Source of the DNA: Methylotuvimicrobium buryatense 5G
Lineage (GTDB): Bacteria; Pseudomonadota; Gammaproteobacteria; Methylococcales; Methylomonadaceae
DNA: 64,000 nt
Assembly: GCF_000341735.1 (NCBI RefSeq)
Contig: NZ_KB455575.1
Location: forward strand, 3,264,731-3,328,730
Direction of reading: 5' to 3'
Below the pieces are notes generated by a model that ran no database searches, was not told where the DNA came from, and was given only the letters and a program-made list of their open reading frames with translations. This document shows, in pieces, positions 1-64,000 of the stretch; position 1 is the first letter of the stretch, and every line of letters begins with the position of its first letter. Both the position numbers and the translations under genes were made by a program.

Positions 1-1276
<1,276 letters not shown>

Positions 1277-1592
1277 ATATAACCCCAATAAGTCTGACGT
1301 TATACGGATCAGCTGACATTTTCGCTTTCTGCTTGAGAACTCATTCAGTTCACGTTCGGTTCCGCCTATTTTAATCGCTCCCCTTGCCTTTCGACACGGG
1401 CGCTTCTAAACTCGACTTCTCCGTCTGTGTACATGAACTTGTTATTTGTATCTTCTTAGTTTAAATTGCTTTAAACGCTGAATTTACAGTGTACAGATTT
1501 CCAAATTGTTAAAGAGCTATTACTGACGTTGTTGTTTCGTCACCAATGCTATACAGTCTTTTCGGGTGTTCGCCGTTAAAACTGTATAGCAT
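1277..1592 (-). other. Spacer between tRNA-Ala and 23S
   Basis: About 316 bases of transcribed spacer. The only element I recognise is a boxA antitermination site at 1506-1518. The remainder presumably holds the RNase III processing stem of 23S, but I did not establish the pairing. Confidence 0.7.
1506..1518 (-). promoter_or_regulatory. boxA antitermination site in the rRNA spacer
   Basis: The minus strand reads AGCTCTTTAACAA, a near-consensus rRNA boxA that recruits NusB/NusE so that polymerase resists Rho termination. Its position just before 23S is the usual place for a second boxA. A matching copy lies in the 16S leader at 3573-3585. Confidence 0.8.
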
Positions 1593-1668
1593 TGGTGGAG
1601 CCAGGGAGGATCGAACTCCCGACCTCCTGCGTGCAAGGCAGGCGCTCTCCCAGCTGAGCTATGGCCCC
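1593..1668 (-). tRNA. alaT: tRNA-Ala (TGC)
   Basis: A 76-nt cloverleaf on the minus strand starting GGGGCCATAGCTCAG, with anticodon TGC in the stem-loop CCTGCCTTGCACGCAGG, a TTCGATCC T-arm and an encoded CCA end. It is one of the two tRNAs typically found in the spacer of gammaproteobacterial rRNA operons. Confidence 0.97.
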
Positions 1669-1739
1669 TTGGGGGGTCGTGCAAACCAGGCAGTGCTAGC
1701 TTGACGGGTGGTCCTTCCGCTTCCAGGCTTGCGCCGCGT

Positions 1740-1816
<77 letters not shown>

Positions 1817-1883
1817 AGGCTCGTGACGTCTTCGATCAAAATAATTTGTTGTGGGTACTTATGACGAACGCTTGCTGTCTTTG

Positions 1884-3419
<1,536 letters not shown>

Positions 3420-3572
3420 ATATGGTTTGTGACTAAATAAGATCAGTCACCAATCTTGGCTCGACTAAGAATTAAACGTAATCTACTTGAATTAACGTGT
3501 TGTTCTTGCGTCGAATAGCTTTAACCGCTAAGCTACCCGCCACAAGCACCCACACAAATTATTTTGATCTGC

Positions 3573-3585
3573 TTGTTAAAGAGCT
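3573..3585 (-). promoter_or_regulatory. boxA antitermination site in the 16S leader
   Basis: The minus strand reads AGCTCTTTAACAA between the promoters and 16S, the position expected for the leader boxA of an rRNA operon. It is nearly identical to the boxA in the spacer at 1506-1518. Confidence 0.85.
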
Positions 3586-3615
3586 GGAAGACTTTCTCTC
3601 CCGTTGAGCCCGCCT

Positions 3616-3643
3616 ATTATACAGAGGCAAAACTCAATGTCAA
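3616..3643 (-). promoter_or_regulatory. rRNA operon promoter P2
   Basis: A perfect sigma-70 promoter on the minus strand: -35 TTGACA (3638-3643), 16-bp spacer, -10 TATAAT (3616-3621). It is followed by a G/C-rich discriminator (AGGCGGGC), the signature of stringently controlled rRNA promoters. Confidence 0.92.
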
Positions 3644-3701
3644 ACTTTATTTTCAATCTCTTTCCCCGTCGTTCCGCTGTTTCGCGGCGGGAAAGACGAG
3701 C

Positions 3702-3729
3702 ATTATACAGCAACACACCAACCCGTCAA
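3702..3729 (-). promoter_or_regulatory. rRNA operon promoter P1
   Basis: The upstream promoter of the tandem pair: -35 TTGACG (3724-3729), 16-bp spacer, -10 TATAAT (3702-3707), 86 bp upstream of P2 and followed by GCTCG. The tandem P1/P2 arrangement is typical of rRNA operons. It lies only about 35 bp downstream of the msbA stop codon. Confidence 0.9.
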
Positions 3730-3764
3730 GAGTTTATTTTGCTTTTTCATTTTGTCGATTTACT

Positions 3765-5540
3765 TTATCCGGCATACTTGGTCTCACCATTAAACTGCAT
3801 CTCGTATAACCTGGCATAAAGCCCTTTCTTTTCAATCAATTCCTTGTGACTTCCCCGCTCTACTATTTGGCCGTTTTCCATTACAAGAATCACATCCGCA
3901 CTCTCTATGGTGGACAAACGATGGGCCACCACTATTGTGGTCCTATTAGTAAGAACGTTCTGCAAGGCCTTTTGAATATACCGCTCCGATTCGGTATCGA
4001 GGGCAGAAGTTGCCTCATCTAGGATTAAAACCGGCGCATTCTTTAATAATGCTCTCGCTAAAGCTAATCGCTGCTTTTGTCCTCCTGACAACTTAACGCC
4101 ATTTTCCCCGATTTCAGTTTGCAAACCCTTCGGCATTTTTTGGATAAAATTCATTGCATAGGCATCTTTCGCCGCTTGCTTCACGCTTTCCAATGAAACT
4201 CCTTGCAACGCGCCATAGGCAATATTGTTCGCTACCGTATCGTTAAACAATGTGACTTGCTGGGTTACTACTGCAATTTGTCGCCTTAAGTTTTCCAACT
4301 TATAAGCGGTTATGTCTACGCCATCCAGAAGGATTTGACCCGACGAATATTCGTAAAATCTCGGCAATAAATTAATTAGCGTACTCTTACCTCCTCCAGA
4401 GGCACCAACTAAAGCTACAGTCTGCCCTGGCTCAACAGTAAAACTTATTCCTTTTAATGCCTCGCTCTCCGCTCCCTGGTATTTAAATCGTACATTTTTA
4501 AATTCAATTTTACCGCTACAATGCTTTGACTCATATCCGCCAGAATCATTCTCGAGTGGCTCATCCAATATGGTAAACAAGGACTCGGCCGCCACCACAC
4601 CTTTTTGTATTTTTGAATTAGCATCACTCAATTGCCTAATGGGTCGCGGCAATAGAAAAGCGGCTGTTAAAAACGCAACAAATTCACCCGCAGTCGCCTC
4701 CTGCATTAAAGTCAAAGACATATACATTAAGCCGGCCAAAGCAATAGAAATAATTAATTGCAGCAATGGACCATGTAACGCTGATGTTGCTGCAAGCTTT
4801 AATGATTGCCGACGATGAAATTGACTACCTTCCTTGAATCTATTTTTTTCATATTCTTCGCCACCATAACTCCTGACGATGCGATGCCCATTGACCAGCT
4901 CAGAGGTTATATGCGTTAAATTACCTATCGAATTTTGAATATCTTTACTCAATGCTCGCAATCTTTTACTCACATATTTGACCAGCCACACAATAAATGG
5001 CGTTACCGACAAAAACGCTAATGTCAACAACCAGTTCATATAAAATAAATACAGCACTAAACCAAGCGCGGTCAGTCCTTCCTTAATCACGATTTGCACC
5101 GAATCGGTCGTTGCTTGAGTCACTTCACCAACGTTATGCGTGATCCTCGACATCATATAACCGCTATTGTTTGAATCGAAATAATTCGTAGGTAAGCCTG
5201 TATAATGATTGAATATTTCACACCTTAATGCATGGACAATACTTGTTGACACTTTTGCGATGAAATAATTACCCAGATAAGATCCGGTTCCTCTTAACAG
5301 TATCAACCCAATAAAGAGCAAGGGCATCAAACCTACATCTTCTCTCGAACCACTCTGTAAAGAGTCGATGATGTGTTTTAAGATTGCCGCAAACAATGGC
5401 TGTGTCGCAGCATAAATAAAGAAACCGATTATGCTTAAAAAAAACCAACTTTTATACGGCCTGACATAGCTCAGTAATCTTTTATAAACTTGATAACCGA
5501 CCTTTGCTTTTTTCTGTTTTTTTAATTTAAAAATTTTCAT
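3765..5540 (-). CDS. msbA: Lipid A/phospholipid flippase MsbA, ABC exporter
   Basis: 591 residues, the usual length for a half-size ABC exporter. An N-terminal six-helix membrane domain spans roughly residues 30-300, followed by the nucleotide-binding domain: Walker A GASGGGKST (379-387), signature LSGGQ (484-488), Walker B LILDEA (505-510) and the downstream switch His in VVAHRLSTI. Family members work as homodimers in the inner membrane, flipping the lipid A core from the inner to the outer leaflet. The gene is alone between a repeat block and the rRNA promoters, with no lpxK partner beside it as in E. coli. MsbA is the best fit, but a related exporter for another lipid-linked substrate cannot be excluded. 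Confidence 0.88.
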   Translation of the reverse strand: MKIFKLKKQKKAKVGYQVYKRLLSYVRPYKSWFFLSIIGFFIYAATQPLFAAILKHIIDSLQSGSREDVGLMPLLFIGLILLRGTGSYLGNYFIAKVSTSIVHALRCEIFNHYTGLPTNYFDSNNSGYMMSRITHNVGEVTQATTDSVQIVIKEGLTALGLVLYLFYMNWLLTLAFLSVTPFIVWLVKYVSKRLRALSKDIQNSIGNLTHITSELVNGHRIVRSYGGEEYEKNRFKEGSQFHRRQSLKLAATSALHGPLLQLIISIALAGLMYMSLTLMQEATAGEFVAFLTAAFLLPRPIRQLSDANSKIQKGVVAAESLFTILDEPLENDSGGYESKHCSGKIEFKNVRFKYQGAESEALKGISFTVEPGQTVALVGASGGGKSTLINLLPRFYEYSSGQILLDGVDITAYKLENLRRQIAVVTQQVTLFNDTVANNIAYGALQGVSLESVKQAAKDAYAMNFIQKMPKGLQTEIGENGVKLSGGQKQRLALARALLKNAPVLILDEATSALDTESERYIQKALQNVLTNRTTIVVAHRLSTIESADVILVMENGQIVERGSHKELIEKKGLYARLYEMQFNGETKYAG

Positions 5541-6565
5541 GATCCCACAGTCTAATTCGTAACGAAACTAACCGACTGCTTAACTGATTAATGTATATTT
5601 AGCCCTGTTATCTTTCATTTGCCTGAAAGTTGGCTCAAGGTTTTGTTTTCTGCACTTCAAATTTTGGCGATGCTTAAGGAGGCACCGGGATGCTAGGCCG
5701 ATCTTTGCTCCTCGGCAATCGCTGAGATACAAGGATGTAATGAATGCAGAAATGCAGTAGCATTTTTCTGCCCTGCATCGCCTAAGCGCTAACTGTTGAA
5801 ACCCTAATACACGCCATTCATACCGCTTGCAAAAGCTTTGCCTACATTGACGTATTACCGGCGTCCTTTGACGACCGCCCGGTGCCGAATTTTGATCTAC
5901 GATTGGTCTATAATGAAAAATCTTCTTAGGATTTGGTCGTAAATGACTTCACTATATTACTCCCTTTATACTCAAAAAATGGTTAGCTTTATGAAGGTAT
6001 GGGGTGTGGCTAGCGAGGACGTCGGCAGCAGGGAGAGCTACCGTCAAGCTCCCATGGATGGATTTACGGCAGTCCTCGATAGACATATCCAATACCTTTT
6101 ATTCTTTGGCGGTTTTTCAATCAAAAGGGAGTATGAAGGGTTCGGTTGCTCGATTGACTGGTGTCGGCAACCGGGATAGCCGCCGACAGGCCTACACGAA
6201 CTTATTCACGACGTACTGTCAAGCGAGTTGCCGAACCCTCAACAAAACTCATATCTCCTGGACCTTATTTATTACGAAATCCTTACTTCATAAAATCGAC
6301 TACTCAGATAATTTAGGTGCTGGGCGAATCCATTCATGGCAACCTGCAGAAACCTGAACAACATGGATCAGTGAATGCAGATTTTGCATGAAGCTAAATC
6401 CGCCCCACTGACGATTACCTCGTCAAACACACCCTACACCTTCTGAAAATTAGCCTATTTTTCAATTCGATAGGAGCAAATATAAACAATCCCGATAAAC
6501 ATTCAGACACTTACTTTTGGATAACCAAAGTAAAAGTCTTGCGAACAGCCCTATTAAAAATGTCT
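5541..6565. repeat. Gene-free block of nested dispersed repeats
   Basis: About 1 kb without a convincing gene. Parts recur elsewhere in the window. The segment 5655-5908 resembles 61251-61677 in the same orientation, both ending in CCGAATTTTGATCTACGAT. Its stretch 5705-5790 is a reverse-complement match to 50565-50650. The segment 5924-6282 is an inverted, interrupted copy of the repeat at 31883-32090. A fragment at 6316-6337 (AATTTAGGTGCTGGGCGAAT) recurs at about 10997, 31996 and 50470. Short ORFs here overlap repeat copies and are rejected. Confidence 0.85.
5995..6098. repeat. Small palindromic element with ~27-bp imperfect inverted ends
   Basis: The left end AAGGTATGGGGTGTGGCTAG is matched in inverted orientation by AAGGTATTGGATATGTCTAT, and both continue with CGAGGAC. 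The core contains CATGGATGG as in other copies. It is a shorter relative of the element at 61388-61588 and lies inside the larger repeat 5924-6282, so it probably inserted there secondarily. No coding capacity, so any movement would depend on a transposase supplied elsewhere. Confidence 0.65.
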
Positions 6566-7138
6566 TTATTGTAAATTGTAAACAAGATTCAAAGTGACGG
6601 GTACCACTCCAGTAATACTTTGCAAATTAACGATTTCTCGTAACTTTTCAACTCCCGCCTGCAAACCGAACCATTCGGTATTCATTATAATCGGCTCGAT
6701 AGTTGTCACCGAGACTTGGGCATTGGTTAACTTAATAATTCTTAAGTTAGCATCCATTGAACGCTCAACGCCCTGCAATCTAAGATTCGCGGTTACGGGC
6801 AGGTCCATCATTTGCCCGGCCTTTAACGAATCTAAGCGAGTCTTTTCAAATTTCAGCTCAACTAACGCTTCCGGAAAACGTTCAATTTGAAATAACAACT
6901 CCTTCATTCGCTCATTTCTGATCGGTACGCCGGTTTCAACGCTATCTAACTGAATAACTAGTTTGGCCACACCTTCATCACTTAACGATCCAGACATTTT
7001 ATTGAACGTATGTTTCTCGGTAACGCTTGCATTTTTGGTAGTGAGAAAACTTAATGACGATAATTTTTGATTTAAGGCCCAATCGGCAAACGCCGTTGGC
7101 GCAAATAATACCAACCCAATTAATGCTAACTTTTTCAT
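6566..7138 (-). CDS. YceI-like periplasmic lipid-binding family protein
   Basis: 190 residues from the preferred ATG at 7138, which has a CGAGG ribosome site 8 bases upstream. A longer frame starting at 7162 lacks that spacing. The signal peptide MKKLALIGLVLFAPTAFA is followed by a beta-rich domain of the YceI type, a lipocalin-like barrel known in relatives to bind polyisoprenoid chains. The exported barrel is visible; the ligand is not. It lies downstream of the membrane/cupredoxin genes on the same strand but after a 185-bp gap, so co-transcription is uncertain. Confidence 0.78.
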   Translation of the reverse strand: MKKLALIGLVLFAPTAFADWALNQKLSSLSFLTTKNASVTEKHTFNKMSGSLSDEGVAKLVIQLDSVETGVPIRNERMKELLFQIERFPEALVELKFEKTRLDSLKAGQMMDLPVTANLRLQGVERSMDANLRIIKLTNAQVSVTTIEPIIMNTEWFGLQAGVEKLREIVNLQSITGVVPVTLNLVYNLQ

Positions 7139-7323
7139 TTTCAACCTCGGTTTAAAATCCAAACAATCGAAAAATCACGCGACTGAACCGCGCGTAAATA
7201 ACTCAAGTGACATGAAGCAACTTATTGTTTACCCATTGCCAACCAAATTTTCGTGCCGAAACTTGATCAAAGGTACAGCAACATTCACGATGAAAAATTT
7301 TCACTCATAGAAACTCCAACTAC

Positions 7324-8106
7324 CTATTCATCCATCGTTTGATAAGCGGCGGCTCTACTTCTCCCGATAGGTACCCAAGCAGATATATTTGTTAAGCCTC
7401 TCATGACCGGCGCCGCCCCGCCCATCGCAACCGCATCGACCAAACAATACCAAGCAGCAACTCCGCTCGGCGGATTTCCTTGTGGAAGACCCAACACAGG
7501 ATCAATGGAAGCCCACGTCCAAGTTCCGGCAGCCGTCCCAATTAACTCCAACCAGGTTGTGATAAAAAATGCAGCCAGATAAACCAGCGGAGAACGTCCT
7601 TTAAATAAATAACCTAAAAATACGCAAAACAACAGCGCCCCTACCGAGTCTCCCTGCACAGCCAGGCCACTGATGCCCCAAATCGACCAAAGTCCACAAA
7701 CTACGACGACGAATAGCGCAATCATTCGTGCATACCGCATAAAGAATCCGGAACGCGCCAACGCAACGGCGGTCAAGTAAACCATTCCATGCCCCGGGGG
7801 AACATACGCCGGTACATTTTCAAAGCGATAGGTATACCCCCCCATATAAGGAGACGCAAAATGCTCGCCGACTGTCGCAAAAGCTACGGCAATAATAACT
7901 TGCATCCTTACTTCACTGGATTCACCCAACAACAAACCTATGAGAAAAACCCATCCGCAAACGCCCAATGCATTTTGTTTTTCCATGGTAGCGTTGGCAT
8001 CTACGACCAAACACACAGCTACACAAAAAAATGTAAATCCTGCAATAAAATAGTCGCGCGGTCTATGCTCGTAAGCAATACCCGGCTCCGGAAAATGTCT
8101 TAACAT
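7324..8106 (-). CDS. Conserved multi-pass membrane protein, unknown function
   Basis: 260 residues from ATG 8106, with GAGGAAG just upstream (the frame opens one codon earlier with TTG). I count about seven hydrophobic segments. Striking motifs are NVPAYVPPGHGMVYL near the middle and GTAAGTWTW followed by GLPQGNPPSGVAAWY near the C-terminus. Conserved Glu, Trp, His and Asn-Pro-Pro in membrane-adjacent loops suggest a specific role rather than a simple anchor. The GTxxGxWxW...GNPPxG pattern loosely recalls DUF2878/carotenoid-type membrane families, but I cannot assign it. It follows the YqaA gene after 47 bp and sits in a cluster with a cupredoxin. Confidence 0.6.
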   Translation of the reverse strand: MLRHFPEPGIAYEHRPRDYFIAGFTFFCVAVCLVVDANATMEKQNALGVCGWVFLIGLLLGESSEVRMQVIIAVAFATVGEHFASPYMGGYTYRFENVPAYVPPGHGMVYLTAVALARSGFFMRYARMIALFVVVVCGLWSIWGISGLAVQGDSVGALLFCVFLGYLFKGRSPLVYLAAFFITTWLELIGTAAGTWTWASIDPVLGLPQGNPPSGVAAWYCLVDAVAMGGAAPVMRGLTNISAWVPIGRSRAAAYQTMDE

Positions 8107-8153
8107 CAAACTTCCTCGTTGATCACATATTTAAACAAAAGCAGCAATCCTCG

Positions 8154-8585
8154 TTAATTTCCCGCGAATACCCAGGAAATCACCGCATATCGAACTAATT
8201 TTCCAATAAAAATGAATACTATAGATGAATACAAAGATAATTTTAACCACCCTCCGGCAAAACAAAAACCATCTCCGATAACAGGCAACCATGAAAATAA
8301 AAGCGCCCATTGTCCCCATTTTCTAACCCACATTATCGCTTTTTGTTTATTAGTCTCTAACAATGATTCGATAGGATATTTCTTTGCCGCCAAATATCCT
8401 AAAAACCAAGTTGTTAAAGCACCTAAAGTATTGCCGATCGTCGCAATACCGACTAATAGTATCACTTGGTCTTGATGGTCCGACACCATCAGAGCCAGCA
8501 CGGCTTCAGAGCCGCCTGGAGCAATCGTCGACGATATAAAGGCACTAAAAAATAAACCCGCAAACCCTAGATAATCTTCCGGCAT
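8154..8585 (-). CDS. yqaA: YqaA family membrane protein (VTT/DedA-like)
   Basis: 143 residues, the normal length for E. coli YqaA, which it resembles throughout: FLSA/FISS-type N-terminus with a PGxSE motif (APGGSEAVL), GNTLGALT in the second helix region, the WxxKWGxWALLFSWLPVIGD segment and a LVRYA end. YqaA is a small relative of the SNARE-associated/DedA family of inner-membrane proteins; its function is not known. It starts just after the terminator at 8603-8634, so it probably has its own promoter or depends on read-through. Confidence 0.8.
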   Translation of the reverse strand: MPEDYLGFAGLFFSAFISSTIAPGGSEAVLALMVSDHQDQVILLVGIATIGNTLGALTTWFLGYLAAKKYPIESLLETNKQKAIMWVRKWGQWALLFSWLPVIGDGFCFAGGWLKLSLYSSIVFIFIGKLVRYAVISWVFAGN

Positions 8586-8602
8586 TTACTTAACCCACAA
8601 AA

Positions 8603-8634
8603 AAGCCCCTGAAACCCATAGGTTACAGGGGCTT
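8603..8634 (-). terminator. Rho-independent terminator after the cupredoxin gene
   Basis: AAGCCCCTG pairs with CAGGGGCTT, extended by AACC/GGTT across one mismatch, around a CATA loop. On the minus strand the hairpin is followed by TTTTTTG. It lies 17 bp beyond the stop codon of the cupredoxin gene and just before yqaA. Confidence 0.88.
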
Positions 8635-8650
8635 GACCCATTTTTTACAT

Positions 8651-9532
8651 TTATTTCTCAGGCAATACTTTATTTTTTCCTGAAAAAACGGACTGTAGCA
8701 CTTTGGAAAAAAATCTGTATATAAAACCTAACACATTTCCGATTAACTCAAATACATAAGAAACACCTTCGGAAAAACTCATCCCTTTGAATTTTTTTGC
8801 TAATAAAGGCGAGATCAACAAACCAATCGCCAAACCTATCACCATAACCCCGGAAAACCATGAGCTATTCTCTTGCGAAACTGTGTTACTTGTTATTGCC
8901 GCTGAAGCGGCTTGGGACTGAATAGGATTATCGAGAATTGGGGAAACTTCGTAACTATCCTGAATCACATAGGGAGTCACACCCGGGATACTCGGCAAAT
9001 CGCCGGCTCCCTTACCTACTTTCAACTGCGCCTTCATCCCTTTCTCCATGTGTTGGGCGATATCGCAATGCACTAAATAGGTTTTATCTCCAGGCGGTAA
9101 AATTAATGTACCCGATATTTTTCCGGGACCGGTTACTTCCAAATGGAACATACCTTTCGGATACAAATATTTGGGCAAGCCATGCATCATCCATTGATGT
9201 CGAATATTGTCATCGTTAATGAAATTAACCGTCAATTTGGTGCAGGGTTCGAACTGAAACTCCTGGGTATCGAATGCAAACATTCGCCCCGGAAATTTTT
9301 CGGCATATTGGTGTCCCGCGCGAACCGTAATTTCCTTAGTTGCAGCAATCTTATCGCAACCACCGGGCAAGGTATCCGAATTTTGCCCCATTACCATTCC
9401 GCCGCCCATGTCCATCAGATGGCCGCCACCGTGATCCATCATATTGTTGTGCTCTTCATACTCCTTTGCTTGGAGCACCGTCGATGCCAACATAAAACTT
9501 GCAGCAACCATTGAGAAAAATCCAAACCTCAT
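8651..9532 (-). CDS. Membrane-anchored cupredoxin-domain copper protein
   Basis: 293 residues from ATG 9532, chosen because AAGGTGA lies 8 bases upstream and the signal peptide then starts at residue 1 (cleavage after VLQA). A His/Met-rich stretch follows (EHNNMMDHGGGHLMDMGGGM, residues 27-46), then a cupredoxin fold at about 60-170 with the ligand set H112 or H117, C156, H161 and M166 (pattern C-x4-H-x4-M). A transmembrane helix lies near 226-250 with a second hydrophobic segment and a basic tail. The picture is a periplasmic type-1-like copper domain tethered to the inner membrane, suited to electron transfer or copper handling. The partner is unknown. Confidence 0.8.
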   Translation of the reverse strand: MRFGFFSMVAASFMLASTVLQAKEYEEHNNMMDHGGGHLMDMGGGMVMGQNSDTLPGGCDKIAATKEITVRAGHQYAEKFPGRMFAFDTQEFQFEPCTKLTVNFINDDNIRHQWMMHGLPKYLYPKGMFHLEVTGPGKISGTLILPPGDKTYLVHCDIAQHMEKGMKAQLKVGKGAGDLPSIPGVTPYVIQDSYEVSPILDNPIQSQAASAAITSNTVSQENSSWFSGVMVIGLAIGLLISPLLAKKFKGMSFSEGVSYVFELIGNVLGFIYRFFSKVLQSVFSGKNKVLPEK

Positions 9533-10002
9533 TATTTTCACCTTAACTTTAAAATTCGTCTTCATTAATAACTTTTTGTCGACATTCTTAACCATCTGAC
9601 CGTTTAGGATCGTTCGCTTGACCTATTCCACTCGGCCACAATTTCGGATTTTCGTCCGGCCTTTTCAGATCACCTGCTCCGCCTAACACAGTTCAAAGCG
9701 GTTTCTAGGCCTGGAAAAGACCCGTATCGTCGAACACCAGTTTAACAAGCCTTGCCTTCCGATTACCGGTTCTCAATGATTGCTTACTTCCTTGTCTACG
9801 CTATTAATTAAATGACTCGCCTTTAATATTTGCAACCAAAACCGACGATAAGCATTTGAAATAGATTTGAAAACAGAACTTAGCAAATATTTCATTCCTG
9901 TCATAACCAGGCATAGCACATGCATTGAAATGGGCTATGCCTGTATGTAATGACAAAAATTGATTGGCGACTTTCGAGTATTCACCGCCACCCAATAAAA
10001 AC
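9533..10002. other. Intergenic region with one hairpin, no supported gene
   Basis: 470 bases. The inverted repeat CAGGCATAGC/GCTATGCCTG at 9908-9943 lies downstream of the gene that ends at 10003 and may end its transcript, although no T-run follows on the minus strand. A 63-codon minus-strand frame at 9804-9995 has no recognisable similarity and spans the hairpin, so I do not call it. Confidence 0.5.
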
Positions 10003-10596
10003 TTAGGCTTCTTTGATTTTTCCTAACAATTCGTCAACTTTTTTCTTAAATCCGGCATGAGACAGATAGAGGATATAAAGACCGGCAAACACAAAAAAGG
10101 CATATAACGCCATTAAACCCGTACTGGTCTGTTGACCTTTACCTGCGACAAAGCCCATGTGAACATCCAGCCTTTCGCCTTCATCAGGTACCAGCGTGAT
10201 GTGAATTAGGTAATTTCCGACCTCTGGAACGCCTTTATCCAAAGTTAACGTTACTGTCCCGGATTTATGTTTTGACGCAGGCAAATGAAATACGCGAGTA
10301 CCCTCAGGCTCTTTTGTCACCTCGAACTCAACCGACATCTTTCTGTATCGTGGATCTTGATAATCGAAAACTAATTGAGTCAAAGTGTTAATGCTAGGAA
10401 TATTTGCACAAAATTCCTCGGCTGGAAAAGCATTGGGTTGATAAGCCGTGTAATGAACCCAGTGCCCAGGCTCCAATTCAAACTTACATTGATCGGTATC
10501 GGTACCCGCCGCACCACCATGAGCCCAAACGGAAGCGGAAAAAACCAAGCCCATAAGCGCTAGGAGACTATTTCTTACGATGTTCTTTCTGTTCAT
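10003..10596 (-). CDS. Exported, C-terminally anchored protein with mature N-terminal His
   Basis: 197 residues. ATG 10596 has a GGAAGG ribosome site 5 bases upstream. The signal peptide (1-25) predicts cleavage ASVWA|HGG, leaving His26 as the first mature residue. C37 and C63 may form a disulfide. His45, His48, His104, His110, His132 and His146 are spread through a beta-rich domain, followed by a transmembrane helix near 159-180 and a basic cytoplasmic tail. An N-terminal His with internal His residues is the layout of histidine-brace copper proteins (CopC, LPMO-like and PmoB folds), so copper binding is plausible but inferred. I recall similar proteins near ammonia/methane oxidation genes but cannot name the family. 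Confidence 0.7.
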   Translation of the reverse strand: MNRKNIVRNSLLALMGLVFSASVWAHGGAAGTDTDQCKFELEPGHWVHYTAYQPNAFPAEEFCANIPSINTLTQLVFDYQDPRYRKMSVEFEVTKEPEGTRVFHLPASKHKSGTVTLTLDKGVPEVGNYLIHITLVPDEGERLDVHMGFVAGKGQQTSTGLMALYAFFVFAGLYILYLSHAGFKKKVDELLGKIKEA

Positions 10597-11127
10597 AATA
10601 CCTTCCAGTTTTGTCGGTTAATTATAATTTTTATAATTGCTTGTTGCTCTTTTATAGACTAAAACCAGCGATAAACCAAAGCTTCGAATAAGCAAAAATC
10701 TGCATTAATTTTTTATTATCACTGATGCACTTATGAACTCTAGCATATCGCCCAATACAAATAAAGCCACTCCCGTCTTAGTCAATAACCTTGTCAGGTG
10801 GGAACATGTTCGTCGAGGCGCACCGTAAACCCATCCATAGGGGCTTGACGGTATGACCTTGATGTCGACTTTCGCCTAACATTCCGCCCACCTTTTTTGT
10901 TTATTAGACGTTTTTTCGCTCATGATAAACGTAATGATATGACATATCTCCATGCAACTACACAATCAAAATCCATCTTAACAAACAACGCCCTTTGAAT
11001 TTAGGTGCGGGGTAAATTGCCCCAAAAAGGCACATAGTAATATAATGCTTATTTAATATGTATCCGCAATTAGCCGTGTTTTCGTAGACTTTTGCAAACC
11101 TGACCGCCCATACAGGAAATTAATCAC
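10597..11127. other. Divergent intergenic region with repeat remnants
   Basis: 531 bases between the His-starting protein and pgi. Repeat-like fragments are visible: CCCATCCATAGGGGCTTGACGG (10830-10851, compare about 50495-50517) and GAATTTAGGTGCGGGG (10997-11012). The second abuts the pgi promoter. No gene is supported. Confidence 0.6.
11017..11046 (+). promoter_or_regulatory. Predicted sigma-70 promoter of pgi
   Basis: -35 TTGCCC (11017-11022), 18-bp spacer, -10 TATAAT (11041-11046), about 80 bp before the pgi start. The -35 lies in or at the edge of a dispersed-repeat remnant. Assigned from consensus match only. Confidence 0.6.
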
Positions 11128-12771
11128 ATGCCATCTTTGACCCAGACCCCCACCTGGAAATCCTTAGTTAGTCATTGCGCCGCCATTCAAAACTTCGACC
11201 TGAGAGAAGCTTTTAATCTAAATCCTCGTCGTTTTGAACAATTCTCACTTCAATTCAACGACATTCTATTCGACTACTCGAAAAACTTAATCACGGAAGA
11301 CACGCGTTCATTGTTGGTCGATTTGGCAACTCATTCGGCACTTAGTTCAAAAATCGAAGCCATGTTTACCGGCGAAAAGATCAACCACACCGAACAAAGA
11401 GCTGTTTTGCATACCGCATTACGCAACAGAAGCAACCACCCGGTCATGGTTGACGGAGTCGATGTAATGTCAAACATCAATCAGGTTCTGGCCAAAATGC
11501 GCGTCTTTACGGATAAGGTAAGAAACGAACAATGGCTAGGACAGACTGGAAAACCCGTTAAGGACATCGTCAATATCGGCATAGGCGGCTCGAACCTTGG
11601 CCCGAAGATGGTTGCTACTGCGCTAACCCCTTATGCTTCCGATAAATTAAATGTTCATTTTGTTTCAAACGTCGATCAAACCGATCTCGTCGAAACACTC
11701 AAACCGCTCAACGCCGAAACGACTCTGTTTATCGTTGCATCAAAAATGTTCAACACTCAGGAAACCATGACTAATGCGCACTCCGCAAGAAATTGGTTTC
11801 TCGAGCAAATTAATGACGAAAAAGCCATCGGTAAGCATTTTGTCGCGATTTCCACACACCCTGAAAATGTCATTGAATTTGGCATCGATCCGGAAAACAT
11901 TTTCGAATTTTGGGACTGGGTTGGCGGACGCTATTCATTATGGTCATCAATTGGCCTGTCCATTGCGCTACAAGTAGGGATGGATAATTTCGAACAATTG
12001 TTGCAAGGCGCCCATGAGGCCGATTTACATTTTAGAGATACGCCATTCGACCGCAATATTCCGGTCATCATGGGTTTACTAGGCATTTGGTATAACAATT
12101 TTTATGGCGCAGAATCTCATGCAATATTGCCCTACGACCAATCACTGCGTTATTTTTGCGAGTTCCTACAACAAAGCGACATGGAAAGTAACGGTAAAAG
12201 CATCGACAGAGAGGGGCAACCGGTCGATTATAGTACCGGACCGATCATTTGGGGCCAACCGGGAACGAATGGACAGCATGCATTTTACCAATTGATCCAT
12301 CAAGGCACTAAACTAATACCTTGTGACTTCCTGGCACCGGCTAACTCACATTATCACCTACCGAAACATCATGATATTTTAATTTCAAACTTTCTTGCCC
12401 AACCGGAAGCTTTGATGCATGGCAGAAGTGCCGAAGAAGTCATTGCCGAACTACCCGAACAAGACAGAAATAACGCCATATTAGTCGCATCTAAAGTCTT
12501 TGAGGGTAATAAACCGTCTAACTCTTTTCTTTTCGATAAGCTTACGCCTAAAACATTAGGCTCGTTGATCGCATTTTACGAGCATAAAATCTTCGTGCAA
12601 GGCGCTATTTGGAATATCAATTCTTTCGACCAAATGGGCGTTGAACTGGGCAAAGTACTGGCCAAAGTCATTTTGCCCGAACTGCTAAATGACGAAACCA
12701 TCGGCAGTCATGACTGTTCCACGAACGGTCTGATTAATGCCTATAAAAAATTACGTAAAGCAGACGATTAA
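11128..12771 (+). CDS. pgi: Glucose-6-phosphate isomerase
   Basis: 547 residues, as in E. coli Pgi (549). It interconverts glucose 6-phosphate and fructose 6-phosphate in the cytoplasm. Visible signatures are [12 protein letters not shown] near residues 151-162, the family signature [15 protein letters not shown] near 265-279 and the C-terminal motif [13 protein letters not shown] 11128 is preceded by AGGAAA at good spacing. It converges with tadA, leaving 11 bp between the two stop codons. In a methane oxidiser this enzyme would link sugar phosphates of the RuMP cycle to glycogen and sucrose synthesis, but that is inference. Confidence 0.96.
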
Positions 12772-12782
12772 TCAGTACTAAA

Positions 12783-13247
12783 CTAACGACGGGCCCGAAA
12801 GAAGTCTTTAAGCATTTCGGAACACTCGTCTTTTAAAACACCGCATCGCCATGCGACTCGATGATTTAAAAATGACGATTCGGATAGATTCATTGCACTG
12901 CATACTGCGCCACGCTTAGGATCTTCGGCGGCAAATACCAGGCGCTCGATTCTTGCATGAACGATCGCCCCCATACACATCACACAAGGCTCAAGCGTAA
13001 CGAAGATCGTCGTACCGGTCAGCCGATAGTTTTTCAATACCTTGCCGGCCTCACGAATCGCAAGCATTTCCGCATGTGCCGACGGATCGTGACTCGCAAT
13101 CGGCCGATTCCATCCTTCGGCAATGCAGACATCATCTTTGACGATAACCGCCCCGACCGGCACCTCACCCATAGACTCGGCACGTTGCGCCAATCTAAAG
13201 GCATGCCGCATCCACGCTTCGTCGTTATGATTATCGGCTATTCCCAC
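12783..13247 (-). CDS. tadA: tRNA-specific adenosine deaminase TadA
   Basis: 154 residues. A cytidine-deaminase-fold enzyme that converts A34 to inosine in tRNA-Arg(ACG). The zinc/catalytic motif HAEM (His and Glu) and the PCVMC pair of Cys are intact. The start is a GTG at 13247 that overlaps the end of guaA (GTGGGAATAG), so the two are translationally coupled. The tRNA-editing role follows from the family; the length and the motif MGEVPVGAV fit TadA rather than guanine deaminase. Confidence 0.94.
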
Positions 13248-14827
13248 TCAATCGTAGCCGGCGGTTTGCCGGAAATATCGTAAGTCACCCGAGAAATACC
13301 CGAGACTTCGTTAATGATCCGACGCGAAACCAAATCCAAAAAATCGTAAGGTAAATGCGCCCAACGCGCCGTCATGAAATCGATGGTTTCAACCGCGCGC
13401 AAGGCAATCACATAATCGTAACGCCGCCCGTCGCCCATTACGCCGACCGACTTGACCGGCAAAAACACCGCAAATGCCTGACTGACCTTTTCATACAGTT
13501 GGCGCCGATACAATTCTTCGATAAATATCGCATCGGCTTGTCGCAGCAAATCGGCATAGTCTTTTTTGACTTCACCTAAAATCCGCACACCCAAGCCCGG
13601 CCCAGGAAAAGGATGACGAAATACCATTTCGTAAGGCAAGCCAAGCTCCAAACCAAGCTTTCTAACCTCATCCTTGAACAATTCACGCAAGGGCTCCAGC
13701 AACTTAAGCGTCATATTTTCCGGCAAGCCACCGACGTTATGGTGAGACTTGATTAAATGAGCCTTACCGCTTTTCGCACCCGCCGACTCGATCACATCCG
13801 GATAAATCGTGCCTTGCGCCAACCATTTCGCATCGGCCAGTTTAGCGGCTTCCTCATCGAAGATCTCAACGAACAAGTTACCGATAATTTTTCGTTTCTG
13901 CTCCGGATCCGCCACTCCTTGCAATGCCTCTAGGTAACGTTGCTCGGCATCGACCCTAATTACCCGAACGCCCATGTGCTCGGCAAATGTAGCCATGACC
14001 TGATCGCCTTCGTGCAAGCGCAACAAGCCGGTATCGACAAACACACATGTCAATTGATCGCCGATTGCCTCATGCAATAAAGCCGCCACAACCGACGAAT
14101 CCACTCCGCCTGAAAGCCCTAAAATCACTCGATCGGAGCCGACTTTACGACGAACCGCATGTACACTGTCTTCGATGATATTATCGGCCGTCCACAGCGC
14201 CTCGCAACCGCAAATGTCGAGCACAAAACGCGACAGTATTCTTGAACCCTGCCGGGTATGAGTCACTTCCGGATGAAATTGCAAACCATAAAACAACTTT
14301 TCTTCATGCGCGATACCGGCAATAGGCGCTCCGTCGGAACTGGCAATACGAATAAAACCTTCCGGCAATTCGACAACCCTATCGCCATGACTCATCCACA
14401 CATCCAGTAAACCGAAGCCTTCCGGCGATGTATGATCCTCAATACCTTTCAATAACTTAGAATGCGCATGCGCGCGAATTTGCGCATAACCGAATTCCCG
14501 ATGACTGGACGACTCGACTCTACCGCCTAATTGCTCGGTCATGGTCTGCATACCGTAGCAAATACCCAATACAGGAACACCCAATGCAAAAACCCGTTGC
14601 GGCGCACGCGGCGTATCATCGCTAGTGACTGTTTCCGGACCACCCGACAATATAATGCCATTCGGTGCAAATCCGATGATGTCATCGATCTCGCAATCAC
14701 AAGAAAGTATTTCGCAATACACACCGATTTCTCGTATCCTCCGGGCGATTAATTGGGTGTATTGGGACCCGAAATCCAGTATCAGGATTTTATACAGATG
14801 AATGTTGGTCGATGCTTGCTGGCTCAC
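13238..14827 (-). CDS. guaA: GMP synthase (glutamine-hydrolysing)
   Basis: 529 residues from a GTG at 14827, preceded by CGAGG 8 bases upstream. A TTG nine codons earlier lies in the terminator tail and adds non-conserved residues. It makes GMP from XMP, glutamine and ATP. An N-terminal class I amidotransferase domain with nucleophile motif GICYGMQ and a HPEVTHT His is followed by the ATP-pyrophosphatase domain with P-loop [10 protein letters not shown] and a C-terminal dimerisation domain ending TIEWE. It forms a guaB-guaA-tadA cluster, separated from guaB by a hairpin. Confidence 0.96.
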
Positions 14828-14861
14828 GTTGAACCTCGAATATTGTAACGACAAAAATTAA

Positions 14862-14881
14862 AAGGGCTCCTACGAGCCCTT
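14862..14881 (-). terminator. Hairpin with T-tract between guaB and guaA
   Basis: AAGGGCTC/GAGCCCTT with a 4-base loop. On the minus strand it is followed by TTTTAATTTTTG. It sits 27 bp after the guaB stop and its T-tract runs to about 25 bp before the guaA GTG start. It resembles an intrinsic terminator placed inside a purine operon, which could reduce or regulate guaA relative to guaB. Confidence 0.8.
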
Positions 14882-14907
14882 GATGAGTTTTTCGGATGGA
14901 TTAACCG

Positions 14908-16383
<1,476 letters not shown>

Positions 16384-16490
16384 TTACAGTCAGAAAAATA
16401 ACCGAAAATTATACTATGAAATATTTGACATTAGAATCAGCTTGTTCAATATAGTTTCCGAACCGCTAGACAATCGTGCTAACAACCTGA

Positions 16491-17282
16491 TTATTCCGAA
16501 AGCAACTTTGCCGCCATGATAAAAATTAAGAGTGAAAAATAACACTTGATGGTTTGCGCGGGAAGCTTATGAGCCAATTTTGCTCCCAACGGAGCAGTGA
16601 CCATACTCAATAACACAATGCCTGCAAACGCTGGCAAATAAACATATCCCCAACTGCCTGCAGGCAAACCGGTTTTTTCAAAGCCTAACAACATATAACT
16701 AAGCGTCCCGCCAAACGCAATCGGCAATCCGCACGCACTGGCAATACCCACCGCGTTGCGTACCGGAAATTGTCCGCGCACCAAGTAAGGCACCGTCATC
16801 GTCCCTCCCCCGATACCTAACATTGACGAAAGAATTCCGATGACAATGGAGGCCGCTGCATCCAGGAACGGCGATTGCTGCATCGCACCGGCTTCCGGCT
16901 TGATTTGGAATGCCATCTGAAACCCTATGTACAACAGAAAAATAGCAAAGATAATGCGCAGTGAGTCCGCCGATATTGTATCGGCAATTACGGCACCTAA
17001 AACCGACCCTATTACGATGCCCGGAACCAAGCTGTAGACCTTGCCCCATATCACAGACTTCAACCTGTGATGTGCAAGAGTCGCCGAAATTGAAGTCAAC
17101 ACGATAGTCGCCAATGACGTAGCGACAGCCATATGCATGATAAAATCGGCTGCAAAACCCTGCGCCTTAAACAAAAAAACAAGTATCGGCACCAATATTA
17201 GTCCGCCGCCGATACCGAATAATCCCGCAAATAATCCGCTAACCGTGCCGGCAATCATGCTTAAAATAAAAATTTCGACCAC
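16491..17282 (-). CDS. TSUP (TauE/SafE) family membrane permease
   Basis: 263 residues with about eight hydrophobic helices and the repeated family motif, GLFAGLFGIGGGLILVP near residues 16-32 and SMLGIGGGTMTVPYL in the second half, showing the internal duplication of this family. Members export or import sulfur compounds such as sulfite, sulfoacetate or taurine, or other organic anions. Substrate cannot be read from sequence. It is divergent from cca and not linked to sulfur genes here, so a sulfur role is only a possibility. Confidence 0.85.
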   Translation of the reverse strand: MVEIFILSMIAGTVSGLFAGLFGIGGGLILVPILVFLFKAQGFAADFIMHMAVATSLATIVLTSISATLAHHRLKSVIWGKVYSLVPGIVIGSVLGAVIADTISADSLRIIFAIFLLYIGFQMAFQIKPEAGAMQQSPFLDAAASIVIGILSSMLGIGGGTMTVPYLVRGQFPVRNAVGIASACGLPIAFGGTLSYMLLGFEKTGLPAGSWGYVYLPAFAGIVLLSMVTAPLGAKLAHKLPAQTIKCYFSLLIFIMAAKLLSE

Positions 17283-17374
17283 TCCCCCCCCTTTTGTTAA
17301 CAGCGTATTTTTTTAAGACTCTAATCAAGCGTTATACTAACCCTATCATAGAAAGACGAAGACAAATCATAATC

Positions 17375-18622
17375 ATGAAAACCTATTTAGTCGGCGGCGC
17401 AGTACGCGACCAGTTGCTCAATCTCCCCGTGACGGAAAGAGACTGGGTCGTGCTAGAGGAAACGCCGGAATCGATGCTGAAAAAAGGATTTAACCCTGTA
17501 GGCAAAGATTTTCCGGTATTTTTACACCCCGAGAGCAGGGAGGAATATGCGCTGGCACGCACCGAACGCAAGACCGGCCCAGGCTACAAAGGATTCAGCA
17601 TTCACAGCACACCAGACGTCAGCCTGGAACAAGACCTTCTACGCCGCGACTTGACTATTAATGCCATCGCAATGAGCTCGGAAGGCGAAGTCATCGATCC
17701 GTACAACGGTATTGCCGATCTAGAAAATCGGATCTTACGCCATGTCTCCCCAGCTTTCAGCGAAGACCCGGTAAGAGTGTTGCGCGTTGCACGCTTTGCC
17801 GCCCGTTATGCGCATTTAGGCTTTCAGATTGCCGATGAAACCTTGAGACTCATGCAACAAATGGTACGCGGCGGTGAAATCGACTATCTCGTTCCCGAAC
17901 GCGTCTGGGCCGAGCTATATAAAGCGCTCATCGAAAGAACGCCATCGGCATTTTTTTATGCCCTCAGAGAATGCGGAGCGTTAGCTAAAATTTTCCCGGA
18001 AATAGACGCCCTCTTCGGGATTCCACAACCGCGGCAACATCACCCTGAAATCGACACCGGCATTCATACGATGCTGAGTCTCGAACAAGCGGCTCGCCTA
18101 TCCGAGAAACCCGAAATACGTTTTGCGGTCTTAGTGCATGATCTCGGCAAGGCGATATCTCCGAAAGAACGACTTCCGCATCACTACGGCCATGAAAAAA
18201 CCGGTCTGCCTTTGCTTGAGCAATTAGCCGACCGAATACGAGTACCGAATCATTATAGATCGCTCGCTAAACGGGTCATGCGCTACCACACACTTGCGCA
18301 CAGAGCTTTCGAACTGCGCCCGGCTACCTTAACCGACCTGCTGTTAGATCTAGGAGCATTTAAAAATACCTCAACTCTAAAAGATTTCTTATTGGCTTGC
18401 GAAGCGGATGCGAGAGGCAGGGGCGGGACAGAAAACAACGCCTATCCGCAAGCCGATTACATTTTAAAAGCCGCTGAAGCGGCGGCAGCCATCGATATTT
18501 CCGGCGTACTCAAATCCGGCCTGGAAGGTGCGCAAATCGGTGCGGCAATTCGCAGGTTAAGGATACATGCGATTACCGAAAATCTAAAACAACAAAAAAA
18601 TGCCAATGCAACCCAGTCTTGA
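17375..18622 (+). CDS. cca: CCA tRNA nucleotidyltransferase with HD domain
   Basis: 415 residues from ATG 17375, where the conserved N-terminus MKTYLVGGAVRDQLL begins; upstream in-frame codons are not conserved. It adds or repairs the 3' CCA of tRNAs. The nucleotidyltransferase signature GGAVRD, the DE-like catalytic region, RRDLTINAIAM and the RNA-binding middle are present. An HD phosphohydrolase domain (HDLGKA) near 254-259 makes it the bifunctional gammaproteobacterial form. No clear Shine-Dalgarno is visible. Confidence 0.94.
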   Translation: MKTYLVGGAVRDQLLNLPVTERDWVVLEETPESMLKKGFNPVGKDFPVFLHPESREEYALARTERKTGPGYKGFSIHSTPDVSLEQDLLRRDLTINAIAMSSEGEVIDPYNGIADLENRILRHVSPAFSEDPVRVLRVARFAARYAHLGFQIADETLRLMQQMVRGGEIDYLVPERVWAELYKALIERTPSAFFYALRECGALAKIFPEIDALFGIPQPRQHHPEIDTGIHTMLSLEQAARLSEKPEIRFAVLVHDLGKAISPKERLPHHYGHEKTGLPLLEQLADRIRVPNHYRSLAKRVMRYHTLAHRAFELRPATLTDLLLDLGAFKNTSTLKDFLLACEADARGRGGTENNAYPQADYILKAAEAAAAIDISGVLKSGLEGAQIGAAIRRLRIHAITENLKQQKNANATQS

Positions 18623-18672
18623 ATTAAAAAGACATTCGTCTTATATTGCCCTTTTAAACCATACATTGCACC

Positions 18673-19155
18673 ATGCCATCTTTTGACATAGTTTCCGAAT
18701 ACGACTCGCACGAAGCGCATAACGCCGTCGACCAGGCTAATAGGGAAGTCACCACGCGTTTCGATTTTAAAGGCTCCGGCGCGACATACGAACTCAAGGA
18801 CGACACAATCACAATGAGCGCGGGCTCGGAATTTCAATTGCAGCAGATGCTGGACATCTTGCAAATGAAACTGACCAAACGCGGCATCAACATTAGCTGC
18901 ATGGAAATCAACGAACCCAAAACCACCGGCCGAACGGCTCAACAGATCGTAGAACTCAAACAAGGCATTGAATCGCTACTTGCCAAAAAAATCGTCAAGT
19001 TGGTCAAAGATAAGAAACTTAAAGTACAAGCGGCTATACAAGGCGAAAAAGTGAGGGTCACCGGTAATAAAAGAGACGACTTACAACAAGTCATTCAAAT
19101 GCTCAAGGCGGAAAATTTTGAAATGCCGCTACAATTCAATAATTTTCGCGATTAA
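18673..19155 (+). CDS. yajQ: YajQ family nucleotide-binding protein
   Basis: 160 residues, the normal length (E. coli 163). It starts MPSFDIVSEYDSHEAHNAVD and ends EMPLQFNNFRD, both near-invariant in the family. It consists of two small RNA-recognition-like folds. Some homologues bind cyclic di-GMP or tRNA; the physiological role is debated. It follows cca by 50 bp on the same strand and may be co-transcribed. Confidence 0.94.
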   Translation: MPSFDIVSEYDSHEAHNAVDQANREVTTRFDFKGSGATYELKDDTITMSAGSEFQLQQMLDILQMKLTKRGINISCMEINEPKTTGRTAQQIVELKQGIESLLAKKIVKLVKDKKLKVQAAIQGEKVRVTGNKRDDLQQVIQMLKAENFEMPLQFNNFRD

Positions 19156-19178
19156 ACCGAATCATAACCATACCACCC

Positions 19179-19326
19179 ATCGTAGATCAAAATTCGGTAC
19201 CGGGAGCCCGTCATTCCGCCATGGACTGGCGAAATCCAGTGCCATGAATGGCAAGCTTTTAAGGTACATAAGAGCCTGAATACAAAAATTACTTATTTTA
19301 TGATGGCTTAACTTAATGGCAGTGAC
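19179..19326. repeat. Dispersed repeat pair: reversed fragment plus truncated inverted-repeat element
   Basis: 19179-19203 (CATCGTAGATCAAAATTCGG) is the reverse of the sequence at 5885-5906 and 61656-61677. It is joined directly to a copy of the small element at 32406-32547, from CCCGTCATTCCGCCATGG to the intact right end CTTAACTTAATGGCAGTG (19306-19323). The left inverted end is missing here, so this copy is truncated and cannot be a simple fresh insertion. Sits between yajQ and the CPBP gene, which converge. Confidence 0.8.
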
Positions 19327-19399
19327 ATGTAGGCTCTATGCCGAGCACCCCAGCGCCGAAATTTTACTGGCAATTACTGGCAATAAGAATGACACCGAA

Positions 19400-20275
19400 T
19401 CAACGTAATTTTAAATATCGATAACCGATATAGCAGAATAGCACTAGGAACATCCAAACTGTCACCAACGGACCGACCACACCGTCATAACTGCTCACCA
19501 AATAAAGATTTGGCGATTGGGGATCGACGTTGAATAAGGACTTGTTAAACTTTATCTGCCAAACCCAAGCGGTGTGACAGCCAATACATAAAGCCAAGCT
19601 GTTCGGCACCCTCGACCTAACGACTCCCAGAAAAGCTCCGACCATGAACAACGCCAAAAAGGCGGACAAAATATCGGGGTTCAAGACATTTAGCAGCGCC
19701 TCTTTCAACAAAATGAATCCGCTAAAAAAGGTAACCTCTTCATTCGCAAAACGGCTATGACTATCGAGAAAATGCAGTATGCCGTAATAAAAAGAACTGA
19801 TCAGTACCGCTCCGATCACCGGCATTCTTTGTTTCAGGCCGGCGAACAAAATGCCTCTAAAAATCGGCTCTTCGGCCAGCGATATCAATAAAGCCAATAA
19901 AAACCCAGTGACGAATTTTTGCAAAACCCAAGCAAAAGACCAGGATCGCGCCTCATCGATGACATGAACGCCCGTGAGGTAGAGCACGATAAAAACCGGT
20001 AGCAACGTCAAAACCCCTAAGCCTAACCCGTAACCGAACTGCCGCAGCATCGTAGCCTTATCGGCAAACCCCAGATCCCGGCCCTTGAGATGAAGCACCG
20101 CCATGACCGGAAAAATACTCAATACCAAGAATAACTTACCGACCTTACTGATGATTTTATGCAGCGGAAACTGATCGCCGAAACCCAGCCATATCAAATA
20201 GCCCAGCACGCAACCCAGCGACGCCGCCACCAACAAGACCGCCAGTGGCATTAGAATATAAACAAGATATTTCAT
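19400..20275 (-). CDS. CPBP (CAAX protease/Abi-like) membrane protein
   Basis: 291 residues with about eight hydrophobic segments. The family motif EEPIFRGILFAG (Glu-Glu near 139-140, Arg) and the second motif YGILHFLDSH with its His are present, followed by a third conserved region near LALFMVGAFLG. Members are intramembrane glutamic-type proteases related to Rce1; bacterial substrates are mostly unknown. The start overlaps the rsmE stop by 4 bp (ATGA), so it is translated from the rsmE transcript. Confidence 0.82.
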   Translation of the reverse strand: MKYLVYILMPLAVLLVAASLGCVLGYLIWLGFGDQFPLHKIISKVGKLFLVLSIFPVMAVLHLKGRDLGFADKATMLRQFGYGLGLGVLTLLPVFIVLYLTGVHVIDEARSWSFAWVLQKFVTGFLLALLISLAEEPIFRGILFAGLKQRMPVIGAVLISSFYYGILHFLDSHSRFANEEVTFFSGFILLKEALLNVLNPDILSAFLALFMVGAFLGVVRSRVPNSLALCIGCHTAWVWQIKFNKSLFNVDPQSPNLYLVSSYDGVVGPLVTVWMFLVLFCYIGYRYLKLR

Positions 20276-21015
20276 GATTGTGTGCTACCTCCGAAATCGC
20301 CCCACAGCATCTGTAGAGAAGCAATCGAAGCCAACGCTGCCGTTTCGGTACGCAAGACTCTGGAACCCAGACGAACCGGTATAAACCCCTCAGCTTTGGC
20401 TATATTCCGCTCATGATCGGCAAATCCGCCCTCCGGACCGGATAACAAGGTAACTTGATTATTTAGCGGCTTAAGCTCAGACAAACGCGTTTCGGCATAG
20501 GGATCCAAGAAAATTCTCAGGCCTGCTTGTTTATCGACCCAATCGGTCAAATCGACAATCGGATTCAATACCGGTAAAACGGTTCTGCCGCATTGTTCGA
20601 CCGCATGCTGCACGATTTTTTGCCAATGCGTCAAGCGTTGCTGTTGCTTTTCACCTTTCAATTGGACGACGCAGCGCTCGGTCACCAACGGAGTGATGCG
20701 GTTAACACCTAATTCCACGGCTTTCTGCACAGCCCAATCCATCTTGTCCCCTCGCGATATCGCAAGTCCCAAATTGATCGTCAAATTAGACTCAACTTTT
20801 CGGTCATGCCATTGCCCCAGATCCAGAGCAACTCTTTTTTTGCTCGCTTCTGCAACAACCGCTGTATATTCGCCGCCCGTGCCATCGAAAACGATCAAGC
20901 TCGAATCTTTCTTCAGTCGTAAAACCGTTCTGACATAATGTGCAGCATCGTCGTCAAGCTCTACGGTTCGATTTTTGCCAAGACCTTCTTGCACATATAA
21001 ACGGGAAACTCTCAT
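20272..21015 (-). CDS. rsmE: 16S rRNA m3U1498 methyltransferase RsmE
   Basis: 247 residues from ATG 21015, which gives the family start MRVSRLYV; the open frame extends 26 codons further but into sequence next to the metF terminator. The enzyme methylates U1498 of 16S rRNA late in 30S assembly. Two domains are visible: a PUA-like N-terminus and a SPOUT knot with GLAISRGDKMDWAVQKAVEL, LLSGPEGGF and LGSRVLRTETA. Translationally coupled to the downstream CPBP gene. Confidence 0.93.
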   Translation of the reverse strand: MRVSRLYVQEGLGKNRTVELDDDAAHYVRTVLRLKKDSSLIVFDGTGGEYTAVVAEASKKRVALDLGQWHDRKVESNLTINLGLAISRGDKMDWAVQKAVELGVNRITPLVTERCVVQLKGEKQQQRLTHWQKIVQHAVEQCGRTVLPVLNPIVDLTDWVDKQAGLRIFLDPYAETRLSELKPLNNQVTLLSGPEGGFADHERNIAKAEGFIPVRLGSRVLRTETAALASIASLQMLWGDFGGSTQS

Positions 21016-21060
21016 CTCAAATACCCATGACCTGTGAGTTATACTTCGCGCGGTCACAAA

Positions 21061-21080
21061 AAAAGGGCTTTCGCCCTTTT
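21061..21080 (-). terminator. Rho-independent terminator after metF
   Basis: AAAAGGGC/GCCCTTTT with loop TTTC. On the minus strand it runs into seven consecutive T. It lies 26 bp past the metF stop codon and separates the methyl-cycle genes from rsmE. Confidence 0.88.
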
Positions 21081-21106
21081 CTCGATAAACCATCGATTCT
21101 TTTTGA

Positions 21107-21958
21107 TTAATCCGATAAATTCAAATTATTCCAAATCGCCAACGTTGGCGCGGATTGATTCATCGTATAAAAATGCAATCCCGGGGCGCCATTATCCAAC
21201 AATTGCTGACATAAACGCGTTACGACATCGCAACCAAACGCGATGATTTGCTCCTTATCGTCACCAAAGCCTTCCAGCTTTTTCCTTAGCCAGCGTGGAA
21301 TGTCCGCGCCGCACATATCGGAAAAACGGAATAATTGCGAATAATTCGTAATCGGCATGATACCGGGAACAATCGGAATATCGATACCCATTTTTTCGCA
21401 GGCATCGACAAAATAAAAATAAGACTCTGCGTTATAAAAATACTGCGTAATCGCGGCATTCGCACCGGCATCGACTTTGCGTTTGAAATTCTTTAAATCC
21501 TCAGCAGCACTTCGCGCCTGAGGATGGGTCTCGGGGTAGGCAGCGACATGAATCTGAAAATAATCGCCGGTTTCGCTACGAATAAAGTCGACCAATTCAT
21601 TGGCATATCGAAATTGCCCGGCCGACATCATCCCGGACGGCAAATCGCCTCTCAACGCGACGATTTTTTTTATCCCGTTCGAACGATAACCGTGCAAAAT
21701 CTCTCTGATATTTTCATGCGTCGATGCAACGCAAGACAGATGAGGCGCAGCAGCAACGCCGCGCTCTTGTATTTTGACAACCGTATCGAAGGTCTTATCC
21801 CGCGTCGACCCGCCGGCCCCGAAAGTCACCGAAAAGAAATCGGGATTTAATCGGCTCAATTTTTCATGTACCGCCTGCAAACTTTCCTCGCCGGCTTCGG
21901 TCTTGGGCGGATAAAATTCGAAACTGAACAGTTTGGGATATTTTTGTTGTGTTTGCAT
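21107..21958 (-). CDS. metF: 5,10-methylenetetrahydrofolate reductase
   Basis: 283 residues from ATG 21958 (MQTQQKYPKLFSFEFYPPK). An upstream TTG at 21991 would add 11 non-conserved residues within the hairpin region. It is an FAD-dependent enzyme that reduces methylene-THF to methyl-THF for methionine synthesis. SFEFYPPKT, VTFGAGGSTRD and HLSCVASTHENI are characteristic, and it is close to the usual length of about 290. It ends the metK-ahcY-metF cluster, which regenerates the methyl donor cycle. Confidence 0.94.
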   Translation of the reverse strand: MQTQQKYPKLFSFEFYPPKTEAGEESLQAVHEKLSRLNPDFFSVTFGAGGSTRDKTFDTVVKIQERGVAAAPHLSCVASTHENIREILHGYRSNGIKKIVALRGDLPSGMMSAGQFRYANELVDFIRSETGDYFQIHVAAYPETHPQARSAAEDLKNFKRKVDAGANAAITQYFYNAESYFYFVDACEKMGIDIPIVPGIMPITNYSQLFRFSDMCGADIPRWLRKKLEGFGDDKEQIIAFGCDVVTRLCQQLLDNGAPGLHFYTMNQSAPTLAIWNNLNLSD

Positions 21959-21978
21959 GATTTCAGAGTATTGAAACA

Positions 21979-22007
21979 ACAGACAAGCCAATTAATGGCT
22001 TGTCTGT
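21979..22007 (-). promoter_or_regulatory. 12-bp perfect hairpin between ahcY and metF
   Basis: ACAGACAAGCCA and TGGCTTGTCTGT around a 5-base loop, 11 bp after the ahcY stop and about 20 bp before the metF start. No good T-run follows on the minus strand, so it looks more like an mRNA-stabilising or attenuating structure than a full terminator. Confidence 0.6.
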
Positions 22008-22018
22008 GTCTACATCGA

Positions 22019-23311
22019 TCAATAACGGTAATGTTCGGGCTTGAACGGTCCGTCCACAGGCACATTGATGTATTCGGCTTGCTTCTCAGTCAATCGGGTC
22101 AATTTCACACCCAATTGATTTAGATGCAATGCTGCGACTTTTTCATCCAATTTTTTAGGCAATACATAAACTTTGTTTTCGTACTTATCCGCATGGTTCC
22201 ATAGTTCGATTTGCGCCAAAACCTGATTGCAGAACGAGTTAGACATGACAAAGCTTGGATGACCTGTCGCACAACCTAAATTGACTAAACGCCCTTCGGC
22301 TAATACGATTAAACGCTTGCCGTCCGGGAAGATGACATGATCGACTTGCGGCTTGATGTTTTCCCATTGGTATTGACGCAACGAAGAAATTTCGATCTCG
22401 GAATCGAAATGCCCGATATTGCAGACAATAGCTTGATCCCGCATCGCCGCCATATGGTCATGCGTGATCACATTGAAATTACCGGTTGCCGTGACAAAAA
22501 TATTGGCAATCGGCGCAGCTTCTTCCAACGTAACGACACGATAGCCTTCCATCGCCGCTTGTAATGCGCAAATCGGATCGATTTCGGTAATCCATACGGT
22601 CGCCCCCAAGCCACGTAACGATTGAGCACAACCCTTGCCGACGTCGCCATAACCGCAGACGACTGCAATTTTACCGGCAATCATGACATCGGTCGCGCGC
22701 TTGATACCGTCAACCAAAGATTCGCGGCAGCCGTAAAGATTATCGAATTTCGACTTGGTGACCGAATCATTGACATTGAAGGCCGGCACCAACAATTTGC
22801 CTTTAGCAACCATTTCAGTCAACCTCAGCACGCCCGTGGTCGTTTCCTCGGAAAGCCCTTTGACATCGGCCATCAACTCAGGATATTGCTGATGCATCAT
22901 CAAAGTCAAATCGCCACCGTCATCCAAAATCATATTCGGACGCCAGCCGTTCGGGCCTTCGATGGTTTGCACAATACACCATTCGGCTTCTTCCTCGGTT
23001 TCGCCTTTCCAAGCAAAAACAGGAATGCCTTTAGCGGCAATCGCCGCAGCCGCATGATCCTGTGTCGAAAAAATGTTGCAAGATGACCAGCGAACTTCAG
23101 CACCCAGTGCGATCAAGGTTTCGATCAACACTGCCGTTTGAATCGTCATATGCAAACAGCCGGCAATGCGTGCGCCTTTCAGCGGCTGCTCACTGCCGAA
23201 TTCCTCGCGCAAAGCCATCAAGCCAGGCATTTCGGTTTCGGCGATATTGATTTCCTTACGGCCCCACTCGGCCAGGTTAATATCTGCGACTTTGTAGTCC
23301 GGTTGAGTCAT
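22019..23311 (-). CDS. ahcY: S-adenosylhomocysteine hydrolase
   Basis: 430 residues. It splits S-adenosylhomocysteine to adenosine and homocysteine using bound NAD, relieving product inhibition of methyltransferases. Visible are [19 protein letters not shown], the NAD Rossmann motif [12 protein letters not shown], and the C-terminal [11 protein letters not shown] tail typical of the enzyme. ATG 23311 has a GGAGATAAC ribosome site. It sits 19 bp after metK with no SAH riboswitch in that gap. Confidence 0.97.
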
Positions 23312-23330
23312 TGTTATCTCCTAAATTTAC

Positions 23331-24491
23331 TTAAAGTCCGGCTGCATCTCTCAATGCATCGGCTTTATCGGTTTTTTCCCAACTGAAGGACGCTTCGGTT
23401 CTACCGAAATGACCGTATGCAGCAGTCGCCTGATAAATCGGCTTCAATAAGTCCAAAGCTGCGATTAAACCTTTCGGCCTTAAGTCGAAATGGTCCCGAA
23501 TTATCTGTACCAATCTTTCTTCGCCGACTTTTCCGGTCCCGAAAGTATCGACGCTGATCGAAGTCGGTTCGGCAACACCGATCGCATAAGAAACTTGAAT
23601 TTCACAGCGTTCGGCAAGTCCTGCCGCAACGATGTTTTTTGCGACGTAACGTGCCATGTAAGCAGCGGATCTATCCACTTTCGAAGGATCCTTGCCGGAA
23701 AACGCGCCGCCACCGTGTCTCGCCATCCCACCGTAGGTATCGACGATGATTTTACGGCCGGTTAAACCGCAATCGCCGACAGGCCCGCCGATCACGAAAT
23801 TACCGGTCGGGTTGATAAAATATTTGGTGTCTTTGTGCAGCCACTCTTTCGGCAGGACATGCAGAATAATCTCATCCATGACCGCTTCATGAATCTGCTT
23901 CGCGCCGATTTCGGGTGAATGCTGAGTCGATAATACGACTGCGTCGATCGCGACCGGCTTATTGTTCTCATAACGGAAAGTAATTTGGCTTTTCGCATCC
24001 GGTCTAAGCCATGGCAGGGTTTTATTTTTACGAACTTCGGCTTGGCGTTTGACCAACAAATGAGAATAAGTGATCGGAGCCGGCATCAACACGTCGGTTT
24101 CATTGGTTGCATAACCGAACATCAAGCCTTGATCGCCGGCGCCTTGCTCATGATTATCGGACTCATCGACGCCCATCGCGATATCGGACGACTGCTTACC
24201 GATTGCGTTTAAGACCGCGCAACTTTGGCCGTCGAAACCGATATCACCATGATCGTAGCCGATATCACAGACGACCTTTCTGACCAGTGCTTCGGTATCG
24301 ACCCAAGCATCAGTCGTAATTTCGCCGGCTAAAATAACCATGCCCGTTTTAACCATTGTCTCGCAGGCCACCCGCGAGCGCGGATCTTGTTCCAGTAATG
24401 CATCCAATACCGCATCTGAGATTTGATCCGCGACTTTATCCGGATGACCTTCCGAAACCGATTCTGATGTAAAAATAAAATTATTGCTCAC
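23331..24491 (-). CDS. metK: S-adenosylmethionine synthetase
   Basis: 386 residues, full length (E. coli 384). It makes SAM from methionine and ATP. Signatures [30 protein letters not shown] and [19 protein letters not shown] are intact. First gene of metK-ahcY-metF, which together supply SAM, remove SAH and feed methyl groups back to homocysteine. Its start is 63 bp from the tRNA gene, with the tRNA terminator between. Confidence 0.97.
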
Positions 24492-24524
24492 GACACCGCC
24501 TTTTATATCTATTGCCTAATACAC

Positions 24525-24548
24525 AAAAGGCTGCATGAGCAGCCTTTT
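24525..24548 (-). terminator. Terminator hairpin between tRNA and metK
   Basis: AAAAGGCTGC/GCAGCCTTTT with a 4-base loop. It lies 6 bp beyond the CCA end of the tRNA on the minus strand and is followed by a short T-run. The stem is symmetric, so it could also act on the opposite strand. Confidence 0.8.
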
Positions 24549-24554
24549 TAACTA

Positions 24555-24631
24555 TGGTGGGCCCTGTAGGACTTGAACCTACGACCTGCCGATTATGAGT
24601 CGGACGCTCTAACCAACTGAGCTAAGGGCCC
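24555..24631 (-). tRNA. tRNA with CAT anticodon, probably tRNA-Ile2
   Basis: A 77-nt cloverleaf starting GGGCCCTTAGCTCAG, with anticodon CAT in GACTCATAATC, TTCAAGTCC T-arm and encoded CCA. The acceptor and D-arm (CCTTAGCTCAG) and GGTTCAAGTCC resemble E. coli ileX, whose CAT is modified to lysidine to read ATA, more than elongator tRNA-Met. Not an initiator: the acceptor begins with a fully paired G. It lies 8 bp after the rpoD stop codon on the same strand and may be processed from the rpoD transcript. Confidence 0.85.
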
Positions 24632-24639
24632 TTAATTTT

Positions 24640-26451
24640 TTATTCGCCGTCCAGAAAGCATCGCAATTGTTCGGATCTCGACGGATGCCTCAGTTTTCTT
24701 AATGCTTTTGCTTCTATTTGCCGTATCCTTTCACGAGTCACATCAAACTGCTTACCGACCTCTTCCAAAGTATGATCGGTATTCATATTAATTCCGAAAC
24801 GCATTCTTAAAACTTTCGCTTCCCTAGCGGTCAATCCGGCCAACACATTTTGAGTTGATTCTCTAAGCCCTGCAATCGTCGCCGATTCAATCGGGGATAA
24901 TACTTTAGCATCTTCTATGAAATCCCCCAAATGAGAATCTTCATCATCGCCAATCGGTGTTTCCATCGAAATCGGTTCTTTCGCAATTTTCAATACCTTA
25001 CGAACTTTATCTTCAGGCATTTCCATGCGCTCGGCCAGTTCTTCAGGAGTCGCTTCGCGGCCCAATTCTTGCAGAATCTGTCTTGAAATCCGATTTAATT
25101 TATTTATCGTTTCGATCATATGCACCGGAATTCTAATCGTTCTGGCCTGATCGGCTATTGAACGAGTGATCGCCTGTCTGATCCACCAGGTCGCATAAGT
25201 CGAAAACTTATAACCGCGGCGGTACTCGAATTTATCGACCGCCTTCATTAAACCGATATTGCCTTCCTGAATCAAATCCAGGAATTGCAAGCCGCGATTG
25301 GTATATTTTTTCGCGATCGAGATAACCAGCCTTAAGTTCGCCTCGATCATCTCTTTCTTAGCGCGCCTGACTTTTGCTTCGCCAATCGACATGCGACGAT
25401 TAATATCCTTGATGTCGCTAACGGATAAGCCATAAGTGCTGGCAATATCGGCCAATACCGATTGCGCCTTCTTGATTTCCTGCTCATTCTCAGAAATGAC
25501 CTGATTACCAATACCCGTCGATCGCAGGTATTGCACCAACCATTCGTAATCGGTCTCATGCCCGGTCATTGCAATAATAAATTCTTTGCGACTCATTTTG
25601 GCTTCATTGACACACAGATCCGCTATTAACTTTTCCTTTTCACGGATAAGGGCGACCGCCTCGGAAACGGTAGCTGTCAACCTTTTAAAATATTGCGGAG
25701 CCCATTTAAACTCGAGAAAACTTTCCGCAAGTTCATCCAGCTTTTCATTGACCTTAGGATCACCATAACCATGTTTCTTAATTGCCGCCGCCGCCGATTT
25801 ATGCAGTTTACGCAGCACTTCGACTTTTTCCTTAACTTCATTATAGTCAAGTCCTTTGACCTCATCTTCGTCGGCTTGCTCGTCGACCGAGTCGTCATTA
25901 GCCGCTTGACTACTAAATACTGTCTCCGGCTCACTGAGATCGACGAATCCCGAAACTAGGTCTGTCAAACGAACACCACCCTCTTCGTCCGATATAGAAT
26001 CGAAGGCGCTAATGAATTCATCAACGACTTTGCAGGATCGAGAAATCGCTCTGACAACCTGTTGTTGTCCTTCTTCTATACGTTTGGCGATTTTTAGTTC
26101 GTCTTCCCGATTCAGTAATTCAACCGATCCCATTTCCCGCATGTACATGCGAACCGGATCGGTAGTTCTACCGAACTCGCTATCAACCGAAGCTAAAGCA
26201 GCCACTTCGTCATCATCATCCTCATCACCGGTAACCGCAGCGCCGTCGGTAATCAGCGAGTCTTCATCGGGGGCATCCTCATAAACTTGAATACCCATGT
26301 CGTTGATCATGCCGATGATATCTTCTATCTGTTCCGGATCGGCAATATCGCTGGGCAAATGATCGTTAACCTCGGCATACGTCAAGTAACCTTGCACCTT
26401 ACCTTTGGCTATCAATTGTTTAAGTTGGGACTGCTGTTGTTCTTGATTCAT
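24640..26451 (-). CDS. rpoD: RNA polymerase primary sigma factor (sigma-70)
   Basis: 603 residues from ATG 26451; a GTG lies one codon upstream. Housekeeping sigma factor. Region 1.1 at the N-terminus ([20 protein letters not shown]), an acidic linker, the non-conserved insert, region 2 with [19 protein letters not shown] and [10 protein letters not shown], region 3 and region 4 with [20 protein letters not shown] are all present. Last protein gene of the rpsU-yqeY-dnaG-rpoD macromolecular synthesis operon. Confidence 0.97.
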
Positions 26452-26538
26452 CACTCACTCACAGAATACGATCAGCACAATTACGCTGAACAGGAAATTA
26501 TACAACATATTCTTTTTTATGTTAATACGAATTCCCTT

Positions 26539-28263
26539 TTATCGGCTTACCAGTAACCTCCCTAATATTTCCCGCTCCTCTCGACTTAAGCCTTCCGCCG
26601 ACTCTTTTTCTAATAACTGCTCAATACGACCTTCTCTCGCTTGCGCATTCAATCGTTCCAAAGCGTCTGAAAATTCGGCACGAACCCCTTCCTCGGGAAC
26701 CATCACATCCAAAAAAACCAGTTGCTTCACAACTTTCTCGCTGTGTCGTCCGCGAAATAATTCTAAAAGCATGGAAAGATTTTTTGGATATTCGCTCGAA
26801 ATCAGATCGACAACCTCCTTAAACAATTCTTTGCCGGGAAAGTTCAAACTCTCCCAATCAAGCTCTTTTTGCTCGACAACCTCGATTAATTCGGGATTTT
26901 GCAACAGCAATGAGATTGCCACCCTTGCAGGAGACAAGCGCTTTTTATCCCTATGGACGGCAGCCTTGGGCACCTTTGAGAGTGTAGCCGTATTTTCTAA
27001 AACGTCCAGTTTATTGAAACCCGATAAATTCTGGAGTCTTTGATACATCATCTCCCTGAATACGCCGACCGGCAATTGCTCTAAATACTTTTTCGAACGG
27101 TTAATCAACTGAGCGCGACCCTCCATCGACTCAAGCGACAATTCGTCTTGAACTCGTCCGAAAAAATATTCGGATAGGGTTGCTGCCGAAGCAATACCAC
27201 GCTCGAATGCAGCAACACCTTCCGCCCTAATTAACGAATCGGGATCCTGACCTTCGGGCAGCAGCATGATTTTTACATGCCGGCCATCTTTCAAACAAGG
27301 AAAAGTTGCCTCCATCGCACGCCAAGCCGCCTCTTTTCCGGCTTTGTCGCCATCGAAACAAAACACTAATTCCGAACTGAACCGGAATAATAATTCCATA
27401 TGCGCCTTGGACGTCGACGTACCTAGGGTCGCAACGGCATAGCCGATACCGAACTGAGCCAAAGCCACCACATCCATATAGCCCTCGACCACCAGAATCC
27501 GTTCCGGCCTTGAATGGCTTTGCAGTAATTCATAAAGCCCGTAAACTTCATTACCTTTAGAAAATATGGGCGTTTCCGGTGAATTCAAGTATTTCGGCAA
27601 AGAATCATCCAATACCCTCGCACCGAAACCTACGACGCGCCCACGCTTATCGCGGATAGGAAACATGACTCTACCGCGGAAGCGATCATATCCGCCCCCA
27701 CCCTCCTTGCTAACAAGCAAACCGGCTTTAGTAAGCGCCACAAAATTGAAACGGGAAGCCAACGTATTCCAGCCTTCAGGCGCATAACCCAATTGATACG
27801 TCTTAGCGATGGCACCGCTGACACCACGGCGCTTTAAATAATCGATCGCCTTCTTGCCGTCTTCGCTCGCTAATTGTTCGGCATAAAATCCGGCTACTTG
27901 ATCCATCAAGTCGAAGAGAGGCCCGACATCGCTCCGGGAGCTTCCTGCCGGCGCTACAAATGACTCGCGCGGCACCGAAACACCGACAAATGCAGCCAGA
28001 TCTTCGACCGCCTCGACAAAATCCAAATGACTAAAATCCATCAAGAAGCTGATGGCATTGCCGCTGGCTCCGCATCCAAAACAATAAAAGAACTGTTTTT
28101 TACGATTAACCGAAAAACTAGGCGTTTTTTCTGAGTGAAACGGACAGCGCGCTACAAAGTTGCTACCCGTTTTTTTTAAAGGAACGTGCGAGTCGATTAA
28201 ATCAACGATGTCAACTCGCAGTAGGAGATCATTAATAAAGTCTCGAGGAATTCTACCGGACAT
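26539..28263 (-). CDS. dnaG: DNA primase
   Basis: 574 residues. It makes RNA primers for replication. The CHC2 zinc finger (CPFHSEKTPSF then FYCFGCG, residues about 40-65), the primase core, the Toprim domain with VVEGYMDVVAL and the acidic FCFDGDKAGK motif, and a C-terminal DnaB-interaction domain are visible. Follows yqeY by 41 bp and precedes rpoD by 84 bp. Confidence 0.96.
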   Translation of the reverse strand: MSGRIPRDFINDLLLRVDIVDLIDSHVPLKKTGSNFVARCPFHSEKTPSFSVNRKKQFFYCFGCGASGNAISFLMDFSHLDFVEAVEDLAAFVGVSVPRESFVAPAGSSRSDVGPLFDLMDQVAGFYAEQLASEDGKKAIDYLKRRGVSGAIAKTYQLGYAPEGWNTLASRFNFVALTKAGLLVSKEGGGGYDRFRGRVMFPIRDKRGRVVGFGARVLDDSLPKYLNSPETPIFSKGNEVYGLYELLQSHSRPERILVVEGYMDVVALAQFGIGYAVATLGTSTSKAHMELLFRFSSELVFCFDGDKAGKEAAWRAMEATFPCLKDGRHVKIMLLPEGQDPDSLIRAEGVAAFERGIASAATLSEYFFGRVQDELSLESMEGRAQLINRSKKYLEQLPVGVFREMMYQRLQNLSGFNKLDVLENTATLSKVPKAAVHRDKKRLSPARVAISLLLQNPELIEVVEQKELDWESLNFPGKELFKEVVDLISSEYPKNLSMLLELFRGRHSEKVVKQLVFLDVMVPEEGVRAEFSDALERLNAQAREGRIEQLLEKESAEGLSREEREILGRLLVSR

Positions 28264-28304
28264 AGATTACCCGGAACTCAAACTTTAAAACACGAATTGG
28301 ACTA

Positions 28305-28754
28305 TCACCCTGCTAAAACGGCTTTAATTTTTGCACTAACGATCGACATATCGGCGCGACCTTGCATTTTATCTCTCAACAACCCCATCACCTTACCCAT
28401 ATCCTTAACCGACTCGGCACCGGATTGCTGAACCGCTTCGGCAATCATTTGATCGATTTCCTGCTCGGTTAATGCCTGCGGCAAATAATCCTGAATCACC
28501 AAAATCTCGGCTTCTTCGACCTCGGCCAAATCCATCCGGTTTGCTCCGGTGTACTGCCTGATCGACTCTCGCCGCTGCTTGACCATTTTATCAAGCACAA
28601 CAATGATCTGATCGTTATCGAGTTCAATACGCTCATCGACCTCGCGCTGCTTGATGGCCGCCATGATTAAACGTATCACGGCAAGCCTCGCTTTATCGCC
28701 GCCTTTCATGGCGGCCTTCATATCTTCCCTGATACGGTCTTTTAGTAATTCCAT
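28305..28754 (-). CDS. yqeY: YqeY/GatB-like domain protein
   Basis: 149 residues, the usual size. It is a helical domain shared with the tail of GatB, the amidotransferase subunit that binds tRNA; MELLKDRIREDMKAAMKGGD, RRESIRQYTGANRMDLA and DMGKVMGLL are conserved. Free-standing YqeY proteins are thought to act with tRNA or amidotransfer, though function is unproven. Insertion between rpsU and dnaG is common in gammaproteobacteria outside the enterics. Confidence 0.92.
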   Translation of the reverse strand: MELLKDRIREDMKAAMKGGDKARLAVIRLIMAAIKQREVDERIELDNDQIIVVLDKMVKQRRESIRQYTGANRMDLAEVEEAEILVIQDYLPQALTEQEIDQMIAEAVQQSGAESVKDMGKVMGLLRDKMQGRADMSIVSAKIKAVLAG

Positions 28755-28776
28755 ACCGATCTCGATTCCGGACGAA

Positions 28777-29010
28777 TTATAATTGCGGACGACCGCGGCG
28801 CAGATTTTTCAATGCATAACGTTCGCGAGCCAATTTTTTTAAATGACGCTTGATCGCCGCAGCACCTTTTCTTTTGCGTTCGGCAGTGGGTTTTTCATAG
28901 AATTCACGACGTCTGACTTCGGACAGGACACCGGCTTTCTCGCAAGCACGTTTAAAACGGCGAATAGCAATATCGAATGGTTCGTTTTCTTTAACTTTTA
29001 CTGACGGCAT
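28777..29010 (-). CDS. rpsU: 30S ribosomal protein S21
   Basis: 77 residues, slightly longer than E. coli S21 (71), the extra residues being at the basic C-terminus (NLRRGRPQL). The conserved start [20 protein letters not shown] and [13 protein letters not shown] are clear. Sits in the small subunit near the anti-Shine-Dalgarno helix and aids initiation. First gene of the rpsU-yqeY-dnaG-rpoD operon, with its own strong promoter at 29082-29109. Confidence 0.96.
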
Positions 29011-29081
29011 TATTAATAATCCAACTGTGTTAATATTTAAAAATTGAAGGACGATAGTCCCTATATAAAAAAGAACTCGTT

Positions 29082-29109
29082 ATTATACGCCCTCTTAGCA
29101 TTTTTTCAA
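29082..29109 (-). promoter_or_regulatory. Predicted promoter of the rpsU-dnaG-rpoD operon
   Basis: -35 TTGAAA (29104-29109), 16-bp spacer, -10 TATAAT (29082-29087) on the minus strand, about 70 bp upstream of the rpsU start. It lies within the short divergent region shared with tsaD, so its -35 almost touches the tsaD start codon. Confidence 0.75.
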
Positions 29110-29115
29110 AAATCC

Positions 29116-30126
29116 ATGTACGTTTTAGGCTTAGAAACTTCCTGCGATGAAACCGGAGTCGCCATTTATCATTCCGAAAAAGGTCTCATCAACCATTTGC
29201 TCTACAGTCAAATCGACATGCACAGCGAATACGGCGGCGTCGTTCCCGAACTGGCCTCGCGCGACCATATTCGCAAACTCGTCCCGCTGATCAAACAATG
29301 CATAAACGAAGCCGGACTAACGAGCCGAGATATCGGCGGTATTGCCTATACAGCGGGGCCTGGACTAATGGGCGCCTTGCTAGTCGGCGCGGCTACGGCA
29401 AACAGCTTAGCTTGGGCTTGGCGTAAACCGGCGATCGCGGTTCACCACATGGAGGGACACTTACTCGCGCCAATGCTGGAAAACGATCCGCCGTCATTTC
29501 CGTTTCTAGCCTTGTTGATTTCGGGAGGTCATACGATGCTGGTCGAAGTTAAAGGTATCGGCCGATATCGCTTATTAGGAGAATCGCTCGACGACGCTGC
29601 CGGCGAAGCCTTCGACAAAACCGCCAAAATGCTCGGTCTGGGTTATCCTGGAGGACCCAAACTATCCGAACTGGCTAAACGCGGTTCGCCACGCTTTAAA
29701 TTCCCAAGGCCGATGACCGACCGACCAGGGCTCGACTTCAGTTTCAGCGGCCTAAAAACTTACACAATGAATGCATTGCACGACACAGCGCAATCCGATC
29801 AAGACAAAGCCGACATCGCCTTCGCATTTCAGACCGCCGTTGCCGAAACATTGAGTATCAAATGCAAGCGCGCACTACAACAAACCCGGCTGACCACATT
29901 GGTCGTGGCCGGCGGCGTCAGCGCTAATTCGACCATACGCCAATCTTTGACGGAAATGGCCGACAAAGAACGAGCCCTAATTTATTTTCCACGACCTGAA
30001 TTTTGTACAGATAATGGCGCAATGATTGCCTATGCCGGTTGCCAGAGATTGATGGCCGACCAACACCAGGGAAGCGTTATATTTGCACGCGCACGCTGGC
30101 CGATTGAAGAACTGCCGCCGGTTTAA
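29116..30126 (+). CDS. tsaD: tRNA N6-adenosine threonylcarbamoyltransferase TsaD
   Basis: 336 residues from ATG 29116, giving the canonical [18 protein letters not shown]; the open frame extends upstream into the rpsU promoter. TsaD transfers threonylcarbamoyl to A37 of ANN-decoding tRNAs with TsaB/TsaE/TsaC partners. Metal-binding motif [18 protein letters not shown] and VVAGGVSAN are intact. Divergent from rpsU, the classic gammaproteobacterial arrangement. No clear Shine-Dalgarno is visible. Confidence 0.95.
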
Positions 30127-30154
30127 CTGACTACTTAAATATAGTTCGACTTTA

Positions 30155-30256
30155 TTGAAGGTGCGGGGCGTATCTGTCGAGGACCGCCGCTGCCGACATC
30201 CTCGTAAAACTCCCCCGAACTGCTAACTGCTAACTGCTAACTGCTAACTGCTAACT
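30155..30256. repeat. Half-palindromic repeat fragment plus five TGCTAAC tandem heptamers
   Basis: The stretch 30158-30204 carries the element arm seen at 5995 and 61388 (GGTGCGGGGCGTATCTGTCG, then CCGACATCCTCG). At 30221-30255 follow five exact tandem copies of TGCTAAC. It lies between the converging ends of tsaD and plsY. Confidence 0.85.
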
Positions 30257-30290
30257 AAAATTATAAGCCATCGAACTATCCCCGCTTAAT

Positions 30291-30863
30291 TTAGCTCTCC
30301 TCGCCGGCCAATAGCCTCTGTATGTTACTTTTATGACGCCACAATAATAATACGGTCATCAGCACACAAGACCCGACAAGACCTGGACTCTCGACAATGT
30401 ACCATGCATACGCGGATGATAAGCTTGATGCAATCAATGCCGATAAAGACGAAATCTTGGAAATTTTATAAATTAACAGCCAAGTTGCAATAACCGCGAA
30501 GCCTAATGCCCAGGAAAAACCCAACAATACACCGACCGATGTCGCAACCCCTTTACCGCCTTTGAATCCAAAAAAAACCGGATACAAATGCCCAAGAAAC
30601 GCCGCCAAACCGATCAAGGCCAACGCATCGACAGGCATGCCCAGTATTTTTGCTAAATACACAGGCAATAAGCCCTTCAACATATCGCCTAACAACGTAA
30701 TGCCGGCCGCTTTTTTGCCGCCGATTCTCATCACATTCGTCGCTCCGGGATTTCCGGACCCCTGCTCACGAGGATCAGGCAACCCCATCATTCGACAAAC
30801 AATAATCGCACTAGAAACCGAACCAGCCAAATACGCAAACACCACAAACAAGCTTTCAAGCAT
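30291..30863 (-). CDS. plsY: Acyl-phosphate glycerol-3-phosphate acyltransferase PlsY
   Basis: 190 residues from ATG 30863, selected because AGGTGAG lies just upstream and the first helix begins here; the open frame starts 23 codons earlier. Five or so membrane helices with the three conserved loops: SGNPGATNVMR, FLGHLYPVFFGFKGGKGVAT and a C-terminal LLLWRHKSNIQRL. It acylates glycerol 3-phosphate with acyl-phosphate in phospholipid synthesis. Divergent from folB. Confidence 0.94.
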   Translation of the reverse strand: MLESLFVVFAYLAGSVSSAIIVCRMMGLPDPREQGSGNPGATNVMRIGGKKAAGITLLGDMLKGLLPVYLAKILGMPVDALALIGLAAFLGHLYPVFFGFKGGKGVATSVGVLLGFSWALGFAVIATWLLIYKISKISSLSALIASSLSSAYAWYIVESPGLVGSCVLMTVLLLWRHKSNIQRLLAGEES

Positions 30864-31002
30864 TATCTCACCTATCAACATAGAACTATATTTCCCCCAA
30901 CATTCAATAAATTTGATGATATTTAAGGCCAATTGCTATAAATTTGCCTTATATCATTCTTATATCGATAATAACTCAACGACATAATAAACGGAAAATT
31001 CA

Positions 31003-31356
31003 ATGGACATCATTTTTTTAGGTGGTCTGGAAATCGAAACGATCATTGGTATCTATGACTGGGAAAGAACCCAAAAACAGACCATTGTACTTGATATACA
31101 AATGGCCTTCGATATTAGCAAAGCAGCCGAGACCGACGATATCAAGCATGCCCTCGACTACAAGACCGTTTCCAAACGCATTATTTCGTTTGTCGAAGCG
31201 AGCGAATTTTTTCTAGTCGAAAAATTAATCGAAGAAATTGCTAGATTGATACAAAGCGAATTTCATGTACCATGGGTAAAAATCGTATTAAACAAAAAAG
31301 GCGCCATTCGCGGAGCCAGCGATGTCGGCATTATCATCGAACGAGGTGAAAAATAA
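31003..31356 (+). CDS. folB: Dihydroneopterin aldolase
   Basis: 117 residues, normal length. It cleaves dihydroneopterin to hydroxymethyl-dihydropterin in folate synthesis. Starts MDIIFLGGLEIETIIGIYDW and has the conserved Tyr/Lys region SKRIISFVEASEFFLVEKLI and the C-terminal LNKKGAIRGASDVG. Followed 3 bp later by folK, giving two consecutive steps in one operon. Confidence 0.95.
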   Translation: MDIIFLGGLEIETIIGIYDWERTQKQTIVLDIQMAFDISKAAETDDIKHALDYKTVSKRIISFVEASEFFLVEKLIEEIARLIQSEFHVPWVKIVLNKKGAIRGASDVGIIIERGEK

Positions 31357-31359
31357 ATC

Positions 31360-31875
31360 ATGGCGCGATGCTATATCAGCATAGGCAGCAACATCGACCG
31401 GGAAACCAATATTCCTTCAAGCCTACGTGCGCTCAAAAATCATTTCGGCGAACTGATCATTTCCAGCACTTACGAATCGGAAGCGGTCGGCTTCAGCGGC
31501 GATAATTTTTATAACCTCGTTGTGGGGTTCGATACCGATCTCGATGTCAAAAACGTAGCCAAGATACTCAAACAAATCGAATTGGAACATGGCCGAATTC
31601 GCGAGAGTAAAAAATTTTCCGCGCGAACACTAGATCTTGATTTACTGTTATACGATGATCTAATTATCGAAGATGGCCGATTACAAATACCTCGAAAGGA
31701 AATCGAACAATACGCCTTCGTCCTTGAACCGCTCGCTGAAATTGCTCCGGCCAGCAAACATCCGATTAGCCGATTATCTTATAAAGAATTATGGCAAAAT
31801 CTAGATAAAAGTAATCTCAAACAAGCGCGCATTCTGCCTGATTGGCCTCTTAGAAACGGAGACGGAATAAATTAA
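31360..31875 (+). CDS. folK: 6-hydroxymethyl-7,8-dihydropterin pyrophosphokinase
   Basis: 171 residues. Transfers pyrophosphate from ATP to hydroxymethyl-dihydropterin. MARCYISIGSNIDRETNI is the expected start and the signature RTLDLDLLLYDD contains the two metal-binding Asp. The catalytic loops near FYNLVVGF are present. The folate pair folB-folK ends at a repeat island. Confidence 0.95.
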   Translation: MARCYISIGSNIDRETNIPSSLRALKNHFGELIISSTYESEAVGFSGDNFYNLVVGFDTDLDVKNVAKILKQIELEHGRIRESKKFSARTLDLDLLLYDDLIIEDGRLQIPRKEIEQYAFVLEPLAEIAPASKHPISRLSYKELWQNLDKSNLKQARILPDWPLRNGDGIN

Positions 31876-31882
31876 GGATTTC

Positions 31883-32090
31883 GTGATAAATAACGTCCTG
31901 GAACTATGGGCTTTGTTGAGGGTTCGGTAACTCGCTTGGCAGGACGCTGCACCTAAATTATCCAAGACAATTAACCATAGGCTAATAGACTATGAAATTT
32001 AGGTGCTAGGTAAATACGTCCCGTGTGCTTGCTGCCAATCGAGCAACCGAACCTTCCATAAAATAGGGAAGTTATTTACGACCAAATCCT
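31883..32090 (+). repeat. Dispersed ~208-bp repeat with internal hairpin
   Basis: Starts GGATTTCGTGATAAATAACG and ends ACGACCAAATCCTAA. A related copy is at 50345-50776 (same strand, expanded by internal insertion) and an inverted copy at 5924-6282. The two outer edges are themselves loosely inverted (GGATTT...AAATCC). Inside, GCACCTAAATT (31949-31959) and AATTTAGGTGC (31996-32006) form a hairpin. No coding content; it begins 8 bp after folK. Confidence 0.85.
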
Positions 32091-32281
32091 AAACGGCACA
32101 CGCACGATTTTGGTTTTAGTTCAAGGAGCGGGCTTCCCACTTAAGGCGGGACAAAAGCACTAAGGATTACCTGATTAGCAAGTTTCTTCAGCTAAAGCCC
32201 AAAGATCAGCATATCCTTAGCAGGACGGGGTTCGCAAGCCATGCGCGTCAAGCTAAAAACGGCCAACCCGCATCACGCTCT

Positions 32282-32707
32282 TTCCAAAGCTCCAGCTCTC
32301 ATCGTTATACATATGTCAAAAATTACCCTTTTGCAATCTTAACCAATGAGACCTCGATACTTTTTATTGCCATTTAACACCCTTGGATCTCCCTCACCTA
32401 ACGCTCACTGCCATTAAGTTAAGGGAAGCCCGTCATTCCGCCATGGACTGGCGGAATCCAGTGCCATGGATGGCAAGCTTTTGAGGCAAAGTAGATCCTG
32501 GATACAAGCATTACTTAATTCTGTGATGGCTTAACTTAATGGCAGTGTCACCTAACGCTAGGTGATCCGCGTAGGGTACGCTATGCGTACCATGGTAACC
32601 CCGCGATGTTAATTTCATGTGCCAACCGAACCGCTAGGGCACGGCTTTGGTACGCGCAGCGTACCCTACAATTTATGTATAACGATGAGAGCTCCAGCTT
32701 GGGAAAG
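32282..32707. mobile_element. 426-bp element bounded by ~33-bp imperfect inverted repeats
   Basis: The left end CTTTCCAAAGCTCCAGCTCT (continuing CATCGTTATACATA) at 32282-32315 is matched in inverted orientation by the right end at 32674-32707 (TATGTATAACGATGAGAGCT, then CCAGCTTGGGAAAG). The outer ends differ at a few positions. It has no coding capacity and contains the smaller element at 32394-32559, so it looks like a non-autonomous element that received a second insertion. Confidence 0.7.
32394..32559. mobile_element. MITE-like 142-bp element with 18-bp perfect ends and 12-bp direct repeats
   Basis: The inverted ends CACTGCCATTAAGTTAAG (32406-32423) and CTTAACTTAATGGCAGTG (32530-32547) are perfectly complementary. 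The exact 12-mer TCACCTAACGCT flanks both sides (32394-32405 and 32548-32559), as expected of a target-site duplication. The interior has the hairpin TTCCGCCA-TGGAC-TGGCGGAA. A truncated copy is at about 19207-19323. It encodes no transposase. Confidence 0.88.
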
Positions 32708-33355
32708 ACACCCCGGAAGCTCCAGCTTCCTGTGACCGACACAACCTCCGCACATTCTCAATCAATCCCGACTCGCTCGCTCGTTCAATCTTTCTTGATT
32801 GTCGGGAAGCTAGAGCTTCCCGAACAGGTTACCCAAGCTGGAGCTTGGGTAACAGCATATTTTAGTTTTTGCGACTACGACTAGCCTCTGCTCGGACACT
32901 TGGCTTCGGTAAGCTGAAGCCTCTTGCTAATCAAAAAGGATTAACCGTTCGCCCTGAGCCCTTCGGCTGAGCTCAGGAGAGCCCTGTCGAAGGGTGGACG
33001 GTTAATCCGCCCATGGTTCGACAGGCTCACCACGAACGGATTAACCTTAAACTCACCAAGAACGAATTAACCTTAAACTGTCCCGCGTCAAGTGAGTAGC
33101 CAAGGAGCGCAAACAGGTGTATAGCTGACTATGTAACTGTTTGTGTAGCTCAGAAGGCCTATGGGTTGCCAAATCTATAAAAGCACCCCCTTAATCAAGG
33201 ATCTATTTATAACTTCGTTATTCTTTATTAAAATTTAGGCTATGCTTTTTTACTATCTGCTATTCAAATTTACTCGATAAAAAATCGAATCGATTAGTTT
33301 TTTCATACCTACCTAATATCCCGCGGATTCAACTATCAATCGCTATGAATTTACG

Positions 33356-34189
33356 ATGACCTCGTCCCCTTCCCCCACAAACCGCGGACTCGATAAATCT
33401 TTCGAGTCGTTTAGCGCGGATTTACATCGATTGGCGAAGCAACAACTGCAAGAACACGTAGGCGCGAGAACCTTCAAGCTTGTTTATCAACAACAAGCTT
33501 TTTGGATTAAACAGAGCCAGATTGCTCACCGTAGCATTTGGCATTGGCTAGGAACCGTTGTCGCGATATTGAGCCGCAACCCCTTGCTAAAGTCCACCGT
33601 CGCAACAGGAGGGCCCGAGGCATTGAAAGCCGAGGCTAGCCGCTTGAGAAAGCTTGCTGCTTTAGGCATTAGCGTTCCTCAAATCGTTGCCGAAGGCAAG
33701 GGCTGGTTCATGCTTAATGATATCGGCCGCCCATTGACGGGCTGGATTAGAGACTCCAAAGTTTCTAGGGAACAAAAATGCACAATCGTCAAAAAGGCCT
33801 CCGAACAATTGGCCTTGCTTCACAGTCAAGGGCTCTGGCACGGCCGCCCCGCTTTCAGAGACATGGCTTACGATGGTCAATCCTTCGGTTTTTTAGATTT
33901 CGAAGAAGATCCGAGCAGCATACTGACTCCGGATCAATGCATGATGCGCGATGCCTTGCTTTATTTCCATAGCTTACATCGATACCTAGCCGATGATCGA
34001 ACCATGATCCTAGAAGCAATCGAATCCTACCGACAGCTGGCGCCTAATTCGACTTGGCGCAATACCCTTTCCTTCGCAAGACAAGTTTGGCTGATTTACG
34101 GACTGCTTGCTTTGCTGCACCGTTATTTAGGAAAGGATGCAAAATACGCTTACCAAACCCTCAAAACCCTAAGAAACTACGGCAACTAA
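33356..34189 (+). CDS. Protein kinase-like fold protein (LPS kinase/Rio type)
   Basis: 277 residues. A compact kinase-like layout is visible: a possible ATP-site Lys52 (WIKQS), Glu93 in a helix, the hinge-like FMLNDIGRPL, then HGRPAFRDM with His162 and Asp169 as catalytic loop and FLDFEEDP with Asp181 in the DFG position. The pattern resembles bacterial LPS-core and Bud32/Rio-like small-molecule or lipid-sugar kinases more than Ser/Thr kinases. A C-terminal helical part contains YGLLALLHRYLG. It is isolated between the repeat island and a convergent SDR gene, so the substrate is unknown. Confidence 0.65.
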   Translation: MTSSPSPTNRGLDKSFESFSADLHRLAKQQLQEHVGARTFKLVYQQQAFWIKQSQIAHRSIWHWLGTVVAILSRNPLLKSTVATGGPEALKAEASRLRKLAALGISVPQIVAEGKGWFMLNDIGRPLTGWIRDSKVSREQKCTIVKKASEQLALLHSQGLWHGRPAFRDMAYDGQSFGFLDFEEDPSSILTPDQCMMRDALLYFHSLHRYLADDRTMILEAIESYRQLAPNSTWRNTLSFARQVWLIYGLLALLHRYLGKDAKYAYQTLKTLRNYGN

Positions 34190-34220
34190 AGACGATTCCC
34201 CAAATGCGTTCGCTGAAGGG

Positions 34221-34952
34221 TTAGCAAAACAATGTTCTCCCTCCATCGACCGCAATGACTTGGCCAGTAATGTAATCTGCGTCCTTGATTAAAAACCGTA
34301 CTGCGCGAGCAATATCCTCGGGCGCGCCGCTGCGTTTCAGCGCAATCCGTTCGACAATTTCTTGTTTAACCGCTTCCGACATATCCTGCTCCGGCCATAA
34401 AATTGCACCGGGCGACACTGCGTTGACCCTGATGTCCGGGCCTAGCTCCTTGGCCATAACGCGGGTCATCGCCACTAAGCCGGCCTTGGCTATACTATAT
34501 ACCGGATAACCTTTGAGTCCCCGTTCCGCATGAATATCGGTAATATTCACGACACAACCCCGCCTTGCCGAAAGCTCCTTGATTAAGGCTTGCGTTAAAA
34601 AAAACGGCGCTTTGAGATTACTGCCGATCAACTCATCCCAGTCATGCTCGGAAACTTGGCCGATTCCGGTCGGATAAAACGAAGACGCATTATTGACCAA
34701 GGCATCGATACCGCCCCAGGCCGTTTTCGCATAATCGGCCAACAATAACAATTCAGCCTTTACCGCCAAATCCGCCTTAATTGTCTGTGCCGAGTCGAGT
34801 CGAATGTCGTTCAACAAATCGCACAACTGCCGAGCACTACTCTCCGATGATCTATAATGCAACAAGATATTAAACCCGCTTTCATGCAACAACTTCGCGC
34901 AGGCCGCGCCAATACGCTTGGCGCCACCGGTAATCAATACATTTTTGCGCAC
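34221..34952 (-). CDS. Pteridine reductase-type short-chain dehydrogenase (FolM-like)
   Basis: 243 residues from GTG 34952, with AAGGGG about 6 bases upstream (open frame two codons longer). The Rossmann motif TGGAKRIGAACA, NNASSFYPT and YSIAKAGL with the catalytic Tyr-Lys are intact, with a Ser/Asp context NITDIHAERG. The SSFYPT loop is typical of pteridine reductase/dihydromonapterin reductase. That would fit the nearby folB-folK genes, though it lies 2.3 kb away on the other strand. Divergent from tesA with only 18 bp between. Confidence 0.85.
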   Translation of the reverse strand: MRKNVLITGGAKRIGAACAKLLHESGFNILLHYRSSESSARQLCDLLNDIRLDSAQTIKADLAVKAELLLLADYAKTAWGGIDALVNNASSFYPTGIGQVSEHDWDELIGSNLKAPFFLTQALIKELSARRGCVVNITDIHAERGLKGYPVYSIAKAGLVAMTRVMAKELGPDIRVNAVSPGAILWPEQDMSEAVKQEIVERIALKRSGAPEDIARAVRFLIKDADYITGQVIAVDGGRTLFC

Positions 34953-34970
34953 GAACACCCCTTCTCGCTT

Positions 34971-35588
34971 ATGAATAAAACCATACTACTCATCGGATTT
35001 TACTTATTAATTAACGCTTGTAGCGAATCGCCACCCACTCTTCCCGAGCTGCCCAAAAATGCAGTCATTCTCGCATTCGGCGATAGCTTGACTTATGGCA
35101 CCGGCGCGTCTGACGGTGCCGACTATCCTCGCGTATTATCCAAATTGATAGCCCGCGAAGTCATCAACGAAGGCCTCCCTGGAGAAACCAGCCAATCGGG
35201 GGCACATCGCTTGCCGGCCTTACTCGACGAATATCGCCCGGATTTGTTGATATTGATTCACGGCGGCAACGACATGCTAAGGAAAATTCCTACCCAGGAA
35301 ACCATTGACCATCTCAACTCGATGATCGCAGAAGCACAGCAACGCAATATCGGCGTGATTATGATGGGCGTCCCTAAGCCCGCGTTATTTTTGTTGGATA
35401 GTGCGGAATTTTATCGCACCATAGCCGAACAACATGGCATTCCGGCAGACCTGAATACACTGCCTGAATTACTCGGTAGTACCGAATTCAAATCGGATCC
35501 GGTTCATCTGAATCCTGCCGGCTACAGAAAGCTCGCTGAAAAAATTCGAGATTTATTGATCAAAACAGGCGCGCTGGCGCCAGCCTAA
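34971..35588 (+). CDS. tesA: GDSL/SGNH esterase lipoprotein (TesA-like)
   Basis: 205 residues from ATG 34971. The N-terminus ends in a lipobox (LLINAC), so the protein is probably a lipoprotein, unlike E. coli TesA, which is a soluble periplasmic protein. SGNH blocks are present: FGDSLTYGTGA with nucleophile Ser, GLPGETSQSGA, GGNDML and DPVHLN with the catalytic Asp-His. Thioesterase/lysophospholipase or arylesterase activity follows from the family. It shares its very short upstream region with the SDR gene; no ribosome site is obvious. Confidence 0.86.
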   Translation: MNKTILLIGFYLLINACSESPPTLPELPKNAVILAFGDSLTYGTGASDGADYPRVLSKLIAREVINEGLPGETSQSGAHRLPALLDEYRPDLLILIHGGNDMLRKIPTQETIDHLNSMIAEAQQRNIGVIMMGVPKPALFLLDSAEFYRTIAEQHGIPADLNTLPELLGSTEFKSDPVHLNPAGYRKLAEKIRDLLIKTGALAPA

Positions 35589-35613
35589 AGCTGAACGAAA
35601 CAATAGAAAATTA

Positions 35614-36402
35614 TCAATCTTTGTCGCTATCGTTAAAACTCTGCAATTGACCCGATAACGTCTCGGCGGGTTTACGCACAAATAATCGGGAAAACAACAA
35701 ACCGAGTTCGAACAAAAGCCACATCGGAATAGCCAACAAAGTCTGAGATATTGCATCCGGAGGCGTCAAAAACATTCCGATGATAAAAGCGCCGACAATC
35801 ACATAAGGGCGTTTTTCAGCCAAGGCTTTCGGGGTAACCAGACCGGTCCAGACCAATACGATCGTAAAAATCGGCACCTCGAACGCCAAGCCAAAGGCAA
35901 AAAACAAGGTCAGCACAAAATCGAGATATTTGGCGATATCGGTCATTACCGCGACCCCGGCGGGCGCGGCTGCGGTCAGGAAACCGAAGATCAAAGGAAA
36001 CACAACGAAATAAGCAAACACAACGCCCAGATAGAACAGAAAGGTACTTGCAATCAAGAGCGGCAAAATCATGCGACGCTCGTTTCTATAGAGCCCCGGA
36101 GCGACAAAAGCCCAAAATTGATACAGAATGATCGGTACCGCAATAAAAATCGACAGTACCAAGGCTAACTTGAAGGGTGTAAAAAAGGGCGATGCGACAT
36201 CGATCGCGATCATCGTACTGTTTTCCGGCAAGTGGGCAAGTAACGGCCCCGCCAGAAAACTATAAATTTCGTTAGCATAAGAAGCTAAAGCGAGAAACAC
36301 GAGTAAAACCGACAAAACGACCTTTAACAGACGATTTCTCAGTTCAATTAGATGGGAAATAAACGGCTGTTCTTGCGTTTCGTCGAAGTTATCGCGGCTC
36401 AT
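35614..36402 (-). CDS. tatC: Twin-arginine translocase subunit TatC
   Basis: 262 residues, six membrane helices. Core receptor of the Tat pathway for folded proteins. PFISHLIELRNRLLKV at the N-terminus, FVAPGLYRNERR, FGLAFEVPIF with the key Glu and RPYVIVGAFIIG are diagnostic. Last gene of tatA-tatB-tatC, 5 bp after tatB. Confidence 0.96.
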   Translation of the reverse strand: MSRDNFDETQEQPFISHLIELRNRLLKVVLSVLLVFLALASYANEIYSFLAGPLLAHLPENSTMIAIDVASPFFTPFKLALVLSIFIAVPIILYQFWAFVAPGLYRNERRMILPLLIASTFLFYLGVVFAYFVVFPLIFGFLTAAAPAGVAVMTDIAKYLDFVLTLFFAFGLAFEVPIFTIVLVWTGLVTPKALAEKRPYVIVGAFIIGMFLTPPDAISQTLLAIPMWLLFELGLLFSRLFVRKPAETLSGQLQSFNDSDKD

Positions 36403-36407
36403 AGGAT

Positions 36408-36713
36408 TTACTTGGATTTGCTTTGGTCTTCCGAAGCCGATTCAATGCTGGATTGAATCGAGTGTGCCGCTTCCTTGGTTTCATCCAAGGTTTTTTGTAT
36501 CTCATCGAACGCCGATTGCTCTTTCAGCACTTGACGAATTTCCTCGGCTTGTAATTCCTGCTTGATTTCCGCTTTCACCGAGGCAACGGTATTCCGTAAT
36601 TTACCCACCCAAAACCCGGCAATCCGAGCGGCTTTCGGCAACCTCTCCGGCCCGATGACCAATAAGCTGACCAAGCCGATCAGAATTAATTCCCAAAAAC
36701 CGACATCGAACAT
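36408..36713 (-). CDS. tatB: Twin-arginine translocase subunit TatB
   Basis: 101 residues, short compared with E. coli (171). Begins MFDVGFWELILIGLVSLLVI with the Glu in the helix and the hinge GPERLPKAARIAG, followed by a charged amphipathic helix. TatB pairs with TatC to bind signal peptides. 3 bp after tatA. Confidence 0.94.
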   Translation of the reverse strand: MFDVGFWELILIGLVSLLVIGPERLPKAARIAGFWVGKLRNTVASVKAEIKQELQAEEIRQVLKEQSAFDEIQKTLDETKEAAHSIQSSIESASEDQSKSK

Positions 36714-36716
36714 AAT

Positions 36717-36929
36717 TTAAACTTTGTCCTGTTCCGACGGCGCTTTTTCTTTTGACTTTTCGGTGTCGTCCTCGGCAAGTTGCTTATCTTCCTCGCCGTC
36801 TTTTACCGCCGAACGAAAACTTTTTATCGCCCCGCCCAAATCCGAACCGATATTGCGCAACCGCTTGGTACCGAACAAAACAATCACGATCACCAAAATA
36901 ATCAACAATTGCGTGACACTCATGCCCAT
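36717..36929 (-). CDS. tatA: Twin-arginine translocase subunit TatA
   Basis: 70 residues: one transmembrane helix, hinge [15 protein letters not shown], amphipathic helix, then a charged tail. Forms the transport pore by oligomerisation. ATG 36929 has GGAG about 8 bases upstream. The Lys in FGTKRLR is the TatA/E signature, distinguishing it from TatB. Confidence 0.95.
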
Positions 36930-36945
36930 TTTTTAACTCCGGTTG

Positions 36946-37125
36946 TATTAGTGAATAGCGAATGATAGATGGTGAATAGTAAATGGAAAATCGTAAATTG
37001 AGTTCGTACTTTAGCTTTTTTGTTTATACATCGGGCTATTCAGCAGCATAAGCTTAAACGAAGGACACAATGAATCCGCTAATAAACATGGCTTTCCGCC
37101 ATTCATTGACTATTCACTATTGACC
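36946..37125. repeat. Imperfect inverted repeat between tatA and hisE
   Basis: TAGTGAATAGCGAATGATAG near 36948 is matched in inverted orientation by ATTCATTGACTATTCACTAT near 37102. The ends could pair, with a ~130-bp interior that has no gene. Similarity to the other elements was not seen. Confidence 0.45.
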
Positions 37126-37130
37126 CTTCT

Positions 37131-37448
37131 CTATTTCTCCCGGCTCGCTTTTTCCTCGAGTCCGGACAGTCCGAAACGACGTTGCAGCTCGCGCAACACA
37201 TCATTTGGCCCCAGTCCTTGATGCGCCAACATCACCATGCTGTGAAACCAAAGATCGGCCGTTTCGTAAACGATTTTTTCTTTATCTCCATCCTTCGCGG
37301 CCATGACTGTCTCGGTCGCTTCTTCGCCTATCTTCTTTAAAATACTATCCAAACCTTTCGCATACAGGCTTGCGACGTAAGACTTGTCGGCCGACTCCTC
37401 TTTACGTTGCTCCAGAATTGTAGCCAGCTCTTGCAATACTTGATTCAT
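37131..37448 (-). CDS. hisE: Phosphoribosyl-ATP pyrophosphatase
   Basis: 105 residues. Hydrolyses phosphoribosyl-ATP to phosphoribosyl-AMP, step 2 of histidine synthesis. The all-alpha NTP pyrophosphatase motif [15 protein letters not shown] and [14 protein letters not shown] with metal-binding acidic residues are visible. Separate from hisI, in contrast to the fused hisIE of enterics; it overlaps hisI by 4 bp. Confidence 0.95.
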
Positions 37449-37834
37449 TTTTTATAGATCGTTTGAGGGTCTTTCAAAACCGGTTCTGCCGCCTGCCATT
37501 GTTCGTCTTTCAAGGTTCGATAAAAACAGCTTTCACGGCCGGTATGACAAGCGATTCCGCCCTGCTGTTCAATTTTCAGCAAAATAACATCTTCATCGCA
37601 ATCCAGATAAACCCCAAGCACTTTTTGCCGATGACCCGATTCCTCGCCTTTGCGCCATAATCGGTTACGGGAACGCGACCAATACACCGCATAACCTTCG
37701 CTAACCGTCAACGCCAGCGATTCGCGGTTCATCCAGGCAAACATCATCACCTTGCCACTATCGGCTTGCTGTGCAATGACCGGAACTAAGCCGTCACTGG
37801 TCCAGCGAATTTCATCCAGCCATATTTCACTCAT
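37445..37834 (-). CDS. hisI: Phosphoribosyl-AMP cyclohydrolase
   Basis: 129 residues. Opens the purine ring of phosphoribosyl-AMP. [10 protein letters not shown], the metal motif [11 protein letters not shown] and the Cys pair in [14 protein letters not shown] are intact. Overlaps hisF and hisE by 4 bp on each side, indicating tight coupling. Confidence 0.95.
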
Positions 37835-38607
37835 GACAAACGCACCTCGATTCCTTTTGCCGCCATGTGCTCCTTGGCTTGTTGCACGGTATACTCGGCA
37901 AAATGAAAAATACTCGCTGCCAAGACTGCATCGGCCTTGCCTTCGAGAATGCCGTCAGCCAAGTGGTCCAAATTGCCGACCCCACCCGAAGCAATCACCG
38001 GCACGGCCACGGCCTCGCTGACCGCGCGAGTCAGGGCCAAATCGAAACCTTCGCGAGTTCCGTCCCGATCCATGCTGGTCAACAAGATTTCGCCGGCACC
38101 GTAATCGGTCATTTTTTTTGCCCATTCGACCGCATCGATACCAGTCGGCTTGCGGCCGCCATGAGTAAATATTTCCCAACGATCGGGTTGTCCCGCTTCG
38201 CTGACTTTTTTGGCGTCGATCGCAACGACGATACACTGCGAACCGAATCGTGAAGCCGCTTCGCGCACAAATTCGGGATTGCTAACCGCCGCACTATTGA
38301 TACCGACTTTATCGGCACCGGCATTCAGCATGCGTCGGATATCGTCGAGGGTTCTGATACCGCCGCCGACCGTCAACGGAATAAAAACCTCGCCGGCCAC
38401 TTGTTCGACCACATGCACGATCGTATCGCGATCATGATGCGTCGCGGTAATATCAAGAAAAGTCAGTTCGTCCGCGCCTTCTCGGTCATAACGCCTGGCG
38501 ATTTCGACCGGATCGCCGGCATCGCGGATATCGACGAATTTTACACCCTTAACGACGCGCCCGTTATCGACATCCAAGCAAGGAATGATGCGTTTAGCCA
38601 GAGTCAT
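37831..38607 (-). CDS. hisF: Imidazole glycerol phosphate synthase, cyclase subunit
   Basis: 258 residues. TIM barrel that forms imidazole glycerol phosphate with HisH supplying ammonia. Catalytic Asp in [15 protein letters not shown] and the second Asp in [11 protein letters not shown] are present, along with phosphate sites GGGIR and ASGGVG. Ends overlapping hisI. Confidence 0.97.
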
Positions 38608-38610
38608 CGA

Positions 38611-39348
38611 TCAATCGCCGAAAGACTCGGCCAATTTCGCAGCTTCGGCAAAATCCAACGTTCCTTCATAGATTGCACGCCCTGTTATCGCACCGACAAT
38701 ACCATCGCCGACATGCTTGCCAAGCGCTTTGATATCATCCAAATTGGTTATGCCGCCCGAGGCGATCACTGGAATTCGGATCGAACGGGCCAATTCGGCG
38801 GTCGCCTCGACATTGACGCCGCTCATCATGCCATCGCGTGAAATATCGGTATAAATGATTGCCTCGACACCGTCTGCCTCAAATTTCTGCGCCATGTCGA
38901 TCACATCATGATGGGAAAGTTTAGACCAACCGTCGATGGCCACTTTCCCATCTTTGGCATCGAGTCCGACAATGATATGCCCTGGAAATTCGATTGCGAC
39001 ATCTTTGATAAAGTGCGGCTCACTGACCGCTTTAGTGCCGATAATGACATATTGAACGCCGGCTTCGAGATACGCCTGAATCGTATCCTCGTCGCGAATA
39101 CCGCCCCCGATTTGTACCGGTATATCTGGATAGGCTTCGACAATGCTCCGAATAATCGCGGCATTTTTCGGTTTACCGGCAAACGCACCGTCCAAATCCA
39201 CCAAGTGAATGCGTTTGGCACCGGCTTCGACCCATTTTCCAGCCATACTCACCGGATCGTCAGAAAACACCGTATCGTCGTCCATCTTGCCCTGCCGCAA
39301 ACGGACACATTTTCCTTCTTTCAAATCGATTGCAGGTATCAACAACAT
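38611..39348 (-). CDS. hisA: Phosphoribosylformimino-AICAR-P isomerase
   Basis: 245 residues. Amadori isomerase, TIM barrel paralogous to His[17 protein letters not shown] with catalytic Asp and [12 protein letters not shown] with the second Asp are present; phosphate sites IGGGIRD and ASGGI. 3 bp before hisF. Confidence 0.97.
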
Positions 39349-39396
39349 AAGATCAACATCCTCAAGATTTTAATGCCGGATTAACCGGACGCCCTA

Positions 39397-40047
39397 TCAA
39401 TTAACGTTAAATTGTCCATCCCACTGCAAAAAGTTTTTCAATAGCTGTAAGCCGGCTGATTGACTTTTTTCAGGGTGAAATTGCACGGCAAAAATATTTG
39501 CCTTTGCCAATGCACAGGCAAATGGTTTCGGATAATCCGAAGTACCGGATACGACTGATTCATCCTCGGGAACGGCATAATAGCTATGCACAAAATAAAA
39601 TCGGCTGCCCGGTTCGATATTTTCCCAAAGCGGGTGAGGCTGTTGCTTAACTCGATTCCAACCCATGTGAGGAATTTTCAGCCGTTCGCCGTTTTTATCC
39701 TGAAGGTTATCAGAAAAGCGCCGCACATGGCCCGGAATGATATTCAAACACATTGTCGCATCGCTTTCCTCGCTATCGGTCAATAAAGCCTGCATGCCCA
39801 GACAAATACCGAGCATCGGTTTTTCTTGCGCGGCGGTCTTGATCGCCGAGGCAAGACCTGAGGTATTGAGCGCTTGCATGCAATCGCCGATCGCTCCAAC
39901 GCCGGGGAAAACGATGCGATCGGCCCGCAAAACGGATTCGATATCGGATACGACCCTGACTTCGGTACGAGGGTCCGCATGTTGCAAAGCTTTAGCAATG
40001 GAATGCAGATTGCCCATTCCATAATCGATAACTGCGACTGATGACAT
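39397..40047 (-). CDS. hisH: Imidazole glycerol phosphate synthase, glutaminase subunit
   Basis: 216 residues. Class I glutamine amidotransferase that feeds HisF. Nucleophile in GICLGMQAL, catalytic His and Glu in AVQFHPEKSQ, N-terminal IDYGMGNLHSIAKAL. 13 bp after hisB and 48 bp before hisA. Confidence 0.96.
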   Translation of the reverse strand: MSSVAVIDYGMGNLHSIAKALQHADPRTEVRVVSDIESVLRADRIVFPGVGAIGDCMQALNTSGLASAIKTAAQEKPMLGICLGMQALLTDSEESDATMCLNIIPGHVRRFSDNLQDKNGERLKIPHMGWNRVKQQPHPLWENIEPGSRFYFVHSYYAVPEDESVVSGTSDYPKPFACALAKANIFAVQFHPEKSQSAGLQLLKNFLQWDGQFNVN

Positions 40048-40060
40048 AGTGAAGATAGGG

Positions 40061-40654
40061 TTACAGTGTTCCTTTGGTTGACGGCATCATTCCGGCCATT
40101 CGCGGATCTTGCGCGACCGCCATGCGTAACGCGCGGCCCATCGCTTTGAATATGGTTTCGGCAATATGATGCGCATTGGAACCTTTAAGGTTATCGATGT
40201 GCAAGGTCACGCCGGCATGGTTAACAAAGCCTTGGAAAAACTCTCGGAATAAATCGACATCGAAGCGGCCGATTGCGCCTCTAGGAAATTTGACATCGTA
40301 CACCAATCCCGGACGACCTGAAAAATCGATCACGACGCGAGATAAGGCTTCATCGAGCGGCACATAAGCATGGCCGTAGCGATATAGGCCTTTTTTATCG
40401 CCGACCGCTTGAGCAAAGGCTTGACCGAGTGTAATACCGATATCTTCGACGGTATGATGGTCGTCAATATGCAGATCGCCTTTAGCGGTAACATCGAGAT
40501 CGATCAAACCATGCCGCGCAATTTGATCCATCATGTGCTCGAGAAAAGGCACGCCGGTTGAAAAAACCGCGCGTCCGGTACCATCCAGATTAATTGCGAC
40601 TGCTATTTGTGTTTCGAGTGTGTTGCGCTCGATTCGCGCGCTTCGTGAGGTCAT
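40061..40654 (-). CDS. hisB: Imidazoleglycerol-phosphate dehydratase
   Basis: 197 residues, the monofunctional form lacking the phosphatase half found in enterics. Mn-binding motifs [11 protein letters not shown] and the later [14 protein letters not shown] are intact, as is [13 protein letters not shown]. First gene of hisB-H-A-F-I-E. hisG, D and C are not in the window. Confidence 0.96.
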
Positions 40655-40824
40655 AAAGACTGCGTTGTTAATAATTAGCGGGCTTATTCTACTATGAAAA
40701 AAATCAATTATGCAGCGATTCGCTGCTAATTAAAGACTAATCTTATTTTGTAAGCCTAGACGTACATAAATTTCAGCTTTGACTGACTTCTTTTTTAGTC
40801 ATTTTGCGGCACAATAAGCCGTCG

Positions 40825-40937
40825 CCAAAACATAGGAGTTAGGGATAGATTTCGACAGGGTGTCGTAGGGACGATCGCATAAGCCAACCACTCGGCGATA
40901 AACGCCTCGAATCGCAAGTCGATTCGAGGCTTTTTTT
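40825..40937 (+). ncRNA. Candidate structured small RNA with intrinsic terminator
   Basis: Three consecutive hairpins on the plus strand: CGACA-GGG-TGTCG (40853-40865), ATCGC/GCGAT (40874-40878 with 40895-40899) and a perfect 11-bp stem GCCTCGAATCG/CGATTCGAGGC (40904-40930) followed by seven T (40931-40937). The terminator points away from hisB and toward typA, which is on the other strand, so it ends no annotated gene. The promoter is unclear (TTGACT at 40779-40784 without a good -10), so the 5' end is approximate. The opposite-strand reading has no T-run. Confidence 0.6.
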
Positions 40938-40944
40938 ATGCTTT

Positions 40945-42765
40945 TTAAGCAGCCGCGGCTCTCGATGCCTTTTTGCGCTCATGTTCCTGCAGCAATTTCT
41001 TACGCAAGCGAATCGATACCGGCGTCACCTCAACCAGTTCGTCTTCATCGATAAACTCCAAGGCTTGCTCCAGCGACATTTTCTGAATCGGCGTTAAAAT
41101 CAGATTCTCGTCGGTTCCCGCCGCTCTGATGTTAGTCAACTGCTTCGCTTTAGTCGGATTCACAACTAAATCGTTGCTGCGGGAATGAATGCCGACCAAC
41201 ATGCCTTCGTACACTTCATCGGCATGCACCAAAAACAACTCGCCACGCTCCTGTAACGCAAACAAGGCATAGGCCAATGCTTTGCCTTGAGCCATCGAGA
41301 CCAACACGCCACGTTTACGCGCACCCAATTCGCCTTTTTTGATAGGTCCGTAATGATCGAATACATGATACAGCAAACCTGAACCTGAGGTCGATGTCAT
41401 GAACTCGGTTTGGAATCCGATTAAACCGCGCGACGGAATCATATACTCCAATCGAATACGGCCTTTGCCGTCCGGCACCATATTCAACAAATCGCCTTTG
41501 CGTTCGCCGAGTTTCTCCATAATCGTACCCTGATGAATTTCCTCTACCTCGATCGTCACGAATTCGAAAGGCTCGCATTTCTCGCCATCGATTTCTTTAA
41601 TAATGACTTCCGGCCGGGACACACCCAATTCGAAGCCTTCGCGGCGCATATTTTCGATCAATACCGATAGATGCAGTTCGCCGCGTCCGGACACTTTAAA
41701 CTTATCCGGGTCGTCGGTATCCTCGACTCTTAATGCGACATTATGCTGTAATTCTTTTTGCAAACGATCGCGAATTTGTCTCGAGGTCAGAAACTTACCT
41801 TCGCGTCCGGCAAACGGCGAGGTGTTGACTTGAAAAGTCATCGTCACGGTCGGCTCGTCGACCGACAAGGCCGGCAGCGCTTCTACCGCATCGGGATGAC
41901 ATAAGGTCTCAGAAATTTCCAGCTTATCGATGCCGGTAAACGCAATGATGTCCCCGGCTTGCGCTTCCGACACTTCGACGCGTTCCAGCCCATGGAAACC
42001 GAAGATTTGTAAAATACGACCTTTTCGGATCGCCCCTTCACGATTGATCAACGTCAACGGCATATTGGTTTTCACCTTACCTCGCTGAATACGTCCAATC
42101 CCGATCACGCCGACATAGGAGTTGTAGTCCAGGCTACTGACCTGCATTTGAAATGGTCCGTCCAAGTCGACAGCAGGCGGACTGACTTTTTCTACGATCG
42201 TTTCGAACAACGGCGTCATATCGCCGTCGGTCGCATCGGAATCCAAACTGGCATAACCATTGAGCGCCGACGCATAGACGATCGGAAAATCCAATTGCTC
42301 ATCGGTCGCGCCAAGACGGTCGAACAAGTCGAAGGTTTGATCGACCACCCAATCCGGACGAGCGCCGGGGCGGTCGATTTTATTGATCACGACAATCGGT
42401 TTTAAACCCAATGCAAACGCTTTTTGCGTCACGAAACGAGTTTGCGGCATCGGCCCATCGACGGCGTCGACTAGCAGCAAAACCGAATCGACCATCGATA
42501 ATACGCGCTCTACTTCTCCGCCGAAATCGGCATGGCCTGGGGTATCGACGATATTAATATGATAGCCGTTCCAATCCAACGCGGTATTTTTGGCCAGAAT
42601 CGTAATACCCCGTTCTTTTTCAATGTCGTTCGAATCCATGATCCGCTCGGAAACCTTTTCATGGCTCTTGAACGTGCCGGATTGTTGCAACAATTTATCG
42701 ACCAAGGTGGTTTTGCCGTGGTCTACGTGCGCAATGATTGCGATATTTCTTAAATTTTCGATCAC
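40945..42765 (-). CDS. typA: Ribosome-associated GTPase TypA/BipA
   Basis: 606 residues, full length. EF-G-like GTPase: P-loop [10 protein letters not shown] (about 12-21), switch motif [30 protein letters not shown]-terminal domains include the family-specific end with [10 protein letters not shown]. Acts in 50S assembly and stress adaptation. ATG 42765; ends 8 bp from the sRNA terminator on the other strand. Confidence 0.96.
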
Positions 42766-42866
42766 TTAAATAAACTCTGATGATTAATGAATTATGCGGC
42801 AACCTGTACTCGTGAATTGAGAAGTCAGTCGCCGAATATTGAGAAAGGCAAGTTGTGAATGGTTAG

Positions 42867-43259
42867 TTAGCTTTGTTCCCACGGTAGATTATGAAAGCGC
42901 CAACCTCCCAGGTTACCGCGATGTTTGTCGTCGTCGAGAGGTCCTTCGAAGCCTTCCAATATATTGATAGGACGAGAATACCCTGCCGCCTCCAAGGCAG
43001 CCGCCGCATCCAACGATCGCTGCCCGCTTCGGCACAGCAACAACACAGGCGCATTTTTATCGGGAACCGCTTCAGCTGCCTGCTCGACAAACGCGGTATT
43101 GACTTGCCAATCCGGATATTCTTTCCATGGAATATGAACCGCACCGATCGGGTGACCGACGTGGCTATATTCCATTTTGGTCCTGACATCGACCAGTACG
43201 GCGCTCTGGTCGGTTTGCAATAATTGCCAAGCTTGTTTCGGTTCTAAATTTTCTACCAT
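42867..43259 (-). CDS. Rhodanese-like domain protein
   Basis: 130 residues, a single rhodanese domain. The active-site loop LLLCRSGQRS contains the catalytic Cys; DVRTKMEYSHVGHPIGAVH is the entry motif. Single-domain rhodaneses carry sulfane sulfur to acceptors such as tRNA-thiolation or Fe-S enzymes. No signal peptide. Stands alone between typA and a methyltransferase gene. Confidence 0.9.
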   Translation of the reverse strand: MVENLEPKQAWQLLQTDQSAVLVDVRTKMEYSHVGHPIGAVHIPWKEYPDWQVNTAFVEQAAEAVPDKNAPVLLLCRSGQRSLDAAAALEAAGYSRPINILEGFEGPLDDDKHRGNLGGWRFHNLPWEQS

Positions 43260-43368
43260 AATGGAATCGATCGGCTAAGTTTAGCAAATGACGTTAAAGG
43301 GGTGTTGTTCAAACAGATCGCAACGGATTCAATTTTTCGATCTTAGGCCCGTTAGAATTTGAATAAAA

Positions 43369-43956
43369 TTATCTTTTCCTACCAATGAATTGAGCTTCAT
43401 TCCTGAGCCCTAAACCTATGCTGCCTACCGATCCGTTTTCCCGATAATAAATCAGCTTTAATTCGGCAAATAATTCCAATAATTCGCCCTCAGCTAATAA
43501 AAAGTCGGGATTATTCGGCCCTCTTTCAACGACTTTCTCGCGGGTATACGTCTGATAAAATAACAAACCGCCGGGATTCAACGCGCCTATTATCGCATCA
43601 CACAGACTCCGGTCAAGAAATCGACTGATAACAATGACATCGAAACGATAGCCGAAGAAAGATTTTTTATCGATAGCGCATTGCTTTGCCTGAATAGCCA
43701 AGCCTTTCTTGTCGGCATCATCTTGTAATTTTTCTACCGCTACGGTCGATATATCCCAGGCAAAAACAGCCAAGCCTGCCGTCGCAAGCAATCGAGCATT
43801 AGCGCCTAATCCGCAAGCCAAATCCAAAGCCGCACCATTTTGCGGCAACAAAAATGCATTACCCGATAAAACCTCAGCCGGCCGGTAATCCGAAATCTCG
43901 CCCAGCCGGTAAACGGCATCCCATTTTGCCGAAATTGCTGCCTTAGATTCCGTCAA
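43369..43956 (-). CDS. Class I SAM-dependent methyltransferase (TehB-like fold)
   Basis: 196 residues from a TTG at 43956, preceded by AGGCGG; the open frame continues upstream inside the LysR gene. SAM motif ALDLACGLGANARLLA and motif II VFAWDIS are clear; later FDVIVISRFLDR and NPGGLLFYQTY fit the catalytic fold. Substrate unknown; small thiopurine/tellurite-type (TehB) enzymes are the nearest pattern. It overlaps the 3' end of the LysR gene by 14 bp, so the two are probably coupled. Confidence 0.8.
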   Translation of the reverse strand: MTESKAAISAKWDAVYRLGEISDYRPAEVLSGNAFLLPQNGAALDLACGLGANARLLATAGLAVFAWDISTVAVEKLQDDADKKGLAIQAKQCAIDKKSFFGYRFDVIVISRFLDRSLCDAIIGALNPGGLLFYQTYTREKVVERGPNNPDFLLAEGELLELFAELKLIYYRENGSVGSIGLGLRNEAQFIGRKR

Positions 43957-44848
43957 TACCAATCCGCCTGGGCAACCATTCCTGTAAAAAATCCAAAAAC
44001 TTTCTGACCTTGGTAGACAAATATTTTCGATGCGGATAAACGGCATGTATCTCCAGGGGCGCCAATCCATAATCTTCCAATACCGGCATTAACTTACCTT
44101 TTTCGATATCCTTACCGACGATATACCTGGGTAACATCACCATTCCCAATCCCTCTATCGCGCCGACTCGAATCGGATCGGCCACGTTGGCGACTATGCG
44201 TCCTTTCACCTTGATCATCAAATCACCGTAAGGCCCCTTGAACCGCCATTGATCCCTCGGCGGAATCGACCAATTGACCAAACAACTATGATCGGTCAAG
44301 TCCTCGGGCGTTTTAGGAATGCCATATTGTTGAAAATAACCCGGAGCACCGCATACCACTAACGGAGAACTGGCGAGTTTGCGCGCAATCATACTGGAAT
44401 CTTCAACGCCGCCCAAATTTATCGCGAGATCAATGCCCTCATCAATCAGGTCACCCATATTGCCTTGCAAAATGATAGTCACCTCCAGATCGGGATACAA
44501 CTTGAGAAACTCCGATATCGCCGGCGCAATCTGGGTGGCGCCGATGACTTGCGGCGCACTGATTTTCAGCGTTCCGCGCGGCTCGGTCTGCAGTTGCGTT
44601 ACCGTAGCTTCCATTTCTTCGATATCATCCAATACCTGTTGGCAACGTTCCAGATACGATGCGCCCATTTCTGTCAGACTCAGACTTCGCGTGGTTCTAT
44701 TAAACAGACGGGTGCCTAAATGTTCTTCCAATTGCATGATATGTTTGGTTGCCATAGCTCTCGAAATATCCAAATCGCGCGCGCCGCCGGCAAAACTACC
44801 GGCCTTTGCCACCCGAACGAAAACATTCATACTGGTTAATTTGTCCAT
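43943..44848 (-). CDS. LysR family transcriptional regulator
   Basis: 301 residues. Winged helix at 1-60 (FVRVAKAGSFAGGARDLDIS, then LEEHLGTRLFNRTTRSLSLT) and a periplasmic-binding-like effector domain with SAPQVIGATQIAPA and DLAINLGG. The target is unknown; overlapping the methyltransferase suggests co-expression rather than the usual divergent target. Effector not predictable. Confidence 0.92.
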   Translation of the reverse strand: MDKLTSMNVFVRVAKAGSFAGGARDLDISRAMATKHIMQLEEHLGTRLFNRTTRSLSLTEMGASYLERCQQVLDDIEEMEATVTQLQTEPRGTLKISAPQVIGATQIAPAISEFLKLYPDLEVTIILQGNMGDLIDEGIDLAINLGGVEDSSMIARKLASSPLVVCGAPGYFQQYGIPKTPEDLTDHSCLVNWSIPPRDQWRFKGPYGDLMIKVKGRIVANVADPIRVGAIEGLGMVMLPRYIVGKDIEKGKLMPVLEDYGLAPLEIHAVYPHRKYLSTKVRKFLDFLQEWLPRRIGIDGI

Positions 44849-45126
44849 TTATCTCTCTTTGAGTTTCAAATGCTCGAGTCAACAGCTTAACCCGTTGCTC
44901 ACGATAATTCCGTTTTAGAATCGCTCCGCGACCACAATACACAACTACCGCTTGCCATTTATTTCATTTTTACTTAATATTCGCGGCGCTATAATAGCGC
45001 CTTAAGCGAAATTTCAAGACTCCATCTTCCAAATAAACGTCTCGATAGATTAGTCTCAAGAAAAAGAGACTATTTTGCATGCCTTTTGTTTCTAATCAAG
45101 AAACAATTTATCAACAAATCACCCTA
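44849..45126. other. Intergenic region, nothing recognised
   Basis: 278 AT-rich bases upstream of lysR (minus strand) and of the small RNA promoter (plus strand). It should contain the lysR promoter. I see no repeat or gene. Confidence 0.5.
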
Positions 45127-45154
45127 TTGTCTGCTGAAATAATCTCTGTATAGT
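45127..45154 (+). promoter_or_regulatory. Predicted promoter of the CCTCC small RNA
   Basis: -35 TTGTCT (45127-45132), 16-bp spacer, -10 TATAGT (45149-45154). It is the best sigma-70 match upstream of the terminator at 45377-45402 and would start a transcript near 45160. Confidence 0.6.
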
Positions 45155-45159
45155 ATTTC

Positions 45160-45402
45160 CCAAGTCCGCTGCAAAACTTCATTGCCTCACTAATAGTCAA
45201 CGATATCCATGCATCGGAGACCCCTGATTAGTTGAATTTAACTGCAACTTGCTGGAATGCCATCGAATTGATAGAAAATTCCTATGCAGATTCGTTTACC
45301 ATGTTCTAACCCTCCTGGTGTAGTACCAACAAGCAGTTCCTCCTCAAAACTCTGCTTGATTTTTCACCTCCCTCTGCCTCCAAGCATTGGGAGGTTTTTT
45401 TT
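45160..45402 (+). ncRNA. Candidate ~240-nt small RNA with four CCTCC motifs
   Basis: Between lysR and the dehydratase gene, both on the minus strand, the plus strand has a promoter, a structured body and a Rho-independent terminator (CCTCC 45377-45381 with GGAGG 45390-45394, then eight T). CCTCC occurs at 45311, 45339, 45367 and 45377. The second lies in the loop of a 7-bp hairpin CAAGCAG/CTGCTTG (45330-45336 with 45352-45358). ACTAAT/ATTAGT (45189-45194 with 45227-45232) can close a 5' hairpin. No good ORF. Exposed CCUCC could pair with Shine-Dalgarno sequences, as in known anti-SD small RNAs. No known family was recognised. Confidence 0.7.
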
Positions 45403-45408
45403 GCCTCT

Positions 45409-47406
45409 TTAATCATGCTCGGCTATTTTTTCTAAATAATTCGACAATGTATTATTCGCGGCAGAACTATTCGTCGAGCAGTTGAATAACCAATCGTCGA
45501 TATCGCATTGGGGCGAAAAACCCGATACCGCTTGTTTCAAAATCATCCGGACTTGCCTATAGTCGTCAACTAATGCAGCCTGCTCCATTGCCGACAACAA
45601 TTTTTCAAGCTCATTCCAAGCAATAACCTCTTCTTCGGCCCGCATGATACGCGGATGGTCGGTTACGGAAACATTGTCGCCTATCAATAGCTCTTCATAG
45701 AGCTTTTCTCCCGATCGCAAACCAGTATATACAATCTCGATATCGCCGTCAGGTCGCGCATCACCCTTGACCGTTAAACCGCTAAGCTTGATCATACGTT
45801 TCGCCAAGTCCAAAATCTTGACCGGTTCGCCCATGTCCAAGACAAAAACATCGCCGCCCTGACCCATTGCTCCTGCCTGTATCACCAATTGGGCAGCTTC
45901 CGGTATCGTCATGAAATAGCGAATGATTTTCGGATCGGTCACAGTCACCGGCCCGCCCTTGGCAATTTGTTCACGGAATAACGGCACCACAGAGCCCGAC
46001 GAGCCCAACACATTGCCGAAACGCACCATCGTAAAACGCGTTGTCCGCAGCTTTTGGTTTTCAATGCTTAAGGCCTGCAGAATCAGCTCGGCAAAGCGCT
46101 TGGTCGCCCCCATCGTATTGGTTGGACGTACCGCCTTATCGGTCGAAATTAATACGAAAGTCTCTACATTCGCTTCGATAGCGGCGCGGGCGGTATGTAA
46201 AGTGCCGAATATATTATTCCGTACCGCTTCGCCCGGGTTTTTCTCAACCATCGGCACATGCTTATAAGCGGCGGCATGATAGATCGTTTGCACACCGAAT
46301 GCCCGGCAAATTTTTTCTACTCGACTCCCGTTAACCACCGACCCGAGAACGGCAATGATTTGCGTATCGACAACATCCGATTTTGCCAAATAAAGATTTA
46401 ACTCCCTCTCGATCTCATAGAGCGCAAACTCGCATCGCTCGAATAAAATCAATGTCTTTGGTTGCAATTGAATAATTTGTCTGCACAACTCCGAGCCGAT
46501 CGAACCGCCGGCACCGGTGACCATAACCTTTTTCCCGGCCGTATTGGCGGTCAATAAAGTCTGATCCGGAACCACGGCATCCCGACCCAGCAAATCGGCT
46601 ATATCCACCTCTTGCAATTCATCGAACGTCACCTTCCCTTGCGCAATATCGGACATTCCCGGCATTGACCGAACATGGACCGGAAAAGGCTCCAATAGGC
46701 GAATAATCTCGCTCCTCCGGCTTCTGGCAACCGACGGCATCGCCAACAGAATATCGGTAACGGCAAATTTATCGATTAAATAACTTAACGCGGTAAACGG
46801 ATGAATCTTAACGCCGTTAACTTTTTGCCCATGCAACATGCCATTGTCGTCAATAAATGCAATCGGCCGAAAATCATGGCCATGTGCTAATGCCGAAGAC
46901 AATTGCACACCTGCACTTCCTGCCCCATAAATAATGACATTATTGCGGCGACACAATTCCGGATCGGCACTCCTTGCCATACGCGCATATTGCTCGCCAA
47001 ACCACCATCGCGCCATAAACCGGCTCCCGCCGGCAAAGAACAATATGATCAACCAATTCAGCGGTGGCACCGTTCTCGGCACCAACCCGACTCTCAATTG
47101 AAATACTAAGGCGGCAAATATCAACGCATACAAAGTGACCGCTTGAACGATCGTCGCTAACGCTCTGACGCCGATATAACGAATAATCGCCCGGTACAGA
47201 CCCATTCTGATAAAAATCGGAATGACAATACAGGGAGCCAATACGAACAAAACCCAAACACGGTCTTCAGGAACATAAAACTCACCAAAACGCAAAGAAA
47301 ACGCCAGCCACAGCGCGAAGACCGCAAAAAAAACGTCCGCAGTCATCGTTATCGCCGCTTTTTTAGGGCGCGATAATCTTAAAAACCAGTCCGCTAAATT
47401 TTCCAT
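45409..47406 (-). CDS. wbpM: Membrane-bound UDP-sugar 4,6-dehydratase (WbpM/FlaA1/PglF type)
   Basis: 665 residues from ATG 47406 (GGAAGGG upstream); an earlier start adds 14 residues. About four N-terminal membrane helices, a first Rossmann fold with GAGSAGVQL, and a catalytic SDR domain with VTGAGGSIGSE, HAAAYKHVP and STDKAVRPTNTMGATKR. Such enzymes convert UDP-GlcNAc to a 4-keto-6-deoxy sugar, the entry to QuiNAc/FucNAc or bacillosamine-type sugars. This is the promoter-distal end of the glycan cluster. The exact product cannot be read from sequence. Confidence 0.88.
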   Translation of the reverse strand: MENLADWFLRLSRPKKAAITMTADVFFAVFALWLAFSLRFGEFYVPEDRVWVLFVLAPCIVIPIFIRMGLYRAIIRYIGVRALATIVQAVTLYALIFAALVFQLRVGLVPRTVPPLNWLIILFFAGGSRFMARWWFGEQYARMARSADPELCRRNNVIIYGAGSAGVQLSSALAHGHDFRPIAFIDDNGMLHGQKVNGVKIHPFTALSYLIDKFAVTDILLAMPSVARSRRSEIIRLLEPFPVHVRSMPGMSDIAQGKVTFDELQEVDIADLLGRDAVVPDQTLLTANTAGKKVMVTGAGGSIGSELCRQIIQLQPKTLILFERCEFALYEIERELNLYLAKSDVVDTQIIAVLGSVVNGSRVEKICRAFGVQTIYHAAAYKHVPMVEKNPGEAVRNNIFGTLHTARAAIEANVETFVLISTDKAVRPTNTMGATKRFAELILQALSIENQKLRTTRFTMVRFGNVLGSSGSVVPLFREQIAKGGPVTVTDPKIIRYFMTIPEAAQLVIQAGAMGQGGDVFVLDMGEPVKILDLAKRMIKLSGLTVKGDARPDGDIEIVYTGLRSGEKLYEELLIGDNVSVTDHPRIMRAEEEVIAWNELEKLLSAMEQAALVDDYRQVRMILKQAVSGFSPQCDIDDWLFNCSTNSSAANNTLSNYLEKIAEHD

Positions 47407-47533
47407 GCTCTTTAACCCTTCCAAAATGAAACTCACCGAATTGCTCAACGTGCCGGTTATACCTGATCCGAATCGAAGCTGCTAACATCAAGTATTTCCG
47501 ATCGAAAAACTTGCATGCTGATCGGCAGTTTTG

Positions 47534-49090
47534 TCATACACCGGCTCCGAGCGTTTCGATGTCGAACCCGACTACCGAACGACTTTCCTTGCTGAATTCA
47601 ACGCCGATCAAATGTATCGGTATCCTTTCGGCTTTATATTTCTCGGTGTAGTTCTTATTCTTCAATTGCCGTAAGGCTTTGCCTTCCGGCACCAGTTCCA
47701 CAACCTTGAATTCGAATAGATAGATTTGCCCGTTGAAATGCACTGTCATGTCGATACGGCCATGATTGGTCGCGTCTTCGAGCGTGACGGTCAAGCCCAA
47801 CGCCGCGAAGTAGCTATAGAACACGGTCGCATAGTATCCTTCGTATTGCGCGATCGGGTTGTTGCGGTACCAATCGTGCGGAATGCCGGTGTAAAAGGCC
47901 GTGAATAAGTTTTGAAGACCTTCGAAATCGTTAACCAGCAATAAATCGTATAATTGACCGGCCTGCCTGCCGTAACGTGCCGGATCGACGGTCAAGGCTT
48001 GCAGCAGAACGCCGTTCAGACTCGCCTTCACTTCCAGATTCGGATACCCCAATGTCACTTGCGTCATCCCGGGTAAATTCCGCGACGATACGATTGTCAA
48101 ATAACCGGTTTGGAACAATAAAGCTTCGCTGGCGATATGATCGACATCGAAAGTCGACAGTAAGGTTTCGGTCGCCAACAGTTTTTCGAAATCCGGCGTG
48201 AAAAAACCCCGTTGCATCAGCAGATCCACCAAAAAGGTCGGCGTGCCGGTCTCGAACCAGTAAGGTTTGAATTCACGCGTATCGAACAGAAGCAATAGAT
48301 CAAAAGGATTATAAACCGCCTCGCCCAGCCAATTGTAACCATTGTACCAATCCCTGATTTTGCCCCGTTCAAGGCCTTGCAATTCCGGCGCGAATACCGT
48401 GTCGAGATCGGCTTCGGTATAACCGCATACCGCCGAATAGCGTTTGTCGACGGTGATATCCTGTAGATTATTCAAGCCCGAAAACAAGCTAACCTTGCTG
48501 AATTTGGATACGCCGGTCAAAAACGCAAAGCGGATATGCGCATCTTGCCCCTTGATCACCGAGTATAGATTGCGCAAGCCATCGCACATCTGCCGGGCGA
48601 TGTCCGGGTTAGTAATGTTGTCGAGTATCGGTTTGTCGTATTCGTCGATTAATACAACCGCGCGTTGACCGTATTTTTGATGCGCCAACCTGATCATTTC
48701 TGAAAAATTACCGGAAATACTCGGCTGTTGAGGATCGATATCCAATTGTTTTCTATTGAAATCCAGAATTTCTCCGATTTTCTCATCCAAATCGGCTCGG
48801 CTCTGCAGCACACCTTCGGCAAAACTAATCCGAATCACCGGATACTGCTTAGCCCAATCCCATTTATCATGACAATAAAGCCCTTGAAACAATACTTCTT
48901 TGCCGGCAAATAATTCGGCCAGCGTGTCGAGAAACAAAGATTTACCAAAGCGCCTCGGTCGCGACAGAAAATAATATTTACCTTCGACCGCAAGCTTCAA
49001 CGCATAAGCTGTCTTGTCGACATAGTAACAATCGTCTTCGCGTATTTCGCAGAAGGTTTGTATACCGATCGGAAGCTTTTTTCGCGTCAT
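47534..49090 (-). CDS. AAA-ATPase-like protein with C-terminal PD-(D/E)XK nuclease domain
   Basis: 518 residues from ATG 49090 (frame opens at GTG 49102). N-terminus LPIGIQTFCEIR, then FLSRPRRFGKSLFLDTLAEL (a Walker-A variant), VLIDEYDKPILDN as Walker B. The C-terminal IDMTVHFNGQIYLFEFKV shows the D...E-x-K pattern of PD-(D/E)XK folds. This multi-copy family is widespread with no settled function and is often linked to mobile DNA. It sits inside a glycan cluster with no sugar-related motif, so it is probably an inserted gene. Confidence 0.83.
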   Translation of the reverse strand: MTRKKLPIGIQTFCEIREDDCYYVDKTAYALKLAVEGKYYFLSRPRRFGKSLFLDTLAELFAGKEVLFQGLYCHDKWDWAKQYPVIRISFAEGVLQSRADLDEKIGEILDFNRKQLDIDPQQPSISGNFSEMIRLAHQKYGQRAVVLIDEYDKPILDNITNPDIARQMCDGLRNLYSVIKGQDAHIRFAFLTGVSKFSKVSLFSGLNNLQDITVDKRYSAVCGYTEADLDTVFAPELQGLERGKIRDWYNGYNWLGEAVYNPFDLLLLFDTREFKPYWFETGTPTFLVDLLMQRGFFTPDFEKLLATETLLSTFDVDHIASEALLFQTGYLTIVSSRNLPGMTQVTLGYPNLEVKASLNGVLLQALTVDPARYGRQAGQLYDLLLVNDFEGLQNLFTAFYTGIPHDWYRNNPIAQYEGYYATVFYSYFAALGLTVTLEDATNHGRIDMTVHFNGQIYLFEFKVVELVPEGKALRQLKNKNYTEKYKAERIPIHLIGVEFSKESRSVVGFDIETLGAGV

Positions 49091-49157
49091 TTTGTTAAGC
49101 ACTATTTAATAAAACGGTAGGCCGGATTAGCAAAGCGTCATACGCAAACATCATGAT

Positions 49158-50204
49158 TCAATCATTAGTCGTGCCGGCGCCAAGCTTCAGAACTGCAACA
49201 CACAAAGGCGCCATCGCAACGATACAGATCAACGGTGCCCAAGCTTCGTACACCACCGACACATAAGCCCAAGGCAGTAACCAAAACACATTTATCGCCA
49301 GCACGCTTTGCGTTACCTTTTTATGCGAATTTAAGCGCCTCGATAATATCTGATAGGCATGACTCCGGTGAGCCTGATACCAAATTTCCCCTCTCATTAT
49401 TCGTCGACATAATGTTGTCGTGGCATCGACAATGAATACCGACATTAAAATCCACCAACACCACATATTCAGCCCCCCACTTATTGAGGTCATTAGGGCC
49501 ATCAAACCTAAGATAAATCCCAAAAATCCGCTACAAGCATCACCCATGAAAATCTTCGCCGGCGGCCAATTCCATACTAAAAAACCGCCTACGCAAGCGG
49601 CCAATAATAATGTAATCAATGCCCAATACATTTGACCTTGCAGCCCCAGCAGCAAAACGGCCGCACCTGCCGTCGTCATTGCCTCAACACCCGCGAGCCC
49701 ATCGATACCATCCATGAAGTTATAAAGGTTCAATAACCAAACGAGCATCAAGCTATAGAAAAAAAACAAAATTATCGAACTATCCAAGACCCAGGAAAAC
49801 AATTGTATCCCCGGCAATTCCGGTAGCAAGAACAATGCGCCGGTTGCCGCGATAAAATGCACCAAAAAACGCCATTTAGCCGCCAACGGTTGATGATCAT
49901 CCCAAAAACCAATTCCGGCAATCAAAGCACTTGACAGAATCAACACAGCTATGGTATGAGGGTCTGCCTCCAGTTCATAAATAACCGTTAACCCTATAAT
50001 GGTGGATAAAAAGACAATAACAACAGCGAAACCACCTCCTCTAGGCGTCGGAACATCATGCGAACTTCGTAAATTTGGAATATCTATCAATCTTTTTTTT
50101 AGTGCGTATCGCCTAATTAGCCCAGTTAACAGATAACTTGCCGTAAAAACATATAAACATAATGCTATCGTTAAAACCATAATCAACCTATGACTGCCTA
50201 TCAT
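49158..50204 (-). CDS. WecA/MraY-family polyprenyl-phosphate sugar-phosphate transferase
   Basis: 348 residues with about ten helices. Conserved DxxN motif LYNFMDGIDGLAGVEAM, the acidic FMGDACSGFLGF and the loop IPNLRSSHDVPTPRGGG are diagnostic. It loads a HexNAc-1-phosphate on undecaprenyl phosphate as the first step of glycan assembly. Together with the dehydratase this resembles WbpL-WbpM pairs that start with FucNAc/QuiNAc, but sugar specificity is inference. Confidence 0.9.
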   Translation of the reverse strand: MIGSHRLIMVLTIALCLYVFTASYLLTGLIRRYALKKRLIDIPNLRSSHDVPTPRGGGFAVVIVFLSTIIGLTVIYELEADPHTIAVLILSSALIAGIGFWDDHQPLAAKWRFLVHFIAATGALFLLPELPGIQLFSWVLDSSIILFFFYSLMLVWLLNLYNFMDGIDGLAGVEAMTTAGAAVLLLGLQGQMYWALITLLLAACVGGFLVWNWPPAKIFMGDACSGFLGFILGLMALMTSISGGLNMWCWWILMSVFIVDATTTLCRRIMRGEIWYQAHRSHAYQILSRRLNSHKKVTQSVLAINVFWLLPWAYVSVVYEAWAPLICIVAMAPLCVAVLKLGAGTTND

Positions 50205-50344
50205 TGAGGCAAGCTCTTAATGAATAGCTGTTTGCCAAAAACCGGCAACAACAATCTGCATTCGACTTATTTTGATTGATAAGTCTCATCAATGAGTTAA
50301 ATCTACAACGACGGGTTTCCCCTAGCGCAGCCTCATTGCATTTA
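50205..50344. other. Intergenic spacer upstream of the WecA-like gene
   Basis: 140 bases with no gene recognised. An 80-codon minus-strand frame covers it but runs on into the dispersed repeat, so I reject it. The spacer ends at the repeat beginning at 50345. Confidence 0.5.
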
Positions 50345-50776
50345 GAATTTCGTGATAAATAACGCCCTGAAACTATGAGCTTTGTTGAGGTTTCGGTAAC
50401 TCGTTTGACAGGACGCAGTGAACCCAGCACCTAAATTATTCAAGATAGTTAACCATAGCCAATGGATAGAATTTAGGTGCTGGGCGAATACGTCCATGTA
50501 GGCTTGACGGCGGCGACTGATTGCCATGGATGGCGTGTATTAGGGCACCAACAGTAGGCGCTTTAGGCGATGCAGGGCAGAAAAATGCTCCTGCATTTTC
50601 TGCATTCATTACATCCATGTAACTCAGCAATTGCCGAGGAGCAAAAATCTACAAACGCCATGGATGGCGTGAATGCAGATTTTGCAGGAGCAAAAACCTG
50701 CCCTGCCGCCGACACCTGCCAATCGAGCTACCGAAACCTCCATAAAATAGGGACGTCATTTTCGACCAAATCCTAA
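50345..50776 (+). repeat. Dispersed repeat, expanded copy (left flank of a two-gene module)
   Basis: Starts TAGAATTTCGTGATAAATAACG like the copy at 31883, has the same hairpin AGCACCTAAATT/AATTTAGGTGCT (50426-50437 with 50470-50481), and ends at GACCAAATCCTAAG. An extra ~200-bp central segment (CATGGATGGCGTG, GCAGATTTTGCAGGAGC and related) is shared with 52936-53143 in inverted orientation and with 5705-5790. No gene. Confidence 0.85.
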
Positions 50777-50799
50777 GAAGGGAATAACACCCCTTTTTG

Positions 50800-51744
50800 C
50801 TACTTAAAATACGCCTCGGCAGCTTTTTGCAATTGTGCTTCCATCGTAATGACTGGGCTCCATCCCAATAGCCTTTTAGCCTTTGTACTGTCAACCCGTA
50901 ATGAACCCAATAAGCTTTTCGCAACCCCTGGTTCCCCGATAAGCTTAGCCGCAAAATACAACCAACTTACCGGCACCGGAATCAACAATAGTTTTCTTCC
51001 GAACGCCCTAGCGGTCATTTTCAATAAGTCTATCGTCGACACATCTTCGCCATCGGCAATCAAAAAAATTTCATTGGCTGCATTGGGATGATCGATACAT
51101 ATCACGATAAACTCCACTAAATTGTCCAGAGCTATCAGCGAGCGTTTGTTATCGACCGCACCGAACGGAAGCGGTATGCTTTTCGCCGCAAAATCCATAA
51201 GCCTTCTGAAATTACCGGGAGCATTGGGCCCATAGACCAGCGGCGGACGAATAATTACGACTTCCATTCCCGTTTCACTCGCTATTGCTTGTAGACCGCA
51301 CTCCGCCTCATACTTCGACACGGCATAAGCTTCAACGGGGCTAGGTCTATCCATTTCGGTAAAAGGTTGTTCATTACTGTTGCCGTTGACGCCAATGGAA
51401 CTGATAAAGACAAAGCGTTTGACGCCTGCTCTCGCCGCCTGCCTGGCTAAATTCAAGGTCCCTTCAACATTGACTTTCCGAAATTCGGCCAAGGGATCGG
51501 CGGAAGAATCATTCAAAACGTGTGCTCTTGCCGCCAAATGGACGATACCGTCAACATTCTTCAGAACCACTTGCCAATCCGTAGCGGCGGTAATTTCGCT
51601 AACCGTTACCGTCTCTATATTCGAATGAATAGAAGCGCTCTTATTTCTAACGATACCCGTAACCTCGTACTTTCCCGCATCCGTTAGTCGCTTGACAAGA
51701 CCTTGCCCAATGAACCCGTTTACCCCCGTTACAAGAAGTTTCAT
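50800..51744 (-). CDS. NAD-dependent nucleotide-sugar epimerase/reductase
   Basis: 314 residues. GVNGFIGQGLVKRL at 7-20 is the NAD-binding motif; VEAYAVSKYEAE has the YxxxK catalytic pair and IRPPLVYGPNAPGNF is the family signature. It resembles WbpK/WbfT-type 4-keto-sugar reductases that finish FucNAc/QuiNAc lipid precursors, fitting the dehydratase and transferase in this cluster. Overlaps the glycosyltransferase by 4 bp. Flanked by inverted repeats. Confidence 0.86.
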   Translation of the reverse strand: MKLLVTGVNGFIGQGLVKRLTDAGKYEVTGIVRNKSASIHSNIETVTVSEITAATDWQVVLKNVDGIVHLAARAHVLNDSSADPLAEFRKVNVEGTLNLARQAARAGVKRFVFISSIGVNGNSNEQPFTEMDRPSPVEAYAVSKYEAECGLQAIASETGMEVVIIRPPLVYGPNAPGNFRRLMDFAAKSIPLPFGAVDNKRSLIALDNLVEFIVICIDHPNAANEIFLIADGEDVSTIDLLKMTARAFGRKLLLIPVPVSWLYFAAKLIGEPGVAKSLLGSLRVDSTKAKRLLGWSPVITMEAQLQKAAEAYFK

Positions 51745-52850
51745 CGATTACCCTGAACGACTGCATCATAAATCTGCATGGTTTTTTGGAGCATTGTTTG
51801 GAAAGTAAATTCTTTCTCAAACCGTTGCCTCCCATTTTGCCCCATCTGTATCCGCAAGGATTCCGACTCGACAAGGCTTGTAATGGCTTGAGCCAATGCA
51901 TCTTCATCATCACGGTCGACCAATATTCCTGTCTTACCGTCTTGAACCGCCTCGGGCACACCGCCTACCCTTGACGCAATAACCGGTAGCCCGGCACGCA
52001 TGGCTTCTAAAATCGTCAACGGCAGACCTTCCCAATTAGAAATTAGACAAAAGATATCCGCCTTCTCCAACAGAGTATCCACATCATTACGGGCTCCTAA
52101 GAATTTAACGCGTTCCGCCAGTCCATAATCCCTTGCTAAGTCAGTCATATTGCACATGGTCGGCCCATCGCCCACGAACTCAATGATCCATGGAAGATGT
52201 TTAAGCCGAGCCAGTGCCGTTAATAGGGCGTTATGGTTTTTGGGCGCCTCGAAACGCGCGACCATAATCAGCTTGATAACATGACCGAACGGCAGGTCTC
52301 TTTTTATTTTTCGATGGGAATCGGGTATGCCATTATGAATGGTCGTTAAAAGTTTTTCATTGCCAACACCCAAATCAAGCGCCAATTTTCTATCATAATT
52401 CGAGACCGTAATGATTTTATCCGCAAAATTCGCCATGAACCGTTCGATATGCTTATAAACCAAACGCCTCTTATTGGAAACGCCCTCGGTAAAAGACCAA
52501 CCATGAACCGTGAACACAACTGGAATATTCAACCGTTTTGCGACCAAACGCCCCAAAATACCGGCTTTCGACGAATGAAGATGCAGTATATCCGGCTTAA
52601 TTTTTGAAATGATCTCTTTAAGTTCAAAGAATCCACGCCAATCATTAGCGGGGCTAATTTGGCGGACCATGTGACGCAATGAAATACAAGACAAGTGATT
52701 GGCTTTCGCGCGCGCTTGAAAAACACCATGTCCGCCAACCAAAATATAGACCTCATGCCCCGCCTCTTGAACCCCTCGAACCAGATCAAGCAAGTGCACA
52801 CTCGCTCCCCCCATGACATCGGAACGAGTAATGACATAAACAATTTTCAA
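51741..52850 (-). CDS. GT4-family glycosyltransferase (WbpH/PglA type)
   Basis: 369 residues, GT-B fold. Starts MKIVYVITRSDVMGGASVHL with the glycine-rich loop, ends with the EX7E sugar-nucleotide motif near EGLPLTILEAMRAGLPVIAS. Adds a sugar to a lipid-linked or growing glycan. Coupled to the epimerase downstream (4-bp overlap). Acceptor and donor are unknown. Confidence 0.88.
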   Translation of the reverse strand: MKIVYVITRSDVMGGASVHLLDLVRGVQEAGHEVYILVGGHGVFQARAKANHLSCISLRHMVRQISPANDWRGFFELKEIISKIKPDILHLHSSKAGILGRLVAKRLNIPVVFTVHGWSFTEGVSNKRRLVYKHIERFMANFADKIITVSNYDRKLALDLGVGNEKLLTTIHNGIPDSHRKIKRDLPFGHVIKLIMVARFEAPKNHNALLTALARLKHLPWIIEFVGDGPTMCNMTDLARDYGLAERVKFLGARNDVDTLLEKADIFCLISNWEGLPLTILEAMRAGLPVIASRVGGVPEAVQDGKTGILVDRDDEDALAQAITSLVESESLRIQMGQNGRQRFEKEFTFQTMLQKTMQIYDAVVQGNR

Positions 52851-52935
52851 AATAATTCCTCAAAGCCTCGAGAATGAAAACCGCCCCGGCAATCCTAAGG
52901 AACGAGCATGAGATAACTTAGACAACTGTTGGAAG

Positions 52936-53143
52936 GGGGTTCGGTGGCTCGATTGACAGGTGTCGGCGGCAGGGCAGATTTTTGCTCCTGCAAAATCTGC
53001 ATTCACGCCATCCATGGCGTTTGCAGATTTTTGCTCCTGCACAATCTGCATTCACGCCATCCATGGCAATCAGATTCCGCCGTCAAGCCTACAGGGACGT
53101 ATTCACGGCGTCCTGTCAAGCGAGTCACCGAACCTCCGCAAAG
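52936..53143 (-). repeat. Dispersed repeat, inverted copy (right flank of a two-gene module)
   Basis: Inverted relative to the copy at 50345: GGTTCGGTGGCTCGATTGAC to CGTCCTGTCAAGCGAGTCAC. It contains two tandem 49-bp units (52974-53022 and 53023-53071), each with a GCAGATTTT/AAAATCTGC-type hairpin and CCATCCATGGC. The 2.1-kb segment between the two copies holds exactly the epimerase and the GT4 gene. The remaining intergenic bases 52851-52935 and 53144-53206 carry no gene. Confidence 0.85.
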
Positions 53144-53206
53144 CCTACCACTTGTATAAGTTATTTTGTGCATATTCCTAAATAGGTTATTTTCGCTATT
53201 ATACGC

Positions 53207-54133
53207 TTAAAAACGATGCCTCCAGCGCCGCGCAAAGGTCAGAAGCTTAGGCGGTATTGACAACAACAATGCGATTTTGATGTACAAACCCCACAACCCT
53301 AAATCTTTTACCAATTTTAGAATGCTTATGGCACTACCGTAATCCCCTGTCTCGCACATTCCCGCGCATGTATAAAAAGCAATCCGTGAAAAAAGTAACG
53401 AAATTGACTCCCGCCGATGCGTGCCCTCTACTTCCGACAGTAATTGACTGAGATAAAGCAAAGATCCGGGGGCCTCGCTCTCGCGCATCCGCACGCTTCG
53501 ATTGACCGCATCTCGATTGTACACCGCGGTGATGACGGCAGCATGAGCTACCTCATAATCTAGCGCTAATCTTGTCCAAGCAATTAAATCGGGCCCCTTT
53601 TTTACACCGACCGGAAAACCACCAACAGACAACATCGCATCTTTTCTAACACATGCCGTCGTTGAATTAATTAAGGACAGGCCATTCGCAAAGCGGCAAA
53701 AAAAATCATCGACATAACCATTAAAATTCTGCGGATATGGCATTCCCGGAACTATCGTTGTTCCATCATGAAAGATTTCGTGCATCGTACTAAACAAAGC
53801 CGCGTTAGGATAAGATTTGATCAAATGCTGCAATCTCTCAATATGATTGTCATACCAATAATCGTCAGCATCTAGAAAGGCGACATAACAACCTTTTGCC
53901 TCCCTAAGCCCAGCATTTCGCGCACTACTTTCCCCCTGGTTCGTTTGTCGTATTAATTTGATCAAAGGATTTTGAAGGCTTTCTACGATATCCGCACCGT
54001 TGTCTGTCGAACCATCATCGACCACGATAATTTCTAACGGCAACACTTTTTGCGAAAGGACACTAGCTAACGTATGAGCGATATGCGGGGCTTTGTTATA
54101 AAGCGGAATGACTGTGGATATCGTTGGCAGCAC
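53207..54133 (-). CDS. GT2-family glycosyltransferase
   Basis: 308 residues, GT-A fold at the N-terminus: ISTVIPLYNKAPHIAHTLAS, IVVDDGSTDNG and the DxD region AFLDADDYWYDNH. A 100-residue C-terminal part has hydrophobic helices. Typical of processive or single-step cytoplasmic sugar addition. Lies 1 bp past the next GT2 gene, so it is cotranscribed with it. Confidence 0.9.
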   Translation of the reverse strand: MLPTISTVIPLYNKAPHIAHTLASVLSQKVLPLEIIVVDDGSTDNGADIVESLQNPLIKLIRQTNQGESSARNAGLREAKGCYVAFLDADDYWYDNHIERLQHLIKSYPNAALFSTMHEIFHDGTTIVPGMPYPQNFNGYVDDFFCRFANGLSLINSTTACVRKDAMLSVGGFPVGVKKGPDLIAWTRLALDYEVAHAAVITAVYNRDAVNRSVRMRESEAPGSLLYLSQLLSEVEGTHRRESISLLFSRIAFYTCAGMCETGDYGSAISILKLVKDLGLWGLYIKIALLLSIPPKLLTFARRWRHRF

Positions 54134-54134
54134 G

Positions 54135-54875
54135 TTAAAGTCTCCGATAATTCTTAAATAGTCTTGCCAAAAAAATTACTAGTTGAAAGAACCGGTACTC
54201 CCCTGTCGCCAGTTGCACACGAAAACATTCGGTTAACGCACCCAGGATGTCGTTGCCGCTGGTTCCCTCGGTAGAAAACTCCCCGGCAACAAAATCGGCT
54301 TTGACAATATTAGCGCCGCTATCACCCACTTTCTTTAAAAAGAATTGATCCGCCGCCATCGGAAATCGGTGAGAATATAAACCGAATTTTTCATGCAAGC
54401 CTTTACGAATAGCGGTTCCGACGGCATGGCTACTGACATAGGCAAACTGCCCGTACAACCAGGGCCAAGGCCGCCTTACACTATGAACAATACCATCGGC
54501 GAAAACCTTTGCGGTGATTATATCGACATCGGAATCGTCTACAGCCGAGCGAAACGCCGCCACTGCTTCCGGAAACAGTCTGTCGTCGGCACCTAAAACC
54601 AGATAGTATTTTCCGCTTGCCATCGTAACAGCACGATTCAACGCATCATAAATCCCAAAATCCGGTCTTGAATCCACTGCTAAATTTAGGTCTTTAACTT
54701 GAGCCAATAGCTCTAATGTATTATCAGAGGAAGCCCCATCGGCAACGACCCATTCAAAATCTTGATCGGTCTGAAGCCTGAGACTTTCTATTAATCTTGG
54801 CAATACAGATGCGGCATTATAAGTCGCCGTTATAATACTCAGCGTTGGCTTATTTCGATTAATGTCACTTGTCAC
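54135..54875 (-). CDS. GT2-family glycosyltransferase (WcaA-like)
   Basis: 246 residues. LSIITATYNAASVLPRLIES, WVVADGASSDNT and YLVLGADDRLF show the nucleotide and acidic motifs of GT2 enzymes, and the size fits the short WcaA/WfgS-type group. Located between a GT4 gene (110-bp gap) and the second GT2 gene. Confidence 0.9.
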   Translation of the reverse strand: MTSDINRNKPTLSIITATYNAASVLPRLIESLRLQTDQDFEWVVADGASSDNTLELLAQVKDLNLAVDSRPDFGIYDALNRAVTMASGKYYLVLGADDRLFPEAVAAFRSAVDDSDVDIITAKVFADGIVHSVRRPWPWLYGQFAYVSSHAVGTAIRKGLHEKFGLYSHRFPMAADQFFLKKVGDSGANIVKADFVAGEFSTEGTSGNDILGALTECFRVQLATGEYRFFQLVIFLARLFKNYRRL

Positions 54876-54985
54876 TGGAATTTTTGATTATTTGATAAAT
54901 ATAACTTTTGCCGGCTAAATTTCGAAACCGGGCAGCCTACCTAAATTAATGGGCAAAATTGGAAGTACGAAAGATAGAATCATTA

Positions 54986-56224
54986 TTAAACTGACGAGAC
55001 TAATGATTGATAAAGCCGGCTATATTGATTAGCCACGATCGAATAGGAAAAACGCGCGACCGCATCCGTCCGTGCATTTTGACTCAACTCATCGTTACGC
55101 TTTTCGTCTTGCATTACCCATTGAATACCCCATGCCAAATCTTCAATATCAAAGGCACGGGCTAAATAACCGGAGTGTTTATGTCGAACAATATCGGGCA
55201 AGCCGCAAGTATCGAAGGCAATCACCGGAGTCCCGCAAGCGAGCGACTCAACACCGGCATTAGGTAAGTTGTCCTGGCGCGACGGCACGACAATTGCGTC
55301 CGCCGCACTATAAAAAAGACGCAAACTCACATCGTCGTGCAAATGACCTGTGTAATGCATTGGAAACCCGAATCCCTGGGGGTGTTTCGGAGCCAATTGT
55401 CCAAGTACCAATAGCTCTAAATCCGGCATCAAACCCTGTAAATGCAACAAAGACGCTTGCAATAAATCGAAGCCTTTACGAAAATCGCTTACGCCCCCTA
55501 TTGCACCGAATAACAACAAAGGCACATCTTCGGGTAAATGCAATAATTGCCGTGCCAAAGCTTTGTCGACCGGGGACCATTTTTCGGTATCGATTGCATT
55601 CGGTATCACCGTTAACGGCCAATCGCCCATCAATACGCTTTTTCGAACGCAGTCGGCCAACCAGTGACTTGGAGTCACAATATGGAACGGCCGCTGCCAA
55701 TGTTTTCGCTTGTGCTTCCAAACCCAGCGGTTGACATCCAGTCCTCGTTCGGAATCCGGCCTATTTTCTTTTGTATAGCCCTCTTGCCATCGTTGATGCT
55801 CAGGATAATGTTCTGCGCCGCTAAATGCCCACATGTCGTGCAATGTCCAAACGATAGGCTTGTTGAGGCGAGCAATGTCGGAGATCGACATCATTTCATC
55901 ATTGACCCAATGCAGATGAATGACACCACTATCCGATGCATTCAAATTTTTTGAGCGATTTGAAGGCAATATCGCGAGGGAATTGAATGTCGAATTCCCC
56001 GAACTCAAAGACTTTGAGCACAAAGCGCCCAATAATGGACGCAATTTACTAATGGCTTTAGACCATTTTGATTGGGGTCCCATTACCGTCCAATCACCCG
56101 CCTGCGCATTGGCAACACACATACGCGAATCAATACCTTGCTGTCGTAAGGCATGATGGATGCGATAAGCCGCTCGGGCAGCACCACCGCTGATATCGGA
56201 ACAATTAAGATGGGTAACTTTCAA
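54986..56224 (-). CDS. GT4-family glycosyltransferase (WcaC-like)
   Basis: 412 residues, GT-B fold. MKVTHLNCSDISGGAARAAY and VWTLHDMWAFSGAEHY resemble colanic-acid WcaC-type transferases. The second domain has GVSDFRKGFDLL and the donor site NLPNAGVESLACGTPVIAFD. It overlaps the methyltransferase by 4 bp (ATGA). Confidence 0.88.
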   Translation of the reverse strand: MKVTHLNCSDISGGAARAAYRIHHALRQQGIDSRMCVANAQAGDWTVMGPQSKWSKAISKLRPLLGALCSKSLSSGNSTFNSLAILPSNRSKNLNASDSGVIHLHWVNDEMMSISDIARLNKPIVWTLHDMWAFSGAEHYPEHQRWQEGYTKENRPDSERGLDVNRWVWKHKRKHWQRPFHIVTPSHWLADCVRKSVLMGDWPLTVIPNAIDTEKWSPVDKALARQLLHLPEDVPLLLFGAIGGVSDFRKGFDLLQASLLHLQGLMPDLELLVLGQLAPKHPQGFGFPMHYTGHLHDDVSLRLFYSAADAIVVPSRQDNLPNAGVESLACGTPVIAFDTCGLPDIVRHKHSGYLARAFDIEDLAWGIQWVMQDEKRNDELSQNARTDAVARFSYSIVANQYSRLYQSLVSSV

Positions 56225-57054
56225 GGTTTTATCGCCTCTAGGTACATCGATTCCGCGCCCTTTCGCGGAAGACCATTCGCATTGACATCCAAGGGCTCGA
56301 ATGGAAAATCGGAAATAGCCGATGTTGTTGCGGACATTCGCCGCACATCCTTAAAGCCGGCTTGCAAAAGTAAACATTCAATCGTATGAAAATCATACAT
56401 CCATGCATGTTTTTCCCCAACTCCGGTTAAACTGACATTTTGTTGCCGAAAGGTTGAAGGTAATAGCGACACAATTCCTTTTATATAAAATTGCTCCAGC
56501 TTATTAATAATCTTTTTGGGGTTTTTGATGAGTCTTGACCAACGATTCCCCGGCAAAGTCCGAACCTGCGCATGCAGATCATACCCAGTGCGCTGCCGGA
56601 CGAACTCAATCATCTCTCGTTGTTCACTAGGCTCGAAGTTTAGCCTCGCATAATAGGCAGCCAATTCACCGCCAGAAACCCGACGCACACATTGGTCTAG
56701 CATTTCCAACATCAAAAAATCGGCCTTTTCGTGTTGCTCTCCTCCTGAACGCCGCAGAGACAGATAGGTATCGCACAATTCCTCCCAATCCGGCAAGACC
56801 AAACGTAAAACGCCGCCGCTTTTGGTGATACGAAAACATTCCGATATGAAGCCGCTAACTAATTCACGCGGTATATGCTCAATAAAGTGCGAGGAATACA
56901 CAACATCCGCTTGCGCGTCCGATAATGGAAGCCGACCTAATAAATCGGCTTGACTGACATGAGAAGAGTGCGGCATATAATCATAATTCTTCCAGCCTTC
57001 GACATAAACATCTCCGCATCCGATATTAACAAGCATACTCATAATATTTACCAT
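56221..57054 (-). CDS. SAM-dependent methyltransferase of the glycan cluster
   Basis: 277 residues from 57054; ATG codons at residues 5 and 7 are equally plausible starts, since no ribosome site is strong. NIGCGDVYVEGWKNYD near 10-26 is motif I; VVYSSHFIEHIPRE resembles the methyltransf_11 motif, and GGVLRLVLPDWEEL is motif IV. Presumably methylates a sugar or carries out O-methyl capping. Coupled with the WcaC-like gene. Confidence 0.82.
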   Translation of the reverse strand: MVNIMSMLVNIGCGDVYVEGWKNYDYMPHSSHVSQADLLGRLPLSDAQADVVYSSHFIEHIPRELVSGFISECFRITKSGGVLRLVLPDWEELCDTYLSLRRSGGEQHEKADFLMLEMLDQCVRRVSGGELAAYYARLNFEPSEQREMIEFVRQRTGYDLHAQVRTLPGNRWSRLIKNPKKIINKLEQFYIKGIVSLLPSTFRQQNVSLTGVGEKHAWMYDFHTIECLLLQAGFKDVRRMSATTSAISDFPFEPLDVNANGLPRKGAESMYLEAIKP

Positions 57055-57111
57055 ATAAAGTGAAGACTCGGCCCAAGATAACTATCTAGACAAGCCGAGC
57101 TCGAAAAACAA

Positions 57112-58014
57112 TCATATAATTTTCCAATGAGATAAGTCTCTGTCTATTAATTTTTCAAGTCTTTCGATATCGTTTTTATATAAATAGAAAAGCCTTTCTT
57201 TAGTCGCTTTATCTAGTGTTGGCTTAACTAAATTCGACTCTTGTATTTTATCTAATTTTTGATTCAATTTTTCAGTTCCAAAAAACCAAGTGAGAAGCTT
57301 TTTTAAGGTTGGCTTAAATGGATATTTGCTTTTTATAATTGAATCGAGACACTTGTACTTTGGAACCCCTGTTTTATTTTTAAATGACGGATCACGAAAT
57401 TGAAAAGTTTCATCGATACCAAGAAAAATGCATAATTCTTTTAAACATTTTTCTTTATCTTTTAAAAAATCATCGAATATTATAATTTTTACATCGTCAA
57501 AGTTTTCCAGATAAGACTTGACTGACTGATAGTAAAAGCCGGGTTTTGTGATAAAAAAACCATACCATATATTTTCCTTAACCCAGTCATCTTCTTTTCT
57601 CAAAACCTCCTCAATACTGAGCTGGTCGAATCCATCTCTTACAATATGTAAGTAATTTGAATAAGCTCTATCTATCGGGTTTCTAAGAATTAAAATAATT
57701 TTGACCGATTCCCCTAACTCCGATTTGATATTTTTTATTGATTCTTCATAATAATATAGATAATCAGGAGAAATATCGCCAATCGCCTTATTATGCTTAT
57801 CGACGAATAAATTATAATATTCTTTCTTATTCGATATTATCTTAGTCCATTGTTTTTTTGAGAATGGATTTATATTCTTGTCCGAGATATTTGAAAAGTA
57901 TCTACATTCTTTTATCTCTGGCAAAAAAACGTCAGGATGTTGCTTTAAATAGCCATCCAGCGATGTAGTTCCGGACTTTGCGGCACCGGCAATCAAAAAG
58001 TTTGGCCTACTCAT
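57112..58014 (-). CDS. PAPS-dependent sulfotransferase 1
   Basis: 300 residues. The 5'-phosphosulfate loop AGAAKSGTTSLDGYL (about 10-24) and the 3'-phosphate motif ILRNPIDRAYSNYL (about 132-145) identify a cytosolic/NodH-type sulfotransferase acting on a carbohydrate. AT-rich codon use unlike the housekeeping genes. Overlaps the second sulfotransferase by 4 bp. The sugar position sulfated is unknown. Confidence 0.85.
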   Translation of the reverse strand: MSRPNFLIAGAAKSGTTSLDGYLKQHPDVFLPEIKECRYFSNISDKNINPFSKKQWTKIISNKKEYYNLFVDKHNKAIGDISPDYLYYYEESIKNIKSELGESVKIILILRNPIDRAYSNYLHIVRDGFDQLSIEEVLRKEDDWVKENIWYGFFITKPGFYYQSVKSYLENFDDVKIIIFDDFLKDKEKCLKELCIFLGIDETFQFRDPSFKNKTGVPKYKCLDSIIKSKYPFKPTLKKLLTWFFGTEKLNQKLDKIQESNLVKPTLDKATKERLFYLYKNDIERLEKLIDRDLSHWKII

Positions 58015-58814
58015 ATTTCATCGACCGAGTACCCAAGAATGTCGAGAAGTTCTTTTGTTTCCGATATTATGTATTGCCGAACACTTGCATCCATATCGGC
58101 AGCAGCTTTACCCGTACCGACAAATTGTAACTTTCTTAATGGATCGTGTTTATTATAGAGAGATTCATTCTGTTTCATGCTTTCAAGACTCACAAGCTCA
58201 ATCGCCTCATTTGCAGTATCGGAAGAAATACCGACTCCCAAATTAGTGTATAACTCAATGATTGCATCGAGTGTATTTTTTCTTAAATCTTCGAACTTGA
58301 GCACATGCATTCGTTGTGACTTGGGCTTGTTTAACCATCCTTCGACATGACTTTTCCAAGCCTGAATACCATATTTTTTATTTGTAACAAAATCTATGAG
58401 CGAACCTGAGAATTGTTGCCTTTGTGCCATAAACCCATAGTAGCTATTCATGACGCTTACAGGATTTCTAACCAAGTAAATAACATGATTGTAAAATGGG
58501 CAATATCCGTAATGGCTTTTTATAAATCTAAACTTTGGCATATCCCACATTGGCTCGTCAATGATTGATCGGGAAACTTGAACGTCCGGAATAATCTGAG
58601 AAATATTATAATATGTTGCTCTATGAATAGACCCAGACTCGATCAAATTAATATTGGCGATGATACTGGAAAACCAAGTCACTCCACTTTTAGGAAACTC
58701 GACTATATAAATATCGCTATTCTTTGTTTTTTGCGGCAAATATTTATAATATTTATATTCAATCAGTTTTTCTTTTGCAAAAGCAATCATATTATCAGTC
58801 CTTGTAATAGCCAT
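58011..58814 (-). CDS. PAPS-dependent sulfotransferase 2
   Basis: 267 residues. PAPS loop VEFPKSGVTWFSS (38-50) and 3'-phosphate region YLVRNPVSVMNSYYGF. Shorter than its neighbours and with low similarity to them beyond the motifs, so probably a different acceptor. Overlaps sulfotransferase 1 by 4 bp and sulfotransferase 3 by 20 bp. Confidence 0.82.
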   Translation of the reverse strand: MAITRTDNMIAFAKEKLIEYKYYKYLPQKTKNSDIYIVEFPKSGVTWFSSIIANINLIESGSIHRATYYNISQIIPDVQVSRSIIDEPMWDMPKFRFIKSHYGYCPFYNHVIYLVRNPVSVMNSYYGFMAQRQQFSGSLIDFVTNKKYGIQAWKSHVEGWLNKPKSQRMHVLKFEDLRKNTLDAIIELYTNLGVGISSDTANEAIELVSLESMKQNESLYNKHDPLRKLQFVGTGKAAADMDASVRQYIISETKELLDILGYSVDEI

Positions 58815-59784
58815 ACTTCCCCAGACTTAGCTTAAAACTCTGGGATAATTTTTTGTTAGCGTCTTCATAGATCTCCAAAATCGCCTTCCTTTGCTCAGAA
58901 CTCATAGATATGGACTTGCTAATATGATCATTTTTTGAAAGCACAATCGAACGCAACCATTCTTTTTGTCTTTTTGAAAGCTTGATTTTAGCAATAGGCA
59001 AATATTTTTCTTTGAAAAAATATAACTTATCCAAAAGCGTCGTTTTTCTTATTCTCTTATAACCGTGACTAGTGCTTCGAATATTCTCTTGCTTATCTAT
59101 GAATTCTTTTTGTATGCAATTGCCATCGACACCCAAAAAATCACATAAATTATTATAAAATTCTTTAGGATCATGTTGGAGTTGTTCGAATACGATTACA
59201 TGGATATTTCTGTCGCCGAATATTTTTTTATATTGAGAAACAACATCATTATAATCCAGAGATTTTTTAAATGCATGCTCACTTTTATCTTCTAAAAATA
59301 AACTTAAAAATTTTAAAAAAGTATCCGTCTCATTATATTTAGAATAATAATGCGTATATGATTGCGCATAAAGAGATGCTATCATGTCATCATGCTTTCT
59401 TATTGAAATTAGAATTTTTACGTCATATCGATTCTCATCAAATGCTCTTCTTAAAGCCATGGCAATATTATTACAACTAGGTAAATAATCTTTCCCTTTT
59501 ATCCTTGATATCCGCAAGCAATCGAATAAAAATGCCTCTTCTGAAAGAATAGCTTTATTTTTTATTACGCTATCATCAAGAGTGCTGCTTATTTGCGATC
59601 TGACTTCATCATTGAAAATTATTTTAGCTATCAGTTCATCTTCGAATACAAATTTATTTTCCTTATCATAAAATTTACCTAAATATTGTATATCTTCAAT
59701 ATTTGGAAAAAAATGGTTTTGCAAGGTAGTCGTCCCTGTTTTTGGGTAACCAATATGAATAAATATTGTTTTTTTATTTTCCAT
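58795..59784 (-). CDS. PAPS-dependent sulfotransferase 3
   Basis: 329 residues. IFIHIGYPKTGTTTLQNHFF (7-26) is the PAPS loop and ILISIRKHDDMIASLYAQSY is the 3'-phosphate region. More like the larger, HIGxxKTGTT-type bacterial sulfotransferases. Overlaps its upstream flippase by 11 bp and sulfotransferase 2 by 20 bp, so the three plus the flippase form one transcript. Confidence 0.82.
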   Translation of the reverse strand: MENKKTIFIHIGYPKTGTTTLQNHFFPNIEDIQYLGKFYDKENKFVFEDELIAKIIFNDEVRSQISSTLDDSVIKNKAILSEEAFLFDCLRISRIKGKDYLPSCNNIAMALRRAFDENRYDVKILISIRKHDDMIASLYAQSYTHYYSKYNETDTFLKFLSLFLEDKSEHAFKKSLDYNDVVSQYKKIFGDRNIHVIVFEQLQHDPKEFYNNLCDFLGVDGNCIQKEFIDKQENIRSTSHGYKRIRKTTLLDKLYFFKEKYLPIAKIKLSKRQKEWLRSIVLSKNDHISKSISMSSEQRKAILEIYEDANKKLSQSFKLSLGKYGYYKD

Positions 59785-61111
59785 TTTTATCCCAACTGAT
59801 CCAATAAAATGTCAACAACGCCTTAGTTTGAAGTTTGAAGTTTATTCTAGTTCCTTTAAAAATGGCATTGCCTAAATATATAGCCAAAAAATAAGAAATT
59901 AAAGTCGCAAAAGCAGCGCCAATAAGACCATAATGGTTAATGAGTATTAAGTTAAGCACAACATTAATCACCGCTCCGACAACTAGATTAAACGATATCA
60001 GCTTTTGCTTATTCTCAGCCGTATACCACATCCTGGAACCATTATTCATAAAAATAAATATATTAGACCATATATAAATAATTAAAATACCGACTGACGG
60101 CAAGTATTCGGAACCAAAAGCAGTTTCGACAATTTCTTCCGAAAACAAAGTAATTGCTATCGATATTACAACCGAAATAAGTATCAGAAGCCTATATAAG
60201 TTTAAGAGCCTTTGATAATACAACTTTTCGTCGACTTTTTTTGCATTCAATACGGCTGGAAATAATGAGGTAGTCACCGCAGCAGTAATAAATAACCATA
60301 CTTCTGTTAACCTTACTGCAACGGCATAATAACCCACCGATACAGGCCCCATAATCTCCTTAATCATTACTTGATCGATTTTCATATAAACCGATATAGC
60401 AACACCGGATATTATCATCGGCCAGGATTCTTTAAGTAGCTTTCTGGCGATGGCTAAATCGAATATTCGGTAAAATGTTGGTTTTTTTTGTAATCGATAG
60501 GCGACAATATAACTGATGGCAAGACTAAGACTATCGACAAGCACAACGAGTACAAACCATAAAAGCTCCGCTTTAACCAAAACCAAATATATTTTGATAA
60601 GTGACGACAATGCTAGCTGAATAGTCTTGCAAATGGAAACGACTTTTCCTTGTACTTTAGATTGAAAATAAAAATCAATAACCTCAAAACCTTGGAAAAT
60701 TATTCCCGCCCCTATAATAAAAATATATAGATTAGTCGTCGCATCGTTTGATGTGAAAGGAAGAATAACCGCGATAAATGTCAAGGCTAGAATTGCACCT
60801 ATAATTTTTAACCAAAATGCCGTTCCCAAATACTTGTCACGTTCATTCGGCTCGTTTACTAAGTCCCTTATCAATATCCCGTCAAAACCTAATTTTGCCA
60901 CACACCCAAAAATAGCGGTAAACGAAAGCACATAACTCAACACACCAAATTGTTCCGGCCCCAGAAATCGAGCCACCCATATTCCAACAAGCAACCCGGC
61001 GACTATGCGTAAGACCTTCTCGCTCATTAGCCATAGGATATTATTCAAATAACGTATAAACCCTCGCTTTTTGATAATCGATCTAATCCTATTAGGGATA
61101 TTATTCAACAT
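59774..61111 (-). CDS. wzx: Wzx-type polysaccharide flippase
   Basis: 445 residues, 12 or so membrane helices. Begins WLMSEKVLRIVAGLLVGIWV and includes FLGPEQFGVLSYVLSF, typical of RfbX/Wzx lipid-linked oligosaccharide flippases. It moves undecaprenyl-linked repeat units to the periplasmic face. First gene of the glycan cluster; AT-rich. No Wzy or Wzz is visible downstream. Confidence 0.88.
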   Translation of the reverse strand: MLNNIPNRIRSIIKKRGFIRYLNNILWLMSEKVLRIVAGLLVGIWVARFLGPEQFGVLSYVLSFTAIFGCVAKLGFDGILIRDLVNEPNERDKYLGTAFWLKIIGAILALTFIAVILPFTSNDATTNLYIFIIGAGIIFQGFEVIDFYFQSKVQGKVVSICKTIQLALSSLIKIYLVLVKAELLWFVLVVLVDSLSLAISYIVAYRLQKKPTFYRIFDLAIARKLLKESWPMIISGVAISVYMKIDQVMIKEIMGPVSVGYYAVAVRLTEVWLFITAAVTTSLFPAVLNAKKVDEKLYYQRLLNLYRLLILISVVISIAITLFSEEIVETAFGSEYLPSVGILIIYIWSNIFIFMNNGSRMWYTAENKQKLISFNLVVGAVINVVLNLILINHYGLIGAAFATLISYFLAIYLGNAIFKGTRINFKLQTKALLTFYWISWDKNGK

Positions 61112-61781
61112 TCAATAATACCTATTTTTTAAAATCATGCTATTCCAGAATTGCCCATCTCAATAATTTACTTGTGAATATTCAGTTCCCTGGCAATTAT
61201 CGTTCCCACGCTTTGCGTGGAAACGATAGGGAAAGTGAATATACCTTTCGCACTTCAAATTTCGGCAGTGCCTGAGGAGGCGCCGAGGTGCTCGGCAAAG
61301 GCTTTGCCAGCATAGAGCCTACAGGGACGTATTCACGGCGTCCTTTGATGTGCATCCCGGCAGCAATTCCCAATTTGGAGATCAAAAAGGGTGTGGGGTA
61401 TGCTTGGCGAGGATGTCGGCAGCAGGGGCAGATTTTTGCTCCTCGGCAATTGCTCCTGCATTGCCCTACTACACGCCATCCTTGGCGTAATGCAAAATCT
61501 GCATTCACACCATCCTTGGCGCTTAGCTGCCGCCAAGCCCCCATGGATGGGTTTACGGCGTTCCTCGACAGGCATACCCCACACCCTAAAATCGGCGAAA
61601 CTACTCAAACTGGGAATTGCTGGTATCACACAGCACCCTTTGACGGACACTCCGGTGCCGAATTTTGATCTACGATCGCTATATCAAAGAGATGGGCTGA
61701 ATATTTACCGAAATGTTCGTTGGATTTTTGCCTCGAGAAAGGTACGACTACAGAAAATACCCAATGCGAATAGCCTTTCCC
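61112..61781. repeat. Gene-free repeat region upstream of the glycan cluster
   Basis: 670 bases. 61199-61227 is a hairpin of the type CGTTCCCACGC/GCGTGGAAACG. 61251-61677 matches the repeat at 5655-5908 and is interrupted by a 286-bp insertion (listed separately). Several short frames (61197-61668, 61391-61849) are repeat-derived and rejected. The promoter of the flippase operon should lie at 61112-61200. Confidence 0.8.
61351..61636. mobile_element. 286-bp nested inverted-repeat element with 9-bp near-duplicate flanks
   Basis: Flanks are CCTTTGATG (61342-61350) and CCTTTGACG (61637-61645). Outer ends GCAGCAATTCCCAATTTGGA and (inverted) CAGCAATTCCCAGTTTGAGT; an inner palindrome at 61388-61588 has GGGTGTGGGGTATGC and its complement GCATACCCCACACCC. 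The uninterrupted sequence exists at 5865-5873, so a filled and an empty site are both visible. Confidence 0.75.
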
Positions 61782-62039
61782 TCATTGAATTTTACCACCT
61801 CCCGAAAGCAATATTGGCGGCATTTGCACGAAAAAGCCCTTGGCTTTAAGGCTCTCGATCACTTTCCCTGAATCTTCGCGGGCCAATTTTCTATCCGACG
61901 TCAACTCGAGTTCCATCACGAATTGCATCGGACTCATTGACTTGAACAAAGTATCCGGCACTTCGGTAAAGTCGTCTTTTTTATCGATGTACAAATAAAG
62001 CTCTTCTTTTTTTAGACTTTTATAAATAAAACACTGCAT
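61782..62039 (-). CDS. ycgL: YcgL domain protein
   Basis: 85 residues. MQCFIYKSLKKEELYLYIDK and FFVQMPP match the YcgL family (E. coli 108), a small alpha/beta protein of unknown function found in gammaproteobacteria. Divergent from the CPBP gene with 86 bp between. ATG 62039. Confidence 0.9.
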   Translation of the reverse strand: MQCFIYKSLKKEELYLYIDKKDDFTEVPDTLFKSMSPMQFVMELELTSDRKLAREDSGKVIESLKAKGFFVQMPPILLSGGGKIQ

Positions 62040-62125
62040 AATCGGATTCTTTTAAACGACAACGGATTGAGCATTTTAGCTGTTTTTGTTTAGAATCCCT
62101 ATGCCGATTAATTTACGATTCCCTC

Positions 62126-62716
62126 ATGGCCAAATCCTCATTCGACTCTTCCCGCTTTTTTACCACCGCCTGCAATTTCGAAGGCTCGCTGATTCTAGTC
62201 GCCGCTTTGTTGGGCTGGTTCGCCGGTATTAACCCTTTTGCCGATCTTTATTTTTCCGAACAAGCGCTTTTTTACGGTATTGTCGGCACGGTGCCGTTAT
62301 TTATATTTTTTTTCGCGCTAGAGCAAATCAATATCCCGTCGATTCGTAAAATTCGCAGCTTACTGGTCGACACTTTGGGTTCCGGGCTGAAAACGTGCCA
62401 TTGGACCGATATTTTTTTTCTCGCCGCGATCGCAGGATTTTCAGAGGAGTTATTGTTTAGAGGATTGATTCAACCGTGGATCGAAGCGTCTTGGGGTATA
62501 GCGGCGGGACTTATCGGCAGTAATATCATTTTTGGATTGGTCCATGCCGTGACACCGCTTTATGCGCTACTGGCAACCTTAATCGGTATTTATCTCGGCT
62601 TGGCAATGGACTTCGGCGGCGAAAGAAACCTGATGACGCCGATGATCATTCACGGACTCTACGATTTTCTGGCGTTTTTGATGATTATGAAATCGTTCCG
62701 TCGCGGTAGCGAATAG
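62126..62716 (+). CDS. CPBP (CAAX protease) membrane protein
   Basis: 196 residues with about six hydrophobic helices. Motif 1 SEELLFRGLIQPW with the paired Glu, motif 2 NIIFGLVHAVTP with a catalytic-type His, motif 3 HGLYDFLAF. Same superfamily as the larger CPBP protein at 19400 but shorter, possibly a type II intramembrane protease. It converges on the GGDEF-EAL gene. Confidence 0.85.
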   Translation: MAKSSFDSSRFFTTACNFEGSLILVAALLGWFAGINPFADLYFSEQALFYGIVGTVPLFIFFFALEQINIPSIRKIRSLLVDTLGSGLKTCHWTDIFFLAAIAGFSEELLFRGLIQPWIEASWGIAAGLIGSNIIFGLVHAVTPLYALLATLIGIYLGLAMDFGGERNLMTPMIIHGLYDFLAFLMIMKSFRRGSE

Positions 62717-62739
62717 TGGTGTCTTTTTCTTTATTTTTC

Positions 62740-64000
62740 TTATTCGCCCAACGGCTCGGGGCGACCCAACCAAAAGCCTTGCGCATAGTCGACGCCTAAT
62801 TCCAATAAATGTAAATAGATCTCTTCGGTTTCGACGAATTCGGCAATCGTTTGTTTGCCAAGCAAGTGCCCGATTTCATTGATCGATTTGACCATTGCCA
62901 AATCGACCGGATCGCAACAAATATCCTTGACAAACATTCCGTCGATTTTTAGAAAATCCACCGGCAGATTTTTTAGATAGGCGAACGACGACAAGCCGCT
63001 GCCGAAATCGTCCAACGCAAAACGGCATCCTAGCGTTTTCAAGGCCCCCATGAATCGAGTCGCTTGGTTCAAATTGGCAATCGCGGCGGTTTCGGTCACT
63101 TCAAAACAAAAGCGATCCGCCGGTAACTTGAATTTTTTTAGCGCCGCTTGAATACAGAGTTGAGCCGAATCGGAACCGAGCGTTTGCCCCGATAAATTGA
63201 TCGAACACATCGACAAATCAGCCAATGCGCCCGAATGTTCGGCAAACCAAAGCAGCGTATTTTCGATGATATACTCGTCGATTCGGCTCATTAGGCCGTA
63301 TCGCTCGGCGGCCGGAATAAATGCGCCGGGCAAAATGACCTCCCGGTCGGCACTCAAAATCCTGACCAAAATTTCATAATGCTCGCCATTTTGCGTTCCG
63401 GTCGTGCAGATAGGTTGACGGTATAATTGAAAGCGTTTATGGTCGAGCGCGTCGTTAAGTTTGGCGACCCATTGCATTTGCCCGGATAGCCGGCGAATTT
63501 CCTCGTCGTTTTTTTGATAGACAAAAACTCGATTACGTCCGGCATCTTTCGCGGCATAACAAGAGGCATCGGCAACCATTAACAAATCGTTCAAGCAGTT
63601 AAACTCCTCGGTGATCGCCATCAAGCCAATGCTGACTCCGATATGAAAGCTTTGGTTGTTCCAGTTGAATCGATAATCGGCAATGATTTCGCGCAGCTCA
63701 TCGGCCAATCGTTCAGCCTGCTCGATTCCGCAATGCTCCATCAGCACCCCGAATTCGTCGCCGCCCAAGCGCGCCAACGTATCCCGTTTGCGTACCTTAC
63801 GCTGCAGCAATGAAGTAACCTGCTTGAGTAATTCATCGCCGGCGGTATGTCCGCAAGTATCGTTAATCACTTTGAATTGATCGAGATCGAGATAGCAAAA
63901 CGCAAATTGATCTTCGCATACTTTACGAGTCTGCAATACGCGGTTCAGCCGCGTCTCGAATTCGCGGCGATTGACCAAGCCCGTCAATGGATCGTGCGAC
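62740..64000 (-). CDS. GGDEF-EAL cyclic-di-GMP enzyme, C-terminal part (runs off window)
   Basis: At least 420 residues; the N-terminal part lies beyond position 64000. The reading frame starts with SHDPLTGLVNRREFE at the edge. GGDEF motif intact (LARLGGDEFGVL), giving likely diguanylate cyclase activity, and an EAL-like domain with YEILVRIL, INLSGQT, FEVTETA, ALDDFGSGLSSF and DFLKIDGMFV. The phosphodiesterase motif reads EIL instead of EAL but keeps the catalytic Glu. Net c-di-GMP output is not predictable. Upstream sensor domains cannot be seen. Confidence 0.92.
   Translation of the reverse strand, partial: SHDPLTGLVNRREFETRLNRVLQTRKVCEDQFAFCYLDLDQFKVINDTCGHTAGDELLKQVTSLLQRKVRKRDTLARLGGDEFGVLMEHCGIEQAERLADELREIIADYRFNWNNQSFHIGVSIGLMAITEEFNCLNDLLMVADASCYAAKDAGRNRVFVYQKNDEEIRRLSGQMQWVAKLNDALDHKRFQLYRQPICTTGTQNGEHYEILVRILSADREVILPGAFIPAAERYGLMSRIDEYIIENTLLWFAEHSGALADLSMCSINLSGQTLGSDSAQLCIQAALKKFKLPADRFCFEVTETAAIANLNQATRFMGALKTLGCRFALDDFGSGLSSFAYLKNLPVDFLKIDGMFVKDICCDPVDLAMVKSINEIGHLLGKQTIAEFVETEEIYLHLLELGVDYAQGFWLGRPEPLGE

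What the first reader, a model, noticed from the sequence alone, without database searches (positions are those of the whole stretch)
45127..45402. Candidate small RNA with four CCTCC motifs, one presented in a hairpin loop
Seen in sequence: TTGTCT-16 bp-TATAGT promoter, CAAGCAG/CTGCTTG hairpin with TTCCTCCTC in its loop, four CCTCC motifs, then a terminator with eight T, in a gap between two genes on the opposite strand. Family knowledge: exposed CCUCC loops of small RNAs (for example Rhizobiales and Rhodobacter anti-SD RNAs) can block ribosome binding sites. Inference: a trans-acting translational repressor, possibly linked to the glycan cluster beside it. The reverse-strand reading carries GGAGG motifs like a CsrA sponge, but the T-run favours the plus strand.
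Basis: partly seen in the sequence, partly recalled or inferred. Interest (0 to 1): 0.8.

Follow-up and report, generated by a model that had tools for sequence, protein, structure and literature searches.

The report
Acid-regulator-linked small RNA in methanotrophs
A stretch between two genes in a methane-eating bacterium encodes a conserved small RNA, probably switched by a weak-acid stress regulator, that was once the tail of a messenger RNA for a tiny membrane protein and in several lineages has outlived that protein.

Summary
In detail: promoter, CCUCC-loop hairpin and T8 terminator are where stated. Comparative evidence makes the RNA real: a covariance model finds it in 205 of 237 family genomes (28 of 29 genera), 14 of 15 pairs show compensatory change, and 0 of 24 genomes of other families of the order match. 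Only three of the four CCTCC motifs are shared with sister species; two are unpaired. The RNA is divergent to a LysR-methyltransferase-rhodanese operon matching watR-smtM-rstM of Methylomonas DH-1, and its promoter carries the published WatR motif core (TTGTT-N11-AACAA), exactly 63 nt before the -10 box in 59 of 96 loci. In 75 of 98 loci the RNA follows a ~50-codon membrane-protein-like ORF resembling watS. In the window's genus and other lineages that ORF is undetectable while RNA and promoter remain (fewest changes on a LysR tree: 7). Most likely it is a WatR-controlled trans-acting sRNA that pairs with ribosome-binding sites. Expression and targets are unproven; pairing with the neighbouring capD start, seen only in this genus, is a weak candidate.

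The parts
45086..45106 (+). WatR-type operator TTGTTTCTAATCAAGAAACAA (TTGTT-N11-AACAA)
   Evidence: Matches the core of the published WatR ChIP motif (PMC10355033 section 6); found; a box of at least 8 of 10 matches starts exactly 63 nt before the -10 box in 59 of 96 nonredundant loci
45127..45154 (+). Promoter: -35 TTGTCT, -10 TATAGT
   Evidence: TGTATAGT found upstream in 44 of 60 distinct loci scanned (two of the other 16 had no upstream sequence)
45161..45402 (+). Predicted transcript of about 242 nt (start inferred from the -10 box, end at the T run)
   Evidence: transcript not observed
45240..45283 (+). Possible eroded remnant of the watS-like ORF (frame reads T-A-T-C-W-N-A-I-E-L-I-E-N-S)
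   Evidence: CTGCAACTTGC lies 70 nt before the CTCC of the 5' element, against 69 nt in L016 (same 11 bases) and 67 in L060 (one base different), where an eroded 3' half of the ORF is readable. The ORF profile gives no match here at E up to 1, so inferred
45282..45402 (+). Conserved RNA block; covariance model R1 covers 45302-45402
   Evidence: 18-20 of 20 columns invariant per bin in 4 species of the genus, leader 60-75%
45307..45326 (+). 5' single-stranded element AACCCTCCTGGTGTAGTACC (anti-SD-like)
   Evidence: CTCC in 84 and full CCTCC in 78 of 96 nonredundant loci
45330..45358 (+). Hairpin 1 with UCCUCCUC in the loop
   Evidence: 6 of 7 pairs show compensatory change; CTCC in the loop of 81 and full CCTCC in 57 of 96 loci
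45366..45402 (+). Intrinsic terminator, CCTCCC/GGGAGG stem and T8
43943..44848 (-). LysR-family regulator, probable watR ortholog, divergent neighbour
   Evidence: Pfam LysR domains; operon content and order as watR-smtM-rstM; divergent in 76 of 98 loci, 64-82% identity outside the genus
43369..44070 (-). SAM-dependent methyltransferase (smtM-like), start uncertain
42867..43259 (-). Rhodanese-domain protein (rstM-like)
   Evidence: Pfam Rhodanese 60.2 bits, cut-off 22.2
47403..47422 (-). Script-chosen translation start of the capD-like gene (45409-47406), candidate lineage-specific pairing partner of 45300-45315
   Evidence: Pfam Polysacc_synt_2

Best explanation
45161-45402 encodes a stand-alone regulatory RNA of about 240 nt (functional part about 100-120 nt at the 3' end), transcribed from a WatR-controlled promoter divergent to watR. 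It descends from the 3' UTR of a watS-like small-membrane-protein mRNA; in this genus the ORF has eroded and the RNA remains. It most likely works as an Hfq-class trans-acting sRNA: the 5' element ACCUCCUGGUGU and the UCCUCCUC hairpin loop pair with Shine-Dalgarno regions of target mRNAs and block translation under weak-acid stress. Shown by sequence: conserved RNA structure, conserved promoter with operator at a mostly fixed spacing, synteny with the LysR gene, repeated absence of the ORF with RNA retained. Inferred: transcription, WatR control in this species, RNase E processing, Hfq binding, base-pairing repression, acid-stress role.
For: Covariance model R1: 205 of 237 family genomes, 160 of 173 high-quality ones, 28 of 29 genera (these counts include the genomes the model was built from). 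97.3% of cells paired, 14 of 15 pairs with compensatory change, 174 both-side cells against 28.4 in shuffles, 0 of 500 reach it. CTCC in the 5' element of 84 and in the loop of 81 of 96 loci while stems vary. Operator start to -10 exactly 63 nt in 59 of 96 loci, 45 with and 14 without the ORF; a shuffled control gave one box/-10 pair in 98 upstream stretches. LysR divergent beside the RNA in 76 of 98 loci; LysR, methyltransferase and rhodanese in the order of the DH-1 watR operon. ORF absent in 17 of 70 rows of the LysR tree, fewest changes 7. Hfq gene present.
Against: No RNA-seq or binding data here. No long perfect target: in the genus ACACCAGGAGGN{3,10}ATG hits only the RNA locus itself. 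32 of 237 family genomes, 13 of 173 high-quality ones, gave no match under strict filters. 22 of 98 loci show no LysR gene in the flank held. 22 of 96 loci lack a box/-10 pair in my scan and 15 have other spacings; many loci are close relatives, so the counts are not independent. In the window's genome the strict motif is hardly more frequent than its reversed control (8 against 6). The DH-1 paper places WatR sites over the -35 box of watS promoters, whereas here the box centre is near -65. In a second genus without the ORF (g6, two close species) the leader is as conserved as the RNA. WatS sequences of the paper (a figure) were not seen, so identity of the ORF with WatS is inferred.
Confidence: 0.62

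Rival explanations
1. The conserved block acts only in cis, as a 3' UTR/terminator that stabilises the watS-type mRNA; in the window it is a leftover.
For: In 75 of 98 loci it follows the ORF, typically by about 20 nt; shorter versions of the 5' element plus terminator follow some other watS-like paralogs in group g11.
Against: RNA and promoter are kept where the ORF is gone; in the window's genus the RNA block is nearly invariant and the former coding part is 60-75% invariant; loop sequence is conserved, which a stabilising hairpin does not need.
Confidence: 0.15
2. The RNA binds a protein or the ribosome (decoy of the 16S anti-SD tail or protein sponge) and does not pair with mRNAs.
For: The 5' element ACCUCCU equals the anti-SD tail of 16S rRNA (recalled); no consistent mRNA target was found.
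Against: Two separate C/U-rich seeds and a T8 terminator are the usual make-up of Hfq-class sRNAs (recalled); the reach of the target search was small.
Confidence: 0.12
3. In the window's genus the RNA mainly represses the neighbouring capD-like gene: RNA 45300-45315 pairs across the SD and start codon of capD.
For: Predicted -31.9 kcal/mol in the window, 1 of 200 dinucleotide shuffles as low; -34.3, -31.9 and -29.6 in three sister species, 0 of 200 each. Best of 52 script-chosen window gene starts and two paralogs. RNA side invariant in the species aligned.
Against: In the fifth species (L202) pairing is weaker (-29.1, 6 of 200; seed -14.3 against -20.0). All 8 loci scored outside the genus are at background (35 to 194 of 200); of 24 two reach 3 of 100 or fewer. 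capD is 94-97% identical within the genus, so conservation says little; start codons were chosen by script.
Confidence: 0.2
4. Minus-strand RNA with GGAGG motifs, acting as a CsrA sponge.
For: The minus strand also folds (z = -2.7, 2 of 200 shuffles) and exposes GGA motifs.
Against: No minus-strand promoter-like site or terminator in 45080-45420; plus-strand promoter conserved; 52 G-U against 11 A-C cells favour the plus strand.
Confidence: 0.03

Closest known systems
watS1-watS5 loci of Methylomonas sp. DH-1 (WatR regulon; PMC10355033)
   Same: WatR-type operator, ORFs of about 50 codons with a hydrophobic stretch (by eye), several copies per genome in group g11, which I take to be Methylomonas (2-10 in 37 of 37 genomes).
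   Different: That paper treats them as peptides: its main text has no hit for 'sRNA', 'untranslated' or 'UTR', and 'small RNA' only in the reference list. Here the ORF is gone and a structured RNA remains. Paper sequences not seen.
CcsR1-4 RNAs with CcaF1 (CIN1/cuckoo locus) of Rhodobacter and alpha-r14/NfeR1 of rhizobia (PMC10253847, PMC10746234: passages seen)
   Same: A small-protein gene followed by CcsR RNAs that serve in stress defence (Rhodobacter); anti-SD motifs in unpaired hairpin regions (alpha-r14).
   Different: Alpha-r14 members have three hairpins each with CCUCCUCCC; here one loop with UCCUCCUC and a different 5' element. Different protein (no DUF1127 hit), regulator and class; no Rfam match. 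Convergent at most.
3' UTR-derived sRNAs such as CpxQ and SdhX (review PMC9438474: passages seen)
   Same: In ORF-bearing relatives the RNA shares the 3' end and terminator of a stress-type mRNA.
   Different: Here the mRNA's ORF has been lost repeatedly and the promoter now drives the RNA alone; processing not shown.
NsiR1 (RF02399)
   Same: Weak hit over the 3' part, 25.0 bits, E 0.0051.
   Different: Below the gathering score of 39; the match is 45353-45402, mainly the terminator.

Membership tests
alpha-r14 / cuckoo / CcsR RNAs | Three hairpins each with CCUCCUCCC in unpaired regions (PMC10746234) | tested here: not met
   The conserved core has one non-terminator hairpin, loop UCCUCCUC, and no CCUCCUCCC
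alpha-r14 / cuckoo / CcsR RNAs | Linked DUF1127 small protein (PMC10253847) | tested here: not met
   A linked 50-aa protein (one real representative; a composite one) hits only DUF6949 below its cut-off (E 0.00092, 19.8 against 28.7 bits) and no DUF1127
Any Rfam 15 family | Score at or above gathering | tested here: not met
   (best 25.0 against 39 bits, NsiR1)
WatR regulon | TTGTT-N11-AACAA operator upstream of the promoter | tested here: met
WatR regulon | WatR present, operon watR-smtM-rstM | tested here: met
   orthology by gene order and domain content, DH-1 protein sequence not compared
WatR regulon | Binding by WatR and watR-dependent expression | not testable with these tools
   needs ChIP or RNA-seq
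3' UTR-derived sRNA | Lies at the 3' end of an mRNA and shares its terminator | tested here: met
   Met by position in 75 of 98 loci, those with the ORF; not in the window's genus, where the ORF is not detectable
3' UTR-derived sRNA | RNase E processing and Hfq binding | not testable with these tools
   Hfq gene present
CsrB/RsmY-type sponge | Repeated GGA in loops of the transcribed strand | tested here: not met
   On the plus strand the core 45302-45402 has GGA only in the terminator stem; the variable leader has two more

The most novel reading that the evidence does not exclude
watS-type acid-stress genes of methanotrophs are two-output genes: one transcript gives a small membrane peptide and an anti-SD regulatory RNA. 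In several lineages independently the coding half was lost and a pure sRNA remained, and in the window's genome the two outputs are split between loci (two peptide paralogs without the RNA, the RNA without the peptide). This is an observable, repeated conversion of an mRNA into an sRNA gene, and part of the acetate tolerance assigned to WatS peptides may belong to RNAs of this kind.
Probability: 0.4. Interest if true: 0.8.

Novelty: new variant of a known kind. Interest (0 to 1): 0.64.

Why it matters
A family-wide small RNA of gammaproteobacterial methanotrophs appears undescribed in the papers I could search, and it comes with a candidate regulator and signal (WatR, weak acids). The series of lineages with and without the ORF makes the question 'how do sRNA genes arise from mRNAs' directly testable, and it suggests re-reading the published watS experiments with the 3' RNA in mind. 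Acid tolerance of these bacteria also matters for making organic acids from methane.

Tried and rejected
Long perfect targets: ACACCAGGAGGN{3,10}ATG in 37 genomes gave 10 hits (reversed control: 1). Five are the RNA locus itself in the window's genus, one is the RNA locus of G011, and four lie elsewhere (G016, G039, G045, G047), which I did not examine. Target ranking used 52 script-chosen gene starts of the window plus two watS-like paralogs; no genome-wide prediction was made. watR (-9.7 kcal/mol) and the two watS-like paralogs (-13.6, -11.0) do not stand out. CapD as a family-wide target: rejected, no consistent signal outside the genus. NsiR1 membership: rejected. Minus-strand CsrA sponge: rejected. 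Peptide-coding core: judged unlikely because the core has indels of many lengths and covarying stems; no coding test was run. Strict WatR motif genome-wide gave 8 sites in G000 against 6 for the reversed control, so the motif alone has little power; position and conservation carry the argument. Rows dropped before counts: 98 RNA matches reduced to 95 distinct rows and 96 nonredundant loci; LysR rows under 270 aa or identical left out, 70 kept; four of the 15 new regions gave no core by my pattern and one no capD match.

Full report
OBSERVATION. Four plus-strand CCTCC in 276 nt are well above the 0.22 expected from the window's own density (arithmetic). The 3' part (45290-45402) folds better than 200 of 200 dinucleotide shuffles; the whole 242 nt is less striking (6 of 200 as low). 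The fourth CCTCC is not shared by sister species, and the third is in the terminator stem, so two motifs are both conserved and predicted unpaired.

IT IS A CONSERVED RNA. The 278 nt from the -35 box on is found in 5 of 6 genomes of the genus, the window's own included. The 3' part is found by BLAST in 28 of 61 genomes at E up to 0.1 (two of these, in other families, are marginal at E 0.07) and by covariance model in 205 of 237 family genomes, 160 of 173 of high quality, 28 of 29 genera. These counts include the genomes from which the model was built. With laxer filters 28 of 29 selected genomes matched, including two that the strict run had missed. None of 24 genomes of other families of the order matched. 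The 41 named hits of a DNA pattern are records titled as Methylococcaceae, Methylococcales or genera of that order, plus one titled only Gammaproteobacteria (the placing of some genera in the order is recalled). One genome of the window's genus has the contig length of the record 'Methylomicrobium sp. wino1', so I take the genus to be Methylotuvimicrobium and the family Methylomonadaceae (recalled names). On 98 aligned matches (95 distinct) 97.3% of cells are paired, 14 of 15 pairs have compensatory changes, and no shuffle of 500 and no slid version reaches any of the five measures. The alignment was fitted to the model, which leans towards the structure. CTCC is present in the 5' element of 84, in the hairpin loop of 81 and in both of 71 of 96 nonredundant loci; full CCTCC in 78 and 57. 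No Rfam family matches at its gathering score (best weak hit NsiR1).

STRAND. The promoter and T8 terminator lie on the plus strand. In the paired columns there are 52 G-U, 11 A-C and 27 other unpaired cells, as expected if the plus strand folds (same lean of the alignment).

CONTEXT: THE watR LOCUS. The divergent neighbour is a LysR regulator followed by a methyltransferase and a rhodanese-domain protein. In Methylomonas sp. DH-1 the operon watR-smtM-rstM is LysR, SAM methyltransferase, rhodanese-related (PMC6767647, passages). A LysR homolog lies divergent beside the RNA in 76 of 98 loci, at 64-82% identity outside the window's genus; the other 22 show none in the flank held, mostly 1.5 kb. 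WatR binds ATTGTT-N11-AACAA in DH-1 (PMC10355033, section 6). The window has an exact TTGTT-N11-AACAA at 45086-45106. In 59 of 96 loci a box of at least 8 of 10 matches starts exactly 63 nt before the -10 hexamer; 15 loci have other spacings, 22 no such pair, and a shuffled control gave one pair in 98. Many loci are close relatives, so these are not independent counts. The box centre is then near -65, the usual recognition site of LysR regulators (recalled). The DH-1 paper describes sites over the -35 box (section 10), so the position differs from its description.

ORIGIN FROM A SMALL-PROTEIN mRNA. In 75 of 98 loci an ORF of about 50 codons (consensus MNxFxKDIxIGLLFIAGIWSFISGQFIISTVLFASAAIYSNIVxRxxLxx) lies between this promoter and the RNA, ending typically about 20 nt before the RNA. 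It resembles the watS genes of DH-1: about 50 residues, several copies, WatR-type promoters (PMC10355033 abstract and section 10). All 37 genomes of group g11 have 2-10 copies; I take g11 to be Methylomonas because one of its genomes has the chromosome size of DH-1, no name being shown. I did not see the paper's WatS sequences, so the identity of the ORF with WatS is inferred. In 23 of 98 loci, the window's genus among them, the ORF is not detectable; in a LysR tree 17 of 70 rows lack it and the fewest changes of state are 7 (quick tree). The count cannot tell gain from loss; loss is argued from remnants in frame and place (L016, L060, and more weakly the window) and from groups in which one species has the ORF and a near one does not (L014/L015, L151/L154). 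In the window's genome two watS-like ORFs exist elsewhere with the same promoter type but without this RNA downstream; one has a degenerate trace of the 5' element. Within the genus (four species) the RNA block has 18-20 of 20 columns invariant per bin, the promoter region 80-90%, the former coding part 60-75%. The contrast is similar in g29 but absent in g6, where two close species are compared. Of 11 further watS-like loci fetched from g11, four carry a short version of the 5' element ([AG]CCTCCTCGTTGT; L192, L193, L195, L198) soon after the stop codon, one a weak trace (L194), and six do not (L190, L191, L196, L197, L199, L200).

HOW IT PROBABLY WORKS. Two conserved unpaired C/U-rich segments, a T8 terminator and a present Hfq fit a trans-acting sRNA that covers ribosome-binding sites (family knowledge). 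No target is proven. An extension of the SD match to 11 bases finds in the genus only the locus itself read backwards. Among 52 script-chosen gene starts of the window and two paralogs, the strongest predicted partner is the neighbouring capD-like gene. The pairing reaches -29.6 to -34.3 kcal/mol in 4 of 5 species of the genus (at most 1 of 200 shuffles as low), is weaker in the fifth (-29.1, 6 of 200), and is at background in all 8 loci scored outside the genus; in an earlier set 2 of 24 loci outside the genus reached 3 of 100 or fewer. I treat it as a candidate of low weight.

COMPARISON. It works like anti-SD sRNAs and like 3' UTR-derived sRNAs, but it is not a member of the alpha-r14/CcsR family: the three-hairpin CCUCCUCCC layout and the DUF1127 partner are not met. 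The parallel is still notable: Rhodobacter ccaF1-CcsR is also a small-protein gene followed by stress-linked RNAs (passages of PMC10253847; the CCUCC motif of CcsR is recalled). I found no report of this RNA; searches were in an open-access library only. Of the DH-1 WatR paper I saw the abstract, sections 3, 6, 7, 10, 12, 15 and 20 and search passages; its main text has no hit for sRNA, untranslated or UTR; supplements were not read. Of the other papers cited I saw passages only.

VERDICT. A real, family-wide, structured small RNA (very likely), under a WatR-type promoter (likely), acting by base pairing (plausible, untested), with an unusual and testable history.

Noticed in passing
L035 1452-1540(+), L027 1503-1594(-): Sibling RNAs without the small ORF or a LysR neighbour in the flank held: shared element CATGTACCTCCTCGTAGTGTG and the same type of terminator, but a different middle hairpin.
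   Followed up: partly
G074, G075, G033, G076 (3 matches each), G133 and G173 (4 each): Several genomes hold 2-4 copies of the RNA; in one genus the extra copies L176 and L177 carry the small ORF too, so the ORF-RNA unit seems to duplicate as a whole.
   Followed up: partly
window 45300-45326 read on the minus strand: The complement of the RNA's 5' flank resembles the start of capD (GGGTTA..GA[AG]CATGG), as if by an inverted duplication; this could explain the predicted pairing.
   Followed up: no
G149:C1 (4,860,954 bases): Contig size fits the 4.86 Mb chromosome of Methylomonas sp. DH-1; if it is that strain, the small ORF with the RNA lies beside its watR-like gene (L126, L189).
   Followed up: partly
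window 47534-49102(-): AAA-ATPase-like / PD-(D/E)XK nuclease protein (Pfam PF09820, PF08011) between capD and the next glycan-type gene, perhaps an insertion.
   Followed up: partly
window 8343-8363 and 19829-19849: Two further exact TTGTT-N11-AACAA sites; promoter context not examined.
   Followed up: no
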